64,000 nt of DNA from Geodermatophilus obscurus DSM 43160. Lineage in GTDB: Bacteria; Actinomycetota; Actinomycetes; Mycobacteriales; Geodermatophilaceae. Of this stretch, positions 1 through 64,000 are shown one piece after another. The translations under genes and the position numbers were made by a program. Position 1 is the stretch's first letter, and each line of letters starts with the position of its first letter. The notes under the pieces are model-generated. The model made no database searches and was not told where the DNA came from. It saw only the letters and a list, made by a program, of their open reading frames with translations. The stretch is taken from assembly GCF_000025345.1 (NCBI RefSeq), contig NC_013757.1:3968001-4032000 (forward strand), given 5' to 3'.

Positions 1-364
1 CGACGTCGCGCACCGCCCCGTCGACGACCAGCGCGGCCAGCCCGCGAGCGGCCGCGTAGCGCGCGATGATCTCGCCGAGCAGCGCCCGGTCCAGCGCGCC
101 GCCGCCGTCGACGACGAGCACGTCGCCGGGCTGGGCGAGGTCCAGGGCGCGGTGGACGACGAGGTTGTCGCCCGGTCGGGTGCGCACGGTCAGCGCGGGC
201 CCGGCCACTCGCGGCCAGCCGCCGCCGGGCACCCGGTGCACGCCGCAGATCCCGCCGCTGCGGGCCATGCAGTCGGACAGGATGCTCGTCGGCAGCGCAC
301 GGCAGCGCTCCAGCAGGCCGGCGTCCGGACGGGGGCCGGGCGGGTGCAGCCGGCAGGTGCTCAT
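1..364 (-). CDS. RraA-family protein (HMG aldolase / oxaloacetate decarboxylase type), 3' end cut by the window
   Basis: The frame starts at ATG 364 and is still open at base 1, so only about 121 N-terminal residues are visible. They contain the RraA-fold signature: GDVLVVDGGG, then a helix, then GLAALVVDGAVRD, the strand and loop holding the metal- and oxyanion-binding Arg-Asp of the family. Members either bind RNase E or act as class II 4-hydroxy-4-methyl-2-oxoglutarate aldolases or oxaloacetate decarboxylases. The catabolic neighbours make the aldolase/decarboxylase reading more likely here (inference). A GGAG motif overlaps the end of the upstream MFS gene, whose stop lies 11 nt before this ATG, so it is probably the last visible gene of the TRAP operon. 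The exact substrate cannot be told. Confidence 0.85.
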   Translation of the reverse strand, partial: MSTCRLHPPGPRPDAGLLERCRALPTSILSDCMARSGGICGVHRVPGGGWPRVAGPALTVRTRPGDNLVVHRALDLAQPGDVLVVDGGGALDRALLGEIIARYAAARGLAALVVDGAVRDV

Positions 365-375
365 GTCGGGGCTCC

Positions 376-1692
376 TCAGGTGGGTGCGGGCAGGTCGGGG
401 GCGCGGCGCCGGCGTCCGGGCAGCCGGCTCACCGGGAGCCCGCGCGACCGGCGGACCATCCGGCGGCTGACCCGGACGGTGACCGCGCCGGCCAGGCTCA
501 GCGCCGCGGCCGTGAGCCAGGCCGCGGAGTAGGACCAGGTCTGCGCGACGACGCCGAACAGCAGCGGACCGGAGGCGGCACCCAGCGACAGGCCGGTCTG
601 CACGAACCCGGTGACCGACGCCGCGGCGTCGCGGTTGTCGCGGATGACCGCGAAGTGGAACAGCCCGGTCCACGCCCAGCCGGCGCCGTAGGCCAGCACG
701 CCGCCGGCGACGGACGCCGGCACCGTGCCCGCCGCGAGCAGCACGTAGCCGGCCGTGCCGGCGGCCAGCAGGTTGGCGATGAACAGATAGGCGCTGCGGG
801 TGGGGTGCCGGTCGACGAGCAGGCCGTAGCCGATCCGGACCACCAGCCCCAGCACCGAGCAGCCCGCGAACAGCAGCCCGGCCGCGCCCGCGTCGGTGCC
901 GGCGGCGACCGCGGAGTCGACGAGGAAGACCCCGGTCGGGGTGGCCGCGGCCGAGCCCAGGAAGCCACCGACGGTGAGCACCACCAGCCCGCCGCGGGGC
1001 AGCCCCCGGTCCGGCGCCCGGGGAGCGCCGGGCGCGCGCGGCGCCCCGCCCCGCCGCCGTCCGACGTCCCGGCCGGTGAGGGAGACCAGCAGCAGGACGA
1101 CGGCGAGACCGACGGCGCAGGCGACCGCCCACCGCCAGCCGAAGACGAGGGCCACCCCGGGGACGGCGAGCCCGCCCAGCAGCGTCGCCGCCGGGATCGA
1201 GGACTGCTTGATGCCGAAGGCGACGCCGAGCCGCTGCTCGGTGACCAGCTCGGAGACCACCGCGTTGGCCGACGGCTGGGCGACGGCGTTGCCCAGGCCG
1301 CCGACGGCCAGCCCGGCCATCAGCGCGGCCGGCGAGCCGGCCAGGGCGATGACGGTGAGCGAGGCCGTGGCCAGCGCCGCGGCCAGGGCAGCACCGCGGC
1401 GCGACCCGAGCCGCTGCACCAGCCGGCCGGCGGGCCGGGCGAGGCCGCCGGAGACGGCGAACAGCGTCGCCGCGGCCAGGCCGAACAGGCCGAGGCCCAC
1501 CTGCAGGTCGGCGCGGATCTGCACCGCCAGCGCCCCGACGAGGAAGGCCGGCAGCACGCCGAGCACCGAGACGGCCACCGCCCGGAGCACGGCGCCCACC
1601 GCGCCCGGGGACCGGGCCCGCCGGCTCGGGGCAGCGGTGCGCCGGCCGGGTTCGTCGGGGTCGGCGTCCACGTCCCCGGCCGGGTCAGCCAC
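376..1692 (-). CDS. MFS transporter
   Basis: A 438-residue protein with about 12 hydrophobic segments and MFS-like loops such as GGLARPAGRLVQRLGSRRG after the second helix. I chose GTG 1692 because its GTGGCTGA overlaps the stop of the fusion dehydrogenase; the frame is open further upstream, but that part is Arg-rich and is the shadow of the neighbouring gene. The N-terminus up to about residue 35 is Pro/Arg-rich and cytoplasmic. It is translationally coupled to the catabolic genes before it and followed 11 nt later by the RraA-like gene. It is therefore likely to import a related acid or export a product. Two unrelated importers (MFS and TRAP) in one operon suggests more than one substrate form. 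Confidence 0.85.
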   Translation of the reverse strand: MADPAGDVDADPDEPGRRTAAPSRRARSPGAVGAVLRAVAVSVLGVLPAFLVGALAVQIRADLQVGLGLFGLAAATLFAVSGGLARPAGRLVQRLGSRRGAALAAALATASLTVIALAGSPAALMAGLAVGGLGNAVAQPSANAVVSELVTEQRLGVAFGIKQSSIPAATLLGGLAVPGVALVFGWRWAVACAVGLAVVLLLVSLTGRDVGRRRGGAPRAPGAPRAPDRGLPRGGLVVLTVGGFLGSAAATPTGVFLVDSAVAAGTDAGAAGLLFAGCSVLGLVVRIGYGLLVDRHPTRSAYLFIANLLAAGTAGYVLLAAGTVPASVAGGVLAYGAGWAWTGLFHFAVIRDNRDAAASVTGFVQTGLSLGAASGPLLFGVVAQTWSYSAAWLTAAALSLAGAVTVRVSRRMVRRSRGLPVSRLPGRRRRAPDLPAPT

Positions 1693-3883
1693 GCGCCACG
1701 ACCGCGAGCGGCCGGCCGACCTGCCCGGCCAGCGCCTGCAGCGCGCGGTGCGTCTCGGCGTCCAGCGGGACACCGAGCTCGCGGCGCAGCGCGCGCTCCG
1801 CGGCGGCCCGCTGTCCCGGCGTCCGGACCGGCAGGTCCGGGTCGACCGGGGCCAGCCCCCGCAGCTCGGCGAGCAGCCGGGCGGCGCCGCCGCCGATGGC
1901 CTCCGGGTCGCCCAGCCGCGCCGGGTCGAGGACCACGACCAGGTGACTGGTGTCCGGCGACCGGGCGCCGGACCGGAACGTCAGGTTGCCCACCCCCGGC
2001 CCCGTCGGCCCACCGGCCAGGACGGCGGTGAGGAGCTCCACCAGCAGGCCCAGCCCGTAGCCCTTGTGGCTGGAGCGCTCCCGGTCGCTGCCCAGCGGCA
2101 GCAGCGCCCCCCGGCCGGGGAAGACCGCGGCCGGGTCGGTCGTCGGCCGCCCCTCGGCGTCCACACCCCAGCCCAGCGGCACGGGCTTGCCGAGGCGCAG
2201 CGCGATCTCGAACTTGCCGGCGGCGACCGCGGAGGTCGCCATGTCGAAGACCAGCGGCTCCTCGCCGGGCACCGGCACCCCGAGCGCCAGCGGGTTGGTG
2301 CCGAGGTAGGGGCGGGCGGCCCCGGCGGGCGCGACGACCGGGCCGGTGTTGGTCGCCGCCAGCCCGACCAGCCCGAGCCGCGCCGCGTCGTACACGTAGC
2401 AGCCGCTGGCGCCGTGGTGGCTGCTCCGGCGCACGTTGACCCAGCCGACGCCGTACCGCCGCGCCCGCGCGACCGCCTCGTCGAACGCGAACGTGGTGAC
2501 CGGGTGGCCGAGCAGGTCGTGGCCGTCGACCAGGGCCACCGCGCTCCCGTCGGAGTGCACGCTCGGCCGGCCGTCGACGGCGATGACGCCGTTGCCGATG
2601 GCGCCGACGTAGGCCGGCAGCCGGGCGATGCCGTGCGAGTCGATGCCCGACAGGTCGGCGTAGGCGAGCACCCGCGCGGTGTCGCGGGCGTGGGACGGCC
2701 GGACGCCGACGGCCTCGAGCACCTCGGCCGTCCACGTCTCCAGGACGTCGGCCGGCACGCGCACCGCCGGCTCCCCGAGCACCTCCACGGCCTCCACCCC
2801 GGCCGGCTCGGCGGACGGGGACGCGGGGGCCGACGGCTCCCCCGACCCGAACGCGGCGAGGACGGCGTCGGCGACCTGCCCGGTCGACGCCGCCGCTCCG
2901 CCCTCCGGCACCAGGTCGTAGGTCCACGGGCCCGAGCGCAGCACGGCGCCGACCGCTGCCCGCACCCGCTCGCCGGCCTCCCGGGTGGCGGGGAAGTGCC
3001 GCAGCAGGGCGGCCAGGGCGAGGAAGCCGCCGAGCGGGTCGACCTGGTCCCGCAGCGCCCGCCGCGGAGCCGAGCCGTGCGCCGGCTCGAACAGGCCGAC
3101 GCACCGGCCGCGGACCGGCTCGCCGGGGTGCAGCGACGCCGACCCGCACAGTGCGGGGGAGCCGGCCCGCCCGGCGGCGAGGTCGGAGAGGATGTCGCCG
3201 AGCAGGCCTTCAGTGACCAGGACGTCGGGCACCGGGGCCCCCGAGCCCAGCTCGAACGCCGCGCGGTCGACGTACCGGTGCTCGACCTCGATCCCGCGCT
3301 CGCGGGCGACGTCGCCGGCGACCTGCCGCCAGAGCCGGCCGGTGGCGTAGAGGTTGGCCTTGTCCACCGAGACCAGCCGTCCGCCGCCCCGCCGTCCCAG
3401 CACGTCGCAGGCGGTGTGCACCACCTCGGCGACCCGTTCCCGGGTCAGCCGCAGCACGTCGGCGGCCTCGCTGCCGTCCTCCCGCAGCACCCGGTCGTCC
3501 GCGCCGCCGTACGAGCCGCCGATGAGGTTGCGCACGACGGTGAGCTCGCGGCCGTCGGCGAACGGGATCTCGCGCACCGAGATGCGCAGGTCGTAGCGCT
3601 CCCGGAGCCGGTGCAGGGCGACCTCCGGGCGCGGGCACACCCCGGCCGGCACGCGGGGGTCCTCCCCCACGGCGCCGAGCAGGATCGCGTCGGCGGCGTC
3701 GCAGGCGGCCAGCGTCCCGGCCGGCAGCACGTCGCCGGTCTCCGCCGCGGCCCGGGCGCCGACCGGCCAGGGCCCGGTGACCTCGACCTCCCCCCGCTCG
3801 GCCAGCAGGCGCAGCAGCCGCGTCGGCCCGTCGAGCACCTCCTCGCCGACGCCGTCCCCCGGCAGCAGCGCGACCCGGATCAC
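1685..3883 (-). CDS. Fusion: isopropylmalate/tartrate-dehydrogenase-like domain + Ldh2-family (malate/lactate) dehydrogenase
   Basis: A single uninterrupted frame of 732 residues joins two enzymes normally encoded separately. Residues 1-345 match beta-decarboxylating dehydrogenases: LLPGDGVGEEV at the start, the VDKANLY lysine at 175, EGLLGDILSD near 225-234 for metal and FEPAHGSAP at 265-273 for NAD. Residues 346-366 are a Ser/Pro/Ala/Glu linker. Residues 368-732 match Ldh2/MDG dehydrogenases: SGIDSHGIARLPAY, RRSSHHGASGCYVYDA with the catalytic His region, LGTNPLALGVPVPG and HKGYGLGLLVELL. GTG 3883 overlaps the previous stop by four bases. Known chemistry is oxidation of a 2-hydroxyacid by the C-terminal domain and oxidation with decarboxylation of a 3-carboxy-2-hydroxyacid by the N-terminal domain. 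Consecutive action on one substrate is inference. Confidence 0.88.
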   Translation of the reverse strand: MIRVALLPGDGVGEEVLDGPTRLLRLLAERGEVEVTGPWPVGARAAAETGDVLPAGTLAACDAADAILLGAVGEDPRVPAGVCPRPEVALHRLRERYDLRISVREIPFADGRELTVVRNLIGGSYGGADDRVLREDGSEAADVLRLTRERVAEVVHTACDVLGRRGGGRLVSVDKANLYATGRLWRQVAGDVARERGIEVEHRYVDRAAFELGSGAPVPDVLVTEGLLGDILSDLAAGRAGSPALCGSASLHPGEPVRGRCVGLFEPAHGSAPRRALRDQVDPLGGFLALAALLRHFPATREAGERVRAAVGAVLRSGPWTYDLVPEGGAAASTGQVADAVLAAFGSGEPSAPASPSAEPAGVEAVEVLGEPAVRVPADVLETWTAEVLEAVGVRPSHARDTARVLAYADLSGIDSHGIARLPAYVGAIGNGVIAVDGRPSVHSDGSAVALVDGHDLLGHPVTTFAFDEAVARARRYGVGWVNVRRSSHHGASGCYVYDAARLGLVGLAATNTGPVVAPAGAARPYLGTNPLALGVPVPGEEPLVFDMATSAVAAGKFEIALRLGKPVPLGWGVDAEGRPTTDPAAVFPGRGALLPLGSDRERSSHKGYGLGLLVELLTAVLAGGPTGPGVGNLTFRSGARSPDTSHLVVVLDPARLGDPEAIGGGAARLLAELRGLAPVDPDLPVRTPGQRAAAERALRRELGVPLDAETHRALQALAGQVGRPLAVVARG

Positions 3884-4731
3884 CGGAGCACCAGCTCGCG
3901 GCCCACGGTGGTGAGCGCCCGCTCGGTGCCGGCCTCGCCCAGGCACGCCTCCAGGCCGGCCAGCCAGCCGGGCAGCGCCTGCGCCATCGTCGGGTGGTCG
4001 GCGTGCCCGAGGTCGCCGCCGAAGGCGAGCTGGTCGTGCGGGTAGACCTCGCCCAGCGTCGTCGACGGCGGCCCGTCGGTGGTGAGGATGTCGGGCAGGA
4101 TGCCCAGCTCCAGCACCACGCCGAGCCGCGCCAGCTCCGGCGCGGCGTCGTCGTCCCACCCCAAGAACGGCATGCGCGGGTGGTTGAACAGCATCCGGCG
4201 CACCCCGGCCGCCGACGCCGCCCGGAAGAGCACCAGCGCCTCCGCGCAGGTCAGGTGACCCGAGGCCAGCACCAGGTCATGAGCGGCGACGACGTCGAGC
4301 ACCTCGCGCCACGCGGGCAGCAGCGCACCGGCGTCGTCCAGCACGTCGACCTGCCGGAAGGACAGCGTCCGGTGCACCGAGAGCTCGGGTGCGGCCGCCG
4401 ACGCGACGTGCGCGGGCGCGGAGACCGTCGGCATCCACACCACGCGCCCGCCGAGCCGGGCGGCCACCTCCACCGCGTCGGGGTTGGCCCCGCCGGCCGG
4501 TGAGTTGAGGACGATCCCGCCGACCACCCGGACGCCGTCGGTCTCCGGCCGGTCCGCGGCCAGGGCCGCGCGCTCCACCGTCGAGCCCTCGTGCGCCTTG
4601 AGGACGGCGAGGTCGACGCCGACCTGCGCGTGCGCGCCGACCACCTCGTGGTCGAGCCCGTGCCGCGCGACGAGGCTGGGCGCCCCGTGCACGTGCAGGT
4701 CGGCGACGCCGTCGATGAGCCGCGGGCTCAC
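3880..4731 (-). CDS. DUF6282-family amidohydrolase-like protein
   Basis: A 283-residue protein beginning with IDGVADLHVHGAPS, the DxHxH metal-binding start of amidohydrolase/PHP-type barrels. Later conserved points are LKAHEGST near residue 45, ASGHLTCAEAL in the middle and LFNHPRMPFLGW, which together would supply further His ligands. This arrangement fits the DUF6282 family, whose members have no settled substrate. GTG 4731 forms a GTGA overlap with the TRAP permease, and its own stop overlaps the fusion dehydrogenase start, so the three are strictly co-translated. A hydrolase (lactonase, amidase or phosphatase-like) acting on the imported compound is the plausible role; that is inference from context. 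Confidence 0.75.
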   Translation of the reverse strand: MSPRLIDGVADLHVHGAPSLVARHGLDHEVVGAHAQVGVDLAVLKAHEGSTVERAALAADRPETDGVRVVGGIVLNSPAGGANPDAVEVAARLGGRVVWMPTVSAPAHVASAAAPELSVHRTLSFRQVDVLDDAGALLPAWREVLDVVAAHDLVLASGHLTCAEALVLFRAASAAGVRRMLFNHPRMPFLGWDDDAAPELARLGVVLELGILPDILTTDGPPSTTLGEVYPHDQLAFGGDLGHADHPTMAQALPGWLAGLEACLGEAGTERALTTVGRELVLR

Positions 4732-6980
4732 CGCTCCGTCCGCGGGCGGTCCGCGGTCGTGGCGCCGGCGACGGGGGACACCGGTGGCGCGGGAGCCGGC
4801 CGCGGGGCCGTCGGGCTGCTCGGCACACCCGGCCTCCCGGCCTCCGGCTCCGCAGCGGCCCCGTCGTCCGGCCCGGCGCGGCGGCGGGTGATCAGGTGCA
4901 CGACGACGCCGGCGACCATGAAGCCCGCACCGACCGCGATGAACGTCGGCGTCATGACCAGCAGTGCGATCGCCGCGACCAGGAACAGCACCCGCTCGGG
5001 GATGCGCGCCGGGCCGAACAGCCAGGCGCCGGTGACCACCGCCAGCGAGGCCACGGCGAAGACCGAGGTGACGAAGGCGATCGCCACCGTGGCGGCGCCG
5101 CCCTCGAACAGCAGCCCGACGCCGCGCGGGGACAGCACGAAGATGAACGGCACGAGGAACGCCGGCAGGGTGTACTTCCACGTCAGCCACATGGTCTTGA
5201 CCGGCTTGCCACCGGTGATGGCGGCGGCGGCGAACGGCGACAGCGCCGTCGGCGGGGAGACCTCGCTGAGCACCGCGTAGTAGAAGATGAACATCGCCGC
5301 GGCGAACGGCTCGACGCCCACCTGCTGGAGCGCCGGCGAGATGACGACGAACGAGATGATGAAGCTCGCCGTCACCGGGACCGCGAGGCCCAGCAGGACG
5401 ACCACCACCGCGGAGAAGACGGCGGTGAGCACCACGTTGCCGTTGGAGAAGTCGACGATGATCCCGGCCAGCCGCAGCGCCAGCCCGGTCAGGGTCATGA
5501 CGCCGACGATGATGCCGGCCACGGCCATGACCGGGATGACCGACAGCGCACCGACCGCGCCCTGGGCCAGCGCGTCCCACACCCGCCGGGGCGTCATCCA
5601 CGACCGCCGCTCGAGGAAGCTGAGCAGGAAGGCCAGCACGGTGGCGTAGACAACCGCGCGGAACGGCGTGAACCCCAGCACCAGGAAGAAGACGATCGCG
5701 GCCAGCGACGAAAAGTGGTAGCCGAAGCGCAGCAGCAGCCGCCAGGGCGACTGGGTCTCCATCGCCACGGTGTGCGTCTTGTGCCGCCGGGCGTCCATCT
5801 CGATCGCCAGGATGATCCCCAGGTAGTACAGGATCGTCGGGATCGTCGCCCAGATGAGCACCTCGAGGTAGGAGACCTGCAGCAGCTCGGCGATGATGAA
5901 CGCCGCCGCGCCGAGGGTCGGCGGCGACATGATCGCGCCGATGCCGGCGGCCGCCAGCACGCCGCCGCCGGCCTCCTTCGGGTAGCCGGCCTTCTTCAGC
6001 AGCGGCCAGGAGATGCCACCCAGGGTGACGGTCGTGGCGACGCCCGAGCCGGACACCGTGCCCAGCAGGAAGCCCGAAAGCGTCACCGTGCGGCCGGGGC
6101 CGGCCGGGGACTGCCCGAACGCGGCGAAGGACAGGTCGATGAAGAACCGGGTGGCACCGGAGGCGGCCAGGACGGCGCCGTAGATGGTGAACAGGATGAT
6201 GTAGGTGGCGGCGACCTCCAGCGGCGTGCCGAAGATGCCCTGCAGGCCCATGACGTTGTGCCCGACCAGCCGCGGCCAGCCGAAGTTGGCGGTGGTGAAC
6301 GGCGCCGGCATGAAGGAGCCCCAGTACGCCGAGGCGATGAACAGCAGCACGACGATCGGGACCAGGATGCCGACGGTGCGCCGTGCGGCCTCCAGGACCA
6401 GCAGGATGAGCAGCGTGCCGATGATCAGGTCGGTGTCGGTCGGCAGGATCGCGCGCCGGAAGAAGCCCTGCCAGTCCGACACCATGTAGACGGCCGGCAC
6501 GAGGGAGGCCAGCGCCAGCAGCCAGTCCAGCACGTTCGGGCGGTCGGGCTTCCCGTCCTCCTTGGCCTTGGCCGACCGCGGCCAGCCGCGGTAGGTCAGG
6601 AAGGTCAGGAACAGGCCGATGGAGAGGAACGTCGGCAGGTACACCTGCCGCGGCATCGGGTTGAAGACCCAGTAGAGGCCGAACAGGGACAGCCCCACCC
6701 CGACCACCGCGGTGACCCAGCTCGGCCAGCCGGTCAGCTGGCGCGCCGGCTTCTCCGCCTCGAACTCCGCGATCAGCGCCTCCTCGTCGATGCGGTCGGG
6801 ATCGTCGACCGGATCGGCGCCAGGGCGCTTGTCCAGGGTGGCGACGTCCACGATGCCGCCCTGCCGGTGGGCGGCGTGGTGGGCGGCCTTGTGGACGCTG
6901 TCGTGCCGGGAGTGCTCCGCGCGGGCCTGCTCGTCCTCGGTCGTGTGGCTCCGTGTGCGGCCTGGCAGCTTCATCTTCAT
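4728..6980 (-). CDS. TRAP transporter fused permease (DctQ+DctM, 4TM/12TM type)
   Basis: A 750-residue membrane protein. Residues 1-80 are hydrophilic and His-rich (HDSVHKAAHHAAHRQ); then come a four-helix DctQ-like part and a long DctM-like part with many helices. Typical large-subunit motifs are GFLLGTVSGSGVATTVTLGGI and a second inverted-repeat counterpart near GLAVPVTASFIISFVVISPAL. This fused form is characteristic of TAXI-type TRAP systems, which use ion gradients to take up organic acids. ATG 6980 sits in an ATGA overlap with the DUF1850 gene; the frame upstream is shadow. The C-terminal 40 residues are Pro/Ala-rich and cytoplasmic. Partner: the TAXI lipoprotein encoded two genes upstream. 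Confidence 0.93.
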   Translation of the reverse strand: MKMKLPGRTRSHTTEDEQARAEHSRHDSVHKAAHHAAHRQGGIVDVATLDKRPGADPVDDPDRIDEEALIAEFEAEKPARQLTGWPSWVTAVVGVGLSLFGLYWVFNPMPRQVYLPTFLSIGLFLTFLTYRGWPRSAKAKEDGKPDRPNVLDWLLALASLVPAVYMVSDWQGFFRRAILPTDTDLIIGTLLILLVLEAARRTVGILVPIVVLLFIASAYWGSFMPAPFTTANFGWPRLVGHNVMGLQGIFGTPLEVAATYIILFTIYGAVLAASGATRFFIDLSFAAFGQSPAGPGRTVTLSGFLLGTVSGSGVATTVTLGGISWPLLKKAGYPKEAGGGVLAAAGIGAIMSPPTLGAAAFIIAELLQVSYLEVLIWATIPTILYYLGIILAIEMDARRHKTHTVAMETQSPWRLLLRFGYHFSSLAAIVFFLVLGFTPFRAVVYATVLAFLLSFLERRSWMTPRRVWDALAQGAVGALSVIPVMAVAGIIVGVMTLTGLALRLAGIIVDFSNGNVVLTAVFSAVVVVLLGLAVPVTASFIISFVVISPALQQVGVEPFAAAMFIFYYAVLSEVSPPTALSPFAAAAITGGKPVKTMWLTWKYTLPAFLVPFIFVLSPRGVGLLFEGGAATVAIAFVTSVFAVASLAVVTGAWLFGPARIPERVLFLVAAIALLVMTPTFIAVGAGFMVAGVVVHLITRRRAGPDDGAAAEPEAGRPGVPSSPTAPRPAPAPPVSPVAGATTADRPRTER

Positions 6981-7552
6981 CGCTCGATCTCCAGTAGCAC
7001 GGTGGGGTCTTCCCTGGTCAGGAGCCGCCAGATCGGGACGGGGTCGGTACCCAGGGTGTGCAGTGTGCGCTCGCCCAGGTCGGTGGCGGCGATGTTCAGG
7101 ACGTCGAAGACAGCAGGGCGGGCCGGGTCGGGCTCGGCCACGTGGTGGCGGCGGTCGCCGGGCGGCGCCGGTCGCGGTGCACCCGGTACGGCGTAGTACT
7201 CCTCGAGCACGGCCACCTGGTCGGCGGCCAGCTCGACGAGCTCGAAGCGGCCGTCGGGGAGGACGCGGTACCGCTCCTCGGCCAGGGTGGTGTAGACGCT
7301 GTTGCGGTAGCTGACGGCGAACCGGTCCCCGGTCAGCGGGACGCGGGCGACGACCTCGCCGTCCGGCGTCCGGACGACGACCGCCCGGCCGTCGTCCCCG
7401 GCCAGCCCCGCGGTGGTCGCAGCGGCCCCCGCCCCGATCAGCACCGCGGCCGGCACCAGCACGACGGGGGCGAGCCACCGAACCGTGCGGCTGCGGGAGG
7501 TCGTGCCGCCGGGGCCCGCGGCGCGAGCCCCGGACCCCGACCGCACGGCCAC
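6977..7552 (-). CDS. DUF1850 domain protein, TRAP-TAXI accessory
   Basis: A 191-residue protein with one N-terminal membrane segment (about residues 28-50) and an extracytoplasmic domain. The pattern VARVPLTGDRFAVSYRNSVY followed by ERYRV, FELVELAAD and a C-terminal ALDH-free beta-rich stretch is that of DUF1850, a small family regularly found next to TAXI-type TRAP genes. It is placed between the binding protein (27 nt away) and the permease (ATGA overlap), as is usual for the family. Its biochemical role is not known; assembly or gating of the transporter is a guess. GTG 7552 is the only start giving a full transmembrane anchor. Confidence 0.8.
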   Translation of the reverse strand: MAVRSGSGARAAGPGGTTSRSRTVRWLAPVVLVPAAVLIGAGAAATTAGLAGDDGRAVVVRTPDGEVVARVPLTGDRFAVSYRNSVYTTLAEERYRVLPDGRFELVELAADQVAVLEEYYAVPGAPRPAPPGDRRHHVAEPDPARPAVFDVLNIAATDLGERTLHTLGTDPVPIWRLLTREDPTVLLEIER

Positions 7553-7579
7553 GACCGACTCCCCCCGCGCGCTACCCGG

Positions 7580-8581
7580 TCAGCCCACCGAGTCGAAGTA
7601 GGCCTGCGCGCCGGGGCAGGTCTCGATGAAGGCGACCTCACCGGCCGTCGCCGGGTCGAGCTCCTCGGCCGCCGGGTGCACGGTGAGCAGCTGTTCCTTG
7701 TTCTCGAAGATCGTCCGCGTGATGTCCTGCTGCAGCTGCTCGTCCATGTCGGTGCGGGCGACGAGGATGTTCGGCGAGACGACCTGCGGCGAGGCCTCGG
7801 TCTGGCCCTCGTAGGTGTTGGCCGGGATCTCCTCGGTGAAGTAGTAGTCGCCGTACTGCTCGGCCATCGCGTCGGTGTACTCCCCGGTCGGGATGAGGAC
7901 CAGGTCGGCGTTGTTGGCCAGCTCGACGATGGCGCCGGTGGGCAGGCCGCCGGACCAGAAGCCCGCGTCGACGGTGCCGTCCTGGATCGCCGCGACGGTC
8001 TCCGCGACCCCCAGCTGGGCACGCTCGATGTCGGCCTGCGGGTCGAGGCCGGCCGCCTGCATGATCCGGTCGGCGGTGACCTCCGAGGCCGAGCCGACCG
8101 CCCCGGGCGACACCCGCTTGCCGCGCAGGTCCTCGATCGAGGTGATCCCGGTCGCGGCAGTCGTGAAGACGTGCGTGAAGTTGTTGTAGATGTTCCCGAG
8201 CGAGCACAGCGGCAGCGCCTCGGTGAACGTGTTCTCACCGTTGGCCGCGTCGGAGACGACGTCGCCGAGGCCGAAGGCCAGCTGCGCCTGCCCCGAGGCC
8301 AGCAGCTGCATGTTGTCGACCGAGGCGTTGGTCTCCTGGACCGTGACCGTCGTCCCCTCCAGCTCCGAGCTGAGCAGGTTGGCGATGCCACCGCCGTAGG
8401 GGTAGTAGACGCCGCCGGTGCCACCCGTGGCGAAGGTCAGGGGGCCGCCGGCCTGCGCGCCCTCACCGCCCCCGGTGCCCCCGGACTCGCCCCCGCCACA
8501 GGCGGTGAGCAGGAGCGCGGAGGCCAGCGCGGTGCCGAGGAGGCGGCGGGTCGGCCGGGCGGGGATCGGGCTGGAGGTCAT
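7580..8581 (-). CDS. TAXI-family TRAP solute-binding lipoprotein
   Basis: A 333-residue secreted protein. A basic N-terminus and hydrophobic stretch end in the lipobox LLTACG, so it is probably lipid-anchored, followed by a Gly/Glu linker. The mature part shows the TAXI hallmark GGTGGVYYPYGGGIANLLS directly after the first strand, and EDLRGKRVSPGAVGS, WSGGLPTGAIVELAN later on. TAXI proteins deliver glutamate, dicarboxylates or similar acids to fused TRAP permeases. It is the first gene of the minus-strand operon, with its promoter in the gap shared with the divergent GntR regulator. ATG 8581 is preceded by an AGGAAGGCC ribosome site. Confidence 0.93.
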   Translation of the reverse strand: MTSSPIPARPTRRLLGTALASALLLTACGGGESGGTGGGEGAQAGGPLTFATGGTGGVYYPYGGGIANLLSSELEGTTVTVQETNASVDNMQLLASGQAQLAFGLGDVVSDAANGENTFTEALPLCSLGNIYNNFTHVFTTAATGITSIEDLRGKRVSPGAVGSASEVTADRIMQAAGLDPQADIERAQLGVAETVAAIQDGTVDAGFWSGGLPTGAIVELANNADLVLIPTGEYTDAMAEQYGDYYFTEEIPANTYEGQTEASPQVVSPNILVARTDMDEQLQQDITRTIFENKEQLLTVHPAAEELDPATAGEVAFIETCPGAQAYFDSVG

Positions 8582-8768
8582 CGTTGGCCTTCCTGGTGCG
8601 TGCGGTCGGGGACCCGGGCCGGCGTCCTCCCTGGTCCGGGGGCGGCTGGAGGGACGGAGCCGGAGCGGTCGGTGGCCGAGTGAACCAGCTCACAACAAAT
8701 CTTGTCTACTGTTAACGATTCGTGTGACCATCCCGATGCACAACGCCGCGGGAAGTGGGGGATCGAAC
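8582..8768. promoter_or_regulatory. Divergent control region with an AT-rich island and candidate GntR operator
   Basis: This 187-bp gap separates the divergent TAXI operon and the GntR gene. Bases 8690-8722 are strikingly AT-rich for this genome and contain the short inverted repeat ACAA-ATC-TTGT (8695-8705) and the palindrome GTTAAC (8711-8716). Such an island between a regulator and its divergent catabolic operon is the expected location of the promoters and of the FCD-type regulator's binding site. The exact -35/-10 boxes cannot be assigned with certainty. Confidence 0.55.
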
Positions 8769-9521
8769 GTGTCCGGCGCCGACCACATCCACGCCCTCCC
8801 GCTGCGCGAGCACGTCTACGGGCGGCTGCAGGAGCTGCTCATCGCCCGCACGCTCGCACCCGGTGACCACCTGGTCGAGGAGCGCCTCGCCGCCGAGCTC
8901 GGGGTCAGCCGCGGTCCGGTGCGCGAGGCCCTGCAGCGGCTGCACCGCGACGGCTGGATCACGCTGCGGCCGCGCCAGGGCGCGTTCGTCAACCAGCCGA
9001 CCCGGCAGCAGGTGGAGGAGTTCTTCGAGGCCCGGGAGGTGGTCGAGCGCTCCGCCGCCGAGCTGGCCGCGCAGCGCTGCACGCCCGAGGACGCCGCGGC
9101 GCTGCTGGGCATCTGCGACGAGGCCGATGCCGACTGGGCGCGCGGCGTCCCTGCCCAGCAGATGGCCGGGCACACCGCCCGCTTCCACCGCACCGTGATG
9201 CTCTGCGCGCGCAACCACCTCCTGCTGGAGTTCGGCGAGCAGCTCTCCCAGCGCAGCCGCTGGTTCTTCGCGCCCCTGGTCAGCACCATCGCCCCGCGCG
9301 CGTGGGCCGAGCACCGCCAGGTCGCCGAGCTCATCGCGGCCGGCCGGCCCGACGAGGCCGCGGCCGCCATGCGCGCGCACGTCGGACAGTCCCGCGACTC
9401 CTACCTCGACACCCAGCTGGTCGACAACACCCTGCCCGGGCCGGTCGCCTTCCGCCGCACCCGGGCGCCGTCGGGCTCGCGGACCGGCGACGCCCCCCGC
9501 GCCCGGCGCGCCCGCGCCTGA
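8769..9521 (+). CDS. GntR-family regulator, FCD subfamily
   Basis: A 250-residue protein. Residues 8-75 form the winged helix: LREHVYGRLQELLIARTLAPGD, ERLAAELGVSRGPVREALQRL and the wing GWITLRPRQGAFV. Residues about 85-215 form the all-helical FCD ligand domain with metal-type residues in HTARFHRTVM and AEHRQVAELIAAGR. I chose GTG 8769 because GGGGGA lies six bases upstream; GTG 8724 and ATG 8736 are in frame but have poor ribosome sites. FCD regulators sense organic acids, in keeping with the divergent TRAP operon, and this gene is co-oriented with the SDR and MFS genes that follow by 33 nt, so it probably also controls those. Confidence 0.92.
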   Translation: MSGADHIHALPLREHVYGRLQELLIARTLAPGDHLVEERLAAELGVSRGPVREALQRLHRDGWITLRPRQGAFVNQPTRQQVEEFFEAREVVERSAAELAAQRCTPEDAAALLGICDEADADWARGVPAQQMAGHTARFHRTVMLCARNHLLLEFGEQLSQRSRWFFAPLVSTIAPRAWAEHRQVAELIAAGRPDEAAAAMRAHVGQSRDSYLDTQLVDNTLPGPVAFRRTRAPSGSRTGDAPRARRARA

Positions 9522-9554
9522 CCCCCACCCACTCCCCCGAGCACAGGAGCCCCC

Positions 9555-10313
9555 GTGAGCGCTGCACGAGTCGTACTGGTCACCGGAGCCTCGAGCGGCA
9601 TCGGCCGGGCCTGCACCGAGGCGTTCCTGGCCGAGGGCGCCCGGGTGATCGCCGCCGCCCGCCGCACCGAGCGGCTGGCGGACCTCCACGCGGAGCACGG
9701 GGACGCGGTGCTGCCGCTGACCATGGACGTCCGCGACCGCGCCCAGGTGTCGGCCGCGCTGACCTCGCTGCCCGCCGACTGGACGCCGATCGACGTCCTG
9801 GTCAACAACGCCGGGCTGGCCGCCGGCCGCGGCCCGATCCACACCGACGACCCGGACAACTGGGACCGGATGCTGGACACCAACGTCCGCGGCCTGCTCA
9901 ACGTCTCGGCCTGCGTGCTGCCCGGCATGGTCGAGCGCGGCTCCGGCCACGTGGTCAACATCGGGTCCAACGCCGGCCGCGAGGTCTACCCCGGCGGCGC
10001 CGTGTACTGCGCGACCAAGGCCGCCGTGGAGCGGATCACCCGCGGCATGCGGATGGACGTGCTGGGCAGCGGCGTGCGGATCAGCCAGGTCGACCCCGGG
10101 ATGGTCGAGACCGAGTTCTCCCTGGTCCGCTTCGACGGGGACGAGGCCCCGGCCAAGGCCGTCTACGAGGGTCTGACCCCGCTGTCGCCCGGGGACGTCG
10201 CCGACGTCGTCACCTGGATCGCGAGCCGGCCGCCGCACGTCGTCGTCGCCGACGTCCTCCTCTACCCGGTGGACCAGGCCGGCTCGGGCAGGGTCGCCCG
10301 CCGCAGCTCGTGA
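9555..10313 (+). CDS. SDR oxidoreductase, YdfG-like (3-hydroxyacid dehydrogenase type)
   Basis: A 252-residue classical short-chain dehydrogenase. TGASSGIGRA near residues 10-19 binds the dinucleotide and AARRT at the end of strand 2 suggests NADP. NNAG is present, the active site is S (NIGSNAGREVYPGG) with YCATK. The stretch PGMVETEFSLVRFDGD is typical of the YdfG/serine 3-dehydrogenase group, which oxidises 3-hydroxy acids such as L-allo-threonine, serine or 3-hydroxypropionate. AGGAG lies eight bases before GTG 9555. It is followed by an MFS gene after one base. The substrate is likely a 3-hydroxyacid generated by or feeding the neighbouring island (inference). Confidence 0.9.
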   Translation: MSAARVVLVTGASSGIGRACTEAFLAEGARVIAAARRTERLADLHAEHGDAVLPLTMDVRDRAQVSAALTSLPADWTPIDVLVNNAGLAAGRGPIHTDDPDNWDRMLDTNVRGLLNVSACVLPGMVERGSGHVVNIGSNAGREVYPGGAVYCATKAAVERITRGMRMDVLGSGVRISQVDPGMVETEFSLVRFDGDEAPAKAVYEGLTPLSPGDVADVVTWIASRPPHVVVADVLLYPVDQAGSGRVARRSS

Positions 10314-10314
10314 G

Positions 10315-11595
10315 GTGACGCCGACCGTGGGGGCGGGGCGGCGCCGGGACTTCCCGGGCTGGCGGATGGTGTGGGCGCTGGCCGGCACCGAGACCGTCGC
10401 CTACGGGGTGCTCTTCTACTCCTTCGCGGTGTTCCTCGTGCCGATGCAGCGCGACCTCGGCGCCGGCACCGCACAGCTGTCCGGCGCGCTCACCCTCGCC
10501 ATGGCCGTCACCGGAGCGGCCGCCCCCGCCGTGGGCCGCTGGCTGGACCGGCACGGGGCGCGCTGGCTCATGACCGCGGGCAGCCTGCTCGGCGCGGCCT
10601 GCGTCGTCGGCTGGTCGCAGGTGCGCACCCTGCCGCAGCTGTACCTGGTGTTCACCGGCATCGGGCTGGCCTGCGCGGCGGTGCTCTACGAGCCGGCCTA
10701 CGCGGTGATCAACACGTGGTTCCGCCGCGAGCGGCGGGCCGCGCTGCTGACCCTCACCGTGGTCGCCGGGTTCGCCTCGACCGTCTTCCTGCCCACCTCG
10801 CAGGCCCTCATCGACGGGCTCGGGTGGCGCAGCGCACTGCTGGTGCTCGCCGTGCCGGTCGCACTCTGCGCCGTGCCGCACGCGCTGCTGCTGCGGCGCG
10901 CCCCGGCCGACCTCGGCCTCGCCCCGGACGGCGACGCGGCGTCCCCCGGGCCTGCCGCGGAGCCCGGTCCCGGGCCGTCGGCGGTGCCGGACCCCCCCGC
11001 CGCCCCCGTCGACCCGTGGCGGGACCCCGCGGTGCGCCGGCTGACCCTGGCCACGGCGCTGGAGATGCTGGCCATCACCGCCGTCGCCGTGCACCTGGTC
11101 GCCCACCTGCTCGAGCGGGGTGCGCCCCCGCCGCTGGCCGCGGCGGCGGCCGGTGCCCTCGGCGCGATGTCGGTGGCCGGCCGGGTGGCGCTCACCGCGC
11201 TGGCCGGGCGGCTGGGCACCGGTCCGGTCAGCGCGTCGCTGCTCGCCGGTCAGGCGGTCGGCGTCGGGCTGCTGTTCGCCCTGCCCCAGCCGGTGTCGAC
11301 GGTGCTGTTCGTGCTGCTGTTCGGAGCGGGGTTCGGCGTCATCCACATCGCCCGCCCGGCGCTGCTGGGCAGCTACGTGCCCGCCGCCGTCTTCGCGTCG
11401 GTCTCCGGCGGCCAGGCCCTGGCCGGGCAGCTGGGCCGGGTGGTCGCCCCGGTCGCGGCCGGCGCGTTGATCGGAGCGGCCGGGTACGGCGTCGCGTTCG
11501 GGGCGGTCGCGGCCTGCACGCTCGCCGCGGCCGCGCTCATCCTCTCCGCCGAGCGGGCCGCCGCGCTCACCCCGGAGCGGGCCGCTCCCCGCTGA
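10315..11595 (+). CDS. MFS transporter, monocarboxylate/oxalate-formate type
   Basis: A 426-residue protein with about 12 membrane helices. The early pattern GVLFYSFAVFLVPMQRDLGAG, with GRWLDRHGARWLM after helix 2, resembles the monocarboxylate-transporter-like MFS group. A Pro-rich cytoplasmic loop of about 40 residues divides the two halves. GTG 10315 starts one base after the SDR stop, so the two are co-translated. The last 29 bases overlap the convergent CoA-transferase gene. Uptake of a short hydroxy- or keto-acid under control of the upstream GntR protein is a reasonable guess. Confidence 0.87.
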   Translation: MTPTVGAGRRRDFPGWRMVWALAGTETVAYGVLFYSFAVFLVPMQRDLGAGTAQLSGALTLAMAVTGAAAPAVGRWLDRHGARWLMTAGSLLGAACVVGWSQVRTLPQLYLVFTGIGLACAAVLYEPAYAVINTWFRRERRAALLTLTVVAGFASTVFLPTSQALIDGLGWRSALLVLAVPVALCAVPHALLLRRAPADLGLAPDGDAASPGPAAEPGPGPSAVPDPPAAPVDPWRDPAVRRLTLATALEMLAITAVAVHLVAHLLERGAPPPLAAAAAGALGAMSVAGRVALTALAGRLGTGPVSASLLAGQAVGVGLLFALPQPVSTVLFVLLFGAGFGVIHIARPALLGSYVPAAVFASVSGGQALAGQLGRVVAPVAAGALIGAAGYGVAFGAVAACTLAAAALILSAERAAALTPERAAPR

Positions 11596-12787
11596 CCGGC
11601 CGGGCGGTGCCGGCGGCACGGACGGCGTCGTCGTCGAGGCCCAGCCGGCGCAGCGTCGCCTCGGTGTGCTGGCCCAGGGCGGGCGCGCCGGGGAGCGAGG
11701 GGGCGCCGCTGCGGCCGAAGGTCCACGGCAGCCGGGCGTGCACCAGCGTGCCCTCGGTCGGGTGCTCGACCTCCTCGAAGAACCCGACCGCGGCCAGGTG
11801 CTCGTCGTCGAAGAGGTCCTCGACGGTGTTCACCGGCATGGCCGGGATGTGCCGGTCGCGCAGCGTCGAGAGCCAGTGCGCCGTGGGACGGCGGGCGAGC
11901 TCGTCGTCGACCAGCCGGTAGAGCTCGTCGATCCGCCGGGTGCGGCCCCGGATGGTGGTCAGCTCCGGGTCGTCGGCGAGGTCGGGCCGGTCGACCAGCC
12001 GGAAGAACTCGCGCCAGTGCGCGTCGGTGTAGAGCAGCACCGCGATCACCCCGTCGGCGGTGCGGTGCGGGCGGCGGTAGGGCGACGCCGTCCGGGCGTA
12101 CCCCGTGCCGCCCGTGCGGCCGGCGTACACCCGGCCGCCCTGCTGCTCCATGAGCAGGAAGCTCGCCATGGACTCGAACATCGGCACCTCGACCGCCTGC
12201 CCGCGGCCGGACACCGACCGCTCGTGCAGGGCGGCGAGGACGGCGGCCAGCGCCATGACGCCGACCGTCTTGTCGACCACCTGGGTGCGCACGTACTGCG
12301 GCTCCCCGGTGCCGCTCTGGACGGCGGCCAGCCCCGAGACGCCCTGGACGACGTCGTCGTAGGCCGGCTCGTCGCGGTACGGGCCGGCCGAGCCGTAGCC
12401 GACGGCAGCGCAGTGGACGACCCGCGGGTTGCGCGCCAGGACCGTCCCGGCGTCGATGCCGAGCCGGGCGGCGGCCCTCGGCCGCATGTTGTGCAGCACC
12501 ACGTCGGCCTCGTCGACCAGCAGGTCGAGGGCCTCACGGCCGGCCGGCGTCGTCAGGTCCAGGACGACGGACTCCTTGCCCCGGTTGAAGGTGAGGAACG
12601 CCGGCCCCAGCCCGGAGCCGTGCTCGTCGCCGACGCCGCGGATGATGTCGCCCGCCGGCGGCTCGACCTTGACCACCCGCGCGCCCATCTGGGCCATGAG
12701 CACCGCGCAGTACGGGCCGAGGAAGGTCGAGGTGAGCTCCAGGACGGTCAGCCCCGCGAGCGGTCCGGGCGGCGGCGGCACGGGCAC
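11567..12787 (-). CDS. Class III CoA-transferase (CaiB/BaiF family)
   Basis: A 406-residue protein with the family's N-terminus LAGLTVLELTSTFLGPYCAVLMAQMGARVVKVEPPAGD, abbreviated here as LELTS..GPYCA..GA.VVKVE, then FNRGKESVVLDL, NMRPRAAARLGID and PAYDDVVQGVSG near the aspartate that forms the mixed anhydride. The C-terminal part IPAMPVNTVEDL and LPGAPALGQHT is also typical. It moves CoA between carboxylic acids, activating a substrate for beta-oxidation-like steps. GTG 12787 has an AGGAGGGG site just before it. It is convergent with, and overlaps by 29 bp, the MFS gene, and is the last gene of the left island; a link to the same pathway is inferred. Confidence 0.93.
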   Translation of the reverse strand: MPVPPPPGPLAGLTVLELTSTFLGPYCAVLMAQMGARVVKVEPPAGDIIRGVGDEHGSGLGPAFLTFNRGKESVVLDLTTPAGREALDLLVDEADVVLHNMRPRAAARLGIDAGTVLARNPRVVHCAAVGYGSAGPYRDEPAYDDVVQGVSGLAAVQSGTGEPQYVRTQVVDKTVGVMALAAVLAALHERSVSGRGQAVEVPMFESMASFLLMEQQGGRVYAGRTGGTGYARTASPYRRPHRTADGVIAVLLYTDAHWREFFRLVDRPDLADDPELTTIRGRTRRIDELYRLVDDELARRPTAHWLSTLRDRHIPAMPVNTVEDLFDDEHLAAVGFFEEVEHPTEGTLVHARLPWTFGRSGAPSLPGAPALGQHTEATLRRLGLDDDAVRAAGTARPVSGERPAPG

Positions 12788-13119
12788 TCCCCTCCTGGGT
12801 GGGCGGCGGTGGACGCAGCGTGCCAGAGCGCGGCGAGGGCGATCCCACCGGGCGCGCGCGGGTGGGGGCGCGCCCCGCGCGCGCTTCGGGCGGTCACGCG
12901 TGCCTCACTGGGCACGAGAGTCCCGGTACTCCTCGTCCGGCGGGAACGTGGGCCGTACCGTGGACGCGGCGCCGGGCGACCCGGCGGCCGGACGGCGTGG
13001 TCTGCTCCGGCCGGGACCGGCGGAGCGCGTGCTGCGCGAGCCGGACGCCACGGACCGCGCGGGGGCTGTGCCAGCCTGCGCGTACGCCATGAGGCTGCAA
13101 AACAGGGAGGCCTGGCACG
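12788..13119. promoter_or_regulatory. 332-bp divergent intergenic region with a short inverted repeat
   Basis: The gap lies between the divergent CoA-transferase and S9 peptidase genes, so it must hold two promoters. I see one perfect inverted repeat, CGTGCC-TCACTG-GGCACG (12899-12916), and an AGGGAGG ribosome site just before 13120. Open frames here are Arg/Pro-rich and look like noise. Nothing else is recognisable. Confidence 0.4.
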
Positions 13120-15024
13120 GTGACGACGTACCTGGACGCGGACCCGGCGGTCGTCGAGGACGCGATCGCGCTGGGCGACGCCCTCGTCGACGCCTGGGGC
13201 AGCTGGGGCCCGAACATGACGCCGGACGCCCGGCAGGTCGCCTTCATCAGCGACCGCTCCGGCATGCCCCAGCTCTACATCAAGGACGTCGTGCTCGACG
13301 GGCCGCGGCCCGCGGCGCGGCACGTCAAGCTCTCCGACGACCCGGTGGTCTCCGTGCGGTGGGCGGCCGACAGCGGCTGGCTCACCTGCGAGGTCGCCAC
13401 CGACGGCGGGGTCCGGACGGCGGTGTGGGTGGTGCGTCCCGACGGCAGCGACGCCCGCCGGATCGCCGGCGACGCGACCACGCACGCCGAGCTCGGTCCC
13501 TGGACCCGCAGCGGGCACCGCTTCGTCGTCACCTTCCCCGGCGCCGCCGAGGGGGTGCCGACCCGCTGTTTCCTGGCCGACCCCGCGACCGGCCGGCTCG
13601 ACCCGCTGGCGGAGGGCGAGCTGATCCGCGTGCTCGACGTGTCGCTGGAGGAGCGCTTCATCGTCATCCGCGACGGCGCGCGCGGACAGCAGTACGTCGT
13701 GGTCGTCGACCGGCTCACCGACGAGGCCCTCAGCGTGCTGCCCCAGGGCGCGACCGGCTCGACCGAGGTCGCGCTCATCCGGCCGGCTCCCGCTGAGCAC
13801 GGCGGGCCGGTCTACGTGTACCTGGCCTCCGACGTGGGCCTGCCCCGGCGCCAGCTGATCGGCCTGCCGTTCGGCCCGAACGGGTGGCGCGGCGAGCCCC
13901 GCACGCTGGCCGCGCGGGACGACGCGGAGCTGGAGTTCATCGACGCCGACGACGCCGGCCGGCTGCTGCTGCTGGTGTGGAACGTCGCCGGGCGCAGCGA
14001 GCTGGAGCTCATGGACACCGCCACGGGCGGGCGGACGCCGATCTCCGGACTGCCCGGGCTGGTGGCCGCCGACCCGGTGCTCAGCCGCGACGGCTCAAGC
14101 GTGGTGCTCGGCGTGGAGGGCCCGACGCGTCCCCGCGAGCTCTGGCACCTGGACACCACGACGCACGCCTGGACCCGGGTCTCCTCCTCCCCTCCCCTGC
14201 CCGCGCGGCGGCTCGTCGTCCCGACGCCGGCGACCTTCGCAGGGCAGGACGGACTGCCGCTGACCGGCTGGCTGTACCGCGCGCCGAGCCGGCTGAAGGG
14301 GACCGGCCCGGCGGTGCTGTGGCTGCACGGCGGGCCCGAGGCACAGGAGCGGCCGACGTTCGACCCGGAGCACCAGGCGCTGGCCGCCGCCGGCATCACC
14401 GTGTTCGCGCCCAACATCCGCGGCTCGTCGGGGTTCGGCCGGGAGTTCGTGCACGCCGACGACCTGCACGGCCGCTACGACGCGTTCGCCGACGTGCTGG
14501 CCGCCGCGCAGCACCTGGTGGACACCGGTGTCGCCGACGCCGACCGCATAGCGGTGACCGGCCGCTCCTACGGCGGCTACCTGACCCTGGCCTCGCTCGC
14601 CTTCTCGCCCGGCGTCTTCGCGGCGGGAGTGGACGTCTGCGGCATGTCCGACCTGGTCACCTTCTACCGCGACACCGAACCGTGGATCGGCGCGGCCGCG
14701 GTGTCGAAGTACGGCCACCCCGAGCGGGACCGCGCGCTGCTGGAGGAGATCTCGCCGCTGCGGGCCGCCGGCGCCATCGACGTCCCGCTGCTGGTCGTCC
14801 ACGGCGAGCACGACACCAACGTGCCGATCGGCGAGGCGCACCAGATCGTCCTGGCGCTGCGCGAGCAGGAGCGAACGGTGCAGTACCTGGAGCTCGAGGG
14901 CGAGGGCCACGACTTCCGTCGGGCCGACTCGCGCAAGCGGCTGCTCGGGACGATGGTGCGCTTCCTCGCCCGGGCGCTGTCCCGGTCACGCGAGGTCGAC
15001 CCGGTGGGCGGCCGGGCCCCGTGA
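13120..15024 (+). CDS. S9-family prolyl oligopeptidase / acylaminoacyl peptidase
   Basis: A 634-residue protein with no signal peptide. Residues 1-370 contain WD40-like strands of a seven-bladed propeller (FISDRSGMPQLYIKD, WVVRPDGSDARRIAG, LWHLDT). Residues about 380-625 form the alpha/beta-hydrolase domain: LWLHGGPEAQ, then the nucleophile in GRSYGGYLT (Ser about 483), the aspartate in VHGEHDTNVP and the histidine in EGEGHDF. Enzymes of this family cleave short peptides or acylated N-termini in the cytoplasm. GTG 13120 follows AGGGAGG. It is monocistronic or followed by DUF1810 after 61 nt. Confidence 0.93.
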   Translation: MTTYLDADPAVVEDAIALGDALVDAWGSWGPNMTPDARQVAFISDRSGMPQLYIKDVVLDGPRPAARHVKLSDDPVVSVRWAADSGWLTCEVATDGGVRTAVWVVRPDGSDARRIAGDATTHAELGPWTRSGHRFVVTFPGAAEGVPTRCFLADPATGRLDPLAEGELIRVLDVSLEERFIVIRDGARGQQYVVVVDRLTDEALSVLPQGATGSTEVALIRPAPAEHGGPVYVYLASDVGLPRRQLIGLPFGPNGWRGEPRTLAARDDAELEFIDADDAGRLLLLVWNVAGRSELELMDTATGGRTPISGLPGLVAADPVLSRDGSSVVLGVEGPTRPRELWHLDTTTHAWTRVSSSPPLPARRLVVPTPATFAGQDGLPLTGWLYRAPSRLKGTGPAVLWLHGGPEAQERPTFDPEHQALAAAGITVFAPNIRGSSGFGREFVHADDLHGRYDAFADVLAAAQHLVDTGVADADRIAVTGRSYGGYLTLASLAFSPGVFAAGVDVCGMSDLVTFYRDTEPWIGAAAVSKYGHPERDRALLEEISPLRAAGAIDVPLLVVHGEHDTNVPIGEAHQIVLALREQERTVQYLELEGEGHDFRRADSRKRLLGTMVRFLARALSRSREVDPVGGRAP

Positions 15025-15085
15025 GCTCACCCAGCGGCACAGCAGCGCCGCGACCGCGACCGACGAGCGCCGGCGAGGAGGCGAC

Positions 15086-15508
15086 GTGAGCGACCCCTTC
15101 GGCCTCGAGCGGTTCGTCGGGGCGCAGGACGGCGGGGTGTACGAGCAGGCGCTGCGCGAGCTGCGGGCCGGGGCCAAGCGCGGCCACTGGATGTGGTTCG
15201 TCTTCCCGCAGGTCGCGGGTCTGGGGCGCAGCTCGACCGCGCAGCACTACGCGCTCGCCGGCCTGGAGGAGGCGCGGGCGTACCTCGCGCACCCCGTGCT
15301 GGGGCCGCGGCTGGTGGAGTGCGCGCAGGCGCTGCTGGAGCTGTCCGGCCGCGACCCGGTCCGGGCGCTCGGGTCCGTGGACGCGGTGAAGCTGCGCTCG
15401 TCGATGACGCTGTTCGAGGCGGCCGCGCCCGACGAGCGGGTGTTCGCCGAGGTGCTGGAGCGCTGGTTCGACGGCCAGCGGGACGAGGCGACGACCACCC
15501 GGCTCTGA
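15086..15508 (+). CDS. DUF1810 family protein
   Basis: A 140-residue protein that is almost entirely the DUF1810 domain: LERFVGAQ, ALRELRAGAKRGHWMWFVFPQ, then HYALAGLEEARAYLAHPVLGPRL and a C-terminal DAVKLRSSMTLFE. The length is standard. No biochemical function is established; members are often called calpastatin-like without evidence. GTG 15086 is preceded by GAGGAGG. The next gene starts 37 nt downstream on the same strand. Confidence 0.9.
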   Translation: MSDPFGLERFVGAQDGGVYEQALRELRAGAKRGHWMWFVFPQVAGLGRSSTAQHYALAGLEEARAYLAHPVLGPRLVECAQALLELSGRDPVRALGSVDAVKLRSSMTLFEAAAPDERVFAEVLERWFDGQRDEATTTRL

Positions 15509-15545
15509 CGAGCGGCCCGGCGCGACGTCGATCACGCTGGGCTTC

Positions 15546-16583
15546 GTGAGCGATGAGAACAGCGGGTCGGGCTACGTCACCTCCGGGGAGTTCGAGCGGG
15601 ACACCGACTACATCCCCGACCGGATCACCGCCGACGGTTCCGGCGGGTGGCCGGTGGAGGCCGGGCGCTACCGGCTCGTCATCGCGCGGGCCTGCCCGTG
15701 GGCGAACCGGGCGGCCGTCGTGCGCCGGCTGCTCGGCCTGGAGGACGCGATCTCCATGGGCATGTGCGGGCCTACCCACGACGAGCGGTCCTGGACGTTC
15801 GACCTCGACCCCGGCGGCCGCGACCCGGTGCTGGGGTACGAGCGGCTGCAGGAGGCCTTCCTCGCCCGCTTCCCCGACTACGACCGCGGCATCACGGTGC
15901 CGGCGCTGGTCGACGTCCCCACCCGGCAGGTGGTCACCAACGACTTCCTGCAGATGACGCTGGACCTCTCCACCGAGTGGACGGCGTTCCACCGCGACGG
16001 CGCGCCCGACCTCTACCCCGGGAAGCTGCGCGACGAGATGGACGAGGTCATGCAGCGGGTCTACACCGAGGTCAACAACGGCGTGTACCGGTGCGGGTTC
16101 GCCGGCTCGCAGCGCTCCTACGACAGGGCGTACGACCGGCTGTGGACGGCGCTGGACTGGCTGGAGGAGCGGCTGTCCGGGCAGCGGTACCTGATGGGTG
16201 GGTCGATCACCGAGGCCGACGTCCGGCTGTTCACCACGCTGACCCGGTTCGACCCCGTCTACCACGGCCACTTCAAGGCCAACCGGCAGAAGCTGACCGA
16301 GATGCCGGTGCTGTGGGCCTACGCGCGCGACCTGTTCCAGACCCCCGGGTTCGGCGACACGATCGACTTCCCGCAGATCAAGGAGCACTACTACGTCGTC
16401 CACGCGGACATCAACCCGACCCAGGTCGTCCCGGTCGGTCCCGACACCTCGAACTGGCTGACCCCGCACGGGCGCGAGGAGCTGGGCGGCTCGCCGTTCG
16501 GCGACGGGACACCGCCCGGTCCGCCGCCGGAGGACGAGCGCGTGCCCGCCGACCACGGCCCCGGCGGCCTCGGCCACCGCTGA
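15546..16583 (+). CDS. Glutathionyl-hydroquinone reductase-like protein (YqjG/ECM4 GST family)
   Basis: A 345-residue Xi-class GST-like protein. The thioredoxin-fold part has the diagnostic ARACPWANRA with the redox Cys, and a tryptophan-rich SWTFD loop follows. The C-terminal helical domain shows NNGVYRCGFAGSQRSYDRAYDRLW, here cut to its landmarks NNGVY, CGFA and YDRAY, plus DVRLFTTLTRFDPVY. Family enzymes reduce S-thiolated hydroquinones. As actinobacteria normally lack glutathione, the physiological thiol may be mycothiol (inference). The last 40 residues are Pro/Gly-rich and probably disordered. Confidence 0.9.
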   Translation: MSDENSGSGYVTSGEFERDTDYIPDRITADGSGGWPVEAGRYRLVIARACPWANRAAVVRRLLGLEDAISMGMCGPTHDERSWTFDLDPGGRDPVLGYERLQEAFLARFPDYDRGITVPALVDVPTRQVVTNDFLQMTLDLSTEWTAFHRDGAPDLYPGKLRDEMDEVMQRVYTEVNNGVYRCGFAGSQRSYDRAYDRLWTALDWLEERLSGQRYLMGGSITEADVRLFTTLTRFDPVYHGHFKANRQKLTEMPVLWAYARDLFQTPGFGDTIDFPQIKEHYYVVHADINPTQVVPVGPDTSNWLTPHGREELGGSPFGDGTPPGPPPEDERVPADHGPGGLGHR

Positions 16584-16640
16584 GCACCGGCGCGGCCCTG
16601 CACCGCGCCCGTCCGGCCGGCGCCGGGTGTCCTCGGCGGC

Positions 16641-16678
16641 GCTCGTGCTCTGCCCACACCGGTGGGCAGAGCACGAGC
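16641..16678. terminator. Perfect 17-bp hairpin between convergent genes
   Basis: GCTCGTGCTCTGCCCAC (16641-16657) is followed by the four-base loop ACCG and its exact reverse complement (16662-16678). It lies between the GST-like gene and the convergent Excalibur gene, so it can end transcription from both sides. There is no T-tract, as is common for high-GC actinobacterial terminators. Confidence 0.75.
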
Positions 16679-16790
16679 TCTCGTGGAGGAGGACCGCTGG
16701 GCCAGCAGGCCGTGGCGCGCTCACCGGGACGGGCCGGCCACCGGAGCTGCCGGTCCGGATGTCGTCCGGACCGGCCCCTCCTCCCGCCTC

Positions 16791-17450
16791 TTACTCGCAG
16801 CCGATCCCGTCGCCGTCGCGGTCGAGGTGGCGGCCGTAGCCCGGGTCACCGACACGGACCGGGGCTGCGCCGGCGTTTCGCGCCGCGGAGCAGTTGGCGT
16901 AGGAGGCGCTGACGGACACCTCCGGCTCGGGCTCGACGACCGCCGCGCTGCCGGCGCCGGACGACACGGACCCGGACGAGGACGACGAGGACGAGGACGA
17001 CGAGATGCGGCTGCTGGCCGTCTGCTCAGCGGCGCGCAGCGCACCCTCCCGGGCGACGAGGTCCTGCTCCCGCTGGTCGAGCGCCGTCGCACGCTGGGTG
17101 ATCGCCGCGGTCTGCTGCTCGATCTGGGTCTGCGCCGCCGCGGCCGCCTGTCGGACCTGCTCCTCGGCTGCGGCCACGTCGTCGCTCAGCTCGCTGGCCT
17201 GGTCCTGCGCGACCTCTAGGTCGTCCTGCAGGGCGATGTACTGCGGAGCGGCGGTCACGTCGGCCTGGTCGCCCGCCGCCCCGACACCGGTGCCGATCAG
17301 GAACGCCAGCAGCGGGATCGCCCACCGCAGCCACGTCCGCCGGCGCCCGGGAGGCTGCTCGGCAGGCGGCTGGACGGGCAGCTGCATCGTCTGCGTGGGC
17401 TGCTGCGCGGGCGGCGTCGGCCCTCGGAAGCCCCAGTTGGTCGGCATCAT
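16791..17450 (-). CDS. Membrane-anchored Excalibur calcium-binding protein with coiled coil
   Basis: A 219-residue protein. A Pro/Gln-rich cytoplasmic tail of about 38 residues is followed by one membrane helix (WLRWAIPLLAFLIGTGVG), then an Ala/Gln/Glu-rich coiled coil of about 80 residues, a run of serines, and a C-terminal Excalibur domain with YANCSAARNAGAAP and the DRDGDGIGCE calcium loop. The overall form suggests a surface protein that spans the cell wall. The first of two ATGs at 17450 has GGGGGA six bases upstream; the frame is open further up but noise-like. Function beyond calcium binding is unknown. Confidence 0.88.
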   Translation of the reverse strand: MMPTNWGFRGPTPPAQQPTQTMQLPVQPPAEQPPGRRRTWLRWAIPLLAFLIGTGVGAAGDQADVTAAPQYIALQDDLEVAQDQASELSDDVAAAEEQVRQAAAAAQTQIEQQTAAITQRATALDQREQDLVAREGALRAAEQTASSRISSSSSSSSSSGSVSSGAGSAAVVEPEPEVSVSASYANCSAARNAGAAPVRVGDPGYGRHLDRDGDGIGCE

Positions 17451-17835
17451 CGTCGTCCCCCGATTCGAGAAGTGCAGCGGCACCGTACGTGCGCGCAGGA
17501 CCCCCCGGTGTGCCAGCTGGTCCAGACTGCGCCAGTTGGTGCGAGTGGTTCGGATGAGCCAGAGCGCGCGTCTCCCAGCAGGGCTCGTGCAGCTGCCTGC
17601 CGACGGTCGGTGGAGCGCCCGCCATCCCGTCGGCCGGTGACCGACGGCCGATGAGGACGACGCCTCCGCGGGCACGAGGTCGGGCTGCTGGTCGGGTGGA
17701 GTTACTGGTCACCGCGTGCCACGCGTGCCGGGCACCGTGGTAGTGGAAGACCTCACCCGGGCAGCGCTGCAGGTCGGGCGAGCTGACGTCCTGCCGCCCG
17801 TACCGCTCGCACTGGGGCACCACGCACCTGTCGGG
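17451..17835. other. 385-bp gap between two minus-strand genes
   Basis: It presumably holds the promoter of the Excalibur gene. Bases 17690-17823, read on the minus strand, give a short protein-like stretch with Cys and His residues (VPQCERYG, QRCPGEVFHYHG, HAWH) that has no stop of its own and runs into noise. It might be a decayed or frameshifted small gene. I see no clear hairpin or repeat. Confidence 0.3.
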
Positions 17836-18222
17836 TCAGCGGCTCTCCTCGATGACGAGCATGTAGCGACGCCGGTCGTCCTTGAACTCGGCGACGTCGA
17901 AGCTGGTGTGGTCGTCGGGCTCCTGCACCGTCTGCCGGAGGTACGGACGCACGCGCTGCCACAGCGCCTCCCGGTCGGCCGCGGCGACCTCCGTCGGCGC
18001 GTCCGGCCCGTAGAAGTGCAGGACCGGGACGTCGGGCGAACGCAGCAGGTGCTCCACCCGCTTCACCGGGGGTTCCCCGCCGCGGAGCCGCCAGGACGTG
18101 CCGTCGGCGTCCACCCACCGACCCGGGGAGATCGCGGACGGCCACGGGATCGCGTCGCCCACCGGCGAGGACCCGTCTGATGACGCCGGGGCCTGCCTCC
18201 GCTGCCTCGCCTGCTTGCCCAT
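17836..18222 (-). CDS. Hypothetical protein, 128 aa
   Basis: Not recognised. It starts with a basic MGKQARQRRQ tail, then a mixed hydrophilic domain with SAISPGRWVDADGTSWRLRGGE, VLHFYGPDAP and a C-terminal FDVAEFKDDRRRYMLVIEESR, of which RRRYMLVIEES looks like a core strand. No signal peptide, membrane segment or metal motif. ATG 18222 is chosen because GAGGAGG lies eight bases upstream. It diverges from the hypothetical gene at 18360. Codon pattern and the strong ribosome site support a real gene. Confidence 0.65.
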   Translation of the reverse strand: MGKQARQRRQAPASSDGSSPVGDAIPWPSAISPGRWVDADGTSWRLRGGEPPVKRVEHLLRSPDVPVLHFYGPDAPTEVAAADREALWQRVRPYLRQTVQEPDDHTSFDVAEFKDDRRRYMLVIEESR

Positions 18223-18359
18223 GCTCGCATCCTCCTCCGCGAGTGGCGTCGTCGGGCCCGGTAGCAGGATCGGGCGCGCGGTGACGCCGGTCGTGTGGGC
18301 GGGCGCCCTCCTGTGGACGGCAGACCCCACCGACGGTGGCCACGGCCAGGGTCCCGGGC

Positions 18360-18791
18360 ATGACGACTCCCCCGCTCGCCCAGGTCCCCGTCCGCTCGGC
18401 TGCCGAGCTCACCCGGCGCTGGGCCGCCCTGCTCGACCCACCGGTCTTCGCCGCCCGCAGCCTCTGGCTGCTGTGGCTCACCGGCGACGGTCGCTCGCTG
18501 CCGCTGGTCGTCCCGGTCGACGACCTGCCGGCGGTCCCCGACCGGTTGACGCTGCGCGGGCTCGCCGACCTCCACGAGACGCTCACCGAGGACCTCGACG
18601 TCACGCACCTCGCGATGGCGCTCTGCCGCCCCGGGCACGCCGTGGTCAGCGCCGAGGACGACGCGTGGGCCGAGGGGCTGCACACCGTCCTCGACGACGC
18701 CGTCGCGAGCAGCTGGAGCCTGCACCTGGCCGCAGGTGGCCGGGTGGTCCCGGTCGTCGAGTCCCCGACGTGGCGGCCGCCGACCGGGTGA
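18360..18791 (+). CDS. Hypothetical protein, 143 aa
   Basis: Not recognised. A soluble protein with RSAAELTRRWAALLDPP, RSLWLLWLTGDGRSLPLVVPVDDLP, and SWSLHLAAGGRVVPVV near the end. The mix of strands and helices without catalytic motifs resembles small regulatory or toxin-partner proteins, but nothing specific can be named. ATG 18360 is used; GTG 18336 is an in-frame alternative. The downstream DUF6308-like gene starts 131 nt later or, if its upstream in-frame GTG at 18788 is used, in a GTGA overlap. Confidence 0.6.
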   Translation: MTTPPLAQVPVRSAAELTRRWAALLDPPVFAARSLWLLWLTGDGRSLPLVVPVDDLPAVPDRLTLRGLADLHETLTEDLDVTHLAMALCRPGHAVVSAEDDAWAEGLHTVLDDAVASSWSLHLAAGGRVVPVVESPTWRPPTG

Positions 18792-18922
18792 GGCGGGGGT
18801 CGAGGGCCGCCGGCGCACGACCGACCCGACCGGCGAGTCGTCCCCACGAACCGCGCGGCAGGCCACGCCGGCGCGGGTGCCTCGACGGCGCGGCGCGGCT
18901 CGGCGTCGAGCAGGCTGGGGAG

Positions 18923-19660
18923 GTGGCTGCCGGTCCGCCCCTGTCCCTGCCCAGCGTCGGGCCGGACCCGGTGCCCTGGGACACCGCGCTCGCGGCGGTG
19001 CTCGGGTACGCGCGGGGACGGCGGGCGCTGTGGTTCCGCTCCCCAGGTCACCCCGAGGGTCGATGGGTGCGGGTCCCGGCCTTCGGCTACGAGCGCTTCG
19101 ACTGCCGCCCGCCGGTCGTCGGACCGCCGAGTGACGACGACGTCCTGATTGCCGAGGGGCTGCACGGCCGCCTCGACCCTGCGGGCTGGGCCGCGGTGCG
19201 CGCTGCGCTCGACGAGGCCGGCCCGCTAGCCGGCGCCATAGCCGTGCGGGCCGACGGACGGGCGTTCTGGGAGCTCCCGCCCGGGGAGCTGTCGGTGCTG
19301 GAGGAGCCGGGCACGGTCGGCGCCGGCCTGCGGGCGGTCGGCCGGCACGGGCCTGGGCGGCACCGGGACCACCTCGTCGCAGCGCTGCACCACCGGCGTC
19401 CGGACCTCGTGCCGCTGGTCGGCGGCACCACCCGCCGCTCGTTGCTCCCCCACGTCGAGGAGGGCGACAGCGGGCTCGAGGCGGTCGTGCACCGGGAGCT
19501 GCTGGCCAACGCCGAGGCGTTCGGCGCGCTCGAGACCGTGGCGTCCGGACTGCTGACCGCGACCGGGGGCGTCCCGCTCACCCGGCTGCGGCTGCACGAC
19601 GTCCTGCTGTGGCTCAGCGGCGGCCTCCGGCTGGCGCACGCCGTCGCCCTCGGCAGGTAG
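18923..19660 (+). CDS. DUF6308-like hypothetical protein
   Basis: A 245-residue soluble protein. The C-terminal half has HLVAALHHRRPDLVPLVGGTTRRSLLP and LTRLRLHDVLLWLSGGLR, which resemble the pattern K-L-L-H-x-K-R-P-x-L-x-P followed by a Leu-rich DVxLW stretch in DUF6308 proteins. That family is small and without known function. The GTG at 18923 gives a clean N-terminus; GTG 18788 would overlap the previous stop but adds an Arg-rich, noise-like 45 residues. The family assignment is from memory of the motif and is only moderately secure. Confidence 0.6.
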   Translation: MAAGPPLSLPSVGPDPVPWDTALAAVLGYARGRRALWFRSPGHPEGRWVRVPAFGYERFDCRPPVVGPPSDDDVLIAEGLHGRLDPAGWAAVRAALDEAGPLAGAIAVRADGRAFWELPPGELSVLEEPGTVGAGLRAVGRHGPGRHRDHLVAALHHRRPDLVPLVGGTTRRSLLPHVEEGDSGLEAVVHRELLANAEAFGALETVASGLLTATGGVPLTRLRLHDVLLWLSGGLRLAHAVALGR

Positions 19661-20016
19661 ATCCCGGAGTGGGCGGCGCCCCGGGCCTGACCGAGTCGAA
19701 CGCGCCGTCGAGGACGGCGACGCCGACGGGTCCGTCCAGCTCCACGGCCGACCGCCGGCCCGCCTCCGGGTCACCAGTGGGGTCGAGCCGCGCCTCGCTG
19801 CCCCGGCCGGGTACGCGGCGTGACCGCGAGGTCGGGGCTGTCCGCTCGAGGTGGGGATGACCCCACCCCCGACCGTGGGCATGCCGGTCCGCTTCGGGGG
19901 CCGATCCGATCGTATCCAGCAGCCCCGCACCGGACTCTCCATACCGAGGAGTTGTCGCACCCCCACAGGCCGCGCGGGACACCGCAGTCCCGCGCCGACG
20001 AGATGAGTGCCTCATC
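19661..20016. other. 356-bp gap with a 7-bp hairpin and a mini-ORF
   Basis: A perfect hairpin GGTGGGG-ATGA-CCCCACC (19850-19867) is a candidate terminator for the DUF6308-like gene. Just before the next gene, GATGAG-TGC-CTCATC (20002-20016) is an inverted repeat, and ATG 20004 opens a five-codon frame (MSASS) whose TGA overlaps the GTG at 20017. A longer minus-strand frame across the gap looks mostly like noise. Confidence 0.45.
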
Positions 20017-21079
20017 GTGACCGTCATCTCCCTGCCCCACGAGTTCAACGAGCACGACCTGTTCATCGACCTCCGGTCGATCGTCGGGCACTCGCTGTTC
20101 CTCAAGGTCGAAGGGCTCAACTTCGCCGGGTCGGTCAAGCTCAAGGCCGCGAGCGGGATGGTGGCGGCCGCCGAACGCGAGGGCCGGCTGCGGCCGGGGT
20201 CGGTCATCGTCGAGTCCTCGTCGGGCAACCTCGGTGTCGCGCTGAGCATGATCGCGGCGAGCAAGGGCTACGGGTTCCTGTGCGTGACCGACCCCCGCTG
20301 CAACCTGCAGACCAGGCTGCTGATGGAGGCGCTCGGCGCCGAGGTGCACGTGGTCACCGAGGTGGCCGACCCGGCCCGCGGCCTCCTCGGTGCGCGGATG
20401 GACCACGTGAGGGCTCGGTGTGCCGCCGACCCCCGCTACGTGTGGCTCAACCAGTACGAGAACCAGCACAACTGGCAGGCGCACTACCGCCAGACCGCGC
20501 CGGCGATCGACCGGCAGTTCCCGAAACTGGACGTCCTGTTCGTCGGGGCCGGCACCACCGGAACCCTGATGGGCTGCGCCCGGTGGTTCCGCGAGCACCG
20601 CCCCTCGGTGCGCATCGTCGCCGTCGACCCGGCCGGCTCGGTGTCCTTCGGCGGTCCGGCGAGCCCGCGGATGATCCCGGGCCTGGGCATGGCCCGTCCG
20701 CCCGCCTCTGCTGGACGAGTCCTACGTCGACGAGGTGGTGGTGGAGGAGGAGGTGGACACCGTCCGCGCCTGCCACCGGCTGGCTCGGCGCGGCTTCCTG
20801 TTCGGTGGCTCGACCGGCACCGTGGTCAGCGGGGCGACGAAGTGGCTGGCCCGCCACCGGGGGAACGGCGGGCGCGAGCTCACCGCGGTCACCATCGCCC
20901 CGGACCTGGGCGAGCGGTACCTCGACACCGTGTACCAGCCCAACTGGGTGGCGGACGTCTACGGCGAGGACCTGCTGAGTTCTCTCGAGCACGACGTGGC
21001 CCCCGCCGCCGCGTCACCGCCGCCGATCCCCGTACCGCGGGTCCCCGTGCACGCCGCGGTGGGGTCGGAGGTGACCTGA
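20017..21079 (+). pseudogene. SbnA-like PLP enzyme (2,3-diaminopropionate / cysteine-synthase family), frameshifted
   Basis: Frame one from GTG 20017 encodes FLKVEGLNFAGSVKLKAASGM with the PLP lysine at about 41, SSSGNLGVAL, GAGTTGTLMGCARWF and ends its meaningful part at IPGLGMARPP. From about 20708 the next frame continues LLDESYVDEVVVEEEVDTVRAC, shown here by LLDESYVDEV, then GFLFGGSTGTVVSG and PDLGERYLDTVY. Together they match SbnA, which makes the siderophore precursor from O-phosphoserine and glutamate. Removal of one C in the run around 20697-20706 would restore one protein of about 353 residues. So this is a pseudogene, a sequencing error or, less likely, programmed shifting. No SbnB-like partner is in view. 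Confidence 0.85.
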
Positions 21080-21134
21080 GCACCACCCGGTCCCGGGCCG
21101 GGAGCTCGACCGCTCCCGGCCCGGGACCGGCACG

Positions 21135-21875
21135 TCAGACGACGCGGATGCGCAGCCGGCGGAACCCGCGGCCCTTGTTCTCCATCTTGACCACCTCGAC
21201 CCGGCCGACCATCGCCGTCGAGGCCACGTGCGTGCCGCCGTCGGCCTGCAGGTCCAGGCCGACGATGTCGACGATGCGGACCTCCTCGATGTCGGGCGGC
21301 AGCAGGTCGGTCGCGGTCCGGATCAGGTCGGGGATCGCGTAGGCCTCCGCACGCGGCAGCGTCCGCACCTCGATGCGCCGGTCCGCGGCGATCTCGGCGT
21401 TGACCGCCTCTGCCACCCGGTCCTTGAAGTCGGCCGGCACCTCGGCCAGGTCGAAGTCCATGCGCGCGGTCAGCGGCTCCATGTTGCCGCCGGTGACCTT
21501 CGCGCCGAAGTCGCGCAGGACGACGCCGGTCAGCACGTGCAGGCCCGAGTGCGTCCGCATCAGCGCCGTCCGCCGCTCGTCGTCGAGCGCTCCGCGGACC
21601 GCCGTGCCCGGCGGCGGCACCGGGTCGCCCTCCACCGGTATCAGGTACAGCTCGTCGCCCTTGCGGGTGCCGGCGATGCGCGTGCGGACGCCGCCCCACA
21701 GCAGCACGCCCTCGTCCGGCGGCTGCCCGCCGCCGCCCGGGTAGAAGGCGCTGCGGTCGAGGACGACGCCCTGCTCGGGATCGGCCGCGACGACCGTCGC
21801 GTCCCACTCCCGGACGGTCGCGTCGGTCAGGTCGAGACGGTGGGTGTGCCCGTGGGAGTCGGCGGCAGTGGTCAC
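21135..21875 (-). CDS. AlaX-type alanyl-tRNA editing protein
   Basis: A 246-residue protein of the AlaX-M class. VVLDRSAFYPGGGGQPPDEG is the typical N-terminal part, shortened here to FYPGGGGQP; the zinc site begins with HSGLH (His 109 and 113) and ends with ADGGTHVAST near 211-220. It hydrolyses Ser- or Gly-mischarged tRNA-Ala. The residue four before the last His, commonly Cys in CGGTH, is Asp 212 here. GTG 21875 is chosen since upstream residues are Arg/Pro-rich. Convergent with the SbnA-like gene. Confidence 0.92.
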   Translation of the reverse strand: MTTAADSHGHTHRLDLTDATVREWDATVVAADPEQGVVLDRSAFYPGGGGQPPDEGVLLWGGVRTRIAGTRKGDELYLIPVEGDPVPPPGTAVRGALDDERRTALMRTHSGLHVLTGVVLRDFGAKVTGGNMEPLTARMDFDLAEVPADFKDRVAEAVNAEIAADRRIEVRTLPRAEAYAIPDLIRTATDLLPPDIEEVRIVDIVGLDLQADGGTHVASTAMVGRVEVVKMENKGRGFRRLRIRVV

Positions 21876-22210
21876 CCCGGCATGCTGCCCGGGATGGCCG
21901 GACGGCGGCCACCGGCGGGCCGCCCCTCCTGTCGGACGGGACGACGAGGCGACCCGCGCCCTCCGGTGTGAGCGGCTCGGCCCCGGGCGTCGGCCGGGGG
22001 GACGGCGGCCACGAGCAGGGACTGCTGCCCGCCCGCGGGCCCCGGTGAGCGGGCTGCCGTCGGCTCCCGTCGCCGGCGCGGACCGTCGTCCCGGTGGCGG
22101 CGCACCGGGACATTGCCTGCCGGGCCGGGCGCGAGGACGCTGGGCGCCGCGGCGATGCCGCCGGAGCACCGCCGCCGGAGAACTCCAGCGCCCTGGAGAG
22201 GAGCGGTGAC
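21876..22210. promoter_or_regulatory. 335-bp divergent gap
   Basis: This region separates the divergent AlaX gene and the first of the tandem paralogues and should hold both promoters. A GAGGAG ribosome site precedes 22211. I see no strong hairpin, repeat or AT-rich box. Confidence 0.35.
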
Positions 22211-22831
22211 GTGTACGCACGCTCGACCACCATCCGCGGCAACCCGCGGTCCGTCGACCGCGGGACGGACTACGTCCGCGACGAGGTGATGCCCGCCGTC
22301 CGCGGCATGGACGGCTGCATCGGCCTGTCCATGCTCGCCGACCACGAGTCCGGGATGTGCATCGTGACGACGTCCTGGCGGGACCGGGAGGCGATGCAGG
22401 CCAGCGCCGAGGGGGTCCGTCCGCTGCGCGACCGGGCGAGGGAGGTCTTCGGCGGCGAGGTCGAGGTGCACGAGTGGGAGGTGTCGGCCATGCACCGCCG
22501 GCACGAGGCCCACCACGGCGCCTGCACCCGGGTGACCTGGCTGCGCGGCGCCCCCGACGACATGGAGCGCAGCATCGACGCCTTCCGCATGAGCCTGATG
22601 CCGCGGCTGGACGACCTCGCCGGCTTCTGCAGCGTCAGCCTCATGACCCACGCCGCGGAGGGCATGGCCGTCTCCGCGGTCACCTACGACAGCCGGGAGG
22701 ACATGATCGAGACCCGCGAGCACGCCCGCGCGCTGCGCGACGAGTTCGTGCCGGCGCTCGGCCTGGCCGTCACCGACGTCCGGGAGTTCGACCTCGTCCT
22801 CGCCCACCTTCGGGTACCCGAGACCGCGTGA
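22211..22831 (+). CDS. Antibiotic-biosynthesis-monooxygenase-like (dimeric alpha-beta barrel) protein, copy 1
   Basis: A 206-residue protein made of two similar halves of about 100 residues. Each half has the ABM-fold order strand-helix-strand: RSTTIRGNPRSVDRG, IGLSMLADHESGMCIVTTSWRDREAM in the first, and GACTRVTWLRG, FCSVSLMTHAAEGMAVSAVTYDSREDM in the second (given here only as landmarks). This is the pseudo-dimer form of heme-degrading or quinone monooxygenase-like proteins, but no catalytic residues can be assigned. A GAGGAG site precedes GTG 22211. The next gene is a paralogue of identical length 59 nt downstream. Confidence 0.75.
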   Translation: MYARSTTIRGNPRSVDRGTDYVRDEVMPAVRGMDGCIGLSMLADHESGMCIVTTSWRDREAMQASAEGVRPLRDRAREVFGGEVEVHEWEVSAMHRRHEAHHGACTRVTWLRGAPDDMERSIDAFRMSLMPRLDDLAGFCSVSLMTHAAEGMAVSAVTYDSREDMIETREHARALRDEFVPALGLAVTDVREFDLVLAHLRVPETA

Positions 22832-22890
22832 GCGCCGCAGAGCGGGCCGGGGTCGCCCCCGCCGGCCCCCGCGCAGAGAGGAGGCAGCCC

Positions 22891-23511
22891 GTGTACGCGC
22901 GCACCGTCACCGTCCACGGCAACCCGAAGGCGGTCGACGACGGCGTCGCCTTCCTGCGAGACAGGGTCATGCCGGCCGTCGAGGGCCTGCCCGGCTACGT
23001 GGGGCTGTCGATGCTCGCCGACCGTGACTCCGGCCGCTGCATCGCCACCACGTCGTGGGCCGACGAGGCCGCGATGTCCGCGACCGGCGAGCAGCTGCGG
23101 CCCCTGCGGGCCCGCTTCGCCCAGATCCTCGGCGGGCCGCCGGAGCTGCAGACGTGGGAGATCGCCGTCCTGCACCGGGTGCACGAGGCGCCGGACGGGG
23201 CCTGCACCCGGGTCACCTGGATGCGCACCGACCCCGACCGGGTAGAGCAGGTCCTCGACGCCTACCGGCTGAGCCTGCTGCCGCGGCTCGAGGAGGTGGA
23301 CGGCTTCTGCAGCGCCAGCCTGCTCGTCGACCGCTGGGAGGGGCGGGGCGCCGGGTCGGTCACCTACGCCGACCGGGCGAGCCTGGAGCGCTCCCGCACC
23401 GACGCCACCGCCGTCAGAGAGGAGTTCGCCGCCGCGATGGGCGGCCGGATCCTCGAGGTCGCCGAGTTCGACCTGGTGCTCGCGCACCTGCGGGTGCCCG
23501 AGACCGCGTGA
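22891..23511 (+). CDS. Antibiotic-biosynthesis-monooxygenase-like protein, copy 2
   Basis: Also 206 residues, paralogous to the gene just upstream over its full length. Both start VYARxxTxxGNP, both hold GLSMLADxxSGxCIxTTSW and both end in the identical EFDLVLAHLRVPETA. AGAGGAGG lies seven bases before GTG 22891. The pair arose by tandem duplication of an already internally duplicated protein. The stop codon touches the inverted terminator element that follows. Confidence 0.78.
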   Translation: MYARTVTVHGNPKAVDDGVAFLRDRVMPAVEGLPGYVGLSMLADRDSGRCIATTSWADEAAMSATGEQLRPLRARFAQILGGPPELQTWEIAVLHRVHEAPDGACTRVTWMRTDPDRVEQVLDAYRLSLLPRLEEVDGFCSASLLVDRWEGRGAGSVTYADRASLERSRTDATAVREEFAAAMGGRILEVAEFDLVLAHLRVPETA

Positions 23512-23514
23512 GGA

Positions 23515-23629
23515 AGGACCTCCCTGCCCCCACCGCTCACAGGCTCGCGGCGGGCCCCTGGTGACGTGCTGAACGGCCATCTTCAGGGGCCCGCGCCGAG
23601 CGTGCGAGGCGTGGGGGCAAGGGGGTCCT
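23515..23629. terminator. Long imperfect inverted repeat, bidirectional terminator element (R1)
   Basis: Two 46-nt arms (23515-23560 and 23584-23629) are reverse complements at about 38 of 46 positions and share AGGACC, GCCCCCAC, GCTCG and GCGGGCCCCTG. It fills the gap between two convergent genes. Similar elements recur after stops elsewhere in the window. Confidence 0.7.
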
Positions 23630-23632
23630 CTC

Positions 23633-24703
23633 TCAGACCACCCGGGTCAGGGCCGGCCAGAGGCCGTCGCCGCCCTCGGCGAGCAGCCCGACGCCGAGCA
23701 CCTGCGACCAGGTCAGCTCCGACCCGGCCTCGTCGCGCCAGGACCACAGCCGCCGCGTCAGGTGGTGCAGCTTGTGCTCGTACGTGAACCCGATCGCGCC
23801 GTGCACCTGGTGCGCCAGCCGGGCCACCACCTCGACCGCCGCCCCGGCGCGCACCTTGGCCGCCGCCGCGGCCAGGACGACGTCGTCCCCCCGCCCGAGG
23901 GCCTGGACTGCGGCGTCGGTCAGCGCGGTCACCGCCGTGACCTCGCCGGCCATCTCCGCGAGCTCCATCTGGATGGCCTGAAACTTGCCCAGCGGCCGAC
24001 CGAACTGGTGCCGCTCCCCGGCGTACTGCACGGTCCAGGCCAGCACCCGCTCCAGCGCCGCGGCCAGCTGCACCGCCCGCGCCAGCGCGAAGCGGGCCCG
24101 CACCTCCCCGGCCTGAGCCGGGGTGAGCAGCGCTCCGGCCGCCGGCGCACCGCCCAGCACCAGCGAGCCGCGCGGCTCCCCGGCCAGGTTGCGCGCGTCG
24201 CTGGTCGCCAGCTCCTCGGCGCCGACCAGCGCCAGCACCGCGCCCTCGATGCCCTCGGGCGCCGCCGCGAGGACCGCGACGTGCCGCGCCACCCCGGCCC
24301 AGGCGACGTCGGTCGCGGTGCCGGTGAGCCGCCAGCGCCCCGGCCCGTCGCCGTCGTCCACCGGCTCGGCGGTGACCGCACCGGCGACCGCGAGCGTGAG
24401 CGGCTCGGCCGGGTCGGGCAGGTCCAGGCCGGCCGCCAGCAGCGCCGGCCCCGCGGCCAGCAGCTGCTCGGCCACCGGCACCGCCCCGGCACCGGCGGCC
24501 AGCGTGCGGACGACGGCCACCGCGTCGGCCAGCTCGCCGCCCGACCCGCCGGCCTCCTCGGGCAGCCCGACGCCGGTCAGCCCCGCCTCGGCCAGGTCGG
24601 CCCACAGCCCGGCGTCCCACGCGGTGTCCGCCGTGAGCGCGAACGGCTCGTGCGCCGAGAGGATGTCGCGGACGGTCTCGATCACCAGGTCCTGATCGCT
24701 CAT
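23633..24703 (-). CDS. Acyl-CoA dehydrogenase family protein (small partner type)
   Basis: A 356-residue ACAD. N-terminal helical part with LAEAGLTGVGLPEEAGGSGG, middle beta part, then YAGERHQFGRPLGKFQAIQ near residue 235 and QVHGAIGFTYEHKLHHLTRR near 300, all landmarks of FadE proteins. The middle domain lacks the usual FAD-binding TEP/GSD loops, which points to the less conserved subunit of a heteromeric alpha2beta2 enzyme like mycobacterial ChsE-type pairs. The second ACAD gene ends 76 nt upstream on the same strand. Substrate unknown; a steroid or branched acyl-CoA is possible. Confidence 0.9.
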   Translation of the reverse strand: MSDQDLVIETVRDILSAHEPFALTADTAWDAGLWADLAEAGLTGVGLPEEAGGSGGELADAVAVVRTLAAGAGAVPVAEQLLAAGPALLAAGLDLPDPAEPLTLAVAGAVTAEPVDDGDGPGRWRLTGTATDVAWAGVARHVAVLAAAPEGIEGAVLALVGAEELATSDARNLAGEPRGSLVLGGAPAAGALLTPAQAGEVRARFALARAVQLAAALERVLAWTVQYAGERHQFGRPLGKFQAIQMELAEMAGEVTAVTALTDAAVQALGRGDDVVLAAAAAKVRAGAAVEVVARLAHQVHGAIGFTYEHKLHHLTRRLWSWRDEAGSELTWSQVLGVGLLAEGGDGLWPALTRVV

Positions 24704-24779
24704 CGCTCCGCTCCCTGGCTCGAACCCGCGCTCGCTCCGCTCCTCGCTCGTTCCCCGCCGCGCTGCTTACCCGCTGTCG

Positions 24780-25940
24780 TCATCGCAGCCCCAGCCCACG
24801 CGCCACGATCCCGCGCAGGATCTCGTTGGTCCCGCCCCGCAGCGTGTAGCCCGGCGCGTGCAGCTGCGCCTCCGCCAGCGCCCGCCCCAGCGGGTCCGGC
24901 GACTCCAGCGACACCGTCACCTCGACCACCCGGCGGATCTCGTCGACGGCGTCTGCCTCGAACGTCGTCCCCACGTCCTTGACCAGCGCCGCGGGGATGT
25001 CGGGCAGCTCACCGCGATCCAGCGCCGCCGCGATCCGCAGCGAGAGCTGGCGCAACGCCAGCAGCCGCGCCGAGAGCCGGCCGAGGGTGGCCAGCTGCGC
25101 CGCGTCCCCGGTGTCGCAGGCGCGCCGCGCGAACTCGGCGACCAGCGGGTAGGTCGACAGGAACCGTTCCGGGCCGGACCGCTCGAAGGCCAGCTCCGCG
25201 GTCACCTGGTGCCAGCCGGCGCCCTCCTCCCCGAGCAGCATGTCGCCGGGGACGACGACGTCCTCGAAGACCACCTCGTTGAAGTGGTGGCCGCCGTCGA
25301 GGATGCGGATCGGGTTGATCGAGATGCCGGGCAGCGACAGGTCCACCAGCAGCTGGGACAGCCCCGCGTGCCGGTTCGCCGGGTCGGCCGGTGAGGTGCG
25401 CACCAGCACGATCCCGTAGTGCGAGAAGTGGGCGTTCGACGTCCACACCTTGGCGCCGTTGACCACCCAGTCCCCGTCGCCGTTGCGCGCGGCGCGGGTG
25501 CGGATCGAGGCGAGGTCGGAGCCGGAGTCCGGCTCGCTCATGCCGATGACGAAGTAGCACTCCCCCGCGGCGATCCTCGGCAGGATGTCCCGCCGCTGCG
25601 CCTCCGTGCCGTAGCGCAGCAGGTTCGGCCCGGACTGCCGGTCGGCGATCCAGTGCGCCGCCACCGGGGCGCCGGCCGCCAGCAGCTCCTCGGTCACCGC
25701 GTAGCGCTCCATCGCCGAGCGCTCGTGCCCGCCGTACTGCTTCGGCCAGGTCATCCCCAGCCAGCCGCGCTCGCCCAGCTTCCGCGAGAACGCCGGGTCG
25801 ACGCCGGACAGCCAGGTGTCGACGTGGGTGGTGAAGGTCCCGGCGGCCAGCTCCTCGGCCAGGAACTCCCGCACCTGGGCGCGGACCTCCTCGGCGGCCT
25901 GGGACGGCGGCGCGGGCGCCAGGGTCAGCGGGCTGCTCAT
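24780..25940 (-). CDS. Acyl-CoA dehydrogenase
   Basis: A 386-residue ACAD. It has the canonical GMSEPDSGSDLASIRTRA and NGAKVWTSNAHFSHYGIVLVRT FAD/substrate segments, GITWPKQYGG-like GMTWPKQYGG at the start and GGTNEILRGIVARGLGL at the end. In the last motif Gly replaces the Glu that serves as base in many family members; a Glu elsewhere (for example in FERSGPER) or the partner subunit may fill that role. ATG 25940 is chosen over the open upstream frame. It is co-oriented with the second ACAD and they probably form one complex. Confidence 0.93.
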   Translation of the reverse strand: MSSPLTLAPAPPSQAAEEVRAQVREFLAEELAAGTFTTHVDTWLSGVDPAFSRKLGERGWLGMTWPKQYGGHERSAMERYAVTEELLAAGAPVAAHWIADRQSGPNLLRYGTEAQRRDILPRIAAGECYFVIGMSEPDSGSDLASIRTRAARNGDGDWVVNGAKVWTSNAHFSHYGIVLVRTSPADPANRHAGLSQLLVDLSLPGISINPIRILDGGHHFNEVVFEDVVVPGDMLLGEEGAGWHQVTAELAFERSGPERFLSTYPLVAEFARRACDTGDAAQLATLGRLSARLLALRQLSLRIAAALDRGELPDIPAALVKDVGTTFEADAVDEIRRVVEVTVSLESPDPLGRALAEAQLHAPGYTLRGGTNEILRGIVARGLGLR

Positions 25941-26088
25941 GCGGTGCGACTCCCCACGTCGATGTGGCTGTGCCCTCTGGTTGTACAGGGCGGCGCCGTG
26001 GGCAGCACGGCCGACTCCGGCCGTGGTCACCGGGACGTTGCCGGGACCGGCGGCACGTCGTCGCGTGTCGCCGGCACCGACCCCGTGA

Positions 26089-26475
26089 TCAACTCGCGGA
26101 CGGCGGCGGTGACGACGACGGTGACGACGACGGCGGTGGGTCGGGCGGCGCCTGCTCCTCCTCGTCGTCGTCGGCCGGATCCTCGTCCTCCGTGCCCCGG
26201 GTGAGCTGGCGCAGCTCGGCGACGACGTCCCCGGCCACCGTCGCCAGCGAGGTCACCGCGCCGGAGACCAGCCGGCGCACCCCGGGGGCGTCCAGGCCGA
26301 GCAGCGCGCCGAACCCGGCGGCGACGTCCACCCCGGGGAGGGCTCCGGGCGAACCGACCGCCCGCGCCTGTCCGTCGGCCAGCTCCGGTGACCAGCGCAT
26401 CGCGTCGCCGGACATCGTGATGTCACCGGTGGCCCCGTCGATCGACTCGGTCACCGGGTTGGGTGGACGCTCCAT
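26089..26475 (-). CDS. Hypothetical protein, 128 aa, acidic/proline-rich tail
   Basis: Not recognised. Residues 1-90 include a possible amphipathic helix region GVRRLVSGAVTSLATVAGDVVAELRQL; residues 93-128 are low-complexity: a stretch of Glu/Asp and then Ser/Pro. GGAGGCGGCC precedes ATG 26475. No membrane segment. It lies between the ACAD pair and the PP2C gene, on the same strand as both, without evident link. Confidence 0.6.
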   Translation of the reverse strand: MERPPNPVTESIDGATGDITMSGDAMRWSPELADGQARAVGSPGALPGVDVAAGFGALLGLDAPGVRRLVSGAVTSLATVAGDVVAELRQLTRGTEDEDPADDDEEEQAPPDPPPSSSPSSSPPPSAS

Positions 26476-26535
26476 GGCCGCCTCCCGCGCCGCACGTGCC
26501 CCTGCGCCGATGGTGGCCCTCGGAGGCCCGGGGGT

Positions 26536-28809
26536 CTAGGGGCGCCGGGTGATCGCCAGCAGGGCCACGTCATCGGCGCGCACCCCGCTCGCCAGCTCGG
26601 CCAGCAGCCGGTCGCACAGTTCGTCGGGGTCGTTCGTGCCGGCCCGCACCGCGGCCTCCATCAGCGTCGCCAGGCCCCGGTCGAGGTCGGCGTCGCGGCT
26701 CTCCACCAGCCCGTCGGTGTAGAGCAGCAGCGTCGCCTCCGGGGCGAGCACCCCGGCCCACTCCACGGCGGGGCCCGGCGCCGGCGGCGCGCCCAGCATC
26801 CGGCTGGGCCGCACGTCGAGCAGCTCCGCCCTCCCACCCGCGACCAGCAGCGGCGCCGGGTGCCCGGCGGAGGCCATCCGCAGCCGGCCCGTCTCCGGGT
26901 CGAGCACCGCGAACAGGGCGGTGGCCATCAGCTGCAGACCCAGCAGCGACCACCCGGCCTGCAGCCGGTCGATGACCGCGCTCGGCGGCGGCCGGTCGGA
27001 CAGCAGCGCCCGGTAGACGCTGCGCAGCTGCCCCATCACCGCCGCGGCGGTGATGTCGTGCCCGACGACGTCGCCCACGGCCAGCGCCACCTGCCCACCC
27101 GGCAGGGGGACGACGTCGTAGAAGTCGCCGCCGACGTCGGCGCCGCGGCTGGCCGGCAGGTACCGGACGGCGACCGCCAGCCCGGGCACCGGCGGTGGGG
27201 CCGGCGGCAGCAGGTTGGCCTGCAGCGTGTGCGACGTCCGGGTCTCCAGCTCCAGGCGCTGTGCCTTGTCCACCACCTGCGACACCTGCAGCGCCAGCTG
27301 CTCGGCCACCTCCACGTCGGCCGACGTGAACGCCCCGCGCCGCCGGTCGCTGCCCAGGCTGAGGACGCCGAGGACCCGCCCGTCGGCGAGCAACGGCACG
27401 CAGACGAGGTTGACCAGCTCGAGGGCGCGGGCGACCCCCAGGTGGTCCTCGTCGGCCGTGATCTGCGCCAGCCACCGGTCGGTCACCTCGCGGATCCACA
27501 CCGTCCGGCCCAGCTCCATGGCCTGCACGGCCGGGTGCGGTGACTCGCGGTGCGGCAGGTGCCGCCCCTGCAGCGCGGCGGCCAGGTCCTGCCGCGCCGG
27601 GTCGCCGTGCCGGGCCGCCGCGCGGACCAGGCCGTGCTCGCCGGCCAGGTCGATGACGCAGACGTCGGCCAGCCGCGGCACGGCCAGCTCGGCCAGCCGC
27701 TCCGCGGTCTCGGTGACGTCCCCGGCCGAGGCCATCAGCCTGGCCGCGTCGAGCAGGAACGCCGAGCGCTCCGCGTGCCGCGCCATCTCCTCGTACAGCC
27801 GCACCCGCTCGATCGCCTGTCCCGCCTGGCGACCGACGGTGGCCAGCAGGTCGGCGTCGGCCTGGACCAGCGTGCCCCGCTCGCCCGGCGGGCTGAGGTC
27901 GATCAGCCCGGTGTCCCCCGTCACCCCGAGCAGCAGCACCAGCGCGCCCAGGTGGCGGGCGTCGGCGTCCACCGGGACGACGACCAGCGCCTCCTGCCCG
28001 TGCTCCTCCATCACGGCGGCCAGGCCCGGCCACACGGCACGCAGCCCCGCCCCTCGCGGCACCATGTGCACTCCGCCGTCGCGCACCAGCTCGGCGCCGC
28101 CGAGCGCCGCGGACTCCATCGCCTCCAGCAGGTCGGCCGGGATCCCGTCGGCGGCGACCAGCTCCAGCGGCGGCACCGAGGGCTCCGTCCGGCGGCTCGC
28201 GCGCCGCTCGCCGGCCAGCCACAGTGCCACACCGCTGGCTCCCACGGCCTCCCGGCTGCGGCGCACGATCACCTCGGCCACGTCCCGTGCCGTGGCCGCC
28301 GCCGACACCTCCGACACCACCTGCTGCAGCGTGTGCGCCCGGCGCTCGGACTCCGCGGCCGCCCGCTGGGCGGCCAGCAGCGCGCGCTCGTAGCGGCGCC
28401 GGGACGTCGCCTCGAACACGGTCGCGCGCACCAGCAGCGGCGCGCCGCGGGGGTCGCGCACCTCGACGGCGTTGAGCAGGCAGGGCAGCAGCGACCCGTC
28501 GGCCCGCACGACGTCGAGCGCGACCTCCCGCACCATGCCCTGCATCCGCAGCAGCGGCGCCAGGTGGGTCTCGTAGTACACCCGCCCGCCGATGTTGAGC
28601 AGTTCCTGGAAGCGCACCCCGATCAGCTCACCGACCGGCCGGCCGATCCACTCGCAGAAGGTGCGGTTGGCCTTGACGAGCTGACCGTCGGGCAGCGCGG
28701 AGAAGTAGCCGCACGGGGCGTTCTCGTACAGGTCGGCCGGGTCGTCCTCGAGCAGTCGGCGCAGCCCGGCAGGACCCTCGCGGGGGTCCGGTCGCCGCGT
28801 CTCGTCCAT
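26536..28809 (-). CDS. RsbP-like PAS-GAF-GAF-PP2C (SpoIIE-type) phosphatase
   Basis: A 757-residue signalling protein. Residues about 20-135 are a PAS domain (LYENAPCGYFSALPDG, FCEWIGRPVGELIG, RADGSLLPCLLNAVEV), 170-340 and 355-515 two GAF domains, and 545-757 a PP2C domain with SRGADVGGDFYDVV, GDVVGHDITAAAVMGQLR and LLLYTDGLVESRD supplying metal-binding Asp/Gly residues. Such phosphatases dephosphorylate RsbV-type STAS proteins and free a sigma factor. An RsbQ-like hydrolase is encoded 10 bp upstream in the same direction, the same pairing as rsbQ-rsbP in Bacillus. The STAS protein at 50.7 kb is a possible target. Confidence 0.93.
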   Translation of the reverse strand: MDETRRPDPREGPAGLRRLLEDDPADLYENAPCGYFSALPDGQLVKANRTFCEWIGRPVGELIGVRFQELLNIGGRVYYETHLAPLLRMQGMVREVALDVVRADGSLLPCLLNAVEVRDPRGAPLLVRATVFEATSRRRYERALLAAQRAAAESERRAHTLQQVVSEVSAAATARDVAEVIVRRSREAVGASGVALWLAGERRASRRTEPSVPPLELVAADGIPADLLEAMESAALGGAELVRDGGVHMVPRGAGLRAVWPGLAAVMEEHGQEALVVVPVDADARHLGALVLLLGVTGDTGLIDLSPPGERGTLVQADADLLATVGRQAGQAIERVRLYEEMARHAERSAFLLDAARLMASAGDVTETAERLAELAVPRLADVCVIDLAGEHGLVRAAARHGDPARQDLAAALQGRHLPHRESPHPAVQAMELGRTVWIREVTDRWLAQITADEDHLGVARALELVNLVCVPLLADGRVLGVLSLGSDRRRGAFTSADVEVAEQLALQVSQVVDKAQRLELETRTSHTLQANLLPPAPPPVPGLAVAVRYLPASRGADVGGDFYDVVPLPGGQVALAVGDVVGHDITAAAVMGQLRSVYRALLSDRPPPSAVIDRLQAGWSLLGLQLMATALFAVLDPETGRLRMASAGHPAPLLVAGGRAELLDVRPSRMLGAPPAPGPAVEWAGVLAPEATLLLYTDGLVESRDADLDRGLATLMEAAVRAGTNDPDELCDRLLAELASGVRADDVALLAITRRP

Positions 28810-28819
28810 GGCGGGGCTG

Positions 28820-29614
28820 CTACCCGAGGAAGGCGCGGATCGCGGCGGTCGTCTCCTCCGGCGCCGACAGGTGCGGGCAGTGCCCGGTGGCCGCCAGCCG
28901 GGTGAGGACGCTGCCCGGGATCTGCTCGTGCACGTACCGGCCCACCGCCTCCGGGGCGATCGCGTCGGCGGTGCACTGCAGGACCAGCGTGGGCACCCGG
29001 ACGCCGGGCAGGTCGGCGCGGTTGTCGGAGAGGAAGGTGACGCGGGCGAACTGCCGGGCGATGTCGGGGTCGGTGCGGCAGAAGCTGTTGGTCAGCTCGG
29101 CGGTGAGCTCGGGCCGGTCGGGGTTGCCCATGACGACCGGCGCCATCGCGGCCGACCAGCCCAGGTGGTTGCTGTCCAGGGACTCGAGCAGCGCGGCGAT
29201 GTCCTCCCGCGAGAAGCCGCCGGTGTAGTCGCCGTCGTCGACGTAGCGCGGGTTGGGCCCGACCATGACCAGCGCGCCGAACAGGCCCGGGGCGCAGGCC
29301 GCGGCAAGCACGCCCATCATCGCGCTCACCGAGTGCCCGACGAAGACGACGTCGTCGAGCGCCAGCTCTCGGCAGATCTCCACGACGTCGGCGGCGTACC
29401 CGTCCAGCGTCCCGTACTTGACCGGGTCGTAGGCCGACAGGTCCGACCGGCCGGAGCCGACGTGGTCGAAGAGGACGACGCGGTGGTCGACCTCGAACCC
29501 AGGTGCGACGAGGCGCCACATCTCCTGGTCGCACCCGAAGCCGTGCGCGAAGACCATCGGTCGACCGTCGTCGGCCCCGCTCACGCGGACCCGGTTCCGG
29601 GCGATCACGCTCAC
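28820..29614 (-). CDS. RsbQ-like alpha/beta hydrolase
   Basis: A 264-residue hydrolase with the RsbQ/D14-KAI2 pattern: NRVRVSGADDGRPMVFAHGFGCDQEMW, shortened here to AHGFGCDQ; FDHVGSGRSDLSAYD; nucleophile Ser 95 in VGHSVSAMMG; Asp 217 in CTADAIAP; and His 245 in ATGHCPHLSAP. B. subtilis RsbQ uses Ser96-Asp219-His247, nearly the same numbering. RsbQ activates the PAS domain of its partner phosphatase RsbP with an unknown small molecule. The PP2C gene follows after 10 bp, which strongly supports this reading. Confidence 0.93.
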   Translation of the reverse strand: MSVIARNRVRVSGADDGRPMVFAHGFGCDQEMWRLVAPGFEVDHRVVLFDHVGSGRSDLSAYDPVKYGTLDGYAADVVEICRELALDDVVFVGHSVSAMMGVLAAACAPGLFGALVMVGPNPRYVDDGDYTGGFSREDIAALLESLDSNHLGWSAAMAPVVMGNPDRPELTAELTNSFCRTDPDIARQFARVTFLSDNRADLPGVRVPTLVLQCTADAIAPEAVGRYVHEQIPGSVLTRLAATGHCPHLSAPEETTAAIRAFLG

Positions 29615-29776
29615 CGCCGCAACCTAGCCGTCCCGGACCCCTCCTGTCCCTCCCCTCGCCGCGCGTCGTGGCCGACCGCCCGCGCCGCGGCAGGGACGGA
29701 GAGCCCTGTCGCGCAGGGGGACGCCGTCCCTACGCTCGGCTGTCGTCCGGACCCGCCGACCGCACCGAGGTGCTCC

Positions 29777-30505
29777 ATGCCCGCCGCCGCGGCGCTCCGC
29801 CGTCCCTCCGCCCTGCGGACACCCACTGACGGTCCTCCGGCCGACGTGCCGGCCCCTCGCGCGGTCGCCTGGGAGGTGCTGCTGCACCGGCTCGTGCGCC
29901 GGGAGCTGCGGCTGCTGGCCGAGCTGTCCGCGTGGGCCTCCGCCGACGACGCCGAGCGTGCCCGGGAACTGACCCGGCACGCCGACCTGCTCGGCCGGCT
30001 GCTGCTGCACCACCACACCACCGAGCGCGAGCTGGTCTGGCCGGCGCTGCTGCGCGCGGCGCCGTCCGCGCGGCCGCTGGTGGCGAGGTGGACCGTCCGC
30101 GTCACCGGCCTCGATGACCGGCTGCGCGGCCTCTCCACCACCGCGCGGCAGTGGGCGGTCGCCTGCTCGGGCAAGGCGCGCGACGCCTTCACGCTGGCCT
30201 GCCTCGACCTGGCGGACGCCGTGGAGGAGCAGACCGCCGAGGAGGAACGCGACCTGCTGCCGCTGCTGGCCGCGCACCTCTCCTCCGCGGCGTGGGCGGA
30301 GGTCGCCCGGGCGGCGCGCTGCCCGCTGTCACGGCACGAGCGCTCGCTGGTGCTCGGCCTGGCCCTCGAGGACGCCTGCGCCGGCGACCGGGCCCGGTTG
30401 CTCGCCGGGCTGCCGGCGTCGACCCGGCTGGCCTGGCGGCTGGCCGGACGGCGCCGGTACCGCGCCGCCGTCGTGCGGCTGCGCGGCGCACCGCCCGCCC
30501 AGTGA
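29777..30505 (+). CDS. Hemerythrin-like domain protein
   Basis: A 242-residue helical protein. ELTRHADLLGRLLLHHHTTERELVWPAL carries the H...HHxxE pattern of a hemerythrin/HHE helix, here summarised as LLHHHTTERELVWPAL, and DAVEEQTAEEERDLLPLLAAH is the second metal-binding helix. The C-terminal third is Arg/Ala-rich. Hemerythrin-like proteins bind a di-iron centre for oxygen or NO sensing. ATG 29777 follows a GAGG site. It ends in terminator element R2. Confidence 0.8.
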   Translation: MPAAAALRRPSALRTPTDGPPADVPAPRAVAWEVLLHRLVRRELRLLAELSAWASADDAERARELTRHADLLGRLLLHHHTTERELVWPALLRAAPSARPLVARWTVRVTGLDDRLRGLSTTARQWAVACSGKARDAFTLACLDLADAVEEQTAEEERDLLPLLAAHLSSAAWAEVARAARCPLSRHERSLVLGLALEDACAGDRARLLAGLPASTRLAWRLAGRRRYRAAVVRLRGAPPAQ

Positions 30506-30558
30506 GGACCCCCCTGCCCCACCAGTCGCGAGCTCGCGGCGGGACCCTGCAGGGGGCC
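30505..30558 (+). terminator. Dispersed terminator-like element (R2)
   Basis: It begins inside the stop codon with AGGACC, passes through CCCCTGCCCC, TCGCGAGCTCGCGGCGGG and ends in CCCTGCAGGGGGCC, a self-complementary end. Same family as R1 and R3. Confidence 0.6.
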
Positions 30559-30587
30559 AGCGGGACCCGGGACCGGGGCGGGGCGCC

Positions 30588-30755
30588 TCAATAGCGGGAG
30601 GTGCCGCAGTCCGCGCAGCGCTTGCGCGGCGGCAGGGTCTCCCGCTGGCAGTTGGGGCAGGTCCAGGCGCTGCGGTCCGGGAGCGGCCGGGTGCGCGTGC
30701 GCGCGCTGCGCCGGAGCCGGGGGTCGGTCCGGATCTCGCTGGTGGTCGGGCTCAT
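30588..30755 (-). CDS. Mini zinc-ribbon protein, 55 aa
   Basis: A 55-residue protein with a basic N-terminus (LRRSARTRTRPLPDR) and a C-terminal zinc ribbon of two CxxC pairs: WTCPNCQRETLPPRKRCADCG. ATG 30755 is preceded by a perfect AGGAGGT Shine-Dalgarno, so it is certainly translated. Such small ribbons bind nucleic acids or act as subunits; nothing more specific can be said. The open frame extends upstream but is Arg/Ala noise. Confidence 0.82.
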   Translation of the reverse strand: MSPTTSEIRTDPRLRRSARTRTRPLPDRSAWTCPNCQRETLPPRKRCADCGTSRY

Positions 30756-30948
30756 GGGGCACCTCCTGGGTCGCACGCCCGACGCTAGGCAGCCGACGTG
30801 TCGTGGAGGTGACCTCCGGGTTGCCGTCGCCGTTCGTCCGCGTGCCGCCGCCCGGCGTGTCGCAGGAGTCCCACGTCGGCGGGCCGAGGCGCCGGCCGCC
30901 CGCATCGCCGCGCCGCGCTGGGCCGCGCCGCTCGCCGCGGGCCCGGCG

Positions 30949-31677
30949 ATGAGTTCGGCCCCGGCCACCGGTCACCACGACGTGCGCGCGACGTTCGTCC
31001 TCGTCCCGGGAGCGGGCGGCCGGGCCTGGTACTGGCACCGGCTGGTCCCCGAACTGGAGGCACGCGGCTCCGCGGCGGTCGCCGTCGACCTGCCCGCCGG
31101 GGACGACGACGCCGGCCTGGAGCAGTACACGCAGACGGTGCTGGACGCGACTGCAGGCCGCTCCGGCGGGCCGCTGGTGGTCGTCGGCCAGTCGATGGGC
31201 GGGCTCACCGCACCGTTGGTCTGCACCCGGGTGCAGACCGAGCTGCTCGTCCTGCTGAACGCGATGGTGCCGCGGCCGGGGGAGACCGGCGGCGCGTGGT
31301 GGACCGCCACCGGGCACGAGCAGGCGCGGGCGGAGGCAGCGCGGGCGCACGGCTGGCCGCTGGACGACGACGACGCGTTCCTCCACGACGTGCCACCCGA
31401 GGTGGCGGCCACCGCACCGACGCCGTTCGCCCAGTCGGGGACGCCGTTCGCCGAACCGTGGCCACTGCGCGCCTGGCCGGACACGCCGACACGCGTGCTC
31501 GCCGGCCGGGACGACCGCTTCTTCCCCGTGGCCTTCCAGCGGCGGGTGGCCGGTGACCGGCTGGGCCTGCCGGTCGAGGAGCTGCCCGGCGGCCACCTGG
31601 TCGCGCTGAGCCGTCCGGCCGAGCTCGCCGACCGGCTCGTGGGTTTCCTGTCCGCGCTCTCCGTGGCAGGACGGTGA
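30949..31677 (+). CDS. Alpha/beta hydrolase, esterase/salicylate-esterase-like
   Basis: A 242-residue hydrolase: FVLVPGAGGRAWYWHRLVPELEARG, shown as VLVPGAGGRAWYWH, the nucleophile Ser in VVGQSMGGLTAPLV, an acid in AGRDDRFFPV and His in LPGGHLVALSRP. The compact layout resembles plant-type methyl-salicylate esterases and bacterial EstC-like enzymes. ATG 30949 gives the standard length. Stand-alone gene between the zinc ribbon and helR, 112 nt before the latter. Confidence 0.85.
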   Translation: MSSAPATGHHDVRATFVLVPGAGGRAWYWHRLVPELEARGSAAVAVDLPAGDDDAGLEQYTQTVLDATAGRSGGPLVVVGQSMGGLTAPLVCTRVQTELLVLLNAMVPRPGETGGAWWTATGHEQARAEAARAHGWPLDDDDAFLHDVPPEVAATAPTPFAQSGTPFAEPWPLRAWPDTPTRVLAGRDDRFFPVAFQRRVAGDRLGLPVEELPGGHLVALSRPAELADRLVGFLSALSVAGR

Positions 31678-31749
31678 CGCCGGGTCCGTGGCCGACCGCA
31701 CGGCGGCGCCTGACCCCCGCCCGGGGAATGCGCGGGCACCATGGACGTT

Positions 31750-31767
31750 CGTCTGTTGCCGCAGACG
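31750..31767. promoter_or_regulatory. Inverted repeat 22 nt upstream of the HelR start
   Basis: CGTCTG-TTGCCG-CAGACG is a perfect inverted repeat. Its reverse strand contains TGCGGCAA, the centre of the published rifamycin-associated element GGGGCTTGCGGCAAGGCCC found before rifamycin-response genes. The flanks differ, so this is a candidate site only. Confidence 0.4.
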
Positions 31768-31789
31768 AGTACCGACAGAGAGACGTGCA

Positions 31790-34087
31790 GTGCCGACGAC
31801 GCAGCCCGAGGTCGTGTCCCACCCCGAGATCGACGCCGAACAGCAGTACGTCAAGGAGCTCTACGCCCGCCTCGACGCCGCCCGCGACCTGGCCGAGCGA
31901 CGGCTGAAGCAGGCCATCTCCTGGCCCGCGGTCGACCCGCAGGCGCTGCAGGAGCGCGACGCCACCGTCCGCTTCCAGACCGAGCGGGTCACCGCCCTCG
32001 ACGCCGCCGAGGCCGGCCTGTGCGTCGGCCGGATCGACCGCACCGACGACGGCCCGCTCTACATCGGCCGCATCGGGCTGGCCGCCGACGACGCCGGCGG
32101 CGACCCCGCGCTGGTCGACTGGCGGGCGCCGGCCGCGCGGCCGTTCTACACCGCCACCCCGGTGCACCCGCTGGGGGTGGCGCGCCGCCGGCACATCCGC
32201 ACCCGCGGGCGCACCGTCGTCCGGCTGGACGACGAGGTGCTGACCGGCGGCGTCGCGGGATCGGGGCTGACCGGCGAGGCCGCGCTCATGGCGGCCCTCG
32301 ACACCGCCCGCACCGGCCGGATGACCGACATCGTCCGCACCATCCAGGCCGAGCAGGACCGGATCATCCGCGCCGACGACCGCGGCGTCCTCGTCGTGCA
32401 GGGCGGGCCGGGCACCGGCAAGACCGCCGTCGCGCTGCACCGCGCGGCCTACCTGCTCTACACCCACCGCGAGCGGCTGGCCCGCCGCGGCCTGCTCGTC
32501 GTCGGCCCGACCCCCACGTTCCTGCGCTACATCGCCGACGTGCTGCCCTCCCTCGGCGAGACCGGCGTGCTGCTGGCCGGCCTCGGCCAGCTGCGCCCCG
32601 GCCTGGACGCCCGCGGCACCGAGTCGCCGGAGACCGCCGCGGTCAAGGGCCGGCTGGAGATGGTCGAGGTGCTCGAGCGCGCCGTCGCCGACCGGCAGGT
32701 CGTGCCCGACGCCCCGCGCGAGGTGACCGTCGACGGGTTCGCGCTGCGGCTGCGGCCGATCGACGTGAAGCGCGCGCAGAACGCCGCCCGCCGGGCCGAC
32801 CGGCTGCACAACCTGGCCCGGCCGGTGTTCGCCCGCCGCGTCGTCGACCTGCTCACCCGCCGCTACGCCGAGCGGATCGGCCTGGGCATCGACGGCGGCT
32901 CGGACCTGCTCGACCGCGAGGACACCGCCGCGCTGCGCCGCGAGGTGGCCGAGGAGCCGGCCGTCCGGCTGCTGGTCGACGACCTGTGGCCGGTGCTCAC
33001 CCCCGAGCGGCTGCTGACCGACCTGTTCGCCGACCCCGCCCGCGTCGCCGCCGCCACCCCGGGGTGGGAGGACGGGACGCGCGCGCTGCTGCACCGGCCG
33101 CGGGGGTCGGGCTGGACGCCGGCCGACGTCCCGCTGCTGGAGGAGGCCGAGGAGCTGCTCGGCTTCGACGACAGCGCGCAGCGGGCCCGCGCCGAGCGGG
33201 ACCGCCGCCGGCGGCTGGCCGAGGCGCAGGAGACCCTCGACGTGCTGCACGGCTCGCGATCCATCGACCTCGATGACGAGCACCTGGAGGCCGAGGTGCT
33301 CAGCGCCGGCGACCTGATCAGCGCCGAGGAGCTGGCCGAGCGGCAGCGGGCGCTCGACACCCGCACCACCGCCGAGCGGGCCGCCGCCGACCGCACCTGG
33401 ACCTTCGGGCACGTCGTCGTCGACGAGGCGCAGGAGCTCTCCGCCATGGCCTGGCGGCTGCTGGTGCGCCGCTGCCCCACCCGGTCTATGACCGCCGTCG
33501 GCGACCTCGCCCAGACCGGCACGCTGGCCGGCGCGGCCGCCTGGGACGAGACGCTGCGGCCGCACGTAGGCGACGCCTGGCGGCTGGAGGAGCTCACGGT
33601 CAACTACCGGACGCCGGCCGAGATCATGGCCGTCGCCGCCGACGTCCTCGCCGCGGGCGGTACCGGGGCGAGTGCACCGCGCTCGGTCCGGCCGGGCACC
33701 GCCGAGCCGTGGGCGGAGGTCACCGGGGAGGACGGGCTGGCGGCCCGCGCCGCCGGGGTGGTCGAGGAGTGGGCGGCGCAGGAGGGCACCACCGCCGTCG
33801 TCGCCCCGGCCGGCCGGGTCGCCGAGCTCACCGCGGCGGTCGCGGCCCGGGTGGACGGCGTCTCGTCCGGCACGGACGCCGACTCGTCACAGGGGCCGGT
33901 GGTGCTCACGCCGACCGAGGCCAAGGGCCTGGAGTTCGACGCGGTGCTCGTCGTCGACCCGCAGCGGGTGCTCGACGAGGGGGTGCGCGGGTACAACGAC
34001 CTCTACGTGGCGCTCACCCGGGCCACGCAGCGGCTCGGTGTGCTCTCCGCCGGCGACCTGCCCGCCGTACTCGCCCGCCTCGCCTGA
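31790..34087 (+). CDS. helR: HelR/HelD-type RNA polymerase recycling ATPase
   Basis: A 765-residue superfamily 1 ATPase. Walker A GGPGTGKT at about 206-213, Walker B VVVDEAQELSAMAW, motif III-like AVGDLAQTG and the C-terminal TPTEAKGLEFDAVLVVDP and YVALTRATQRL. The N-terminus with two helices (EIDAEQQYVKELYARLDAARDLAERR) and the GRIGLAADDAGGDPALVDWRAPAARPFYTA segment are those of HelD/HelR rather than UvrD. These proteins eject stalled RNA polymerase and, in the actinobacterial HelR group, give rifampicin tolerance. GTG 31790 is chosen; the upstream part is noise. Ends at element R3. Confidence 0.92.
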   Translation: MPTTQPEVVSHPEIDAEQQYVKELYARLDAARDLAERRLKQAISWPAVDPQALQERDATVRFQTERVTALDAAEAGLCVGRIDRTDDGPLYIGRIGLAADDAGGDPALVDWRAPAARPFYTATPVHPLGVARRRHIRTRGRTVVRLDDEVLTGGVAGSGLTGEAALMAALDTARTGRMTDIVRTIQAEQDRIIRADDRGVLVVQGGPGTGKTAVALHRAAYLLYTHRERLARRGLLVVGPTPTFLRYIADVLPSLGETGVLLAGLGQLRPGLDARGTESPETAAVKGRLEMVEVLERAVADRQVVPDAPREVTVDGFALRLRPIDVKRAQNAARRADRLHNLARPVFARRVVDLLTRRYAERIGLGIDGGSDLLDREDTAALRREVAEEPAVRLLVDDLWPVLTPERLLTDLFADPARVAAATPGWEDGTRALLHRPRGSGWTPADVPLLEEAEELLGFDDSAQRARAERDRRRRLAEAQETLDVLHGSRSIDLDDEHLEAEVLSAGDLISAEELAERQRALDTRTTAERAAADRTWTFGHVVVDEAQELSAMAWRLLVRRCPTRSMTAVGDLAQTGTLAGAAAWDETLRPHVGDAWRLEELTVNYRTPAEIMAVAADVLAAGGTGASAPRSVRPGTAEPWAEVTGEDGLAARAAGVVEEWAAQEGTTAVVAPAGRVAELTAAVAARVDGVSSGTDADSSQGPVVLTPTEAKGLEFDAVLVVDPQRVLDEGVRGYNDLYVALTRATQRLGVLSAGDLPAVLARLA

Positions 34088-34090
34088 GAA

Positions 34091-34145
34091 AGGACGCCCT
34101 GCCCCCCGCCACTCGCACGCTCGCGGCGGGACCCTGCAGGGGGCC
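34091..34145 (+). terminator. Dispersed terminator-like element (R3)
   Basis: Four bases after the HelR stop: AGGACGCCCTGCCCCCCGCC, then ACTCGCACGCTCG, CGGCGGGACCCTGCAGGGGGCC. It shares sequence and orientation with R2 and lies between two convergent genes. Confidence 0.6.
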
Positions 34146-34157
34146 GCTCGTGGCGGC

Positions 34158-34358
34158 TCAACGGGGCTGCGCGTCCCGGCGGCGGGTGGAGACCTCGACG
34201 GAGGCGGCCAGCACGGTGGCGGCCAGCACCAGGACGGCGCCGGCGCCGGCCAGCGGCACGCCCCCCATGGTGCTCATGTCCAGTTCGGCCCAGACGACGC
34301 CGACGACGAGCGCCAGCAGACCGACCACGCCCACCAGCGGCGGAAGCCACCTGCTCAT
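34158..34358 (-). CDS. Small two-helix membrane protein, 66 aa
   Basis: A 66-residue protein with membrane helices at about 6-24 and 33-53, and a basic tail STRRRDAQPR. GAGGAGGACGGGAC precedes ATG 34358. No family recognised. Convergent with helR. Confidence 0.7.
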   Translation of the reverse strand: MSRWLPPLVGVVGLLALVVGVVWAELDMSTMGGVPLAGAGAVLVLAATVLAASVEVSTRRRDAQPR

Positions 34359-34459
34359 GTCCCGTCCTCCTCGTCCGTACGGCCCCGCGATGACACCACG
34401 CAGTACCGACACCCGGTGCCGTCCATGGCGTGTTCGCCACGCAGCGCGACGGCGCCGGT

Positions 34460-35695
34460 TCAGCCGGTGCCGCGGACCCGCAGCACCACGCCGCTGGCTG
34501 GCTTGGCCGGGATCCGGCGCAGCGATATCGACAGGTCCTGCGCCGGGACGTCGGCCTGCAGCCGGGCGAGCCGGACGGCCAGCGCGGCCAGGACGGCGAC
34601 GGTGGCCTGCTCGCCCGGGCAGCGGTGGTTGGTGCGCGGGTCCCCGGCTCCCTGGGGCACCAGCTCGAAGGCGCCGATCTCGCGGTCGAGGAAGCGCTCC
34701 GGCCGGAACGTGTAGGGGTCGCCCCACAGCCCGGGGTCGTGGTTCTGGCCGTAGAGGTCGAGCAGCACCATCGAGTGCTGCGGCACCCGCTCGCCGTCCC
34801 ACTCCACCTCGCGCGGCGCGCGGCCGCCGATGAAGGGCGCGAACGGGTAGAAGCGCCGCACCTCGTGCGCCCACACCTCGGCGGAGGTGGGGTCGCCCGA
34901 GGCCAGCCGCTCGCGGTGCTGCGGCCAGCGGGCCAGGGCGTGCCCGGAGAAGGCGAGGAACCAGCTGATGGCCACGGTCGGCCGGATCACGTTGAGCAGC
35001 TCGACCGCGGCGGTGTGCGGGTCGAGTCGCTCGCCGTCGGCATCCCGGTGCCGGGCGACGACGTCGACGACCGAGCCGTCGGGGACCGTCCCCGCGCCGC
35101 TGCGCACGTCCTCCACCAGCCCGGACAGCCCCGCCTCGCGGCGGCCTCGTGCCCGGCGGGCGCGCCAGTGCCGGGGCCCTCCCGTGGCGAAGCCGTCGAC
35201 CATCGCGGTGAGGTCCCGGGCGATGGAGGGGACCTCACCGTCGGTCAGGGGGACACCGGCCCAGTCGCAGACCGCCCGGGTGAGCACCGCGGCCGCCTCG
35301 TCGAAGAGCACGACCTCCCCGCGGCCCACCCAGCCGGGGACCGCGGCGTCCCAGGCGGTGGTGGCGGAGTCGACGAGCCGGGCGACCCGGTCGCCGTCCA
35401 TGAGCAGCGACACGAACATCGCCTTGCGGGTGCGGTGCTGCTGCCCGTCGAGGGTGTGCACCGCGCCCTTGCCGAACAGCGTGCCCTGCACCGGCTCGGG
35501 GATGGCGTGCGACCGGCGCACGTGGTCCTCGTCGTACAGGAAGCGGGCGGCGTCCGGACCCTCGATCCCCAGCGCGGGCAGGCCACCGAGCCGGACGGCG
35601 ACGGTCCGGCGGCCGCGCGCCCGGCGGGCGTCGGGCAGCCAGCCGTAGCCCTTGGCGAACAGGAGCGGGCTGTTCTCGAGTCGGGGTCGGCGCAC
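34460..35695 (-). CDS. CYP152 cytochrome P450, OleT-like fatty-acid decarboxylase/peroxygenase
   Basis: A 411-residue P450 of the H2O2-using CYP152 group: the I-helix has LLNVIRPTVAIS with Arg 238-Pro in place of the acid-alcohol pair, and the heme loop is VPQGAGDPRTNHRCPGE with Cys 359. FGKGAVHTLDG gives Phe 74 and His 80, equivalent to Phe79 and His85 of Jeotgalicoccus OleT; peroxygenases BS-beta and SP-alpha have Gln at the His position. With Arg 238 (OleT Arg245) the decarboxylase triad is complete. I use GTG 35695, as VRRPRLENS matches the short family N-terminus; GTG 35731 would add 12 residues. Predicted reaction: fatty acid + H2O2 to terminal alkene or hydroxy acid. Confidence 0.9.
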   Translation of the reverse strand: MRRPRLENSPLLFAKGYGWLPDARRARGRRTVAVRLGGLPALGIEGPDAARFLYDEDHVRRSHAIPEPVQGTLFGKGAVHTLDGQQHRTRKAMFVSLLMDGDRVARLVDSATTAWDAAVPGWVGRGEVVLFDEAAAVLTRAVCDWAGVPLTDGEVPSIARDLTAMVDGFATGGPRHWRARRARGRREAGLSGLVEDVRSGAGTVPDGSVVDVVARHRDADGERLDPHTAAVELLNVIRPTVAISWFLAFSGHALARWPQHRERLASGDPTSAEVWAHEVRRFYPFAPFIGGRAPREVEWDGERVPQHSMVLLDLYGQNHDPGLWGDPYTFRPERFLDREIGAFELVPQGAGDPRTNHRCPGEQATVAVLAALAVRLARLQADVPAQDLSISLRRIPAKPASGVVLRVRGTG

Positions 35696-35749
35696 GGGCG
35701 TCCCGGTGCCCAGGCCCGCAGCTCCGTACACAGCCGCTCATCGGGACGG

Positions 35750-35871
35750 CGGCCTCTCCGCAGGGGCCCGCCGCCGGCTCCGAGCCGGGTCGGCCTCGTC
35801 CAGGGGTCCGCCACTGGCCCCGTCCCGGGCACCGCCCCGAGCTCGCGAGGGATGGGGCAGAGAGGTCCTCC
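35750..35871 (-). terminator. Dispersed terminator-like element (R4)
   Basis: Right after the SIR2-gene stop, the minus strand reads GAGGACCTCTCTGCCCC, CTCGCGAGCTCG, GGGGCGG, and a partly inverted second arm (GGGGCCCGCCGCCGG) follows near 35760-35780. It lies upstream of the P450 gene, in the same direction. Confidence 0.5.
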
Positions 35872-35872
35872 C

Positions 35873-37498
35873 TCAGCCGGGGCGCTGCTCCTGCAGGCGG
35901 TCGTCGTGCGGGGCGCTGGCCTCGTCCGGGGGCGGTCCGTCGGGCGTGCACACCTGCGAGCCCAGCCGGCGCAGCAGTGCGGTGACCTCGCCGACCGCCG
36001 AGGACGACGCCCCCTCGGGCACCGTGCGCTCCACCTGCTGCAGCGCCTCGGCCAGGGCCCGTTCCTCGGCGGAGAGCATCCCCCGGTAGGCCGGGTCGAG
36101 CAGGTAGCCGGTCGGTGGAGTGGACAGGCAGCCGATGCAGTCCAGCAGCACCTCCAGCAGGCGGGCGGCCTCGGCCGGTGGGGTGTCGGCCGGCGCGATA
36201 GCGACCGTCTGCACGTCCTGCTCCCACAGCCGCGCGCGGGCCGGGTCCTCCAGCAGCGCCAGCACCGTGCCGCTGCGCTGCCGCGGTGCCGCGCCGGGGG
36301 CCCGGGTGGCGCTGCGCACCTGGTGGGCGATGCGGATCAGGTCGTCGTCCTGCATCGAGGTGCCGACGAAGAGCACGTGCCGGGTGAGCAGCAGGGAGTG
36401 CAGCACCCCGGCCAGGGCCGCGCGGGTGTCGCCGAACTGCAGGTACTCCTCACGGGTGAGCACGACGCTCTCGGGGTGCGCGGCGTCCCCGTGCAGCTTG
36501 AGCAGCCACGGTCGGCCGGGGACGGCGTCGTCGAAGGGCAGCACCGAGAGGTCGCGGCCGATGTCGGCGGCGGCGAGCTCGACCAGCGGGTCGTAGTTGG
36601 TGGTGACGAACTCCTGCACCGGCAGGTCGGCCAGCAGCGCGTGCGCGAGCGCGTAGTGCCCGGGCCCGAACCGCTCCTTGACGAAGCCCTCCAGCTGCTC
36701 GCGGCCGAGCTCACGGGCCAGCAGCGCGGCGGCGTCCTGGGCCGGCAGCCCCGACAGCCCGCCGCGCAGTGCGTCGTCCAGTCCGGACCGCTCGGCCAGC
36801 TCGTCGAGCAGCTGCTCCCAGGTGGGCAGCCCGGCGGCGGCGCTGACCCCCGCGCCGACGAAGGCGGCCAGCTGCCCGCGGCGGGCCCGATCGCCGAGGT
36901 CCTCGGCCAGCTCACGCAGGTGCCCGGGCAGGTCCCAGCTGCCCGCCTCGGCCCGGCGGACCCGCTGCGCCGCGGCCAGGTCGCTGGGCCCGCGCAGCAC
37001 CAGCGCGACGTCGAAGCCGTGCTCGGCCGCGCCTTCGTGCAGGACGGGCAGCAGCCGCTGCAGCAGGGTGCCGCGCTGTCCGGCCGCCCCGCCCCAGCCG
37101 GTGCCGAGGGCCGGCAGCGCGACCAGCCGGCGGGCCCGCCCCTGCACCGGGTCGGGCACCTCCCGCCGGGCGACGGCGGCCAGGGCCTCCCGCGCGCCGT
37201 CGACCAGCCAGCGCAGCGCGTCGTCGGGGTCGCGCTCCTCCTGGTGGACGGTGTCGACCAGCCACAGCGCCCGCCCCGCGTCCCCGACCCGCCCGCCGGG
37301 CAGCTCCAGCACCCGCTCGTCACCGCGCCAGCGGAGGTCGAGGCAGACGCCGCCGCGGTCCTCGCTGGTCACGACGTCGTCGGGCAGCAGGCCACGCCAC
37401 GAGGGGGTGACCCGCAGGGACCGGTCGGTGGGCACCAGGACGTCGTCGCACACCAGCCGGCGCAGGTCGGCGCCGACGACGAAGACGTGTCCGGTCAC
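35873..37498 (-). CDS. SIR2-family protein with macro-like N-terminal domain (candidate antiphage NADase)
   Basis: A 541-residue protein. Residues 1-190 form an ADP-ribose-binding-like domain: VFVVGADLRRLVCDDVLVPT at the start and RLVALPALGTGWGGAAGQRGTLL at about 124-145, a macro-domain-type loop. Residues 205-400 form a SIR2 domain: AAFVGAGVSAAAGLPTWEQLL (GAGxS motif 215-219), FVTTNYDPLVE (298-306), WLLKLHGD with the active His about 336, VLFVGTSMQDDDL. The C-terminal 120 residues hold helices and an acidic tail. SIR2 domains of this type deplete NAD in phage defence. No transposon or second defence gene adjoins it, so the role is inferred from domain order alone. GTG 37498 has a poor ribosome site. 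Confidence 0.82.
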   Translation of the reverse strand: MTGHVFVVGADLRRLVCDDVLVPTDRSLRVTPSWRGLLPDDVVTSEDRGGVCLDLRWRGDERVLELPGGRVGDAGRALWLVDTVHQEERDPDDALRWLVDGAREALAAVARREVPDPVQGRARRLVALPALGTGWGGAAGQRGTLLQRLLPVLHEGAAEHGFDVALVLRGPSDLAAAQRVRRAEAGSWDLPGHLRELAEDLGDRARRGQLAAFVGAGVSAAAGLPTWEQLLDELAERSGLDDALRGGLSGLPAQDAAALLARELGREQLEGFVKERFGPGHYALAHALLADLPVQEFVTTNYDPLVELAAADIGRDLSVLPFDDAVPGRPWLLKLHGDAAHPESVVLTREEYLQFGDTRAALAGVLHSLLLTRHVLFVGTSMQDDDLIRIAHQVRSATRAPGAAPRQRSGTVLALLEDPARARLWEQDVQTVAIAPADTPPAEAARLLEVLLDCIGCLSTPPTGYLLDPAYRGMLSAEERALAEALQQVERTVPEGASSSAVGEVTALLRRLGSQVCTPDGPPPDEASAPHDDRLQEQRPG

Positions 37499-37571
37499 GG
37501 TCGGAGGGGTGCCCCGCCGGACGGGGGGTGAACCGGCAGGCAACCAGGCGTTGCCCGGCCGGGTCGGACGC

Positions 37572-38201
37572 TCAGCGCGGGATGCCGCAGCCGCCGGCGC
37601 CGCATGCACACCCGGCGCAGGCCGCGGGGCGGGCCGGCGCCGGCCGTGCGGCGACGGCCCGCAGGCTCGAGGCGCCGACGAGCAGGACGACGCCCAGCAG
37701 GCCCAGGCCCAGCGCCCCGACGAGGGTGGCGCCGTCGGCCGCGCGCTCCCAGTCGGCCAGCAGCCCGGTGACGACCAGCAGGCCGGTGACCAGCGCCCAC
37801 CAGACGAGTGCGGCGTGGCCGCTGCGGCGCACCGCACCGCCACGGCCGAGCAGCGTCAGCGCCCCGACGAGCAGCCCGGCCGGAACGGCCACCAGGAGCA
37901 CCCGGCCCGCGACGCCCGCGGAGCCGAACGCGAGCGTCAGGGCGAGCACGCCGGCGGCGGCCACCGCCCAGCCCACCGCCCGCCCCCGGCCGGCGGCCCC
38001 GGCCGCCAGGTGCCCGCCGCGTCCGGCCAGCAGCGCGCCGCCCACCCCGAGGAGCAGCCGCGCGCCCCCGTCGGCCCAGACGACCGCGACCGCGGCGACC
38101 ACCAGCAGCGCGACCCCGCCGGCCAGCCACCGGGGCCACGCCCGCCGGGCCTGCTCCGGACTCGTCCGCTCTCCCGCCGTTCCCGCTGCACCGCTCGCCA
38201 C
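37572..38201 (-). CDS. Multi-helix membrane protein with Cys-rich tail, 209 aa
   Basis: Six or seven hydrophobic segments of about 18-20 residues in 209 residues, with short Arg-rich loops. The C-terminus after the last helix is AACAGCACGAGGCGIPR, a CxxCxC...C cluster that could bind a metal or an Fe-S centre. No family recognised. GTG 38201 is taken as start. It is upstream of the SIR2 gene on the same strand, 73 nt away, so co-expression is possible. Confidence 0.65.
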   Translation of the reverse strand: MASGAAGTAGERTSPEQARRAWPRWLAGGVALLVVAAVAVVWADGGARLLLGVGGALLAGRGGHLAAGAAGRGRAVGWAVAAAGVLALTLAFGSAGVAGRVLLVAVPAGLLVGALTLLGRGGAVRRSGHAALVWWALVTGLLVVTGLLADWERAADGATLVGALGLGLLGVVLLVGASSLRAVAARPAPARPAACAGCACGAGGCGIPR

Positions 38202-38276
38202 GACACAGAGTGTCCCTCACCGGCCGACGGCGGCCGCGGCCCGCCGCAGGCCGGTCCTGTCGTCGCGGGGCGGGTC

Positions 38277-38474
38277 GTGGCCGTCGTGCTGGTCGGCGCG
38301 GTGGTCGCCTGGGCGGCGACGACGTTCGACCCGGCGCGGGCCACCGGTCTGGACGGCGCCCTGCGCGCGGTGGCCGCCGAGCCGCACGGCGGCTGGGTGC
38401 TGACCGTGGTCGCGGTCGGACTGGCCGCGTTCGCGGTGTACTGCCTGGCCCGCGCCCGGCACCCGGTCGGCTGA
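38277..38474 (+). pseudogene. DUF1206 remnant (C-terminal end only)
   Basis: Sixty-five codons from GTG 38277 read AWAATTFDPARATGLDGALRAVA and end VYCLARARHPVG, which align with the last third of the full DUF1206 proteins that follow (ATFDPAQATGGLDGALRT...RARYPERT). The preceding GYPAKGVAFGV segment and two thirds of the protein are missing. It is either a truncated copy left by unequal recombination or a tiny gene. Confidence 0.6.
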
Positions 38475-38568
38475 GAGCGGACCGGGTCGCGGCGGGGAGC
38501 GGCCGGGGCGCCGCTGTGCCACGCTGATCATCTTGCGGGGACGTGCAGCGTTCGAGGAGGAGCCGGCC

Positions 38569-39414
38569 ATGGGCGGGACGACGGGACGCGCTGCAGGAGC
38601 CGCGGGCCGGGCGGGTGACAGCGACGCCCTCGAGCACCTCGCCCGCATCGGGCTGGTCGCCTACGGCGTGGTCCACCTGCTGATCGCCTGGCTGGCCGTC
38701 CAGCTGGCCTGGGGGGTGGGCGGCAGCTCGGCCCAGGCCGATCAGGGCGGCGCGCTGGCCACCCTGGCCCAGCAGCCGTTCGGCACGGTGCTGCTGTGGG
38801 TGGTCGCCCTGGGCATGGTGGCGCTGGCGGTGTGGCAGGCGGCCGAGGCGCTGCGCTGGCGCGGCCGCCTGTCGGCGCCGGGGGACGCGCGGAAGAAGGC
38901 GGCCGTCACCATCGTCAAGTCGGTGGCCAAGGCCGTCGTCTACGCGGTGCTCGCGGTGCTGGCCGTCCGGACCGCCACCGGCACCGGGCAGTCCGGGGGC
39001 CAGCAGCAGACCGCCGCCGGCGTCTTCGGCCTGCCCGCCGGGCGGTGGCTGGTCCTGCTGATCGGTCTGGGCATCGTCGGCATCGGCGCCTATCTGGTCC
39101 ACAAGGGCGTGACCAAGCGGTTCCTCAAGGAGATCGACCTCCGCGAGGCCCCACCCGAGGCCACCCGGCTGGTCACCCGCCTCGGCCAGGCCGGCTACCC
39201 GGCCAAGGGGGTGGCCTTCGGCGTGGTCGGCGGGCTGCTGGTCTACGCCGCCGCCACGTTCGACCCGGCCCAGGCCACCGGCGGGCTCGACGGCGCGCTG
39301 CGCACCATCCTCGGCGCCCCCTTCGGCCAGGTGCTGCTGACCCTGGTCGCGCTGGGCATCGCCGCGTTCGGCGCCTTCTGCTTCGTCCGGGCCCGCTACC
39401 CCGAGCGGACCTGA
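38569..39414 (+). CDS. DUF1206 membrane protein, copy 1
   Basis: A 281-residue protein with six membrane helices arranged as three repeats of two. Each repeat begins with a motif like ARIGLVAYGVVHLLIAWLAVQ, AKAVVYAVLAVLAVRTA or GYPAKGVAFGVVGGLLVYAA and ends before a GLDGALR or similar turn. This is the DUF1206 family, common in actinobacteria and cyanobacteria; function unknown. GAGGAGGAG precedes ATG 38569. A second full copy starts 24 nt after its stop. Confidence 0.88.
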   Translation: MGGTTGRAAGAAGRAGDSDALEHLARIGLVAYGVVHLLIAWLAVQLAWGVGGSSAQADQGGALATLAQQPFGTVLLWVVALGMVALAVWQAAEALRWRGRLSAPGDARKKAAVTIVKSVAKAVVYAVLAVLAVRTATGTGQSGGQQQTAAGVFGLPAGRWLVLLIGLGIVGIGAYLVHKGVTKRFLKEIDLREAPPEATRLVTRLGQAGYPAKGVAFGVVGGLLVYAAATFDPAQATGGLDGALRTILGAPFGQVLLTLVALGIAAFGAFCFVRARYPERT

Positions 39415-39437
39415 GCCCCGTCGCGCACGATCGACCG

Positions 39438-40304
39438 GTGCCCTCGGCCCGCCCGCTGCTCGACCGCGTCCACCGGCTGGTCGAGCACGCCCGCGAGGTC
39501 ACCGACCACCCGGTCCTCGAGGCGGTGGCCCGGGTGGGCCTGGTCGCCTACGGCGTCCTGCACCTGCTGATCGGCTGGCTTGCGGTGCAGCTGGCCCGTG
39601 GCACCGACCGCGCCGACGCGGACCAGACCGGTGCACTGCAGGCCGTGGCCGGCGCGCCCGGCGGGACGGTGCTGCTCGTGCTGATCGGCCTCGGCATGCT
39701 CTCCCTGGCGCTGTGGCAGGCCGGCGAGGTGCTGCTGTGGTGGCATGGGCTGCTCGACCGGCGGCACGTCCTGCGTACGGCGTTCGTCTGCGCGAAGTGC
39801 CTGGCCAAGGCCGCCGTCTACGGCGTCCTCGGGATCACCGGTCTGCTGTTCGCCCTCGGCCTGGAGTACGAGGCCGACGAGCGGTTCCGCGAGCTCACCG
39901 GCGAGACACTGGAGGTGCCGGGCGGGGCCCTGCTGGTGTACACCGTCGCGGCCGGTGTGGTCGCCGTCGGCCTCTACACGCTGGTGCGCGGGCTGACCGG
40001 CGGCTTCATGAAGGACATCGACCTGCCCGCGGCCCCCGACCGGTGGGAGCCCGTGATCGAGGCGATCGGCCGGGTCGGCTACGTCGCCAAGGGCATCGCC
40101 TTCGGCCTGGTCGGCGTGCTGCTGTGGCGGGCGGCCACCACCGCCGACGTCTCCTCCGCCACCGGCTTGGACGGCGCGATGACCGCGATCGCCTCGGTCA
40201 CCGCGGGGCCGTGGCTGCTGGGCGCCGTCGCCGCCGGCTTCGCCGCGTTCGGCGTCTACGCGCTGGCCCGTGCCCGCTATCCCGACCGCGACCCGTCGAC
40301 GTGA
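39438..40304 (+). CDS. DUF1206 membrane protein, copy 2
   Basis: A 288-residue paralogue with the same three-repeat, six-helix build: ARVGLVAYGVLHLLIGWLAVQ, AKAAVYGVLGITGLLFALG, GRVGYVAKGIAFGLVGVLLW, and the turn ATGLDGAMTAI. The loop after helix 2 is longer and more charged than in copy 1. It starts 24 nt after copy 1 and its stop is 11 nt from the DUF2254 start, so the three are one operon. Confidence 0.88.
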   Translation: MPSARPLLDRVHRLVEHAREVTDHPVLEAVARVGLVAYGVLHLLIGWLAVQLARGTDRADADQTGALQAVAGAPGGTVLLVLIGLGMLSLALWQAGEVLLWWHGLLDRRHVLRTAFVCAKCLAKAAVYGVLGITGLLFALGLEYEADERFRELTGETLEVPGGALLVYTVAAGVVAVGLYTLVRGLTGGFMKDIDLPAAPDRWEPVIEAIGRVGYVAKGIAFGLVGVLLWRAATTADVSSATGLDGAMTAIASVTAGPWLLGAVAAGFAAFGVYALARARYPDRDPST

Positions 40305-40314
40305 GGGAGCGCTG

Positions 40315-41673
40315 GTGAGGTCGAGACCGCGCGGGGGACGCGTACAGGCGCTGCGGGAGGCAACCACCGGGGCGCTGTGGCCGCTGCCCACGGCGGCGAT
40401 CCTGCTCGCCGTGGGGCTCGGCATCGGGCTCACCGAGCTGGACCAGGCGCTCGGCTACGGCGAGGACCCGATCCGGTTCGTGTTCACCGGTGGACCGTCG
40501 GCTGCCCGCACCCTCCTCTCGGCGATCGCCTCGTCGCTGATCTCGGTGACCACCCTGCTGTTCTCGCTGACGATCGTGACCCTGCAACTGGCCAGCAGCC
40601 AGTACTCCCCTCGGCTGCTGCAGACCTTCGTCCGGGACCGGGTGGTCCAGACCTGTCTCGGCGTGCTGCTCGGGACGTTCGTCTACGCCCTCGTCGTGCT
40701 GCGTACCGTGCGCTCGGCCGACGAGGCCCAGGGCAGCTCCTTCGTGCCGCGCATCTCGGTGACCGTCGCCTTCCTGTTCGCGCTGGCCTCGGTCGCGGCG
40801 CTCGTGACGTTCCTCAGCCACCAGACCCGGCAGCTGCGGGTCGAGACGATGATGCGCGACGTCCACTCGGAGTCCGCCCGCACCAGGGCGCGGTTGCACG
40901 AGCGCCAGGAGGAGGACCAGCAGCCCGACCGCCCGCTCCCGCAGGTCCCCGACTCGGCCCGCCCGCTGTGTGCGCGGTCGAGTGGCTTCCTGGTGCAGGT
41001 GTTCGAGGGCCCGCTGCTCGAGGCGGTCACCGGCGCCGGCGCCGTGCTGCTGCTCGACCGGCGCCCCGGCGACACGGTCGTCGCCGGGGCGCCGATGGCC
41101 TGGGCCTGGTCGCAGGACGCCGGAAATGGCGTCCAGGTGGAGGAGCTCGAGAAGGCGCTGCAACGCGCGGTGCACCTGGGCCACGAGCGGGCCGACGTCG
41201 CCGATCCCAGCTACGGGCTGCGCAAGCTGGTGGACATCGCCGCCCGAGCCCTGTCCCCCGGCATCAACGACCCGACGACCGCCGGGCACGCGCTGTCGCA
41301 CGTCTCGGCGCTGCTGGGCGATGCGGCCGCGCGGGACACCTGGCACCGCCGGCTGACCGACGAGGACGGCGCCGAGCGCCTGGTCCTCCGGTCCTGGACC
41401 TTCTCCGAGCTGCTGGAGCTCGGGGTCACCCAGGTCCGCTACTACGGCCGGGAGGACCTCACCGTCGTCGACCGGTTGTTCGCGCTGCTGGCCGAGGTGG
41501 CGTGGCGGGCCCGCACACCTGCCCAGCAGCGGGCCGTGCGGCAGCACCTGGATGCCCTGGTCGAGCAGAGCCGCACCAGCCCACCGGCCGGGCGCACTCT
41601 CGATGACGTGCAGCGGTGGGCCCGGACCGTGGACGAGGCACTGGCCGGGAGGTGGCTGCGACCGGCGAGTTGA
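40315..41673 (+). CDS. DUF2254 membrane protein
   Basis: A 452-residue protein. Four membrane segments lie in residues 20-180, with SSLISVTTLLFSLTIVTLQLASSQYSPRLL (landmarks SLTIVTLQLASSQYSPR) and FLSHQTRQLRVE, the hallmark of DUF2254. The soluble C-terminal 250 residues include DIAARALSPGINDPTTA, also conserved. Function unknown; often near envelope-stress genes. GTG 40315 follows GAGGGAGC. Ends three bases from the convergent reductase. Confidence 0.9.
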   Translation: MRSRPRGGRVQALREATTGALWPLPTAAILLAVGLGIGLTELDQALGYGEDPIRFVFTGGPSAARTLLSAIASSLISVTTLLFSLTIVTLQLASSQYSPRLLQTFVRDRVVQTCLGVLLGTFVYALVVLRTVRSADEAQGSSFVPRISVTVAFLFALASVAALVTFLSHQTRQLRVETMMRDVHSESARTRARLHERQEEDQQPDRPLPQVPDSARPLCARSSGFLVQVFEGPLLEAVTGAGAVLLLDRRPGDTVVAGAPMAWAWSQDAGNGVQVEELEKALQRAVHLGHERADVADPSYGLRKLVDIAARALSPGINDPTTAGHALSHVSALLGDAAARDTWHRRLTDEDGAERLVLRSWTFSELLELGVTQVRYYGREDLTVVDRLFALLAEVAWRARTPAQQRAVRQHLDALVEQSRTSPPAGRTLDDVQRWARTVDEALAGRWLRPAS

Positions 41674-41676
41674 TGC

Positions 41677-42450
41677 TCAGCCCCGGGGGCCTCCGGCGAC
41701 GTAGACGACCTGCCCGGAGATGAACCCGGCGCCCTCGCTGACGAGGAAGGACACCGTGTGCGCGATGTCCGCAGGCACGCCCCCGCGCTGCACCGGGATC
41801 GCCGCGGCCCGTTCGGCCACGTACTCCTCCCAGTTCCGCCCGATCCGCTCCGCGGTCGCCTTGGTCATCTCGGTCTGGATGAAGCCGGGGGCGATCGCGT
41901 TGGCGGTGACGCCGAACTTGCCTAGCTCGAGGGCAAGCGTCTTGGTGAACCCCTGCAGCCCGGCCTTGGCGGTGGCGTAGTTGGCCTGCCCGCGGTTGCC
42001 CAGCGCCGAGGTGCTCGACAGGTTGACCACCCGGCCCCAGCCGGCCTTGACCATGTGCTGCTGCACCGCGCGGGTCATGAGGAACGAGCCGCGCAGGTGC
42101 ACGTGCATGACCATGTCCCAGTCGGCATCGGTCATCTTGAACAGCAGGTTGTCGCGCGTCACGCCAGCGTTGTTCACGAGCACCAGCGGCGGGCCGAGCT
42201 CCGTGGCGACCCGCTCGACGGCGGCCTGCACCTGGTCGGCGTCCCCGACGTCGGCGCCCACCCCGAGGGCGCGGCCGCCGGCGGCCTCGATCGCCTGGAC
42301 CGTGGCAGCGGTCGAGGACTCGTCGAGGTCGACCACCGCCACCGCGAAGCCGTCCTCGGCCAGCCGCTGCGCGGTGGCGGCGCCGATGCCGCGGGCCCCG
42401 CCGGTGACGATCGCGACGCGCTGCTGGTCGGTGGGGCCGGACTCGGTCAT
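41677..42450 (-). CDS. FabG/PhaB-like SDR (3-oxoacyl reductase)
   Basis: A 257-residue SDR: TGGARGIGAA near residue 15, VDLDE after strand 2 (NAD-type acid), NNAGVTRDNLLFKMTD typical of FabG, SSTSALGNRGQANYATAK active site with Ser and YxxxK. Reduces 3-oxoacyl-CoA or -ACP. A thiolase on the same strand 83 nt upstream suggests acetoacetyl-CoA formation and reduction, either for PHB-like metabolism or the reverse beta-oxidation step. Both are on the minus strand. Confidence 0.92.
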   Translation of the reverse strand: MTESGPTDQQRVAIVTGGARGIGAATAQRLAEDGFAVAVVDLDESSTAATVQAIEAAGGRALGVGADVGDADQVQAAVERVATELGPPLVLVNNAGVTRDNLLFKMTDADWDMVMHVHLRGSFLMTRAVQQHMVKAGWGRVVNLSSTSALGNRGQANYATAKAGLQGFTKTLALELGKFGVTANAIAPGFIQTEMTKATAERIGRNWEEYVAERAAAIPVQRGGVPADIAHTVSFLVSEGAGFISGQVVYVAGGPRG

Positions 42451-42497
42451 GCGCGGCTCTCCTCGCTGCTCGGGGCTGGTGTGAGCCCGATCATGCC

Positions 42498-42533
42498 GCG
42501 AGGCGAGTCGCCGTCAGCCGCAGGGGTCCTCCC
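42498..42533 (-). terminator. Short terminator-like element (R7)
   Basis: Directly after the thiolase stop, the minus strand reads GGGAGGACCCCTGCGGC, then a partial second arm ending in ACTCGCC. Shorter relative of R1-R6. Confidence 0.4.
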
Positions 42534-43745
42534 TCACACCCGCTCGAACAGCGCGGCGAGGCCCTGGCCGCCGCCGATGCACATCGTCTCCAGCCCGTAG
42601 CGGGCGTCGCGGCGGACCATCTCGCGGGTGAGCGTGGCCAGGATCCGCCCACCGGTGGCCCCCACCGGGTGGCCCAGCGAGATCCCGGAGCCGTTCACGT
42701 TGGTCCGCTCGAAGTCCGCGTCGGTGAAGCCCCACTCCCGGGTCACCGCCAGCACCTGACTGGCGAAGGCCTCGTTGAGCTCGATCAGGTCGACCTCGGC
42801 GAGCTTGACGTCGGCCAACGCGAGCGCCTTGGCCGTCGCCGGCACCGGGCCGATGCCCATGGTCTGCGGCGGAACCCCGGCCACCGCCCAGGACACCAGC
42901 CGCGCCAGCGGGCGCAGGCCCAGCTCGGCGGCCTTCTCCGGGCTGGTGACCACGCAGACCGCGGCGCCGTCGTTCTGCCCGCTGGCGTTGCCCGCGGTGA
43001 CGGTGGCCTCCGGATCGTCCCGGCCCATGATCGGGCGCAGCTTGCCCAGCGTCTCCACGTTCGAGTCCGGGCGGATGTGCTCGTCGCGGTCGACGACGAC
43101 CTCGCCCTTCCGCTGCTTGACCGTCACCGGCACGATCTCCTCGGCGAACCGGCCCGCCTCGGCGGCCGCAGCGGCCCGCTGGTGGCTGCGCACGGCGTAC
43201 TCGTCCTGCTCGGCGCGGCTGATCCGGTACTCCCGGCGCAGGTTCTCCGCGGTCTCCAGCATCCCGCCGGGCACCGGGTGGTGCCGGCCGCCGGCGGTCA
43301 CCCGGCCGCGGGCCAGGCCGTCGGCCAGCAGCACACCCGGCCCGGCCTTGACGCCCCAGCGCATCGCGTGCGTGTAGAAGGGCGCGTTGCTCATCGACTC
43401 CGCGCCACCGGCCAGCACGACCTCCGAGCTGCCGGACTGCACCTGCATCGCCCCGTACAGCACCGCCTGCAGGCCCGAGCCGCAGCGGCGGTCGAGCTGG
43501 ATGCCCGCGGCGGTCACCGGCAGCCCGGCGTCCAGCGCGGCCACCCGGCCCAGCGCCGGGGCCTCCATCGTCGGGTAGCAGTGCCCCAGCAGCACGTCGT
43601 CCACCGACTCCGGCGGCAGCCCGGTGCGCTCCACCACCGCCCGGATCACGGTCGAGGCCAGATCCTGCACCGGCACGTCACGCAGGGAGCCGCCGAAGCC
43701 ACCCACCGGTGTCCGCAGGGGCTCGCAGATGACCGCATCGCGCAC
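42534..43745 (-). CDS. Thiolase (acetyl-CoA C-acyltransferase)
   Basis: A 403-residue thiolase with all catalytic parts: Cys 88 in LDRRCGSGLQAV, NGSGISLGHPVGATGGR with the active His, and Cys in METMCIGGGQG (here MCIGGGQG). It condenses or cleaves 3-oxoacyl-CoA. Paired with the FabG-like gene downstream. Divergent from the MFS gene at 43868. Confidence 0.95.
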   Translation of the reverse strand: MRDAVICEPLRTPVGGFGGSLRDVPVQDLASTVIRAVVERTGLPPESVDDVLLGHCYPTMEAPALGRVAALDAGLPVTAAGIQLDRRCGSGLQAVLYGAMQVQSGSSEVVLAGGAESMSNAPFYTHAMRWGVKAGPGVLLADGLARGRVTAGGRHHPVPGGMLETAENLRREYRISRAEQDEYAVRSHQRAAAAAEAGRFAEEIVPVTVKQRKGEVVVDRDEHIRPDSNVETLGKLRPIMGRDDPEATVTAGNASGQNDGAAVCVVTSPEKAAELGLRPLARLVSWAVAGVPPQTMGIGPVPATAKALALADVKLAEVDLIELNEAFASQVLAVTREWGFTDADFERTNVNGSGISLGHPVGATGGRILATLTREMVRRDARYGLETMCIGGGQGLAALFERV

Positions 43746-43867
43746 GGGGTCCTCCTCGTTCGTCTCCGTCGGGCACCCGTGAGTCTGCCCCCGTGCGGCC
43801 GGTCGTGTCGCACTGCCCTCTCCGCACGTCGCGCGCGGAGTCGACGCCGTCTCCGTAGGGTGCCGCG

Positions 43868-45022
43868 GTGGCCTGGAGGCGAGCGGTGTTCACGTTGTTC
43901 GCGGTCGCGGCCGGCACGAACGTCCCCACGCCGCTGCTGCTGGTCTACCAGGAGCAGCTCGACCTCTCCCCCGAGGTGCTGACCGCGCTCTTCGGCTGCT
44001 ACGCCGCCGGCCTGGTGCCCGCGCTGTTCCTGGCCGGCCCGCTGTCGGACCGGCTGGGCCGTCGCCGCGTGGCCATCCCCGGCGTGGTCCTCGCCGGGCT
44101 GGCGTCGCTGGCCTTCGCCGCGGCCGGCGGGTCGCTGGCCCTGCTGTTCGGCGCCCGCTTCCTGCAGGGCGTGGTCAGCGGCGTCGTGTTCAGCGTCGCG
44201 AGCGCATGGGTCGCCGAGCTGTCCGTCGCCTCCGGGGAGGGCGCGGGCGGACGGCGGGCCGCGGTCGCCATGACGGCGGGTTTCTCCCTCGGGCCGCTCA
44301 CCAGCGGGCTGCTGGGCCAGTTCGCGCCGGCGCCCACGGTCCTGCCCTACCTGCTGCACACGGTGCTGGTCGGAGTGGGGCTGGCGCTGGCGCTGCGGCT
44401 GCCCGAGACCGTCGTCCTGTCCCCTGGCGGACGGCGCCCCACCGGCAGCCCCGCCGTCCCGCTGCTGCCCCCGGGCAGCGCTCTGCTCGCCGCGACCGTG
44501 CTGGCCCCGGTCGCGGTCTGCGTCTACGCCTTCCCCTCGTCGGTGATCTCGGCCGTGCCGCTGCTGGGCGAGCTGCCGGCCGGCGGGGTCGCGGTCACCG
44601 GCGTCCTGGCGGGGGTGACGCTCGGCGCGGGGACCCTCGTGGCCGGCCTGCAGCGCCGGCTGGGGTCGTGGACCGCCGTCACCGGTGCCGCCCTCGGTGC
44701 GGCCGGTTTCGGCGCGGCGGCGGCCTTCGTGGCCACCGGCGCCTGGCCGTGGCTGCTGGCCGCAGCACCCCTGCTGGGGTCCGGCGGCGGGCTGTGCCTG
44801 GCGGCCGGGCTCACCGTCACCGGCCGGCTGGCCGCGCCCACGCGCCGGGGCGAGCTGACGTCGGTGTTCCTGGCCTGCGCCTACCTCGGCTTCGCCGTGC
44901 CGTTCCTCATGGCGACGGTGGCCCGGTCGGCACCGGCCTGGGTGCCGCTGCAGGTCGCCGCGGTGCTCACGGCACTCCTCGCCCTCCGGTTGGTCCCGGT
45001 CGCCCGCCGCGGCCGGCTGTGA
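43868..45022 (+). CDS. MFS transporter, multidrug-type
   Basis: A 384-residue protein with about 12 helices; the first is FTLFAVAAGTNVPTPLLLVYQ, and the loop after helix 2 is GPLSDRLGRRRVAIPG, the classical drug:H+ antiporter motif A; the C-terminal half is more hydrophobic and less charged. GTG 43868 is the first start and gives a normal N-terminus. No neighbouring regulator. The substrate is unknown. Confidence 0.87.
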   Translation: MAWRRAVFTLFAVAAGTNVPTPLLLVYQEQLDLSPEVLTALFGCYAAGLVPALFLAGPLSDRLGRRRVAIPGVVLAGLASLAFAAAGGSLALLFGARFLQGVVSGVVFSVASAWVAELSVASGEGAGGRRAAVAMTAGFSLGPLTSGLLGQFAPAPTVLPYLLHTVLVGVGLALALRLPETVVLSPGGRRPTGSPAVPLLPPGSALLAATVLAPVAVCVYAFPSSVISAVPLLGELPAGGVAVTGVLAGVTLGAGTLVAGLQRRLGSWTAVTGAALGAAGFGAAAAFVATGAWPWLLAAAPLLGSGGGLCLAAGLTVTGRLAAPTRRGELTSVFLACAYLGFAVPFLMATVARSAPAWVPLQVAAVLTALLALRLVPVARRGRL

Positions 45023-45044
45023 CACCGTCGTCCTGCCGGACGAC

Positions 45045-45180
45045 ACCGCGACCAGGTGCCGTCCCCAGTCGCGCTGAGCCCACCCCGGGCCTCGTCGCGG
45101 AGGCCTCCGGCCCCACTCCTCGATCCGACCGCGACCAGGTGCCGTCCCCAGTCGCGCTGAGCCCACCCCGGGCCTCGTCG
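45045..45180. repeat. Exact 53-bp direct repeat with internal inverted arms
   Basis: Bases 45045-45097 recur exactly at 45128-45180, an 83-bp period. Inside each unit CGCGAC and GTCGCG can pair around CAGGTGCCGTCCCCA. It lies downstream of the MFS gene and before the terminator of the livJ gene. Confidence 0.85.
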
Positions 45181-45234
45181 GGGACCTTGCGGGCCCGCTG
45201 TCCCGGCCCGCCCCGCAGCCTCCCCCGAACGCGA

Positions 45235-45266
45235 CGGCGCCCCCTCCCGACCGGGAGGGGGCGCCG
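45235..45266. terminator. Perfect 14-bp hairpin terminator
   Basis: CGGCGCCCCCTCCC, loop GACC, then the exact reverse complement. It is 18 bp beyond the livJ stop on the minus strand and also downstream of the plus-strand MFS gene, so it can serve both. Confidence 0.8.
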
Positions 45267-45284
45267 CCAGTGGTCACCCGAGGG

Positions 45285-46535
45285 TCAGCGCAGGCCCTCG
45301 GCGAACTCACCCTCGAACGCGTCCTGGACCACGGTGGCGCCACCGGGGACGTCGGCCGGCCGCAGGATGAAGCTCTGCGTGCTGGGCGAACGGCCGGTCT
45401 CGAAGCCCTGGATCGGCACGACGAGGCCGCCGGTGTCGACGTTCTCCAGCTCGCTGAACGCAGCGACCACGCCCGCGCGGGTCAGGTCACCGTTCTCGCA
45501 GGCCGCGTCGAGCACCTGCTTCATGATCGCGCTCATGCCGTAGCCGACGAGCACGCCGAGGCTCGGCTGCACGTTCGGGTAGGCCTCTTGGTACTGCGCG
45601 AGCAGCTCGGGCTGGGCGTCGAACGCCGACACCGGGCTGGACACGTACAGGTTGTTCTTGAGCGCCTCGGCGGCCGGCCCCTGCAGCAGGCCCGGGGCGA
45701 AGACCGGGTTGCTGCCGATGATCGGCACGTTCAGCCCCTGGGCCGCCGCCACACCGGCCGCGGACGCGGTCTGGGTGGGCGCGACGGTCAGGGCGATGGC
45801 GTCGACCCCGGCCGCGGCGAACTGGGTGATCTGCGCGCTCATGTCCTGGTCGGTCGCCTTGATCTGCGCCGGGATGATCGTCAGCCCGCGCTCCTCGGCC
45901 ACCGCCTCGCTGCCGGCCAGGCCGTTCTCGCCGTACTCGCCCTCGAAGTAGATGTGCCCGACGGTGGCGCCGTCGGACAGCAGCCCCTGCTCGAACAGGT
46001 ACGCGTAGCCGTTGGCCAGCTCGACGTCGTAGGTGGCGCCCGGGACCCCGGTGCCGGGTATCTCGGTCAGGGTACGCGCCCAGGCCGACGGGAAGTTGAC
46101 GATCTGGTCGGCCTCGTACTCCGGTGCCAGCGCGGTGTTGATCGGCGACCCGATGGTCTGCTGCATCGCCAGGACGTTCGGCTCCATCGCGCTGTAGAGC
46201 TGCACGCCGGTCTGCGGGACGTAGCCGGTGTCCTGGACGTCGAGCTCGACGTCGTAGGTGTCGCAGACCCGGTTGTCCTGCCAGAACAGCTGGTTGGCGT
46301 TGGTGATGTCCTGGCCGAGAGCGGCGAACACACCGGTGAGGTCGGTGAGGACGCCGAGGGTGATCGTCGTCCCCTCGACGCCGACGTCGGTCGTGACCTC
46401 GCCGGCCGAGCCGCCTTCGCCTCCTCCGCCCCCTCCACCGCCGGTCTCCGGTGCCCTGGTGCTGCAGCCGGCGGTCGCCACGACGACGGCCGCGGCGACC
46501 GCGGTGGTCGTGCGCAGAGCCTTGCCTGTTCTCAT
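45285..46535 (-). CDS. livJ: Branched-chain amino-acid type ABC substrate-binding lipoprotein
   Basis: A 416-residue protein with a basic start, hydrophobic helix and lipobox ATAGCST, then a Gly linker and a periplasmic-binding fold of the Leu/Ile/Val type: ITLGVLTDLTGVFAALGQD, QDTGYVPQTGVQLY and GHIYFEGEYGENG. It delivers the ligand to LivHM. ATG 46535 overlaps the livM stop (ATGA). It is the last gene of the operon, an unusual place since the binding protein is normally first. The ligand (branched amino acid, amide, urea or aromatic acid) is not deducible. Confidence 0.93.
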   Translation of the reverse strand: MRTGKALRTTTAVAAAVVVATAGCSTRAPETGGGGGGGGEGGSAGEVTTDVGVEGTTITLGVLTDLTGVFAALGQDITNANQLFWQDNRVCDTYDVELDVQDTGYVPQTGVQLYSAMEPNVLAMQQTIGSPINTALAPEYEADQIVNFPSAWARTLTEIPGTGVPGATYDVELANGYAYLFEQGLLSDGATVGHIYFEGEYGENGLAGSEAVAEERGLTIIPAQIKATDQDMSAQITQFAAAGVDAIALTVAPTQTASAAGVAAAQGLNVPIIGSNPVFAPGLLQGPAAEALKNNLYVSSPVSAFDAQPELLAQYQEAYPNVQPSLGVLVGYGMSAIMKQVLDAACENGDLTRAGVVAAFSELENVDTGGLVVPIQGFETGRSPSTQSFILRPADVPGGATVVQDAFEGEFAEGLR

Positions 46536-47779
46536 CTGGTGTCGCTCCCTTGTGCTGGTCGGTCGGAGGGGGTCGGTGCGGAGCCGGGTTGCTCCGGGGG
46601 TGGTGTGGTGACTCCGCCGTGGGCGGGCGCACGGCCCCGGCGGAAGCGGGAGGTGAGGCGCTGCGCGATGCCGGCCAGACCGGCGGGCTCGAACAGGACG
46701 ATGAGGATGATCGCGGCGCCGTAGAGGAACCGGGCGGCGAAGCCCGCGGAGATGCCGCCCTGCCCCGGTGCGCTGACCAGCGGCAGGACGTCGGCGTACT
46801 GCTGGAACAGCAGCGGCAGCGCGGTGACGAACAGGGCGCCCAGCGCCGCACCGCCGACCGACCCCAGCCCGCCCAGCACGATCATCGCCAGGTACTGGAT
46901 GGAGACGACGAGGGTGAACGACTCCGGGGCGATGCTGCCGATGGACAGCGCGTAGAGCACCCCGGACAGGCCGGCGTACATCGAGCTGACGAGGAACACC
47001 CGCGCCTTGTAGGCCTGCACGTTGACGCCCATGACCGACGCGGCGACCTCGCTGTCCCGCAGCGTCTGCAGCGCCCGGCCGGGCCGGCTGCGCAGCAGGT
47101 TGCGGGCGAACACGTAGGCGGCCAGCGCCAGGACCAGGCCCAGGTACCAGAGCCGCTCGGCCTCCCGGAAGGGCACGCCCAGCACCCACAGCTGCGGGTC
47201 GCTGTTGCCGAACGTGAAGCCGAACAGCGAGAACTCCGGCGCCGCGCGGCCGTTGAACCCACCGGTCACCGGCGTCCAGGTGTTGATCACGTGGACGCCG
47301 ATGAAGACCAGGCCAAGCGAGGCGACCCCGAGGTAGATGCCCCGCAGCCGCGCCGCGATCGGGCTGAAGACGAGCCCCGCGAGCCCGGCGAGCAGAACGC
47401 CGACCACCATCCCGACGACGGGCGGCAGGCCCAGCCCCTCGATGCCGGCGCGGGTGCCCAGCCCGCCGGACTCTCCGGAGATGTACGAGTAGCTCACCGC
47501 CCCGACGGCGAGGAAGAACGCGTGCGCCAGTGACAGCTGGCCGGTCGTGCCGACGAGCAGGTTCAGGCCGATGGCGCCGATGGCCGCGCCGAACACCGCG
47601 AACCCGGTGCGCAGCCAGAACTCGTCGAAGTACAGCGGGAAGACCAGCAGGAAACCCAGCAGCGCGGCGATCAGGACCCACTTGACCACGGAGCCGCGGC
47701 TGCGGGCCGGTGCCGACCGGGACGAGGCGGACCCCGTGCGGGTGGCTCCCGCCGGCCGCGAGACGGTCTGCTCAGACAC
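46532..47779 (-). CDS. livM: ABC transporter permease LivM type
   Basis: A 415-residue permease with about 9 membrane helices and the family's central LRDSEVAASVMGVNVQAYKARVF, cut here to DSEVAASVMGVNV, then GLGSVGGAALGALF. The N-terminal 40 residues are Ser/Arg-rich and cytoplasmic, and the C-terminal 40 Pro/Arg-rich. GTG 47779 overlaps the livH end by eight bases. Confidence 0.93.
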   Translation of the reverse strand: MSEQTVSRPAGATRTGSASSRSAPARSRGSVVKWVLIAALLGFLLVFPLYFDEFWLRTGFAVFGAAIGAIGLNLLVGTTGQLSLAHAFFLAVGAVSYSYISGESGGLGTRAGIEGLGLPPVVGMVVGVLLAGLAGLVFSPIAARLRGIYLGVASLGLVFIGVHVINTWTPVTGGFNGRAAPEFSLFGFTFGNSDPQLWVLGVPFREAERLWYLGLVLALAAYVFARNLLRSRPGRALQTLRDSEVAASVMGVNVQAYKARVFLVSSMYAGLSGVLYALSIGSIAPESFTLVVSIQYLAMIVLGGLGSVGGAALGALFVTALPLLFQQYADVLPLVSAPGQGGISAGFAARFLYGAAIILIVLFEPAGLAGIAQRLTSRFRRGRAPAHGGVTTPPPEQPGSAPTPSDRPAQGSDTR

Positions 47780-48662
47780 GGGTCAGCTCCTTGGTGCCGA
47801 AGAGCCCCGACGGCCGGACGAGGAGGACGGCGATCATCACGACGTAGGGGACGACCTCGCCGAAGCCACGGCCGAGGAAGAGCAGCTGCTCCTGGTAGCC
47901 GGCGGCGAGGGACTCCGCGAGCCCGATGAGCAGCCCGCCCACCAGCGCGCCCCCGGTGGAGTCCAGGCCGCCGAGGATCGCCGCCGGGAAGGCCCGCAGC
48001 GCCGTGGCGTACACGGCCGAGCTGACCCCGGGCGTCGGGCTGCCCACCAGGAACAGGGCGGCCACCCCGGCGAGGACGCCGGCGACGACCCAGGCCAGCG
48101 CGGAGACCCGGCCCTGCCGGATGCCCATGAGCGCCGCGGTCTCGCCGTCCTCGGCCGAGGCGCGCATGGCCACGCCCCAGCTGGAGTACTTGAACGCGGC
48201 GAAGAAGGCGGCGATGAGCACGCCGGCGACGATCATGGCGATCAACCGGTTCTGGGTGATCCCGATGCCGCCGATGCGGACCGACTCCCCGCCCCACGGG
48301 TGCGGCACGTTGAGGATGTCGGGGCCGATCCGCCGGATCAGCTCGGTCAGCAGGATGATGTCGACGCCGATGGTGACGATCGCCAGGCTGATCACGGGCG
48401 CGCCGCGGAGCCGGTTGATGATGAACCGCTCCACGACGAGCGCGGCCACCGCGGTGATCGCCAGCCCGGCGAGCACGGCGAGCAGGAAGCCCAGCGGCTC
48501 GGACAGCCGCGCGATGGAGTAGGCGCCCAGCAGCAGCAGCGAGCCGTGGGTGAAGCTCACCACCTCGCTGGCCTTGAAGATGATCACGAAGCCGAGCGCG
48601 ATCAGCGCGTAGATGGCGCCGAGTGACAACCCGTTGAGCAGGAGCGAGAGGAACTGGGTCAC
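47772..48662 (-). CDS. livH: ABC transporter permease LivH type
   Basis: A 296-residue permease, about eight helices, with NGLSLGAIYALIALGFVIIFKASEV (landmark LSLGAIYALIALGF), RASAEDGETAALMGI and AAILGGLDSTGGALVGG. Standard length. GTG 48662 overlaps the livG stop as GTGA. Forms the membrane channel with LivM. Confidence 0.94.
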   Translation of the reverse strand: MTQFLSLLLNGLSLGAIYALIALGFVIIFKASEVVSFTHGSLLLLGAYSIARLSEPLGFLLAVLAGLAITAVAALVVERFIINRLRGAPVISLAIVTIGVDIILLTELIRRIGPDILNVPHPWGGESVRIGGIGITQNRLIAMIVAGVLIAAFFAAFKYSSWGVAMRASAEDGETAALMGIRQGRVSALAWVVAGVLAGVAALFLVGSPTPGVSSAVYATALRAFPAAILGGLDSTGGALVGGLLIGLAESLAAGYQEQLLFLGRGFGEVVPYVVMIAVLLVRPSGLFGTKELTRV

Positions 48663-49516
48663 GACGCCGTCCCTGACGTGTTGGTGGTGTGGTGTGCGGC
48701 GGCCTCGGCGGGCGTCTCGTCGTCGCCCGAGCCGAGGTAGGCGCGGATGACCTCGGGGTCGGCCTGCACCTCGGCGGGCGTGCCGTCGGCGATCCGGCGT
48801 CCGAAGTCCAGGACGGTGACCCGGTCGGCCAGCGACATGACCATCCCCATGTCGTGCTCGACCAGGACGATCGAGATGCCGAGCGCCGAGCGGATCTCGC
48901 GGATCGCCTCGGCCATCCGGCCGGTCTCCTCGGCGTTCATCCCGGCCACGGGCTCGTCGAGCAGCAGCAGCCGCGGCTCCGTGCACAGCGCCCGGGCCAC
49001 CTCGACCCGCTTCTGGTCGCCGTAGGACAGCACGCCGACGGGGGTGTGCAGCTTGTCGCCGAGGTCGAGGAACTCGGCGATCTCCCGGATCCGCTCGCCG
49101 TGCACCTTGCCCTCGCGGGTGGCGCGGGGCAGCCGGAGTCCGGAGGAGAGGAACCCGGCCTTCGTCAGGTGGTGCCGGCCGAGCATGAGGTTCTCGGCCA
49201 CCGACTGGGCGCCGGACAGGGCGATGTTCTGGAACGCCCGCGCCACGCCGACCCCGGCGATCTGGAACGGGCGCATGCGGTCGAGCCGCGCCTCGCCGAA
49301 GCGGACCTCGCCCTCAGCGGCCTGGTAGACGCCGGAGAGGACGTTGAACATCGTCGACTTGCCGGCGCCGTTGGGGCCGATGACCGCGTGGATCGTCCCG
49401 GGGGCGACGGTGAACGAGACGTCGGACAGCGCCTTGATGGCGCCGAACCGGACGCTGATGTGCTCGACCTCCACCGGCGGGACGTCCGAGCGCGTGTCCA
49501 CGCCGGCCGCCGTCAC
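48659..49516 (-). CDS. livG: ABC transporter ATPase LivG type
   Basis: A 285-residue ATPase: Walker A GPNGAGKST, FQNIALSGAQSVAENLMLGRH after the Q-loop, signature LSYGDQKRVEVARAL, Walker B LLLLDEPVAGM and the switch EHDM. The additional loop before the signature is typical of LivG. I take GTG 49516, since it forms the same GTGA overlap with the livF stop as the other junctions; GTG 49525 is possible. Energises LivHM together with LivF. Confidence 0.94.
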   Translation of the reverse strand: MTAAGVDTRSDVPPVEVEHISVRFGAIKALSDVSFTVAPGTIHAVIGPNGAGKSTMFNVLSGVYQAAEGEVRFGEARLDRMRPFQIAGVGVARAFQNIALSGAQSVAENLMLGRHHLTKAGFLSSGLRLPRATREGKVHGERIREIAEFLDLGDKLHTPVGVLSYGDQKRVEVARALCTEPRLLLLDEPVAGMNAEETGRMAEAIREIRSALGISIVLVEHDMGMVMSLADRVTVLDFGRRIADGTPAEVQADPEVIRAYLGSGDDETPAEAAAHHTTNTSGTAS

Positions 49517-50301
49517 GCCGTCCACCGGGAGAGCGTGCGGCGGGGGCCGCGGGTGGCCGGCCCGGTGTCGACCGCGTCGCCGTGCCCGAGGTAGAGCCGC
49601 TGCACCTCGTCGGTGCGGGCGAGCTCCGCGGCGGGCCCGGACAACGAGACCTTGCCGACGTCGAGCACGTAGGCCTGGTCGGCCACGCCCAGCGCCATCG
49701 TGGCGTTCTGCTCGACCAGCAGCACCGAGGTGCCCTGGCGGTTGATCTCGGCGATCACCTCGCCGATCTGGCCGATGATCCGGGGAGCGAGCCCGAGCGA
49801 GGGCTCGTCGAGCAGCAGGAGCTTGGGGCTGGCCATGAGCGCCCGCCCGATGGCCAGCATCTGCTGCTCACCACCGGAGAGCAGCCCGGCGCGCTGGCCG
49901 CTGCGCTCGGCCAGCACGGGGAACAGGTCGTGCACCCGGGCGTGCGCGCGGGCCTTGGCGGCGCGATCGCGGTTGCCCATGCCGCCGGCCCGCAGGTTCT
50001 CCTCGACGGTGAGCCGGCCGAAGATCCGCCGACCCTCCGGCACCTGGACGACGCCCTGGCGGACGATCTGCCCCGGGTCGCGCGTGGTGAGGACGTCATC
50101 GTCGAAGCGCACCGCGCCCTCGTCGACGCGTCCCCGGTGCAGCCTCAGGGTGCCGGAGATGGTCCGCAGCAGCGTGCTCTTGCCGGCACCGTTGCTACCG
50201 AGGACGGCGACGACCTTGCCGTCGGGCACCTCCATGGTCACGCCGCGCACCGCCTCGACGGCGCCGCCGTACGTCACCCGCAGCGAGTCGATGATCAGCA
50301 T
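49513..50301 (-). CDS. livF: ABC transporter ATPase LivF type
   Basis: A 262-residue ATPase: Walker A GSNGAGKST, VPEGRRIFGRLTVEENL (diagnostic of LivF), signature LSGGEQQMLAIGRAL, LLLLDEPSLGLAP and LVEQN. First gene of the operon, with ATG 50301 after a promoter region of about 300 bp. Forms a heterodimer with LivG. Confidence 0.94.
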   Translation of the reverse strand: MLIIDSLRVTYGGAVEAVRGVTMEVPDGKVVAVLGSNGAGKSTLLRTISGTLRLHRGRVDEGAVRFDDDVLTTRDPGQIVRQGVVQVPEGRRIFGRLTVEENLRAGGMGNRDRAAKARAHARVHDLFPVLAERSGQRAGLLSGGEQQMLAIGRALMASPKLLLLDEPSLGLAPRIIGQIGEVIAEINRQGTSVLLVEQNATMALGVADQAYVLDVGKVSLSGPAAELARTDEVQRLYLGHGDAVDTGPATRGPRRTLSRWTA

Positions 50302-50575
50302 GCGGACCGCACCGCGACTGTCCCCGGCGAGCCGGCCGGCGTCCGTGGGTCGCCGTGTCGCGGAACGACATCGGCCTGTGATTCAGGGCACATGGCCGGA
50401 GACTGTAAAGCCACGACGCGCCGAGTACGCCACAGGCACGAACGATCGTGACCTGCAGGTGACCTGCACACGAGCGTCGGGGGTCACCCAACGGGAAGGA
50501 GGAACCAGCAATGTGCGGCGGCCACACGCCGCCGACCGGCCACGTATGCGGCGCCCACGTCGAGAAACAGCGGGA
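50302..50575. promoter_or_regulatory. Promoter region of the liv operon with palindrome and tandem repeat
   Basis: GTGACCTGCA occurs twice (50448-50457 and 50459-50468), an 11-bp period, and between them ACCTGCAGGT is a perfect 10-bp palindrome (50451-50460). This is a natural operator candidate for the liv operon. Further on, GGAAGGAGGAACC precedes an ATG at 50511 on the plus strand, discussed in the findings. Confidence 0.5.
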
Positions 50576-50654
50576 GTGGCCCCCTGCGGAGCCCGCCGTG
50601 GCCCCGTCCCGGGCCCGCCCCGAGCGTGCGAGGTGCGGAGGACGGGGCCCTCCC
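50576..50654 (-). terminator. Dispersed terminator-like element (R5)
   Basis: Starting in the STAS gene's stop, the minus strand reads GAGGGCCCCGTCCTCC, CTCGCACGCTCG, GGGCGGG, then a partly inverted GGGGCCACGGCGGG. Same family as R1 and R6. Confidence 0.5.
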
Positions 50655-51020
50655 TCAGGCGGCGCCGGCTCCGGCGCCGGGCTGGACGTGCTCGACGGCG
50701 AGCAGGTCGTAGAGGCCGGTGATCTGCAGCGGCCGGATCACCGCGCGGGACGAGGCGACCACGCGCAGCAGGACGCCGCCCTCTGCGGCCCGCCGGTGGG
50801 CGCCGGCCAGGACGCACAGCCCGGCGGAGTCGAGGAAGGTCACGCCGTCGAGGTCGACGGTGAGCGCCGGGACGCGGTCGGCGAAGGCCGCGTCCACGAC
50901 CTCGCGCAGCCGGGGGGCGGTGGAGGAGTCGACTTCACCGCTGACGGTGAGCAGGACGCCGGTGGCGGCGGAGCCGGTCACGTCGATCGAGACGAGGTCG
51001 GTGGTGGGAACAGCGGTCAC
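50655..51020 (-). CDS. STAS-domain anti-sigma factor antagonist (RsbV/SpoIIAA type)
   Basis: A 121-residue STAS protein: VLLTVSGEVDSSTAPRLREVV at the start and VDLDGVTFLDSAGLCVLAG with the phosphorylatable Ser near residue 66. When dephosphorylated by a PP2C, such proteins bind the anti-sigma kinase. I take GTG 51020 because GAGAGGGG precedes it; the upstream frame is doubtful. No kinase or sigma gene adjoins. The RsbP-like phosphatase 22 kb away could act on it, which is speculation. Confidence 0.9.
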   Translation of the reverse strand: MTAVPTTDLVSIDVTGSAATGVLLTVSGEVDSSTAPRLREVVDAAFADRVPALTVDLDGVTFLDSAGLCVLAGAHRRAAEGGVLLRVVASSRAVIRPLQITGLYDLLAVEHVQPGAGAGAA

Positions 51021-51249
51021 GGTGCGCCCCTCTCGAGGAAGCGAACCCGTACGGACGACCACGGGACCAGCCGTGGCACGACGCGGAGTCCGGCAACTGG
51101 TGCCGCGGCTGACTGTTGAACCGCTACCCCCTGACCGTAGGGACCTCCCTCCCGATGTTCAAGAGGCGACCGCAGACGTGATCACGGCCGCAGTGCGCCG
51201 GAGCCGGGTGCAGCGGCCGGGCGTCCCCCGCGCGGGGATACTGGACGGC

Positions 51250-51543
51250 GTGTCGAGGTGGCTGGCGGTGTGGGGCGCGATCTGGCTGGCCGGCTCGGTC
51301 GGGGCCTTCCTGGTGCTCGACCCGATCCTCGCTTCGTTCATCGCCATCTTCGGCCTCTGTCTCTGGGGCGTCGCGGTGCTGGCCAGCAACTGGGATCAGC
51401 ACTCCTCCTTCGAGCAGCGCGAGCGCGACCGAGCCCGCCGGCGCGCCGAGCGCCGGGAGCGGACCAAGGACGCCCGCGCCCGCGACCGCGCCCGCTGGGA
51501 GGCCCACCAGCAGCGCAAGGCCGACCGATCCGCCGGTCGGTAA
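51250..51543 (+). CDS. Small membrane protein, 97 aa
   Basis: Two helices (about 4-24 and 27-45: AVWGAIWLAGSVGAFLVLD and IAIFGLCLWGVAVLASN) followed by a highly charged, Arg/Glu-rich helix from residue 52 on (EQRERDRARRRAERRERTKDA, shortened here to RERDRARRRAERRER). The cytoplasmic basic helix could bind DNA or membrane surface. Not recognised further. The start GTG 51250 is the first in-frame start at the right distance from the hydrophobic helix. Confidence 0.6.
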   Translation: MSRWLAVWGAIWLAGSVGAFLVLDPILASFIAIFGLCLWGVAVLASNWDQHSSFEQRERDRARRRAERRERTKDARARDRARWEAHQQRKADRSAGR

Positions 51544-51728
51544 TCCGCTCGACGGCACCCGGCGCGGTCCGTAGCGTCGCCGCCGTGCGCTCCTGATCCG
51601 TCCTCTCCGTGACGTGCCGCGGGTCGAGTCCTGCTCCCCGCCGTCCGCGCCCCGCTCCGGCCGGGCGCACCTCCTCTTCGCTGACCGGCTGCCGGTCGCG
51701 CAGCCCTGCCCTCCTCCGGAGGTCCGCC

Positions 51729-52091
51729 TTGTCCCGCCCGCACCGCGCCCTCGACGGCGCACCCGCCACCGCCCGCGCCGCCCTCCCCGAGACGGAGGCG
51801 GCCGCCTTCGACCGCCTGGCGCACGCCGTCCTCGCCCGGCCCGGCGCCGCCCTCGGCGCCACGCTGCGCGCCGTCCTGCCCGGCCCGGTCGGCCCCCGGT
51901 GGCTGCGCTCGGCGGGCCTGCCGCCCACCACCCGCGCCGCCGACCTGACCGCCGAGCAGTGGCTGTCGCTGTACCGCTGCTGCGCCGAGGCCGGGCGCGC
52001 GCCCGGCCCGGCCGCGGCCGGCGGGCGCAGCGGCCGGCCGTCGGCGCACGGCCATGCACCCGGCGCGCTGGCCGCACCCCGCTGGCACTGA
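51729..52091 (+). CDS. Small protein resembling the C-terminal domain of KsgA/Erm methyltransferases
   Basis: A 120-residue frame from TTG 51729, with GGAGG six bases upstream. FDRLAHAVLARPGAALGATLRAVLP, TTRAADLTAEQWLSLYRCCAEAG (both shortened) match the helical C-terminal pattern FxRLVRxxFxQRRKTLRNxL...RAExLSxxEFxxL of rRNA adenine dimethyltransferases. The Rossmann domain is missing, and the sequence upstream does not encode it in any frame. So this is either a remnant or a stand-alone domain protein. Confidence 0.45.
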   Translation: MSRPHRALDGAPATARAALPETEAAAFDRLAHAVLARPGAALGATLRAVLPGPVGPRWLRSAGLPPTTRAADLTAEQWLSLYRCCAEAGRAPGPAAAGGRSGRPSAHGHAPGALAAPRWH

Positions 52092-52093
52092 AC

Positions 52094-52189
52094 AAGGATC
52101 CCCTGCCCCCGCCGCTCGCGAGCTCGCGCCAGGCCCCGTCCAGAGGCTCGCCGCGAGCTTGCGAGCGGTGAGGAGGACGGGGTCCTTCT
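52094..52189. terminator. Long inverted repeat, bidirectional terminator element (R6)
   Basis: Left arm (AGGATCCCCTGCCCCC, GCCGCTCGCGAGCTCGCG) and right arm, read on the other strand (AAGGACCCCGTCCTCC, ACCGCTCGCAAGCTCGCGG), are alike over about 45 nt. It separates two convergent genes, as R1 does. Confidence 0.6.
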
Positions 52190-52228
52190 ACCTGCGAGGG
52201 GGCCGAAGGGAGCGCCGTCGGTCCCGAC

Positions 52229-55200
52229 TCACGGGCCGACGGCGTCCTCGGCGGCGAGCACGTCGGCGCGCTCCGGATCGGCGAAGGCCTCGGCTAGCGC
52301 CTGGCGCAGCGACCACGCCCCCGTCCGCCAGGCCAGCGCCCGCCCGAGCGCACCCGGGGTCCCGTCCACGTGGTCGACCCCGTCCCCCGGCCACCACGGC
52401 ACCGCCCGGCCACCGGCCCGCAGCGGCTCGTGGACGGCGACCTCCCCGGGGAGCTCCGCCAGCCCGAGCCGGGCCGCGGCCTGCTGCGCCCCCGGGACGT
52501 CGGCCCAGCGCACCCGCCGTGCCGGACGGCTCTCCACCCGGGCGCGCACCACCTCGCCGGCCAGCGGGAGGTCCAGCAGGTCGGCCACCGGCCCCGGGGC
52601 GCCACCGGCCGGTACGAGCGGGGAGTCGACCAGTGGCTGCAACCACGGGGCGTCCAGGACGACGGCCCGCTCGGCGGGGACCACCCGGTCCGGCGCCACG
52701 CGCACCCGGTCCGGCGGGTCCACGGCGACGCCGTCGAGCGCCGCGGCCAGCCGGGCGTGCACGGTGCGCAGCACGGCGGGCGAGACGGTGCGGCGGTCGT
52801 CGCCGAGCCGGTCGAGCAGGTCGAGCGCGCCGTCGACGTCGGCGAGCACGTCGTCGACCGACGCCGGCGGGCGCAGCAGCTCCAGCAGCCGCGGATCGGC
52901 GTCGACCGGTTCGTACAGTCCCTGCAGCTCCGCCGCCTCCGGGTGCCGCAGCCGGTCCGGGCGCCGCCCGCCGAGCACCGGGTGGCCGCCCAGCCACCAC
53001 CGCAGGTAGCCGGGCACCGCCACCCCGTCGAGGACGACGTCGGCCCACGCGTCCGCCGGCAGCGCGGCCAGCAGCGGCAGCGCGCCGGTCCAGTCGGCGA
53101 CCAGCTCGAGGTCCCGGACGGCGGTCAGCGGCGGCCACGACGGAGCCGGCGCGTCGGCGGGCAGCCGGTCGAGGACGGCGTCGGCCCAGTCCTGCGCTGC
53201 GTCGACGTCGAGGTCGTCGGGGTCCTCGGCGTGCACCAGCGCGAAGCCGTCGAGCACGCCCACCGCCCGCAGCACGTCCGGGTCGGCGTCCAGCGCGGGG
53301 GCCAGGGTGCCCAGCGCGCCGTCGAGCAGCACGCCGGCGAAGCGGGACCCCGGCAGCACCAGCTCCCCGGCCGGCGCCCAGCCACCGTCGGCGTCGGGCA
53401 GCGCCAGCTCGGAGAGCCAGGGCAGCTCCCCCGGCCCGGTCCCGGCCGCGGCGACCAGCGCCAGGACCGCGTCGGCGAACGCGGCCGGGTCCCGGTCGGT
53501 GTCCCAGCCGTCGTCGGCCGCGTCGACCGAGGCCTCGACCGCCGCGCGCACCTCCGGGTCGGCGAGCACCGCGGCGGCGGTGGCCGGGCGCGCCCCGAGC
53601 CGTTCCAGCAGCCGGCGGGCGGCGGCGGGGGCGACCGCGTCCGGGTCGGCCACCCGCAGCCCGAGCGGACCCAGCCGCGCCACCGGCAGTTGCTCGTCGG
53701 GTAGCAGCACCCCCGCCGGCCCGTGGGCGGTGCGGCCGTCGGCGAGCGGGACCGGCAGCGCGGCCAGCTCCTCGCGCTCGGCGCCGTCGAGGGCCGCGTA
53801 CAGCCCCGCCCACCACGACGGCGGCCGGGCGACGCCGCGGACCGCCTCCACGGCCTCGGCGGTGCCGACCCGGCGCACCCCGAGGGCGGCCAGCGCGGGC
53901 AGCTGGGTCCGGGCGGACCAGCCCGCCGGCAGCAGCCCGGGGAGGACGCCGGTCAGCGCGGCCACCCGCTCCTCGGTCGGTTCGTCGAGCACCGCGGCGC
54001 GGCCGGGCGGCTGCCGGTCGCGGTCCGCGCCGGCGACCGGCAGCCAGGCGGACTCCCGCAGCCGCTCCAGCGCCGCGGTGCACAGCGCGGCGTCGAGCTC
54101 GGCGCCCGCCAGCCCGATGCGCGGCACCAGCGCCAGCACCGCGCCGTCCCTCCCCGGGCCCTCGGCCAGCCCCGAGAGGAGGTCGGCGTAGGCGCCGGCC
54201 GCCGCGGCGACCAGCTCGTCGGTGACCGTCCCGGGCAGCACGTGCCGCCGGTCGGGGCCCAGCGGGAAGGGCGCGACCAGGCGGGCGGGCAGGGTGAGCG
54301 GCTCGTCGCTGGGGGTCGGCGCGTGCACCCGCTGGGGCAGCGGCAGGGGCGCCGGCCGCCTGTCGTCGTCCAGCGGCACCGCCCAGGTCAGCGTCCAGGC
54401 CCGCCGTCCCCGCTCCTCGACCGGCCGCTCGGCGAGCAGCGCCTCGGGCAGCTCGCCGTCGCGCCGCTCCAGCCGCCAGACCGTCGTCCGGTCGCCGTCG
54501 GTCAGCTCGGCCTCCGCGCCGCGCCGGCGCACCGTCAGCGAGCGGACCGTCCCGTCGAGGACGACGTCGACCGCCGCGAGCCCGGGCAGCGCCAGCAGCA
54601 GCTCGGGCGCCAGCTCCTCCAGGGCGGTGCGCACGGCGGCCCGCGACCCGGCGCGCAGCGGCAGCACCACCTCGGTGGCGAAGCCCTCGGGTGGCGTCCC
54701 CCCGGCCGGCCAGGGCAGTCGCAGCACCGGCACCGCGCCGTCCCGGCGGGCCACCTCCTCGGCGAGCGCGGGGACGGCGGCGACCTCGGCGCGGGTGCGA
54801 CCGGTGCTGAACGCGACCCCACCGGCGGTCGAGTGCACCGCCGGCTCGTCGGTGACCGCGAGGACGGCGGCGAAGCCGACCCCGAACCTGCCGACCGTCT
54901 CGACCCGCGGTCCGCCCCCGACTCCGGCCCGGCCTCCGGACCGCGGCTCGTCGCGCTTGGCCGAGGCGCGCAGCGAGGCCAGGCCCTGCACCCCGGCGGC
55001 GTCGAGCGGGGCGCCGGTGTTGGCCGCCCGCAGCACCTCCGCCCCGGCGCCGTCGCCGGTCAGCTCCAGCCGCAGCCGCCCCGCCAGCCCTGCCCGGGCG
55101 GCGGCGTCGGCGGCGTTCTGGGCCAGCTCCACCAACAGCCGGTCGCGGTAGCCGCCGCGGACGAGGTCCTCCTCGGCGTTGGCGTCCTCGCGGAAGCGGG

Positions 55201-55321
55201 CCGGGGAGTCGGCCCAGGCGGCGAGCACCCGCCGCCGCAGCTCCGCGGTGGCGAAGGGGTCGGCCGCTCCGGGGGCGACGTCAGGACGGGGCGCGCCCGG
55301 GGCATCGGGGGAACCGGACAC
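52229..55321 (-). CDS. Hsp90/sacsin-like ATPase, 1030 aa
   Basis: The N-terminal 200 residues form a Bergerat-fold ATP site: ELAQNAADA at 65-73 (Glu and Asn of the N-box), ANTGAPLD near 100-107 in place of DxGxG, and TVGRFGVGFAAVLAVTD at about 142-158. This matches the Hsp90-like ATPase of sacsin-type proteins. The remaining 800 residues, Leu/Ala/Asp-rich, show no recognisable domains. There is no C-terminal dimerisation motif of bacterial HtpG. GTG 55321 is 72 bp from the divergent PPK2 gene. Role as a chaperone is inferred. An entirely different function is possible, since similar large ATPases also occur in defence loci. Confidence 0.85.
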   Translation of the reverse strand: MSGSPDAPGAPRPDVAPGAADPFATAELRRRVLAAWADSPARFREDANAEEDLVRGGYRDRLLVELAQNAADAAARAGLAGRLRLELTGDGAGAEVLRAANTGAPLDAAGVQGLASLRASAKRDEPRSGGRAGVGGGPRVETVGRFGVGFAAVLAVTDEPAVHSTAGGVAFSTGRTRAEVAAVPALAEEVARRDGAVPVLRLPWPAGGTPPEGFATEVVLPLRAGSRAAVRTALEELAPELLLALPGLAAVDVVLDGTVRSLTVRRRGAEAELTDGDRTTVWRLERRDGELPEALLAERPVEERGRRAWTLTWAVPLDDDRRPAPLPLPQRVHAPTPSDEPLTLPARLVAPFPLGPDRRHVLPGTVTDELVAAAAGAYADLLSGLAEGPGRDGAVLALVPRIGLAGAELDAALCTAALERLRESAWLPVAGADRDRQPPGRAAVLDEPTEERVAALTGVLPGLLPAGWSARTQLPALAALGVRRVGTAEAVEAVRGVARPPSWWAGLYAALDGAEREELAALPVPLADGRTAHGPAGVLLPDEQLPVARLGPLGLRVADPDAVAPAAARRLLERLGARPATAAAVLADPEVRAAVEASVDAADDGWDTDRDPAAFADAVLALVAAAGTGPGELPWLSELALPDADGGWAPAGELVLPGSRFAGVLLDGALGTLAPALDADPDVLRAVGVLDGFALVHAEDPDDLDVDAAQDWADAVLDRLPADAPAPSWPPLTAVRDLELVADWTGALPLLAALPADAWADVVLDGVAVPGYLRWWLGGHPVLGGRRPDRLRHPEAAELQGLYEPVDADPRLLELLRPPASVDDVLADVDGALDLLDRLGDDRRTVSPAVLRTVHARLAAALDGVAVDPPDRVRVAPDRVVPAERAVVLDAPWLQPLVDSPLVPAGGAPGPVADLLDLPLAGEVVRARVESRPARRVRWADVPGAQQAAARLGLAELPGEVAVHEPLRAGGRAVPWWPGDGVDHVDGTPGALGRALAWRTGAWSLRQALAEAFADPERADVLAAEDAVGP

Positions 55322-55393
55322 GGGGTCAGCATCGCAGCGGCACACCGGGGGCGGCGCGTGCACCGGGCCGTTCCCCGGGGTACCCCCCACTGC

Positions 55394-56326
55394 GTGTCCG
55401 AGATCGACGTCTCCCAGTACCGGTTGCAGGCCCTCCCCGCGGACGACTCCGACGAGGACTGGGACGACGACGGCGAGCTCTTCGGCCCGGACGGCAAGCG
55501 GATCGAGACCTGGCGGGAGGGCTATCCCTACGACCAGCGGTTGCCGCGGTCGGAGTACGAGCGGGAGAAGCGCCGGCTGCAGATCCAGCTGCTGCGGCTG
55601 CAGGGCTGGGTCAAGGAGACCGGCCAGCAGCTCGTCGTCCTCTTCGAGGGGCGCGACGCCGCAGGCAAGGGCGGCACCATCAAGCGCTTCACCGAGCACC
55701 TCAACCCGCGCGGGACCAGGGTCGTCGCGCTGGACAAGCCCTCGGAGCGCGAGCAGACCCAGTGGTACTTCCAGCGCTACGTGGCCCACCTGCCCGCCGC
55801 CGGGGAGATCGTGCTGTTCGACCGGTCCTGGTACAACCGCGCCGGCGTCGAGCGGGTGATGGGCTACTGCACCGACGAGCAGTACGAGCGCTTCGTGCGC
55901 CAGGCACCGGAGTTCGAGCGGATGCTCGTCGACAGCGGCATCCGGCTGGTCAAGTTCTGGTTCTCGGTGTCCCGGCGCGAGCAGCGCACCCGCTTCATCG
56001 TGCGGCGGATCGACCCGGTGCGGCAGTGGAAGCTTTCCCCCACCGACCTCGCCTCGCTGGACCGCTGGGACGACTACACCGCGGCCAAGGAGGCCATGTT
56101 CGCGGCCACCGACACCGACCACGCCCCGTGGACGGTCATCAAGAGCAACGACAAGAAGCGGGCCCGGCTCGAGGCGCTGCGCCACGTCCTGTACTCCCTG
56201 CCCTACGAGGGCAAGGACGAGGCGGTCGTCGGCCGGCCGGACCCGAACATCGTCGTGGCCGCGGCCGACGTGCTGGAGTCCGACCGCGAGGCGCTCGAGC
56301 GGAGCGAGCTGGCTGCGGCCCGGTGA
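55394..56326 (+). CDS. ppk2: Polyphosphate kinase 2 (PPK2 class I)
   Basis: A 310-residue single-domain PPK2: VVLFEGRDAAGKGGTIKRF (Walker A), NPRGTRVVALDKPSERE, VLFDRSWYNRAGVERVMGYC (Walker B and lid), and RRIDPVRQWKLSPTDLAS near the C-terminus, where the first 85 residues are an acidic extension typical of class I. Transfers phosphate from polyphosphate to NDP. It diverges from the Hsp90-like gene over 72 bp and overlaps or abuts the ALDH gene, depending on the latter's start. Confidence 0.95.
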   Translation: MSEIDVSQYRLQALPADDSDEDWDDDGELFGPDGKRIETWREGYPYDQRLPRSEYEREKRRLQIQLLRLQGWVKETGQQLVVLFEGRDAAGKGGTIKRFTEHLNPRGTRVVALDKPSEREQTQWYFQRYVAHLPAAGEIVLFDRSWYNRAGVERVMGYCTDEQYERFVRQAPEFERMLVDSGIRLVKFWFSVSRREQRTRFIVRRIDPVRQWKLSPTDLASLDRWDDYTAAKEAMFAATDTDHAPWTVIKSNDKKRARLEALRHVLYSLPYEGKDEAVVGRPDPNIVVAAADVLESDREALERSELAAAR

Positions 56327-56373
56327 GCCGGCCAGCCGCCGACGAGTCCCACCCACCAGTGACCTGCGCGCCC

Positions 56374-57885
56374 ATGTCGCTCGCCGAGCAGGGGGACGGC
56401 GCCGGGAGCCGCGCCGCCGGGACGTTCGAGTCGACCGCGCCCGCGTCCGGCGCGGTCGTCGGTGTGTTCCCCGTCCAGGACGCCGAGGACGTCCGCGCCG
56501 CCGTGGACCGTGCCCGCGTCGCCGCCGCGGCGTGGGCCGACCTCGGCTTCGACGGCCGCCGGACGCGGCTGGCGGCCTACCGCGGCTGTCTCGCCCGCCG
56601 GGTGCACGAGCTGGCCGACCTGGTGCACCGGGAGAACGGCAAGCCGCACGCCGACGCGATCCTCGAGATCACCCTGACCGTCGACCACCTCGCGTGGGCC
56701 GGAGCGCACGCCCGCAAGGTGCTCGGGCCGCGACGGGTCCGCCCGGGCCTGCTGGCGGCCAACCACGCGGCGTGGCTGGAGTACCAGCCGCTCGGCGTCG
56801 TGGGCGTGATCGGCCCGTGGAACTACCCGGTGTTCACGCCGATGGGCTCGATCGCCTACGCGCTGGCCGCCGGCAACGCCGTCGTCTTCAAGCCCTCGGA
56901 GCACACGCCGGCGGTGGGCGTGTGGCTGGCCGAGGCCTGGCGGGCCGCCGTCCCCGACGTCCCGGACGCCCTGCAGGTCGTCACCGGCCTCGGTGACACC
57001 GGCGCGGCACTGTGCCGCGCCGGTGTGGGCAAGCTGGCCTTCACCGGCTCCGCCCCCACGGGCCGCCGGGTGATGGCGGCCTGCGCGGAGACCCTGACGC
57101 CGGTGCTCATGGAGCTCGGTGGCAAGGACGCGATGATCGTCGACGACGACGCCGACGTGGCCGCCGCGGCCGATGCCGCGGTGTGGGGCGCGATGAGCAA
57201 CGCGGGGCAGACCTGCATCGGCATCGAGCGGGTCTACGCCACCGAGCGGGTCTACGACGCCTTCGTCGCCGAGGTGACCGAGCGGGTGCGCGGGTTGCGC
57301 CCGGGCACCGACGACGACGCCGCGTACGGCCCGATGACGATGGCCGCCCAGGCCGACGTGGTGCGCCGGCACCTGGACGACGCGGTCGCCTCCGGTGGCC
57401 GGATCGCGGTCGGCGGGACCGTCGAGGGGCGGGTGGTCGCGCCCACCGTGCTGCTCGAGGTGCCCGAGACCTCGGCCGCCGTGCGCGAGGAGACCTTCGG
57501 CCCGACGCTGACCATCACGCGGGTGCGCGACGCCGAGGAGGCGCTGGAGCGCACCAACGCCAACGCGCACGGCCTGGCCGGCGCGGTGTTCTCCCGGTCG
57601 AGGGCGCGCGCGATGGACCTCGCGCGCCGGATGAGGAGCGGCATGACGTCGGTGAACTCGGTGCTCACCTTCGCCTCGGTGCCGGCCCTGCCCTTCGGCG
57701 GCGTGGGCGAGAGCGGCTTCGGCCGGATCCACGGCGAGGACGGGCTGCGCGAGTTCACCCGCGCCAAGGCCATCACCCGCCAGCGGGTCACCCTCCCCGT
57801 CGACCTGATGAGCTTCACCCGGCCCGCAGCGGCCGCCGACGCGCTCGCCCGCGTGATGGGGCTGGTCCACGGGCGGCACCGGTGA
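56374..57885 (+). CDS. NAD(P)-dependent aldehyde dehydrogenase
   Basis: A 503-residue ALDH from ATG 56374: IGPWNYPVFTPMG with Asn 150, LAFTGSAPTGRRV, MELGGKDAMIV with the general base Glu 247, SNAGQTCIGIERV with catalytic Cys 281, and PFGGVGESGFGRIHGEDG at the end. It resembles plain-acyl or succinate-semialdehyde-type ALDHs. The frame also has GTG 56323 (GTGA overlap with PPK2) and GTG 56359 as alternatives. The GMC oxidoreductase starts in its stop (GTGA), so the pair probably oxidises an alcohol to an acid in two steps. Confidence 0.93.
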   Translation: MSLAEQGDGAGSRAAGTFESTAPASGAVVGVFPVQDAEDVRAAVDRARVAAAAWADLGFDGRRTRLAAYRGCLARRVHELADLVHRENGKPHADAILEITLTVDHLAWAGAHARKVLGPRRVRPGLLAANHAAWLEYQPLGVVGVIGPWNYPVFTPMGSIAYALAAGNAVVFKPSEHTPAVGVWLAEAWRAAVPDVPDALQVVTGLGDTGAALCRAGVGKLAFTGSAPTGRRVMAACAETLTPVLMELGGKDAMIVDDDADVAAAADAAVWGAMSNAGQTCIGIERVYATERVYDAFVAEVTERVRGLRPGTDDDAAYGPMTMAAQADVVRRHLDDAVASGGRIAVGGTVEGRVVAPTVLLEVPETSAAVREETFGPTLTITRVRDAEEALERTNANAHGLAGAVFSRSRARAMDLARRMRSGMTSVNSVLTFASVPALPFGGVGESGFGRIHGEDGLREFTRAKAITRQRVTLPVDLMSFTRPAAAADALARVMGLVHGRHR

Positions 57886-59516
57886 CCGTGCCGGACCCGG
57901 CAGACATGGGCACCGAGGAGTACGACGTCGTCGTCGTCGGCGCGGGCTCGGCCGGCTGCGCGCTGGCCGGGCGGCTGTCGGAGGACCCGTCGCTGCGGGT
58001 GCTGCTGCTGGAGGCCGGCGGCTCGGACGACGTCCTGGAGGTGCAGGTACCGGCGGCGCTGTACAAGACCTGGCGCACCCGCCGGGACTGGAACTACACG
58101 ACCGAGCCGCAGCCGGCCCTGGGCGGACGGCGGCTGTTCTGGCCGCGGGGCAAGCTGCTGGGCGGGTCGTCGTCGATCAACGCGATGATCTACGTCCGCG
58201 GCGCGGCGGCCGACTACGACGAGTGGGCCGAGCTCACCGGCGACCGCTCGTGGTCCTACCAGCACGTCCTGCCGCTGTTCCGCCGGATGGAGGACAACGC
58301 CCGCGGCGCGGACCGGTTCCACGGCGTCGGCGGCCCGCTGCGCGTCGAGGACCCGCGCTCCCCCCACGTTTGGTCACGGGCGGCCGTGGAGTCCGCGGTC
58401 GCGGCCGGGTACCCCCGCAACGACGACTTCAACGGCGCCGGACAGGAGGGCGTGGGCCTCTACCAGCTCACCCAGCGCCGCGGCCGCCGCTGGTCGGCAG
58501 CCGACGCCTACCTGCACCCCGCGACGGCCCGGCCCAACCTGACCGTGCGCACCGGCGCGCTGACCACGCGGGTGCTGGTGTCCGGCGGGCGGGCCACCGG
58601 CGTCGAGTACCGGTCGAGCGGGCGGACGCACACCGCGCACGCCGCGGCCGAGGTCGTGCTGGCCGGCGGCGCGGTGAACTCGCCGCAGCTGCTGATGCTC
58701 TCGGGCATCGGCCCGGGCGCGCACCTGCGCCGGGTCGACGTCGACGTCGTCTCCGACCTGCCCGGCGTCGGCGGCGGGCTGCAGGACCACCCGCTGGTGC
58801 CGGTCGTCTGGCACACCCGGTCGGGGAGGTCGCTGCACCGGGCGGAGTCGCCGTCGGGCTACGCGCGCTGGTTCGGCGCCCGCCGCGGCCCGCTGACCTC
58901 CAACCTGGCCGAGGCGGGGCTGTTCACCCGCTCCCGGCCGGACCTGCCCGAACCCGACCTGCAGTACCACTTCCTGCCGGTGAAGTTCTGGCAGCAGGCG
59001 CGGGTCGACCCCGACGTCGACGCGTTCACCGCCGCCGCCGTCCTGGTCCGGGTGCACTCGCGCGGCTCGGTGCGGCTGCGCTCGGCCGACCCCACGTGGG
59101 CACCGGCCATCGACGCCGGCTACCTCACCGACGAGCGCGACCTCGACGCGCTGGTGTGCGGTGTCGAGAAGACGCGGGAGATCGCCAGCGGCGGCCCGCT
59201 GTCCGACGTCCTCGCCGAGGAGTGGTCCCCCGGCGGCGCGGTGCACACCCGCGACGGTCTGCGGCGGGCGGTGCGCGACAGCCTCGAGTCGCTGTACCAC
59301 CCGGTCTCGTCGTGCCGGATGGGCACCGACGACGACGCGGTGGTCGACGCGCAGCTGCGGGTGCACGGCGTCGAGGGGCTGCGGGTGGTCGACGCCTCGG
59401 TCATGCCGACGCTCGTGCGCGGCAACACCAACGCGCCGACGATCATGATCGCCGAGCGGGCGGCCGACCTGATCACCGGCCGCAGCGTCGACCCGGCCCT
59501 CACCGGCACCGCCTGA
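57882..59516 (+). CDS. GMC-family oxidoreductase (choline/alcohol dehydrogenase type)
   Basis: A 544-residue FAD enzyme: YDVVVVGAGSAGCALAGRLSE at the start, LGGSSSINAMIYVRG (GMC signature 1), GAVNSPQLLMLSGIGP (signature 2), YHPVSSCRMGTDDDAVVD with the active His and NTNAPTIMIAERAADLI at the end. Oxidises an alcohol to its aldehyde using FAD, with electrons passed to the respiratory chain or oxygen. Directly coupled to the ALDH gene by GTGA overlap. BetA/BetB-like betaine synthesis is a candidate, but the ALDH is not clearly BADH-like. Confidence 0.92.
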   Translation: MTVPDPADMGTEEYDVVVVGAGSAGCALAGRLSEDPSLRVLLLEAGGSDDVLEVQVPAALYKTWRTRRDWNYTTEPQPALGGRRLFWPRGKLLGGSSSINAMIYVRGAAADYDEWAELTGDRSWSYQHVLPLFRRMEDNARGADRFHGVGGPLRVEDPRSPHVWSRAAVESAVAAGYPRNDDFNGAGQEGVGLYQLTQRRGRRWSAADAYLHPATARPNLTVRTGALTTRVLVSGGRATGVEYRSSGRTHTAHAAAEVVLAGGAVNSPQLLMLSGIGPGAHLRRVDVDVVSDLPGVGGGLQDHPLVPVVWHTRSGRSLHRAESPSGYARWFGARRGPLTSNLAEAGLFTRSRPDLPEPDLQYHFLPVKFWQQARVDPDVDAFTAAAVLVRVHSRGSVRLRSADPTWAPAIDAGYLTDERDLDALVCGVEKTREIASGGPLSDVLAEEWSPGGAVHTRDGLRRAVRDSLESLYHPVSSCRMGTDDDAVVDAQLRVHGVEGLRVVDASVMPTLVRGNTNAPTIMIAERAADLITGRSVDPALTGTA

Positions 59517-59599
59517 ACGGGGAGCCGGGACGGGGCCGCCCGGCGCCGGGAACTCCTCGCCCGGTGTATCCGTCGGCCCGCCTCGGTGCTCCGACGGGC

Positions 59600-59932
59600 G
59601 TGAGCACCGGACGCCTCCGTGAGCCGCCCTACTGGGCCCTGCTCGAGACCGCCCACGCCTTCGGCCGCAGGGACGGCCACGCCGCCGCGCGGTTCGAGCC
59701 GCACGGCCCGGTCGACCCGCCCTCGACGTGCTGCCGGGGCCGCGACCCCGCGGCCTTCGCGCGCCTGCTCTGGGGGGACCGGCCCGGCGACCCGCCGAGC
59801 GGCCTCGAGGCGAACGCACCCCTCTGGTACGCCCGGGGCTTCGCCGACGGCCTGGCCGCCGAACGGCGCTGGGCCGAGCGCCGGCAGACGGTCGCCGCCG
59901 CCGGGACGGGGTTCCCCCGGCGCACCCGCTGA
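59600..59932 (+). CDS. Hypothetical protein, 110 aa
   Basis: Not recognised. Contains two similar short stretches: EPPYWALLETAHAFGRRDGHAAARF and LWYARGFADGLAAERRW, each a helix with Ala/Gly-Phe-x-x-G. One CC pair (STCCRGRD). Small hydrophilic protein. GTG 59600 is chosen because the upstream frame is within noise. Convergent with the MFS gene that ends 15 bp downstream. Confidence 0.55.
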   Translation: MSTGRLREPPYWALLETAHAFGRRDGHAAARFEPHGPVDPPSTCCRGRDPAAFARLLWGDRPGDPPSGLEANAPLWYARGFADGLAAERRWAERRQTVAAAGTGFPRRTR

Positions 59933-59947
59933 GGCGACGGACCCGGC

Positions 59948-61276
59948 TCATCCGTGGGCCTGGGCGGCCGCGGCCTCCTCGGGGTCCGTGGGCAGCGCCG
60001 TCCCCGCCGCGGCCGGCCGACGGGGGATCAGGAACGACATGGCCGCCGCGGCGATGCAGAGCGCCCCGGCCACCAGCCACGCGGGGTCGTAGGAGCCGGT
60101 CACGTCGCGGATCACGCCGCCGCCGAAGGCCGCGAACGCCGAGCCCACCTGGTGCGAGGCGAAGACCCAGCCGAACACCACCGGCGCCCGCGGACCGAAG
60201 AACTCGCGGCACAGCGCCAGCGTCGGCGGCACGGTGGCCACCCAGTCCAGGCCGTAGAACACGATGAACGCCACCATGCTGACGTGCAGGTCGGGCCCGA
60301 AGAGGGTCGGCAGCAGGAACAGCGACAGGCCGCGCAGCCCGTAGTAGGCCAGCAGCAGCACCCGCGGGTCGACGCGGTCGGTCAGCCAGCCGGAGAGCAC
60401 CGTGCCGGCGATGTCGAAGACCCCGACGACGGCGAGCAGCCCGGCCGCGGTGGTGATCGGCATGCCGTGGTCGTGCGCGGCCGGGATGAAGTGCGGCTGG
60501 ACCAGCCCGTTGGTCGACAGCCCGCAGATGAAGAAGCCCCCGGCCAGCAGCCAGAACGGCGTCGAGCGTACGGCCGACACCAGCCCGCGCACCGCCGTCC
60601 GCGCCGCGCCGGTGCGGACCGGGTCGACGTCGTCGGCCGCCGTTCCGCCGTAGGGCACGGCACCGACGTCGCGCGGCCGGTCGCGCAGCAGCCACAGCAC
60701 CAGGGGGACGACGGCCAGCGCGGCCGCAGTCGTGCCCAGTGACGCCGACCGCCAGCCCCAGGTCGTGTCGGCCCAGGCCACCAGCGGGAGGAACACCAGC
60801 TGCCCGGTCGCCCCGCCGGCGGTGAGGATCCCGGACACCAGACCGCGGCGGGCCACGAACCAGCGGCCGGTCACCGTCGCGACCAGCGACAACGCCATCG
60901 ACCCGGTGCCGAGGCCCACGAGGAAGCCCCACAGCAGCACCAGCTGCCAGCTCGCGGTCATGAAGACGGTGAGGCCGCTGCCGGTGGCCGTCAGCAGCAG
61001 CGCCCCGACCACGACCCGGCGGATGCCGAAGCGCTCCATCAGCGCGGCGGCGAACGGCGCGGTCAGCCCGTAGAGCGCCATGTTGACCGCGACCGCGGCG
61101 GAGATGGTCGTGACCGACCAGCCGAACTCCGCGCGCAGCGGCTCGATGAGGACCCCGGGCACCGCCCGGAACGCCGCGGCGCCGACCAGGGCCAGGAGGG
61201 TCACCCCGGCGACCCACCAGGCGGGGTGGACCCGGTGCGTGCGCGGCGCGGCGATGCTCGTCACGACGGAGAGCAT
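59948..61276 (-). CDS. MFS transporter, monocarboxylate-type
   Basis: A 442-residue protein with 12 helices: PAWWVAGVTLLALVGAAAFRAVPGV (landmark AFRAVPGVLIEPLRAEFGWS), NMALYGLTAPFAAALMERFGIRRV, TGRWFVARRGLVSGILTAGGATGQ, typical of the MCT/oxalate-formate group. The central loop is about 40 residues. ATG 61276 is used; GTG 61264 is an alternative. It diverges from the GlxA-type regulator over 60 bp; that regulator may control it. Confidence 0.9.
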   Translation of the reverse strand: MLSVVTSIAAPRTHRVHPAWWVAGVTLLALVGAAAFRAVPGVLIEPLRAEFGWSVTTISAAVAVNMALYGLTAPFAAALMERFGIRRVVVGALLLTATGSGLTVFMTASWQLVLLWGFLVGLGTGSMALSLVATVTGRWFVARRGLVSGILTAGGATGQLVFLPLVAWADTTWGWRSASLGTTAAALAVVPLVLWLLRDRPRDVGAVPYGGTAADDVDPVRTGAARTAVRGLVSAVRSTPFWLLAGGFFICGLSTNGLVQPHFIPAAHDHGMPITTAAGLLAVVGVFDIAGTVLSGWLTDRVDPRVLLLAYYGLRGLSLFLLPTLFGPDLHVSMVAFIVFYGLDWVATVPPTLALCREFFGPRAPVVFGWVFASHQVGSAFAAFGGGVIRDVTGSYDPAWLVAGALCIAAAAMSFLIPRRPAAAGTALPTDPEEAAAAQAHG

Positions 61277-61336
61277 GGCGGACGCCGCGGACGGGCGGAC
61301 AGTGGCCCGGCGGCCAACACGTGCAAGGATCCGGCC

Positions 61337-62356
61337 ATGACAGCAGGTCTCGGTCCGGCCGTGCTCACGGGCCCGGTCCACGACGTCGCCGTCCTGGCGC
61401 TGCCCGGCTCCATCGCCTTCGAGCTCGGCCTCCCGCACCGGCTGCTGGAGTCCGCGGTCGACGCCGACGGGCACCGGCTCTACCGCGTGCGGGTCGCCAC
61501 GCTCGACGGCGGGCCGGTCCGCACCTCCGCCGGGTACTCGATCACGCCCGAGCACGACGCCTCCCTGCTGGCCTCCGCCGGGACGGTCGTCGTCCCGGGG
61601 GTGCACGGGGGGCCGGCGATGACCGACGGCACGATCCCCGACGGGCTCGCCGACGCGCTGCGCACCGCCGCCGGGCACGCGCGGCTGGTGTCCATCTGCA
61701 CCGGCGCCTTCGTGCTCGCCGCGGCCGGCCTGCTCGAGAGGCGCCCGGCCACCACGCACTGGATGCACGCCGAGACGCTGCAGCGGCTGTTCCCGGCCGT
61801 CCGGGTCGACCCCGGGGTGCTCTTCGTCGACGACGGCGACGTGCTGACCTCCGCCGGCAACGCCGCCGGCATCGACCTGCTGTTGCACCTCGTCCGCCGC
61901 GACCACGGCTGCGAGGTGGCCAACCGGGTGGCGCGGCGCAACGTCGTCGCCCCGTGGCGGGAGGGCGGCCAGGCGCAGTTCGTCGAGCGGCCGCTGCCCG
62001 AGGTGGGGGACATCGGTACGGCGGCGACCCGCGCCTGGGCCGTCGAGCGGCTGGGCGAGCCGCTGACGCTGGCCGACCTCGCCGCGCACGCGCGGATGAG
62101 CGTGCGGACCTTCACCCGCCGCTTCCGCGACGAGACCGGTCTGTCGCCGTTGCGCTGGTTGGCCGGGCAGCGGCTGGCGCTCGCCCGCCAGCTGCTGGAG
62201 TCCACCGACGCGCCGATCAACCGGGTCGCCGACGAAGCGGGCTTCGGCACGCCGGCGTCCCTGCGCCAGCACCTGCGGGCCACCATCGGGGTGGCGCCGG
62301 GCACCTACCGGCGCAGCTACCGCGGCCGCGGTGTGACCGGCCCCTCCCCCGTCTGA
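61337..62356 (+). CDS. GlxA-family transcriptional regulator (DJ-1/PfpI + AraC)
   Basis: A 339-residue protein. Residues 10-200 form a DJ-1/PfpI-like domain: VAVLALPGSIAFELGLP, TVVVPGVHGGPAM, VSICTGAFVLAAAGLL with the Cys-elbow, and TSAGNAAGIDLLLHLV. Residues 230-330 form the AraC double helix-turn-helix: LADLAAHARMSVRTFTRRFRDETGLSPLRWL and INRVADEAGFGTPASLRQHLR (given as landmarks TLADLAAHARMSVRTF and EAGFGTPASLRQHL). AAGGA precedes ATG 61337. Divergent from the MFS gene, which is its probable target. Confidence 0.93.
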   Translation: MTAGLGPAVLTGPVHDVAVLALPGSIAFELGLPHRLLESAVDADGHRLYRVRVATLDGGPVRTSAGYSITPEHDASLLASAGTVVVPGVHGGPAMTDGTIPDGLADALRTAAGHARLVSICTGAFVLAAAGLLERRPATTHWMHAETLQRLFPAVRVDPGVLFVDDGDVLTSAGNAAGIDLLLHLVRRDHGCEVANRVARRNVVAPWREGGQAQFVERPLPEVGDIGTAATRAWAVERLGEPLTLADLAAHARMSVRTFTRRFRDETGLSPLRWLAGQRLALARQLLESTDAPINRVADEAGFGTPASLRQHLRATIGVAPGTYRRSYRGRGVTGPSPV

Positions 62357-62579
62357 CGGCACAGGCCGGCGCCGCGTCTGGTTGAGTAGCAGTACCGGCG
62401 TTGCCCTGCTGCCCATCCGGGGCGCAGGAACGGACGTCGGGCTGCGGCAGCGCCACCCCGGCGCGCCCGGCTGTCCGACGTCCCGCCGACGACGCGGTAC
62501 CCGGCCCTGCCCCGTGCAGGGCCGCTGGTGCGCTCGTGCCGGGTCGCCCGACGGCGAACCGAGCACCGAGGAACACCCC
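62357..62579. promoter_or_regulatory. 223-bp leader of the DEAD-box helicase gene
   Basis: This gap holds the promoter and a probably long 5' leader; a CGAGGAA ribosome site precedes ATG 62580. GAGTAGCAGTACCGG near 62383-62400 is a relatively AT-rich spot and may be part of a promoter. Long leaders often regulate cold-inducible helicases, but I see no conserved element to support that here. Confidence 0.35.
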
Positions 62580-64000
62580 ATGACCCCGCACGACCGGTCC
62601 ACTCCTGCCCCCGAGGGCACCCGCCGCCGCCGTGGCGGCCGCGGCCGGGGCAGCCGCCCCGACACCGCCCAGCAGGCCGCGCAGCAGCGGCCGGCGCCGA
62701 CCGCCGCGGCGGTTCCGGCCGCGGTCGTCCCGGCCGGCGCGCCCGCCACCGTGCTGCCCACCGACGCCACCTTCGCCGACCTCGGCGTCCCCGCCCCGCT
62801 GGTCGAGGTGCTGACCGCCAGCGGCATCACCGCACCGTTCCCGATCCAGGTCGCGACGCTGCCCGACAGCCTCGCCGGCCGTGACGTGCTCGGGCGCGGA
62901 CGCACCGGCTCGGGCAAGACGCTGGCCTTCAGCCTGCCGCTGGTCGCTCGCCTCGCCGCCTCGGTCAGCCGGCGGCAGCCGAAGCGGCCCCGCTCGCTGA
63001 TCCTCGTCCCCACCCGCGAGCTGGCCAACCAGGTCGCCGCCGTCGTCGACCCGATGGCCCGCGCCCTGGGCATGAAGACGACGACGATCTTCGGTGGTGT
63101 CGGCCAGAACCCGCAGGTGCAGGCGCTGGCCGGTGGCATAGACGTCCTGATCGCCTGCCCCGGCCGGCTCGAGGACCTCATCGGCCAGGGCCACTGCGAC
63201 CTCGGCGCCGTCGAGATCACCATCCTCGACGAGGCCGATCACATGGCCGATCTGGGCTTCCTGCCCGGCGTCAAGCGCCTCATGGACCGCACCCCGGAGG
63301 TCGGCCAGCGGCTGCTCTTCTCGGCCACGCTGGACAACGGCGTCGACGTGCTGGTCAAGCGCTACCTGAGCAACCCGGTCACGCACTCGGTCGACCCGGC
63401 CGTGGCCCCGGTCAGCACCATGACCCACCACGTCCTGCAGGTGCAGACCGCAGACAAGGCCGAGGTCGTCCGCCAGCTGGCGTCCGGGCTGGGCCGCAGC
63501 GTGCTGTTCACCCGCACCAAGCACCAGGCCAAGAAGCTGGCCAAGCAGCTGACCGCGTCGGGCATCCCGGCCGTCGACCTGCACGGCAACCTCAGCCAGA
63601 ACGCCCGTGAGCGCAACCTCGAGGCGTTCACCACGGGTGCCAGCCGGGTGCTGTGCGCCACCGACATCGCGGCGCGTGGCATCCACGTCGACGACGTCGC
63701 ACTCGTCGTGCACGTCGACCCGCCGGCAGAGCACAAGGCCTACCTGCACCGCTCGGGCCGCACCGCCCGCGCCGGTGCCGAGGGCGCCGTCGTCACCGTG
63801 TCGACGCCCGACCAGGCCGGCGAGGTCCGCACCCTGGCCCGCCAGGCCGGCATCGCCCCGAAGGTCAGCGTCGTCCGCCCGGGCGCGGCGGAGATCACCG
63901 AGCTGACCGGGCCGGCCGCCCCGCACGTCGAGCCGGCGCCCGCGCCGGAGCCCCAGCCGCAGGGCCAGGGCGGCGGCCGGCGCCGCCGTCCGGCGGGCGG
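62580..64000 (+). CDS. DEAD-box RNA helicase, 3' end cut by the window
   Basis: About 473 residues visible. An Arg/Gly-rich and Ala/Pro-rich tail (1-60) is followed by the helicase core: FADLGVPAPLVEVL with Q motif FPIQ, RGRTGSGKTLAF, PTRELANQV, FGGVGQNPQ, CPGRLEDL, LDEADHMADLGF, FSATLD, then domain 2 with LFTRTKHQAKKLAK, CATDIAARGIHVDDV and HRSGRTARAG. After the core the protein continues with Pro/Gln/Gly/Arg-rich sequence to the window edge. It unwinds RNA in ribosome assembly or mRNA decay; RhlE-like. Confidence 0.95.
   Translation, partial: MTPHDRSTPAPEGTRRRRGGRGRGSRPDTAQQAAQQRPAPTAAAVPAAVVPAGAPATVLPTDATFADLGVPAPLVEVLTASGITAPFPIQVATLPDSLAGRDVLGRGRTGSGKTLAFSLPLVARLAASVSRRQPKRPRSLILVPTRELANQVAAVVDPMARALGMKTTTIFGGVGQNPQVQALAGGIDVLIACPGRLEDLIGQGHCDLGAVEITILDEADHMADLGFLPGVKRLMDRTPEVGQRLLFSATLDNGVDVLVKRYLSNPVTHSVDPAVAPVSTMTHHVLQVQTADKAEVVRQLASGLGRSVLFTRTKHQAKKLAKQLTASGIPAVDLHGNLSQNARERNLEAFTTGASRVLCATDIAARGIHVDDVALVVHVDPPAEHKAYLHRSGRTARAGAEGAVVTVSTPDQAGEVRTLARQAGIAPKVSVVRPGAAEITELTGPAAPHVEPAPAPEPQPQGQGGGRRRRPAG

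Follow-up and report, generated by a model that had tools for sequence, protein, structure and literature searches.

Two oxidoreductases of unrelated families appear to be encoded as one chain in a 64,000-nucleotide stretch of the Geodermatophilus obscurus DSM 43160 genome (NC_013757.1, positions 3,968,001 to 4,032,000; hereafter the window), which raises the question of whether this joint is real and what such a chain would do.

Architecture and conservation of the fused gene

The fused gene is a single open frame on the minus strand, a strand left unstated in the preliminary description of this DNA, and is laid out as follows.

1685..3883, minus strand: fused gene, Iso_dh (PF00180) + Ldh_2 (PF02615), 732 residues, GTG start, TGA stop
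2861..3874, minus strand: Iso_dh (isopropylmalate-dehydrogenase-type) half, residues 4–341, placed by Pfam and conserved residues
2756..2860, minus strand: variable linker, residues 342–376, always in frame in 20 fused proteins
1736..2755, minus strand: Ldh2 (malate/L-lactate dehydrogenase type 2) half, residues 377–716, placed by Pfam and conserved residues
2762..2764, minus strand: GTG at residue 374, a possible internal start for the Ldh2 half, not conserved

Exactly two Pfam families are found in the 732-residue protein, each nearly full length: PF00180 matches residues 4–341 (E 7e-55, 187.1 bits against a gathering threshold of 27 bits, profile positions 2–348 of 348), followed by PF02615 at residues 377–716 (E 1.7e-109, 366.4 bits against 38.8 bits, profile positions 2–333 of 333). 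The preliminary description had proposed two unrelated oxidoreductases in one chain, which these domains in a single open frame bear out, but its linker of 21 residues has to be lengthened to about 35 residues by the Pfam edges, with a range of 23–40 residues across the 20 relatives. It had also known of no described enzyme with this domain order, and an open-library literature search for an Iso_dh–Ldh2 fusion returned no paper. The AlphaFold model of the fusion, built from 9 sequences, is poor (mean pLDDT 61, pTM 0.44) and does not place the two halves relative to each other.

Among 112 genomes of Geodermatophilaceae, 20, belonging to five genera, carry the fusion at full length without a stop, and the same joint is present in six named records. 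The case that had been raised against a real fusion, that close relatives would hold separate genes and that a sequencing error had affected the stop between them, is contradicted by the frame in related genomes: all 20 carriers are fused, with no internal stop, and no split version was found at E 1e-60 in the 112 family genomes. Within what was searched, the fusion occurs only in Geodermatophilaceae, and a plasmid collection gave no match to it at E 1e-40. Both halves are under purifying selection, with a median dN/dS of 0.28 for Iso_dh and 0.32 for Ldh2 over 190 pairs, and the linker is weakly constrained (median 0.61, 190 pairs). Twelve linker lengths are found among the 20 fused genes, corresponding to at least 12 changes on the tree of the Iso_dh half, all of them in frame. 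Because the gene is full length in 20 genomes, its mapped residues are invariant, both halves are under purifying selection and the linker stays in frame, sequencing error is ruled out; the reading of the joint as a sequencing or assembly artefact, refuted by the 20 genomes of five genera and the six named records, has nothing in its favour and next to no probability.

The preliminary description had further stated that the halves are separated neither by a stop nor by a start preceded by a good ribosome site. The absence of a stop holds, but the absence of a start does not hold in this genome, where the GTG at 2764 opens the sequence VRVPADV with GGAG six bases upstream; the GTG at 2782 also has a site, nine bases upstream. 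Internal initiation, by which the cell would make a free Ldh2 protein from the GTG at 2764 in addition to the fusion, would be favoured by this GGAG and by a modest excess of internal start sites in the family (20 seen in the 20 fused genes against 12.1 expected under synonymous shuffling, with 14 of the 20 genes having a site against 9.7 expected), yet no internal start is conserved, as 6 of the 20 fused genes have no site, and we consider such a second product improbable.

Active-site residues and family assignment of the two halves

The preliminary description's statement that both active sites are intact agrees with the mapped catalytic residues, which are present in this protein and invariant in 20 of 20 fusions. 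In the Iso_dh half, these are R94, R104, R118, Y125, K175, D206, D230, and D234, which we take to be the three catalytic arginines, the tyrosine, the lysine, and the three aspartates at the IPMDH positions, with the roles that they have in that enzyme. The half thus shares its fold family and all eight mapped catalytic residues with LeuB (3-isopropylmalate dehydrogenase, PF00180) and its kin, the tartrate, isocitrate, and homoisocitrate dehydrogenases, and the solved structures closest to it are those of LeuB (3u1h, E 6.7e-50). It differs from LeuB in carrying Ldh2 on the same chain, and in having, at presumably a substrate-pocket position that is Leu in 3u1h, a histidine (His 91) shared by all 20 fusions. 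A further difference is the R274–R275 pair, also found in 20 of 20 fusions, where the LeuB of the same genome has D-I; these residues fall where, by our reading, E. coli IDH has Lys344 and Tyr345. PMC8623467 lists both Lys344 and Tyr345 among the NADP-binding residues of that enzyme.

In the Ldh2 half, S416, H417, R421, Y425, H489, D547, K607, and R692 are the same in all 20 fusions. This half shares a full-length domain with the Ldh2 family (AllD, L-sulfolactate dehydrogenase, DpkA, YiaK; PF02615), and its best solved relative is 1v9n (E 8.8e-58). Mapping onto the active-site residues of AllD, as given in PMC3527362, shows that the counterparts of AllD Ser43, His44, Arg48, Tyr52, His116, Asp174, and Lys224 are all invariant in the 20 fusions, whereas Thr-Gly occupies the place of the substrate-contacting Ser140–Asp141 of AllD, in columns matched by reading of the motif. 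The column of R692 is Asp308 in AllD and Arg314 in DpkA, according to PMC3527362 and a DpkA alignment. Since the distant Ldh2 proteins L010 and L011 also have Arg at this position, R692 is a weak sign of NADP use. Together, R274–R275 and R692 suggest that the fusion leans towards NADP.

The scores of both halves against curated NCBIfam models lie far below the cut-offs. Against the LeuB models, the fusion reaches 181.6 bits (TIGR00169, cut-off 353.2) and 138.4 bits (NF002898, cut-off 393), whereas a separate LeuB elsewhere in the same genome scores 576 bits with NF002898; against the tartrate dehydrogenase model TIGR02089, it reaches 109.1 bits, under the equivalog cut-off of 470.4. The Ldh2 half, which is the C-terminal part of a larger chain, unlike Ldh2 family enzymes, is under all NCBIfam cut-offs, with 202.8 bits for L-sulfolactate dehydrogenase (NF040650, cut-off 500) and 177.9 bits for ureidoglycolate dehydrogenase AllD (TIGR03175, cut-off 496.2). 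The identities of LeuB, tartrate dehydrogenase, and L-sulfolactate dehydrogenase are therefore rejected by these scores, and tartrate, isopropylmalate, and sulfolactate, the substrates suggested earlier, are not favoured.

The operon and the proposed function

The fusion gene lies within a TAXI-TRAP/DUF6282/fusion/MFS/RraA operon, whose other members in the window are listed below.

7580..8581, minus strand: TAXI-family TRAP solute-binding protein
6977..7552, minus strand: small conserved TRAP-cluster protein, no Pfam or NCBIfam match
4728..6980, minus strand: fused TRAP transporter permease (TIGR02123), ATG at 6980 within an open frame that reaches 7478
3880..4731, minus strand: DUF6282 (PF19799) protein, GTG at 4731, 3' end overlapping the fusion start by 4 bases
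376..1692, minus strand: MFS transporter, GTG at 1692, overlapping the fusion end by 8 bases, Pfam run on 376–1689
5..364, minus strand: RraA-like gene, 81% similarity to the PF03737 protein of locus L007, running out of the window

All six longer loci from relatives (L004–L009) keep one arrangement, namely TAXI, small protein, TRAP permease, DUF6282, fusion, MFS, RraA, DUF1932, and similarity to the RraA-like gene is complete in L041 (11688–12365). The MFS gene follows the fusion in 20 of 20 fused loci and DUF6282 precedes it in 19; the carrier G007 has neither DUF6282 adjoining the fusion nor RraA within its 18 kb stretch, and so these two are not indispensable partners. The open frames compared around the fused loci were delimited by stop codons at both ends, and their edges do not mark gene starts. 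No PADLOC match was obtained, and a defence-system reading of the locus is rejected. An L-2-hydroxyglutarate oxidase homologue lies some kb downstream on the other strand, and is 91% alike to the L007 copy, which scores 541 bits with NF008726 (cut-off 299).

With a probability of roughly 60%, the fusion is a single-chain bifunctional dehydrogenase, probably NADP-linked, of a carboxylate-catabolic operon, acting on an imported hydroxy-dicarboxylate; the data show the fusion itself, its conservation, selection on its two halves, and the operon, and we infer its NADP preference, the substrate class, the roles of its neighbours, and the order of steps. The acid would be imported by the TAXI-TRAP and/or MFS transporters and prepared by the product of the DUF6282 gene, which may be a metal hydrolase. 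In the Iso_dh half, a 3-substituted diacid of the (2R)-malate type would then undergo hydroxyl oxidation and decarboxylation to a 2-oxo acid, which the Ldh2 half would interconvert with its (S)-2-hydroxy acid; alternatively, the Ldh2 half may feed this 2-oxo acid pool by oxidising the substrate's other epimer. An RraA-type aldolase and further enzymes would complete the breakdown. Counting against this reading are the weakness of R692 as a sign of NADP use, the free Ldh2 protein that the internal start could yield, the partners missing in G007, and a partial disagreement between the trees of the two halves. The preliminary description had envisaged hydroxyacid oxidation followed by oxidative decarboxylation. 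As an Iso_dh-type enzyme carries out both 2-hydroxyl oxidation and decarboxylation in one active site, no prior Ldh2 step is needed, and an order with the Iso_dh half first, or one C2 epimer per half, fits better.

Natural fusions are a pointer to which enzymes act together. Here, an Ldh2 enzyme, a TRAP importer, and an RraA-type gene become linked with DUF6282, on which an open-library literature search found no paper, and with a decarboxylating-dehydrogenase subfamily that is uncharacterised. The fusion thereby narrows the search for a carboxylate pathway of these actinobacteria from soil and rock, and is a ready-made candidate two-step biocatalyst.

A special case of the bifunctional dehydrogenase, whose odds overlap with those given above, is a redox-neutral machine in which the Iso_dh half would make NADPH and a 2-oxo acid, and the Ldh2 half would spend that NADPH in forming the (S)-2-hydroxy acid, as a two-domain analogue of malolactic-type decarboxylation. 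The product class of the Iso_dh family is the substrate class of the Ldh2 family, and this match is consistent with such a cycle, as are the NADP(H)-binding signs in both halves and the oxidase homologue downstream; however, the sign in the Ldh2 half is weak and the oxidase gene is on the opposite strand, and we regard the cycle as unlikely.

Stand-alone relatives and DUF6282 elsewhere

Stand-alone Iso_dh enzymes, 45–47% identical to the Iso_dh half, are found in seven other actinobacterial genomes (L035–L038 and L067–L069). Four of them share the motifs SPALCGSA and DKA..(Y/F)AT.R(L/M)WR with 13 fused proteins in one alignment. DUF6282 is directly upstream in six of the seven, and the seventh contig starts about 110 bases before the gene. 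The six longer loci have FAD oxidoreductase, acyl-CoA dehydrogenase, AMP ligase, and VOC genes as neighbours, with enoyl-CoA hydratase in three, and no Ldh2 match was obtained in the stretch examined in any of the seven genomes.

The existence of these Iso_dh relatives with no Ldh2 nearby speaks for a reading in which the halves are joined just for co-expression or stoichiometry, and each acts on a different pathway metabolite. The variable, weakly constrained linker is in line with it, as is a partial disagreement between the trees of the two halves, as if the halves had been exchanged, which is borderline (AU p 0.06). Against it stand the frame, kept over at least 12 changes of linker length, and the lack of a split version in the 112 family genomes at E 1e-60; independent activities are thus possible, albeit doubtful. 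No firm claims on origin are drawn from trees with very distant outgroups. A version of the redox-neutral reading, in which a cofactor-recycling one-chain decarboxylase, turning a diacid into an (S)-2-hydroxy acid with no net redox change, would have been built in Geodermatophilaceae from a DUF6282/Iso_dh module that was already there, is speculative and quite unlikely.

DUF6282 is present in 8 of 249 sampled genomes of the phylum of L010 (E 1e-30), in mixed neighbourhoods that gave no substrate clue, most neighbours being judged by eye only. At one locus, L061, RraA-like and Iso_dh genes are found near DUF6282, and that Iso_dh is only 30% identical.

The fused gene and its distribution

The Iso_dh/Ldh2 fusion is a real, conserved and putatively bifunctional architecture built from two known enzyme families. 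It is encoded by one gene of the window, and the coordinates and the fusion itself are as the preliminary description had them:

3883-1685, minus strand: fused gene, a single 732-residue open frame that starts at GTG

Pfam assigns residues 4-341 to Iso_dh (PF00180, E 7e-55) and residues 377-716 to Ldh_2 (PF02615, E 1.7e-109), each profile being almost fully covered, and finds no third domain. In the single-contig genome of G. obscurus DSM 43160 the fusion is the sole full-length match. Two separately encoded proteins match in part, one an Ldh2 protein (36%) and the other an isopropylmalate dehydrogenase (37%).

Among 112 genomes of the Geodermatophilaceae, 20, spread over 5 of the 12 genera, carry a match at E 1e-60, and every one of these matches runs from query residue 1 to 730-732 across an intact joint with no internal stop. 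The remaining 92 genomes gave no match at this threshold, which more distant single halves would escape. The preliminary description had named separate genes in close relatives as the case against a true fusion; no split version was found among the 112 genomes at E 1e-60. A sequencing or assembly artefact is ruled out by the 20 family genomes in which the gene is fused at full length without a stop. Six of eight related loci found are likewise fused (G. obscurus DSM 43162, G. africanus, G. chilensis, G. poikilotrophus, a Geodermatophilus sp. and a Blastococcus sp., several of which are probably already counted among the 20 carriers), and the other two are Ldh2-only relatives of about 30% identity.

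In wider samples, which overlap one another, 18 of 397 genomes of the order match at E 1e-60, 15 with the fusion, all in the same family, and three with the Iso_dh part only. The class sample gave three matches in 394 genomes (two fused, one of them the window's own and the other from a family member, plus one Iso_dh only), and the phylum sample one in 296, again the window's own. In the phylum of a gammaproteobacterial MAG, one of 249 genomes matches at E 1e-50, with an Ldh2 protein that is not fused, because a stop lies inside the aligned stretch. No copy was found in the plasmid collection at E 1e-40. Within what was searched, the fusion occurs only in Geodermatophilaceae. The architecture is thus confined to one actinobacterial family among the genomes searchable, and it is not described in the papers searchable: the open literature, with most subscription journals beyond reach, yielded no paper on an isopropylmalate dehydrogenase/Ldh2 fusion, on the isopropylmalate dehydrogenase of Geodermatophilus or on DUF6282.

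Conservation of the halves, the linker and internal starts

The preliminary description had called both active sites intact, and the mapped catalytic residues of both halves are indeed invariant in all 20 fused proteins. In the Iso_dh half these are R94, R104, R118, Y125, K175, D206, D230 and D234, with catalytic roles as in 3-isopropylmalate dehydrogenase (IPMDH). In the Ldh2 half they are S416, H417, R421, Y425, H489, D547 and K607, corresponding to Ser43, His44, Arg48, Tyr52, His116, Asp174 and Lys224 of AllD, of which Arg48 and His116 are proposed to be essential (PMC3527362). Mean pairwise identity among the 20 proteins is 83% in the Iso_dh half, 80% in the Ldh2 half and 51% in the linker, and the corresponding dN/dS medians, taken from 190 pairs, are 0.28, 0.32 and 0.61, the absolute values being rough for such GC-rich genes. 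Judged from these patterns, both halves look functional.

The linker has 12 distinct lengths among the 20 sequences, requiring at least 12 length changes on the Iso_dh-half tree, every one in frame; without a frame constraint, about one-third would be expected to be so. Since these changes are all in frame and no broken version with separate halves was found among the 112 family genomes at E 1e-60, the joined frame looks to be under selection. The trees of the two halves conflict: the Iso_dh half unites the genus (100/100), whereas in the Ldh2-half tree two proteins from other genera (L021 and L026) are nested inside it (98/98). The conflict is borderline (AU p 0.06) and suggests that the Ldh2 half may have been exchanged through recombination.

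The earlier statement that no start with a good ribosome site lies between the halves is wrong for this genome, in which GGAG precedes GTG 2764 by six bases and a ribosome site precedes GTG 2782 by nine, making an internal product possible. Across the 20 fused genes, 20 internal start sites were observed against 12.1 expected under synonymous shuffling, and 14 genes carry such a site against 9.7 expected; six have none, and the internal start is not a conserved feature of fused genes.

Gene neighbourhood and origin

The end of the DUF6282 gene overlaps the fusion start by 4 bases, and the MFS gene, with its likely start at GTG 1692, overlaps the fusion end by 8 bases, an arrangement like that of a compact operon. 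In similarity searches, all six longer relative loci (L004-L009) share the order TAXI binding protein, small protein, fused TRAP permease, DUF6282, fusion, MFS, RraA-like and DUF1932. The small protein is also kept in relatives and matches neither a Pfam nor an NCBIfam family:

6977-7552, minus strand: small protein between the TAXI binding protein and the TRAP permease

Within 1.5-kb flanks, the MFS and permease genes surround the fusion in 20 of 20 carriers and DUF6282 in 19. The exception, G007 (locus L039), keeps the transporter genes, has no DUF6282 beside the fusion and shows no RraA within the fetched 18 kb. Loci that are long enough continue downstream with a second MFS gene, an L-2-hydroxyglutarate-oxidase homologue and DapA-, FAH- and SDR-type genes. 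The setting is catabolic, and all of these genes would serve one pathway. In one draft genome (L006 and L016), the downstream MFS gene lies in two open frames, possibly through a frame break or an assembly error.

A stand-alone Iso_dh that shares about 45% identity with the first half was found in seven genomes outside the family, drawn from the order and class samples and from a 148-genome search that gave four; a separate 24-genome search found three of the seven again. DUF6282 lies directly upstream in six of them, and the seventh contig has about 110 bases ahead of the gene. None of the seven fetched stretches (3-16 kb) contains an Ldh2 match at E 1e-5. The seven stand-alones and the 20 fused Iso_dh halves fall into two groups, with support of 98 and 78, in a tree rooted, weakly, by a very distant LeuB. 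The simplest history would be that DUF6282 and Iso_dh formed an older module, which Ldh2 joined later in Geodermatophilaceae, a reading kept conditional because the root is weak. Six stand-alone loci (L035-L038, L068 and L069, in other actinobacteria) share a cluster of FAD oxidoreductase, acyl-CoA dehydrogenase, AMP ligase, DUF6282, stand-alone Iso_dh and VOC genes, with an enoyl-CoA hydratase added in three.

DUF6282 is present in 28 of 108 family genomes, including 19 of the 20 fusion carriers; the twentieth, G007, is absent from the positive genomes and may not be in the 108-genome set. Nine have DUF6282 without the fusion, in copies just 32-36% identical to that of the window. Twelve other family copies (L070-L074, L077-L079, L082, L090, L096 and L097) have varied neighbours, with an enoyl-CoA hydratase-like gene beside four, and DUF6282 may therefore serve several pathways.

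Proposed chemistry and cofactor signs

Iso_dh-type enzymes act on malate-like diacids, oxidising the 2-hydroxyl and releasing the 3-carboxylate as CO2 to leave a 2-oxo acid. Those of the Ldh2 type convert 2-oxo acids (or imines) to (S)-2-hydroxy acids and back. By family chemistry the halves meet at the 2-oxo acid, and the order first suggested, 2-hydroxyacid oxidation followed by decarboxylation, is less natural. We favour a first step in which the Iso_dh half would oxidatively decarboxylate its substrate to a 2-oxo acid, and a second in which the Ldh2 half would work on that product, or on the other epimer. The Ldh2 half could run in either direction, and NADPH might be recycled within the chain.

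R692 of the Ldh2 half aligns with DpkA Arg314 and AllD Asp308, a position that PMC3527362 connects with the preference for NADPH or NADH. As a cofactor sign it is weak, because two distant Ldh2 proteins also have R there. In the Iso_dh half, the D-I of HGSAP-D-I in LeuB of the same genome is replaced by R-R in all 20 fusions, and by H-R in the seven stand-alones. The R-R columns are presumably those of Lys344 and Tyr345 in E. coli IDH. Both residues are given among the NADP-binding ones in PMC8623467.
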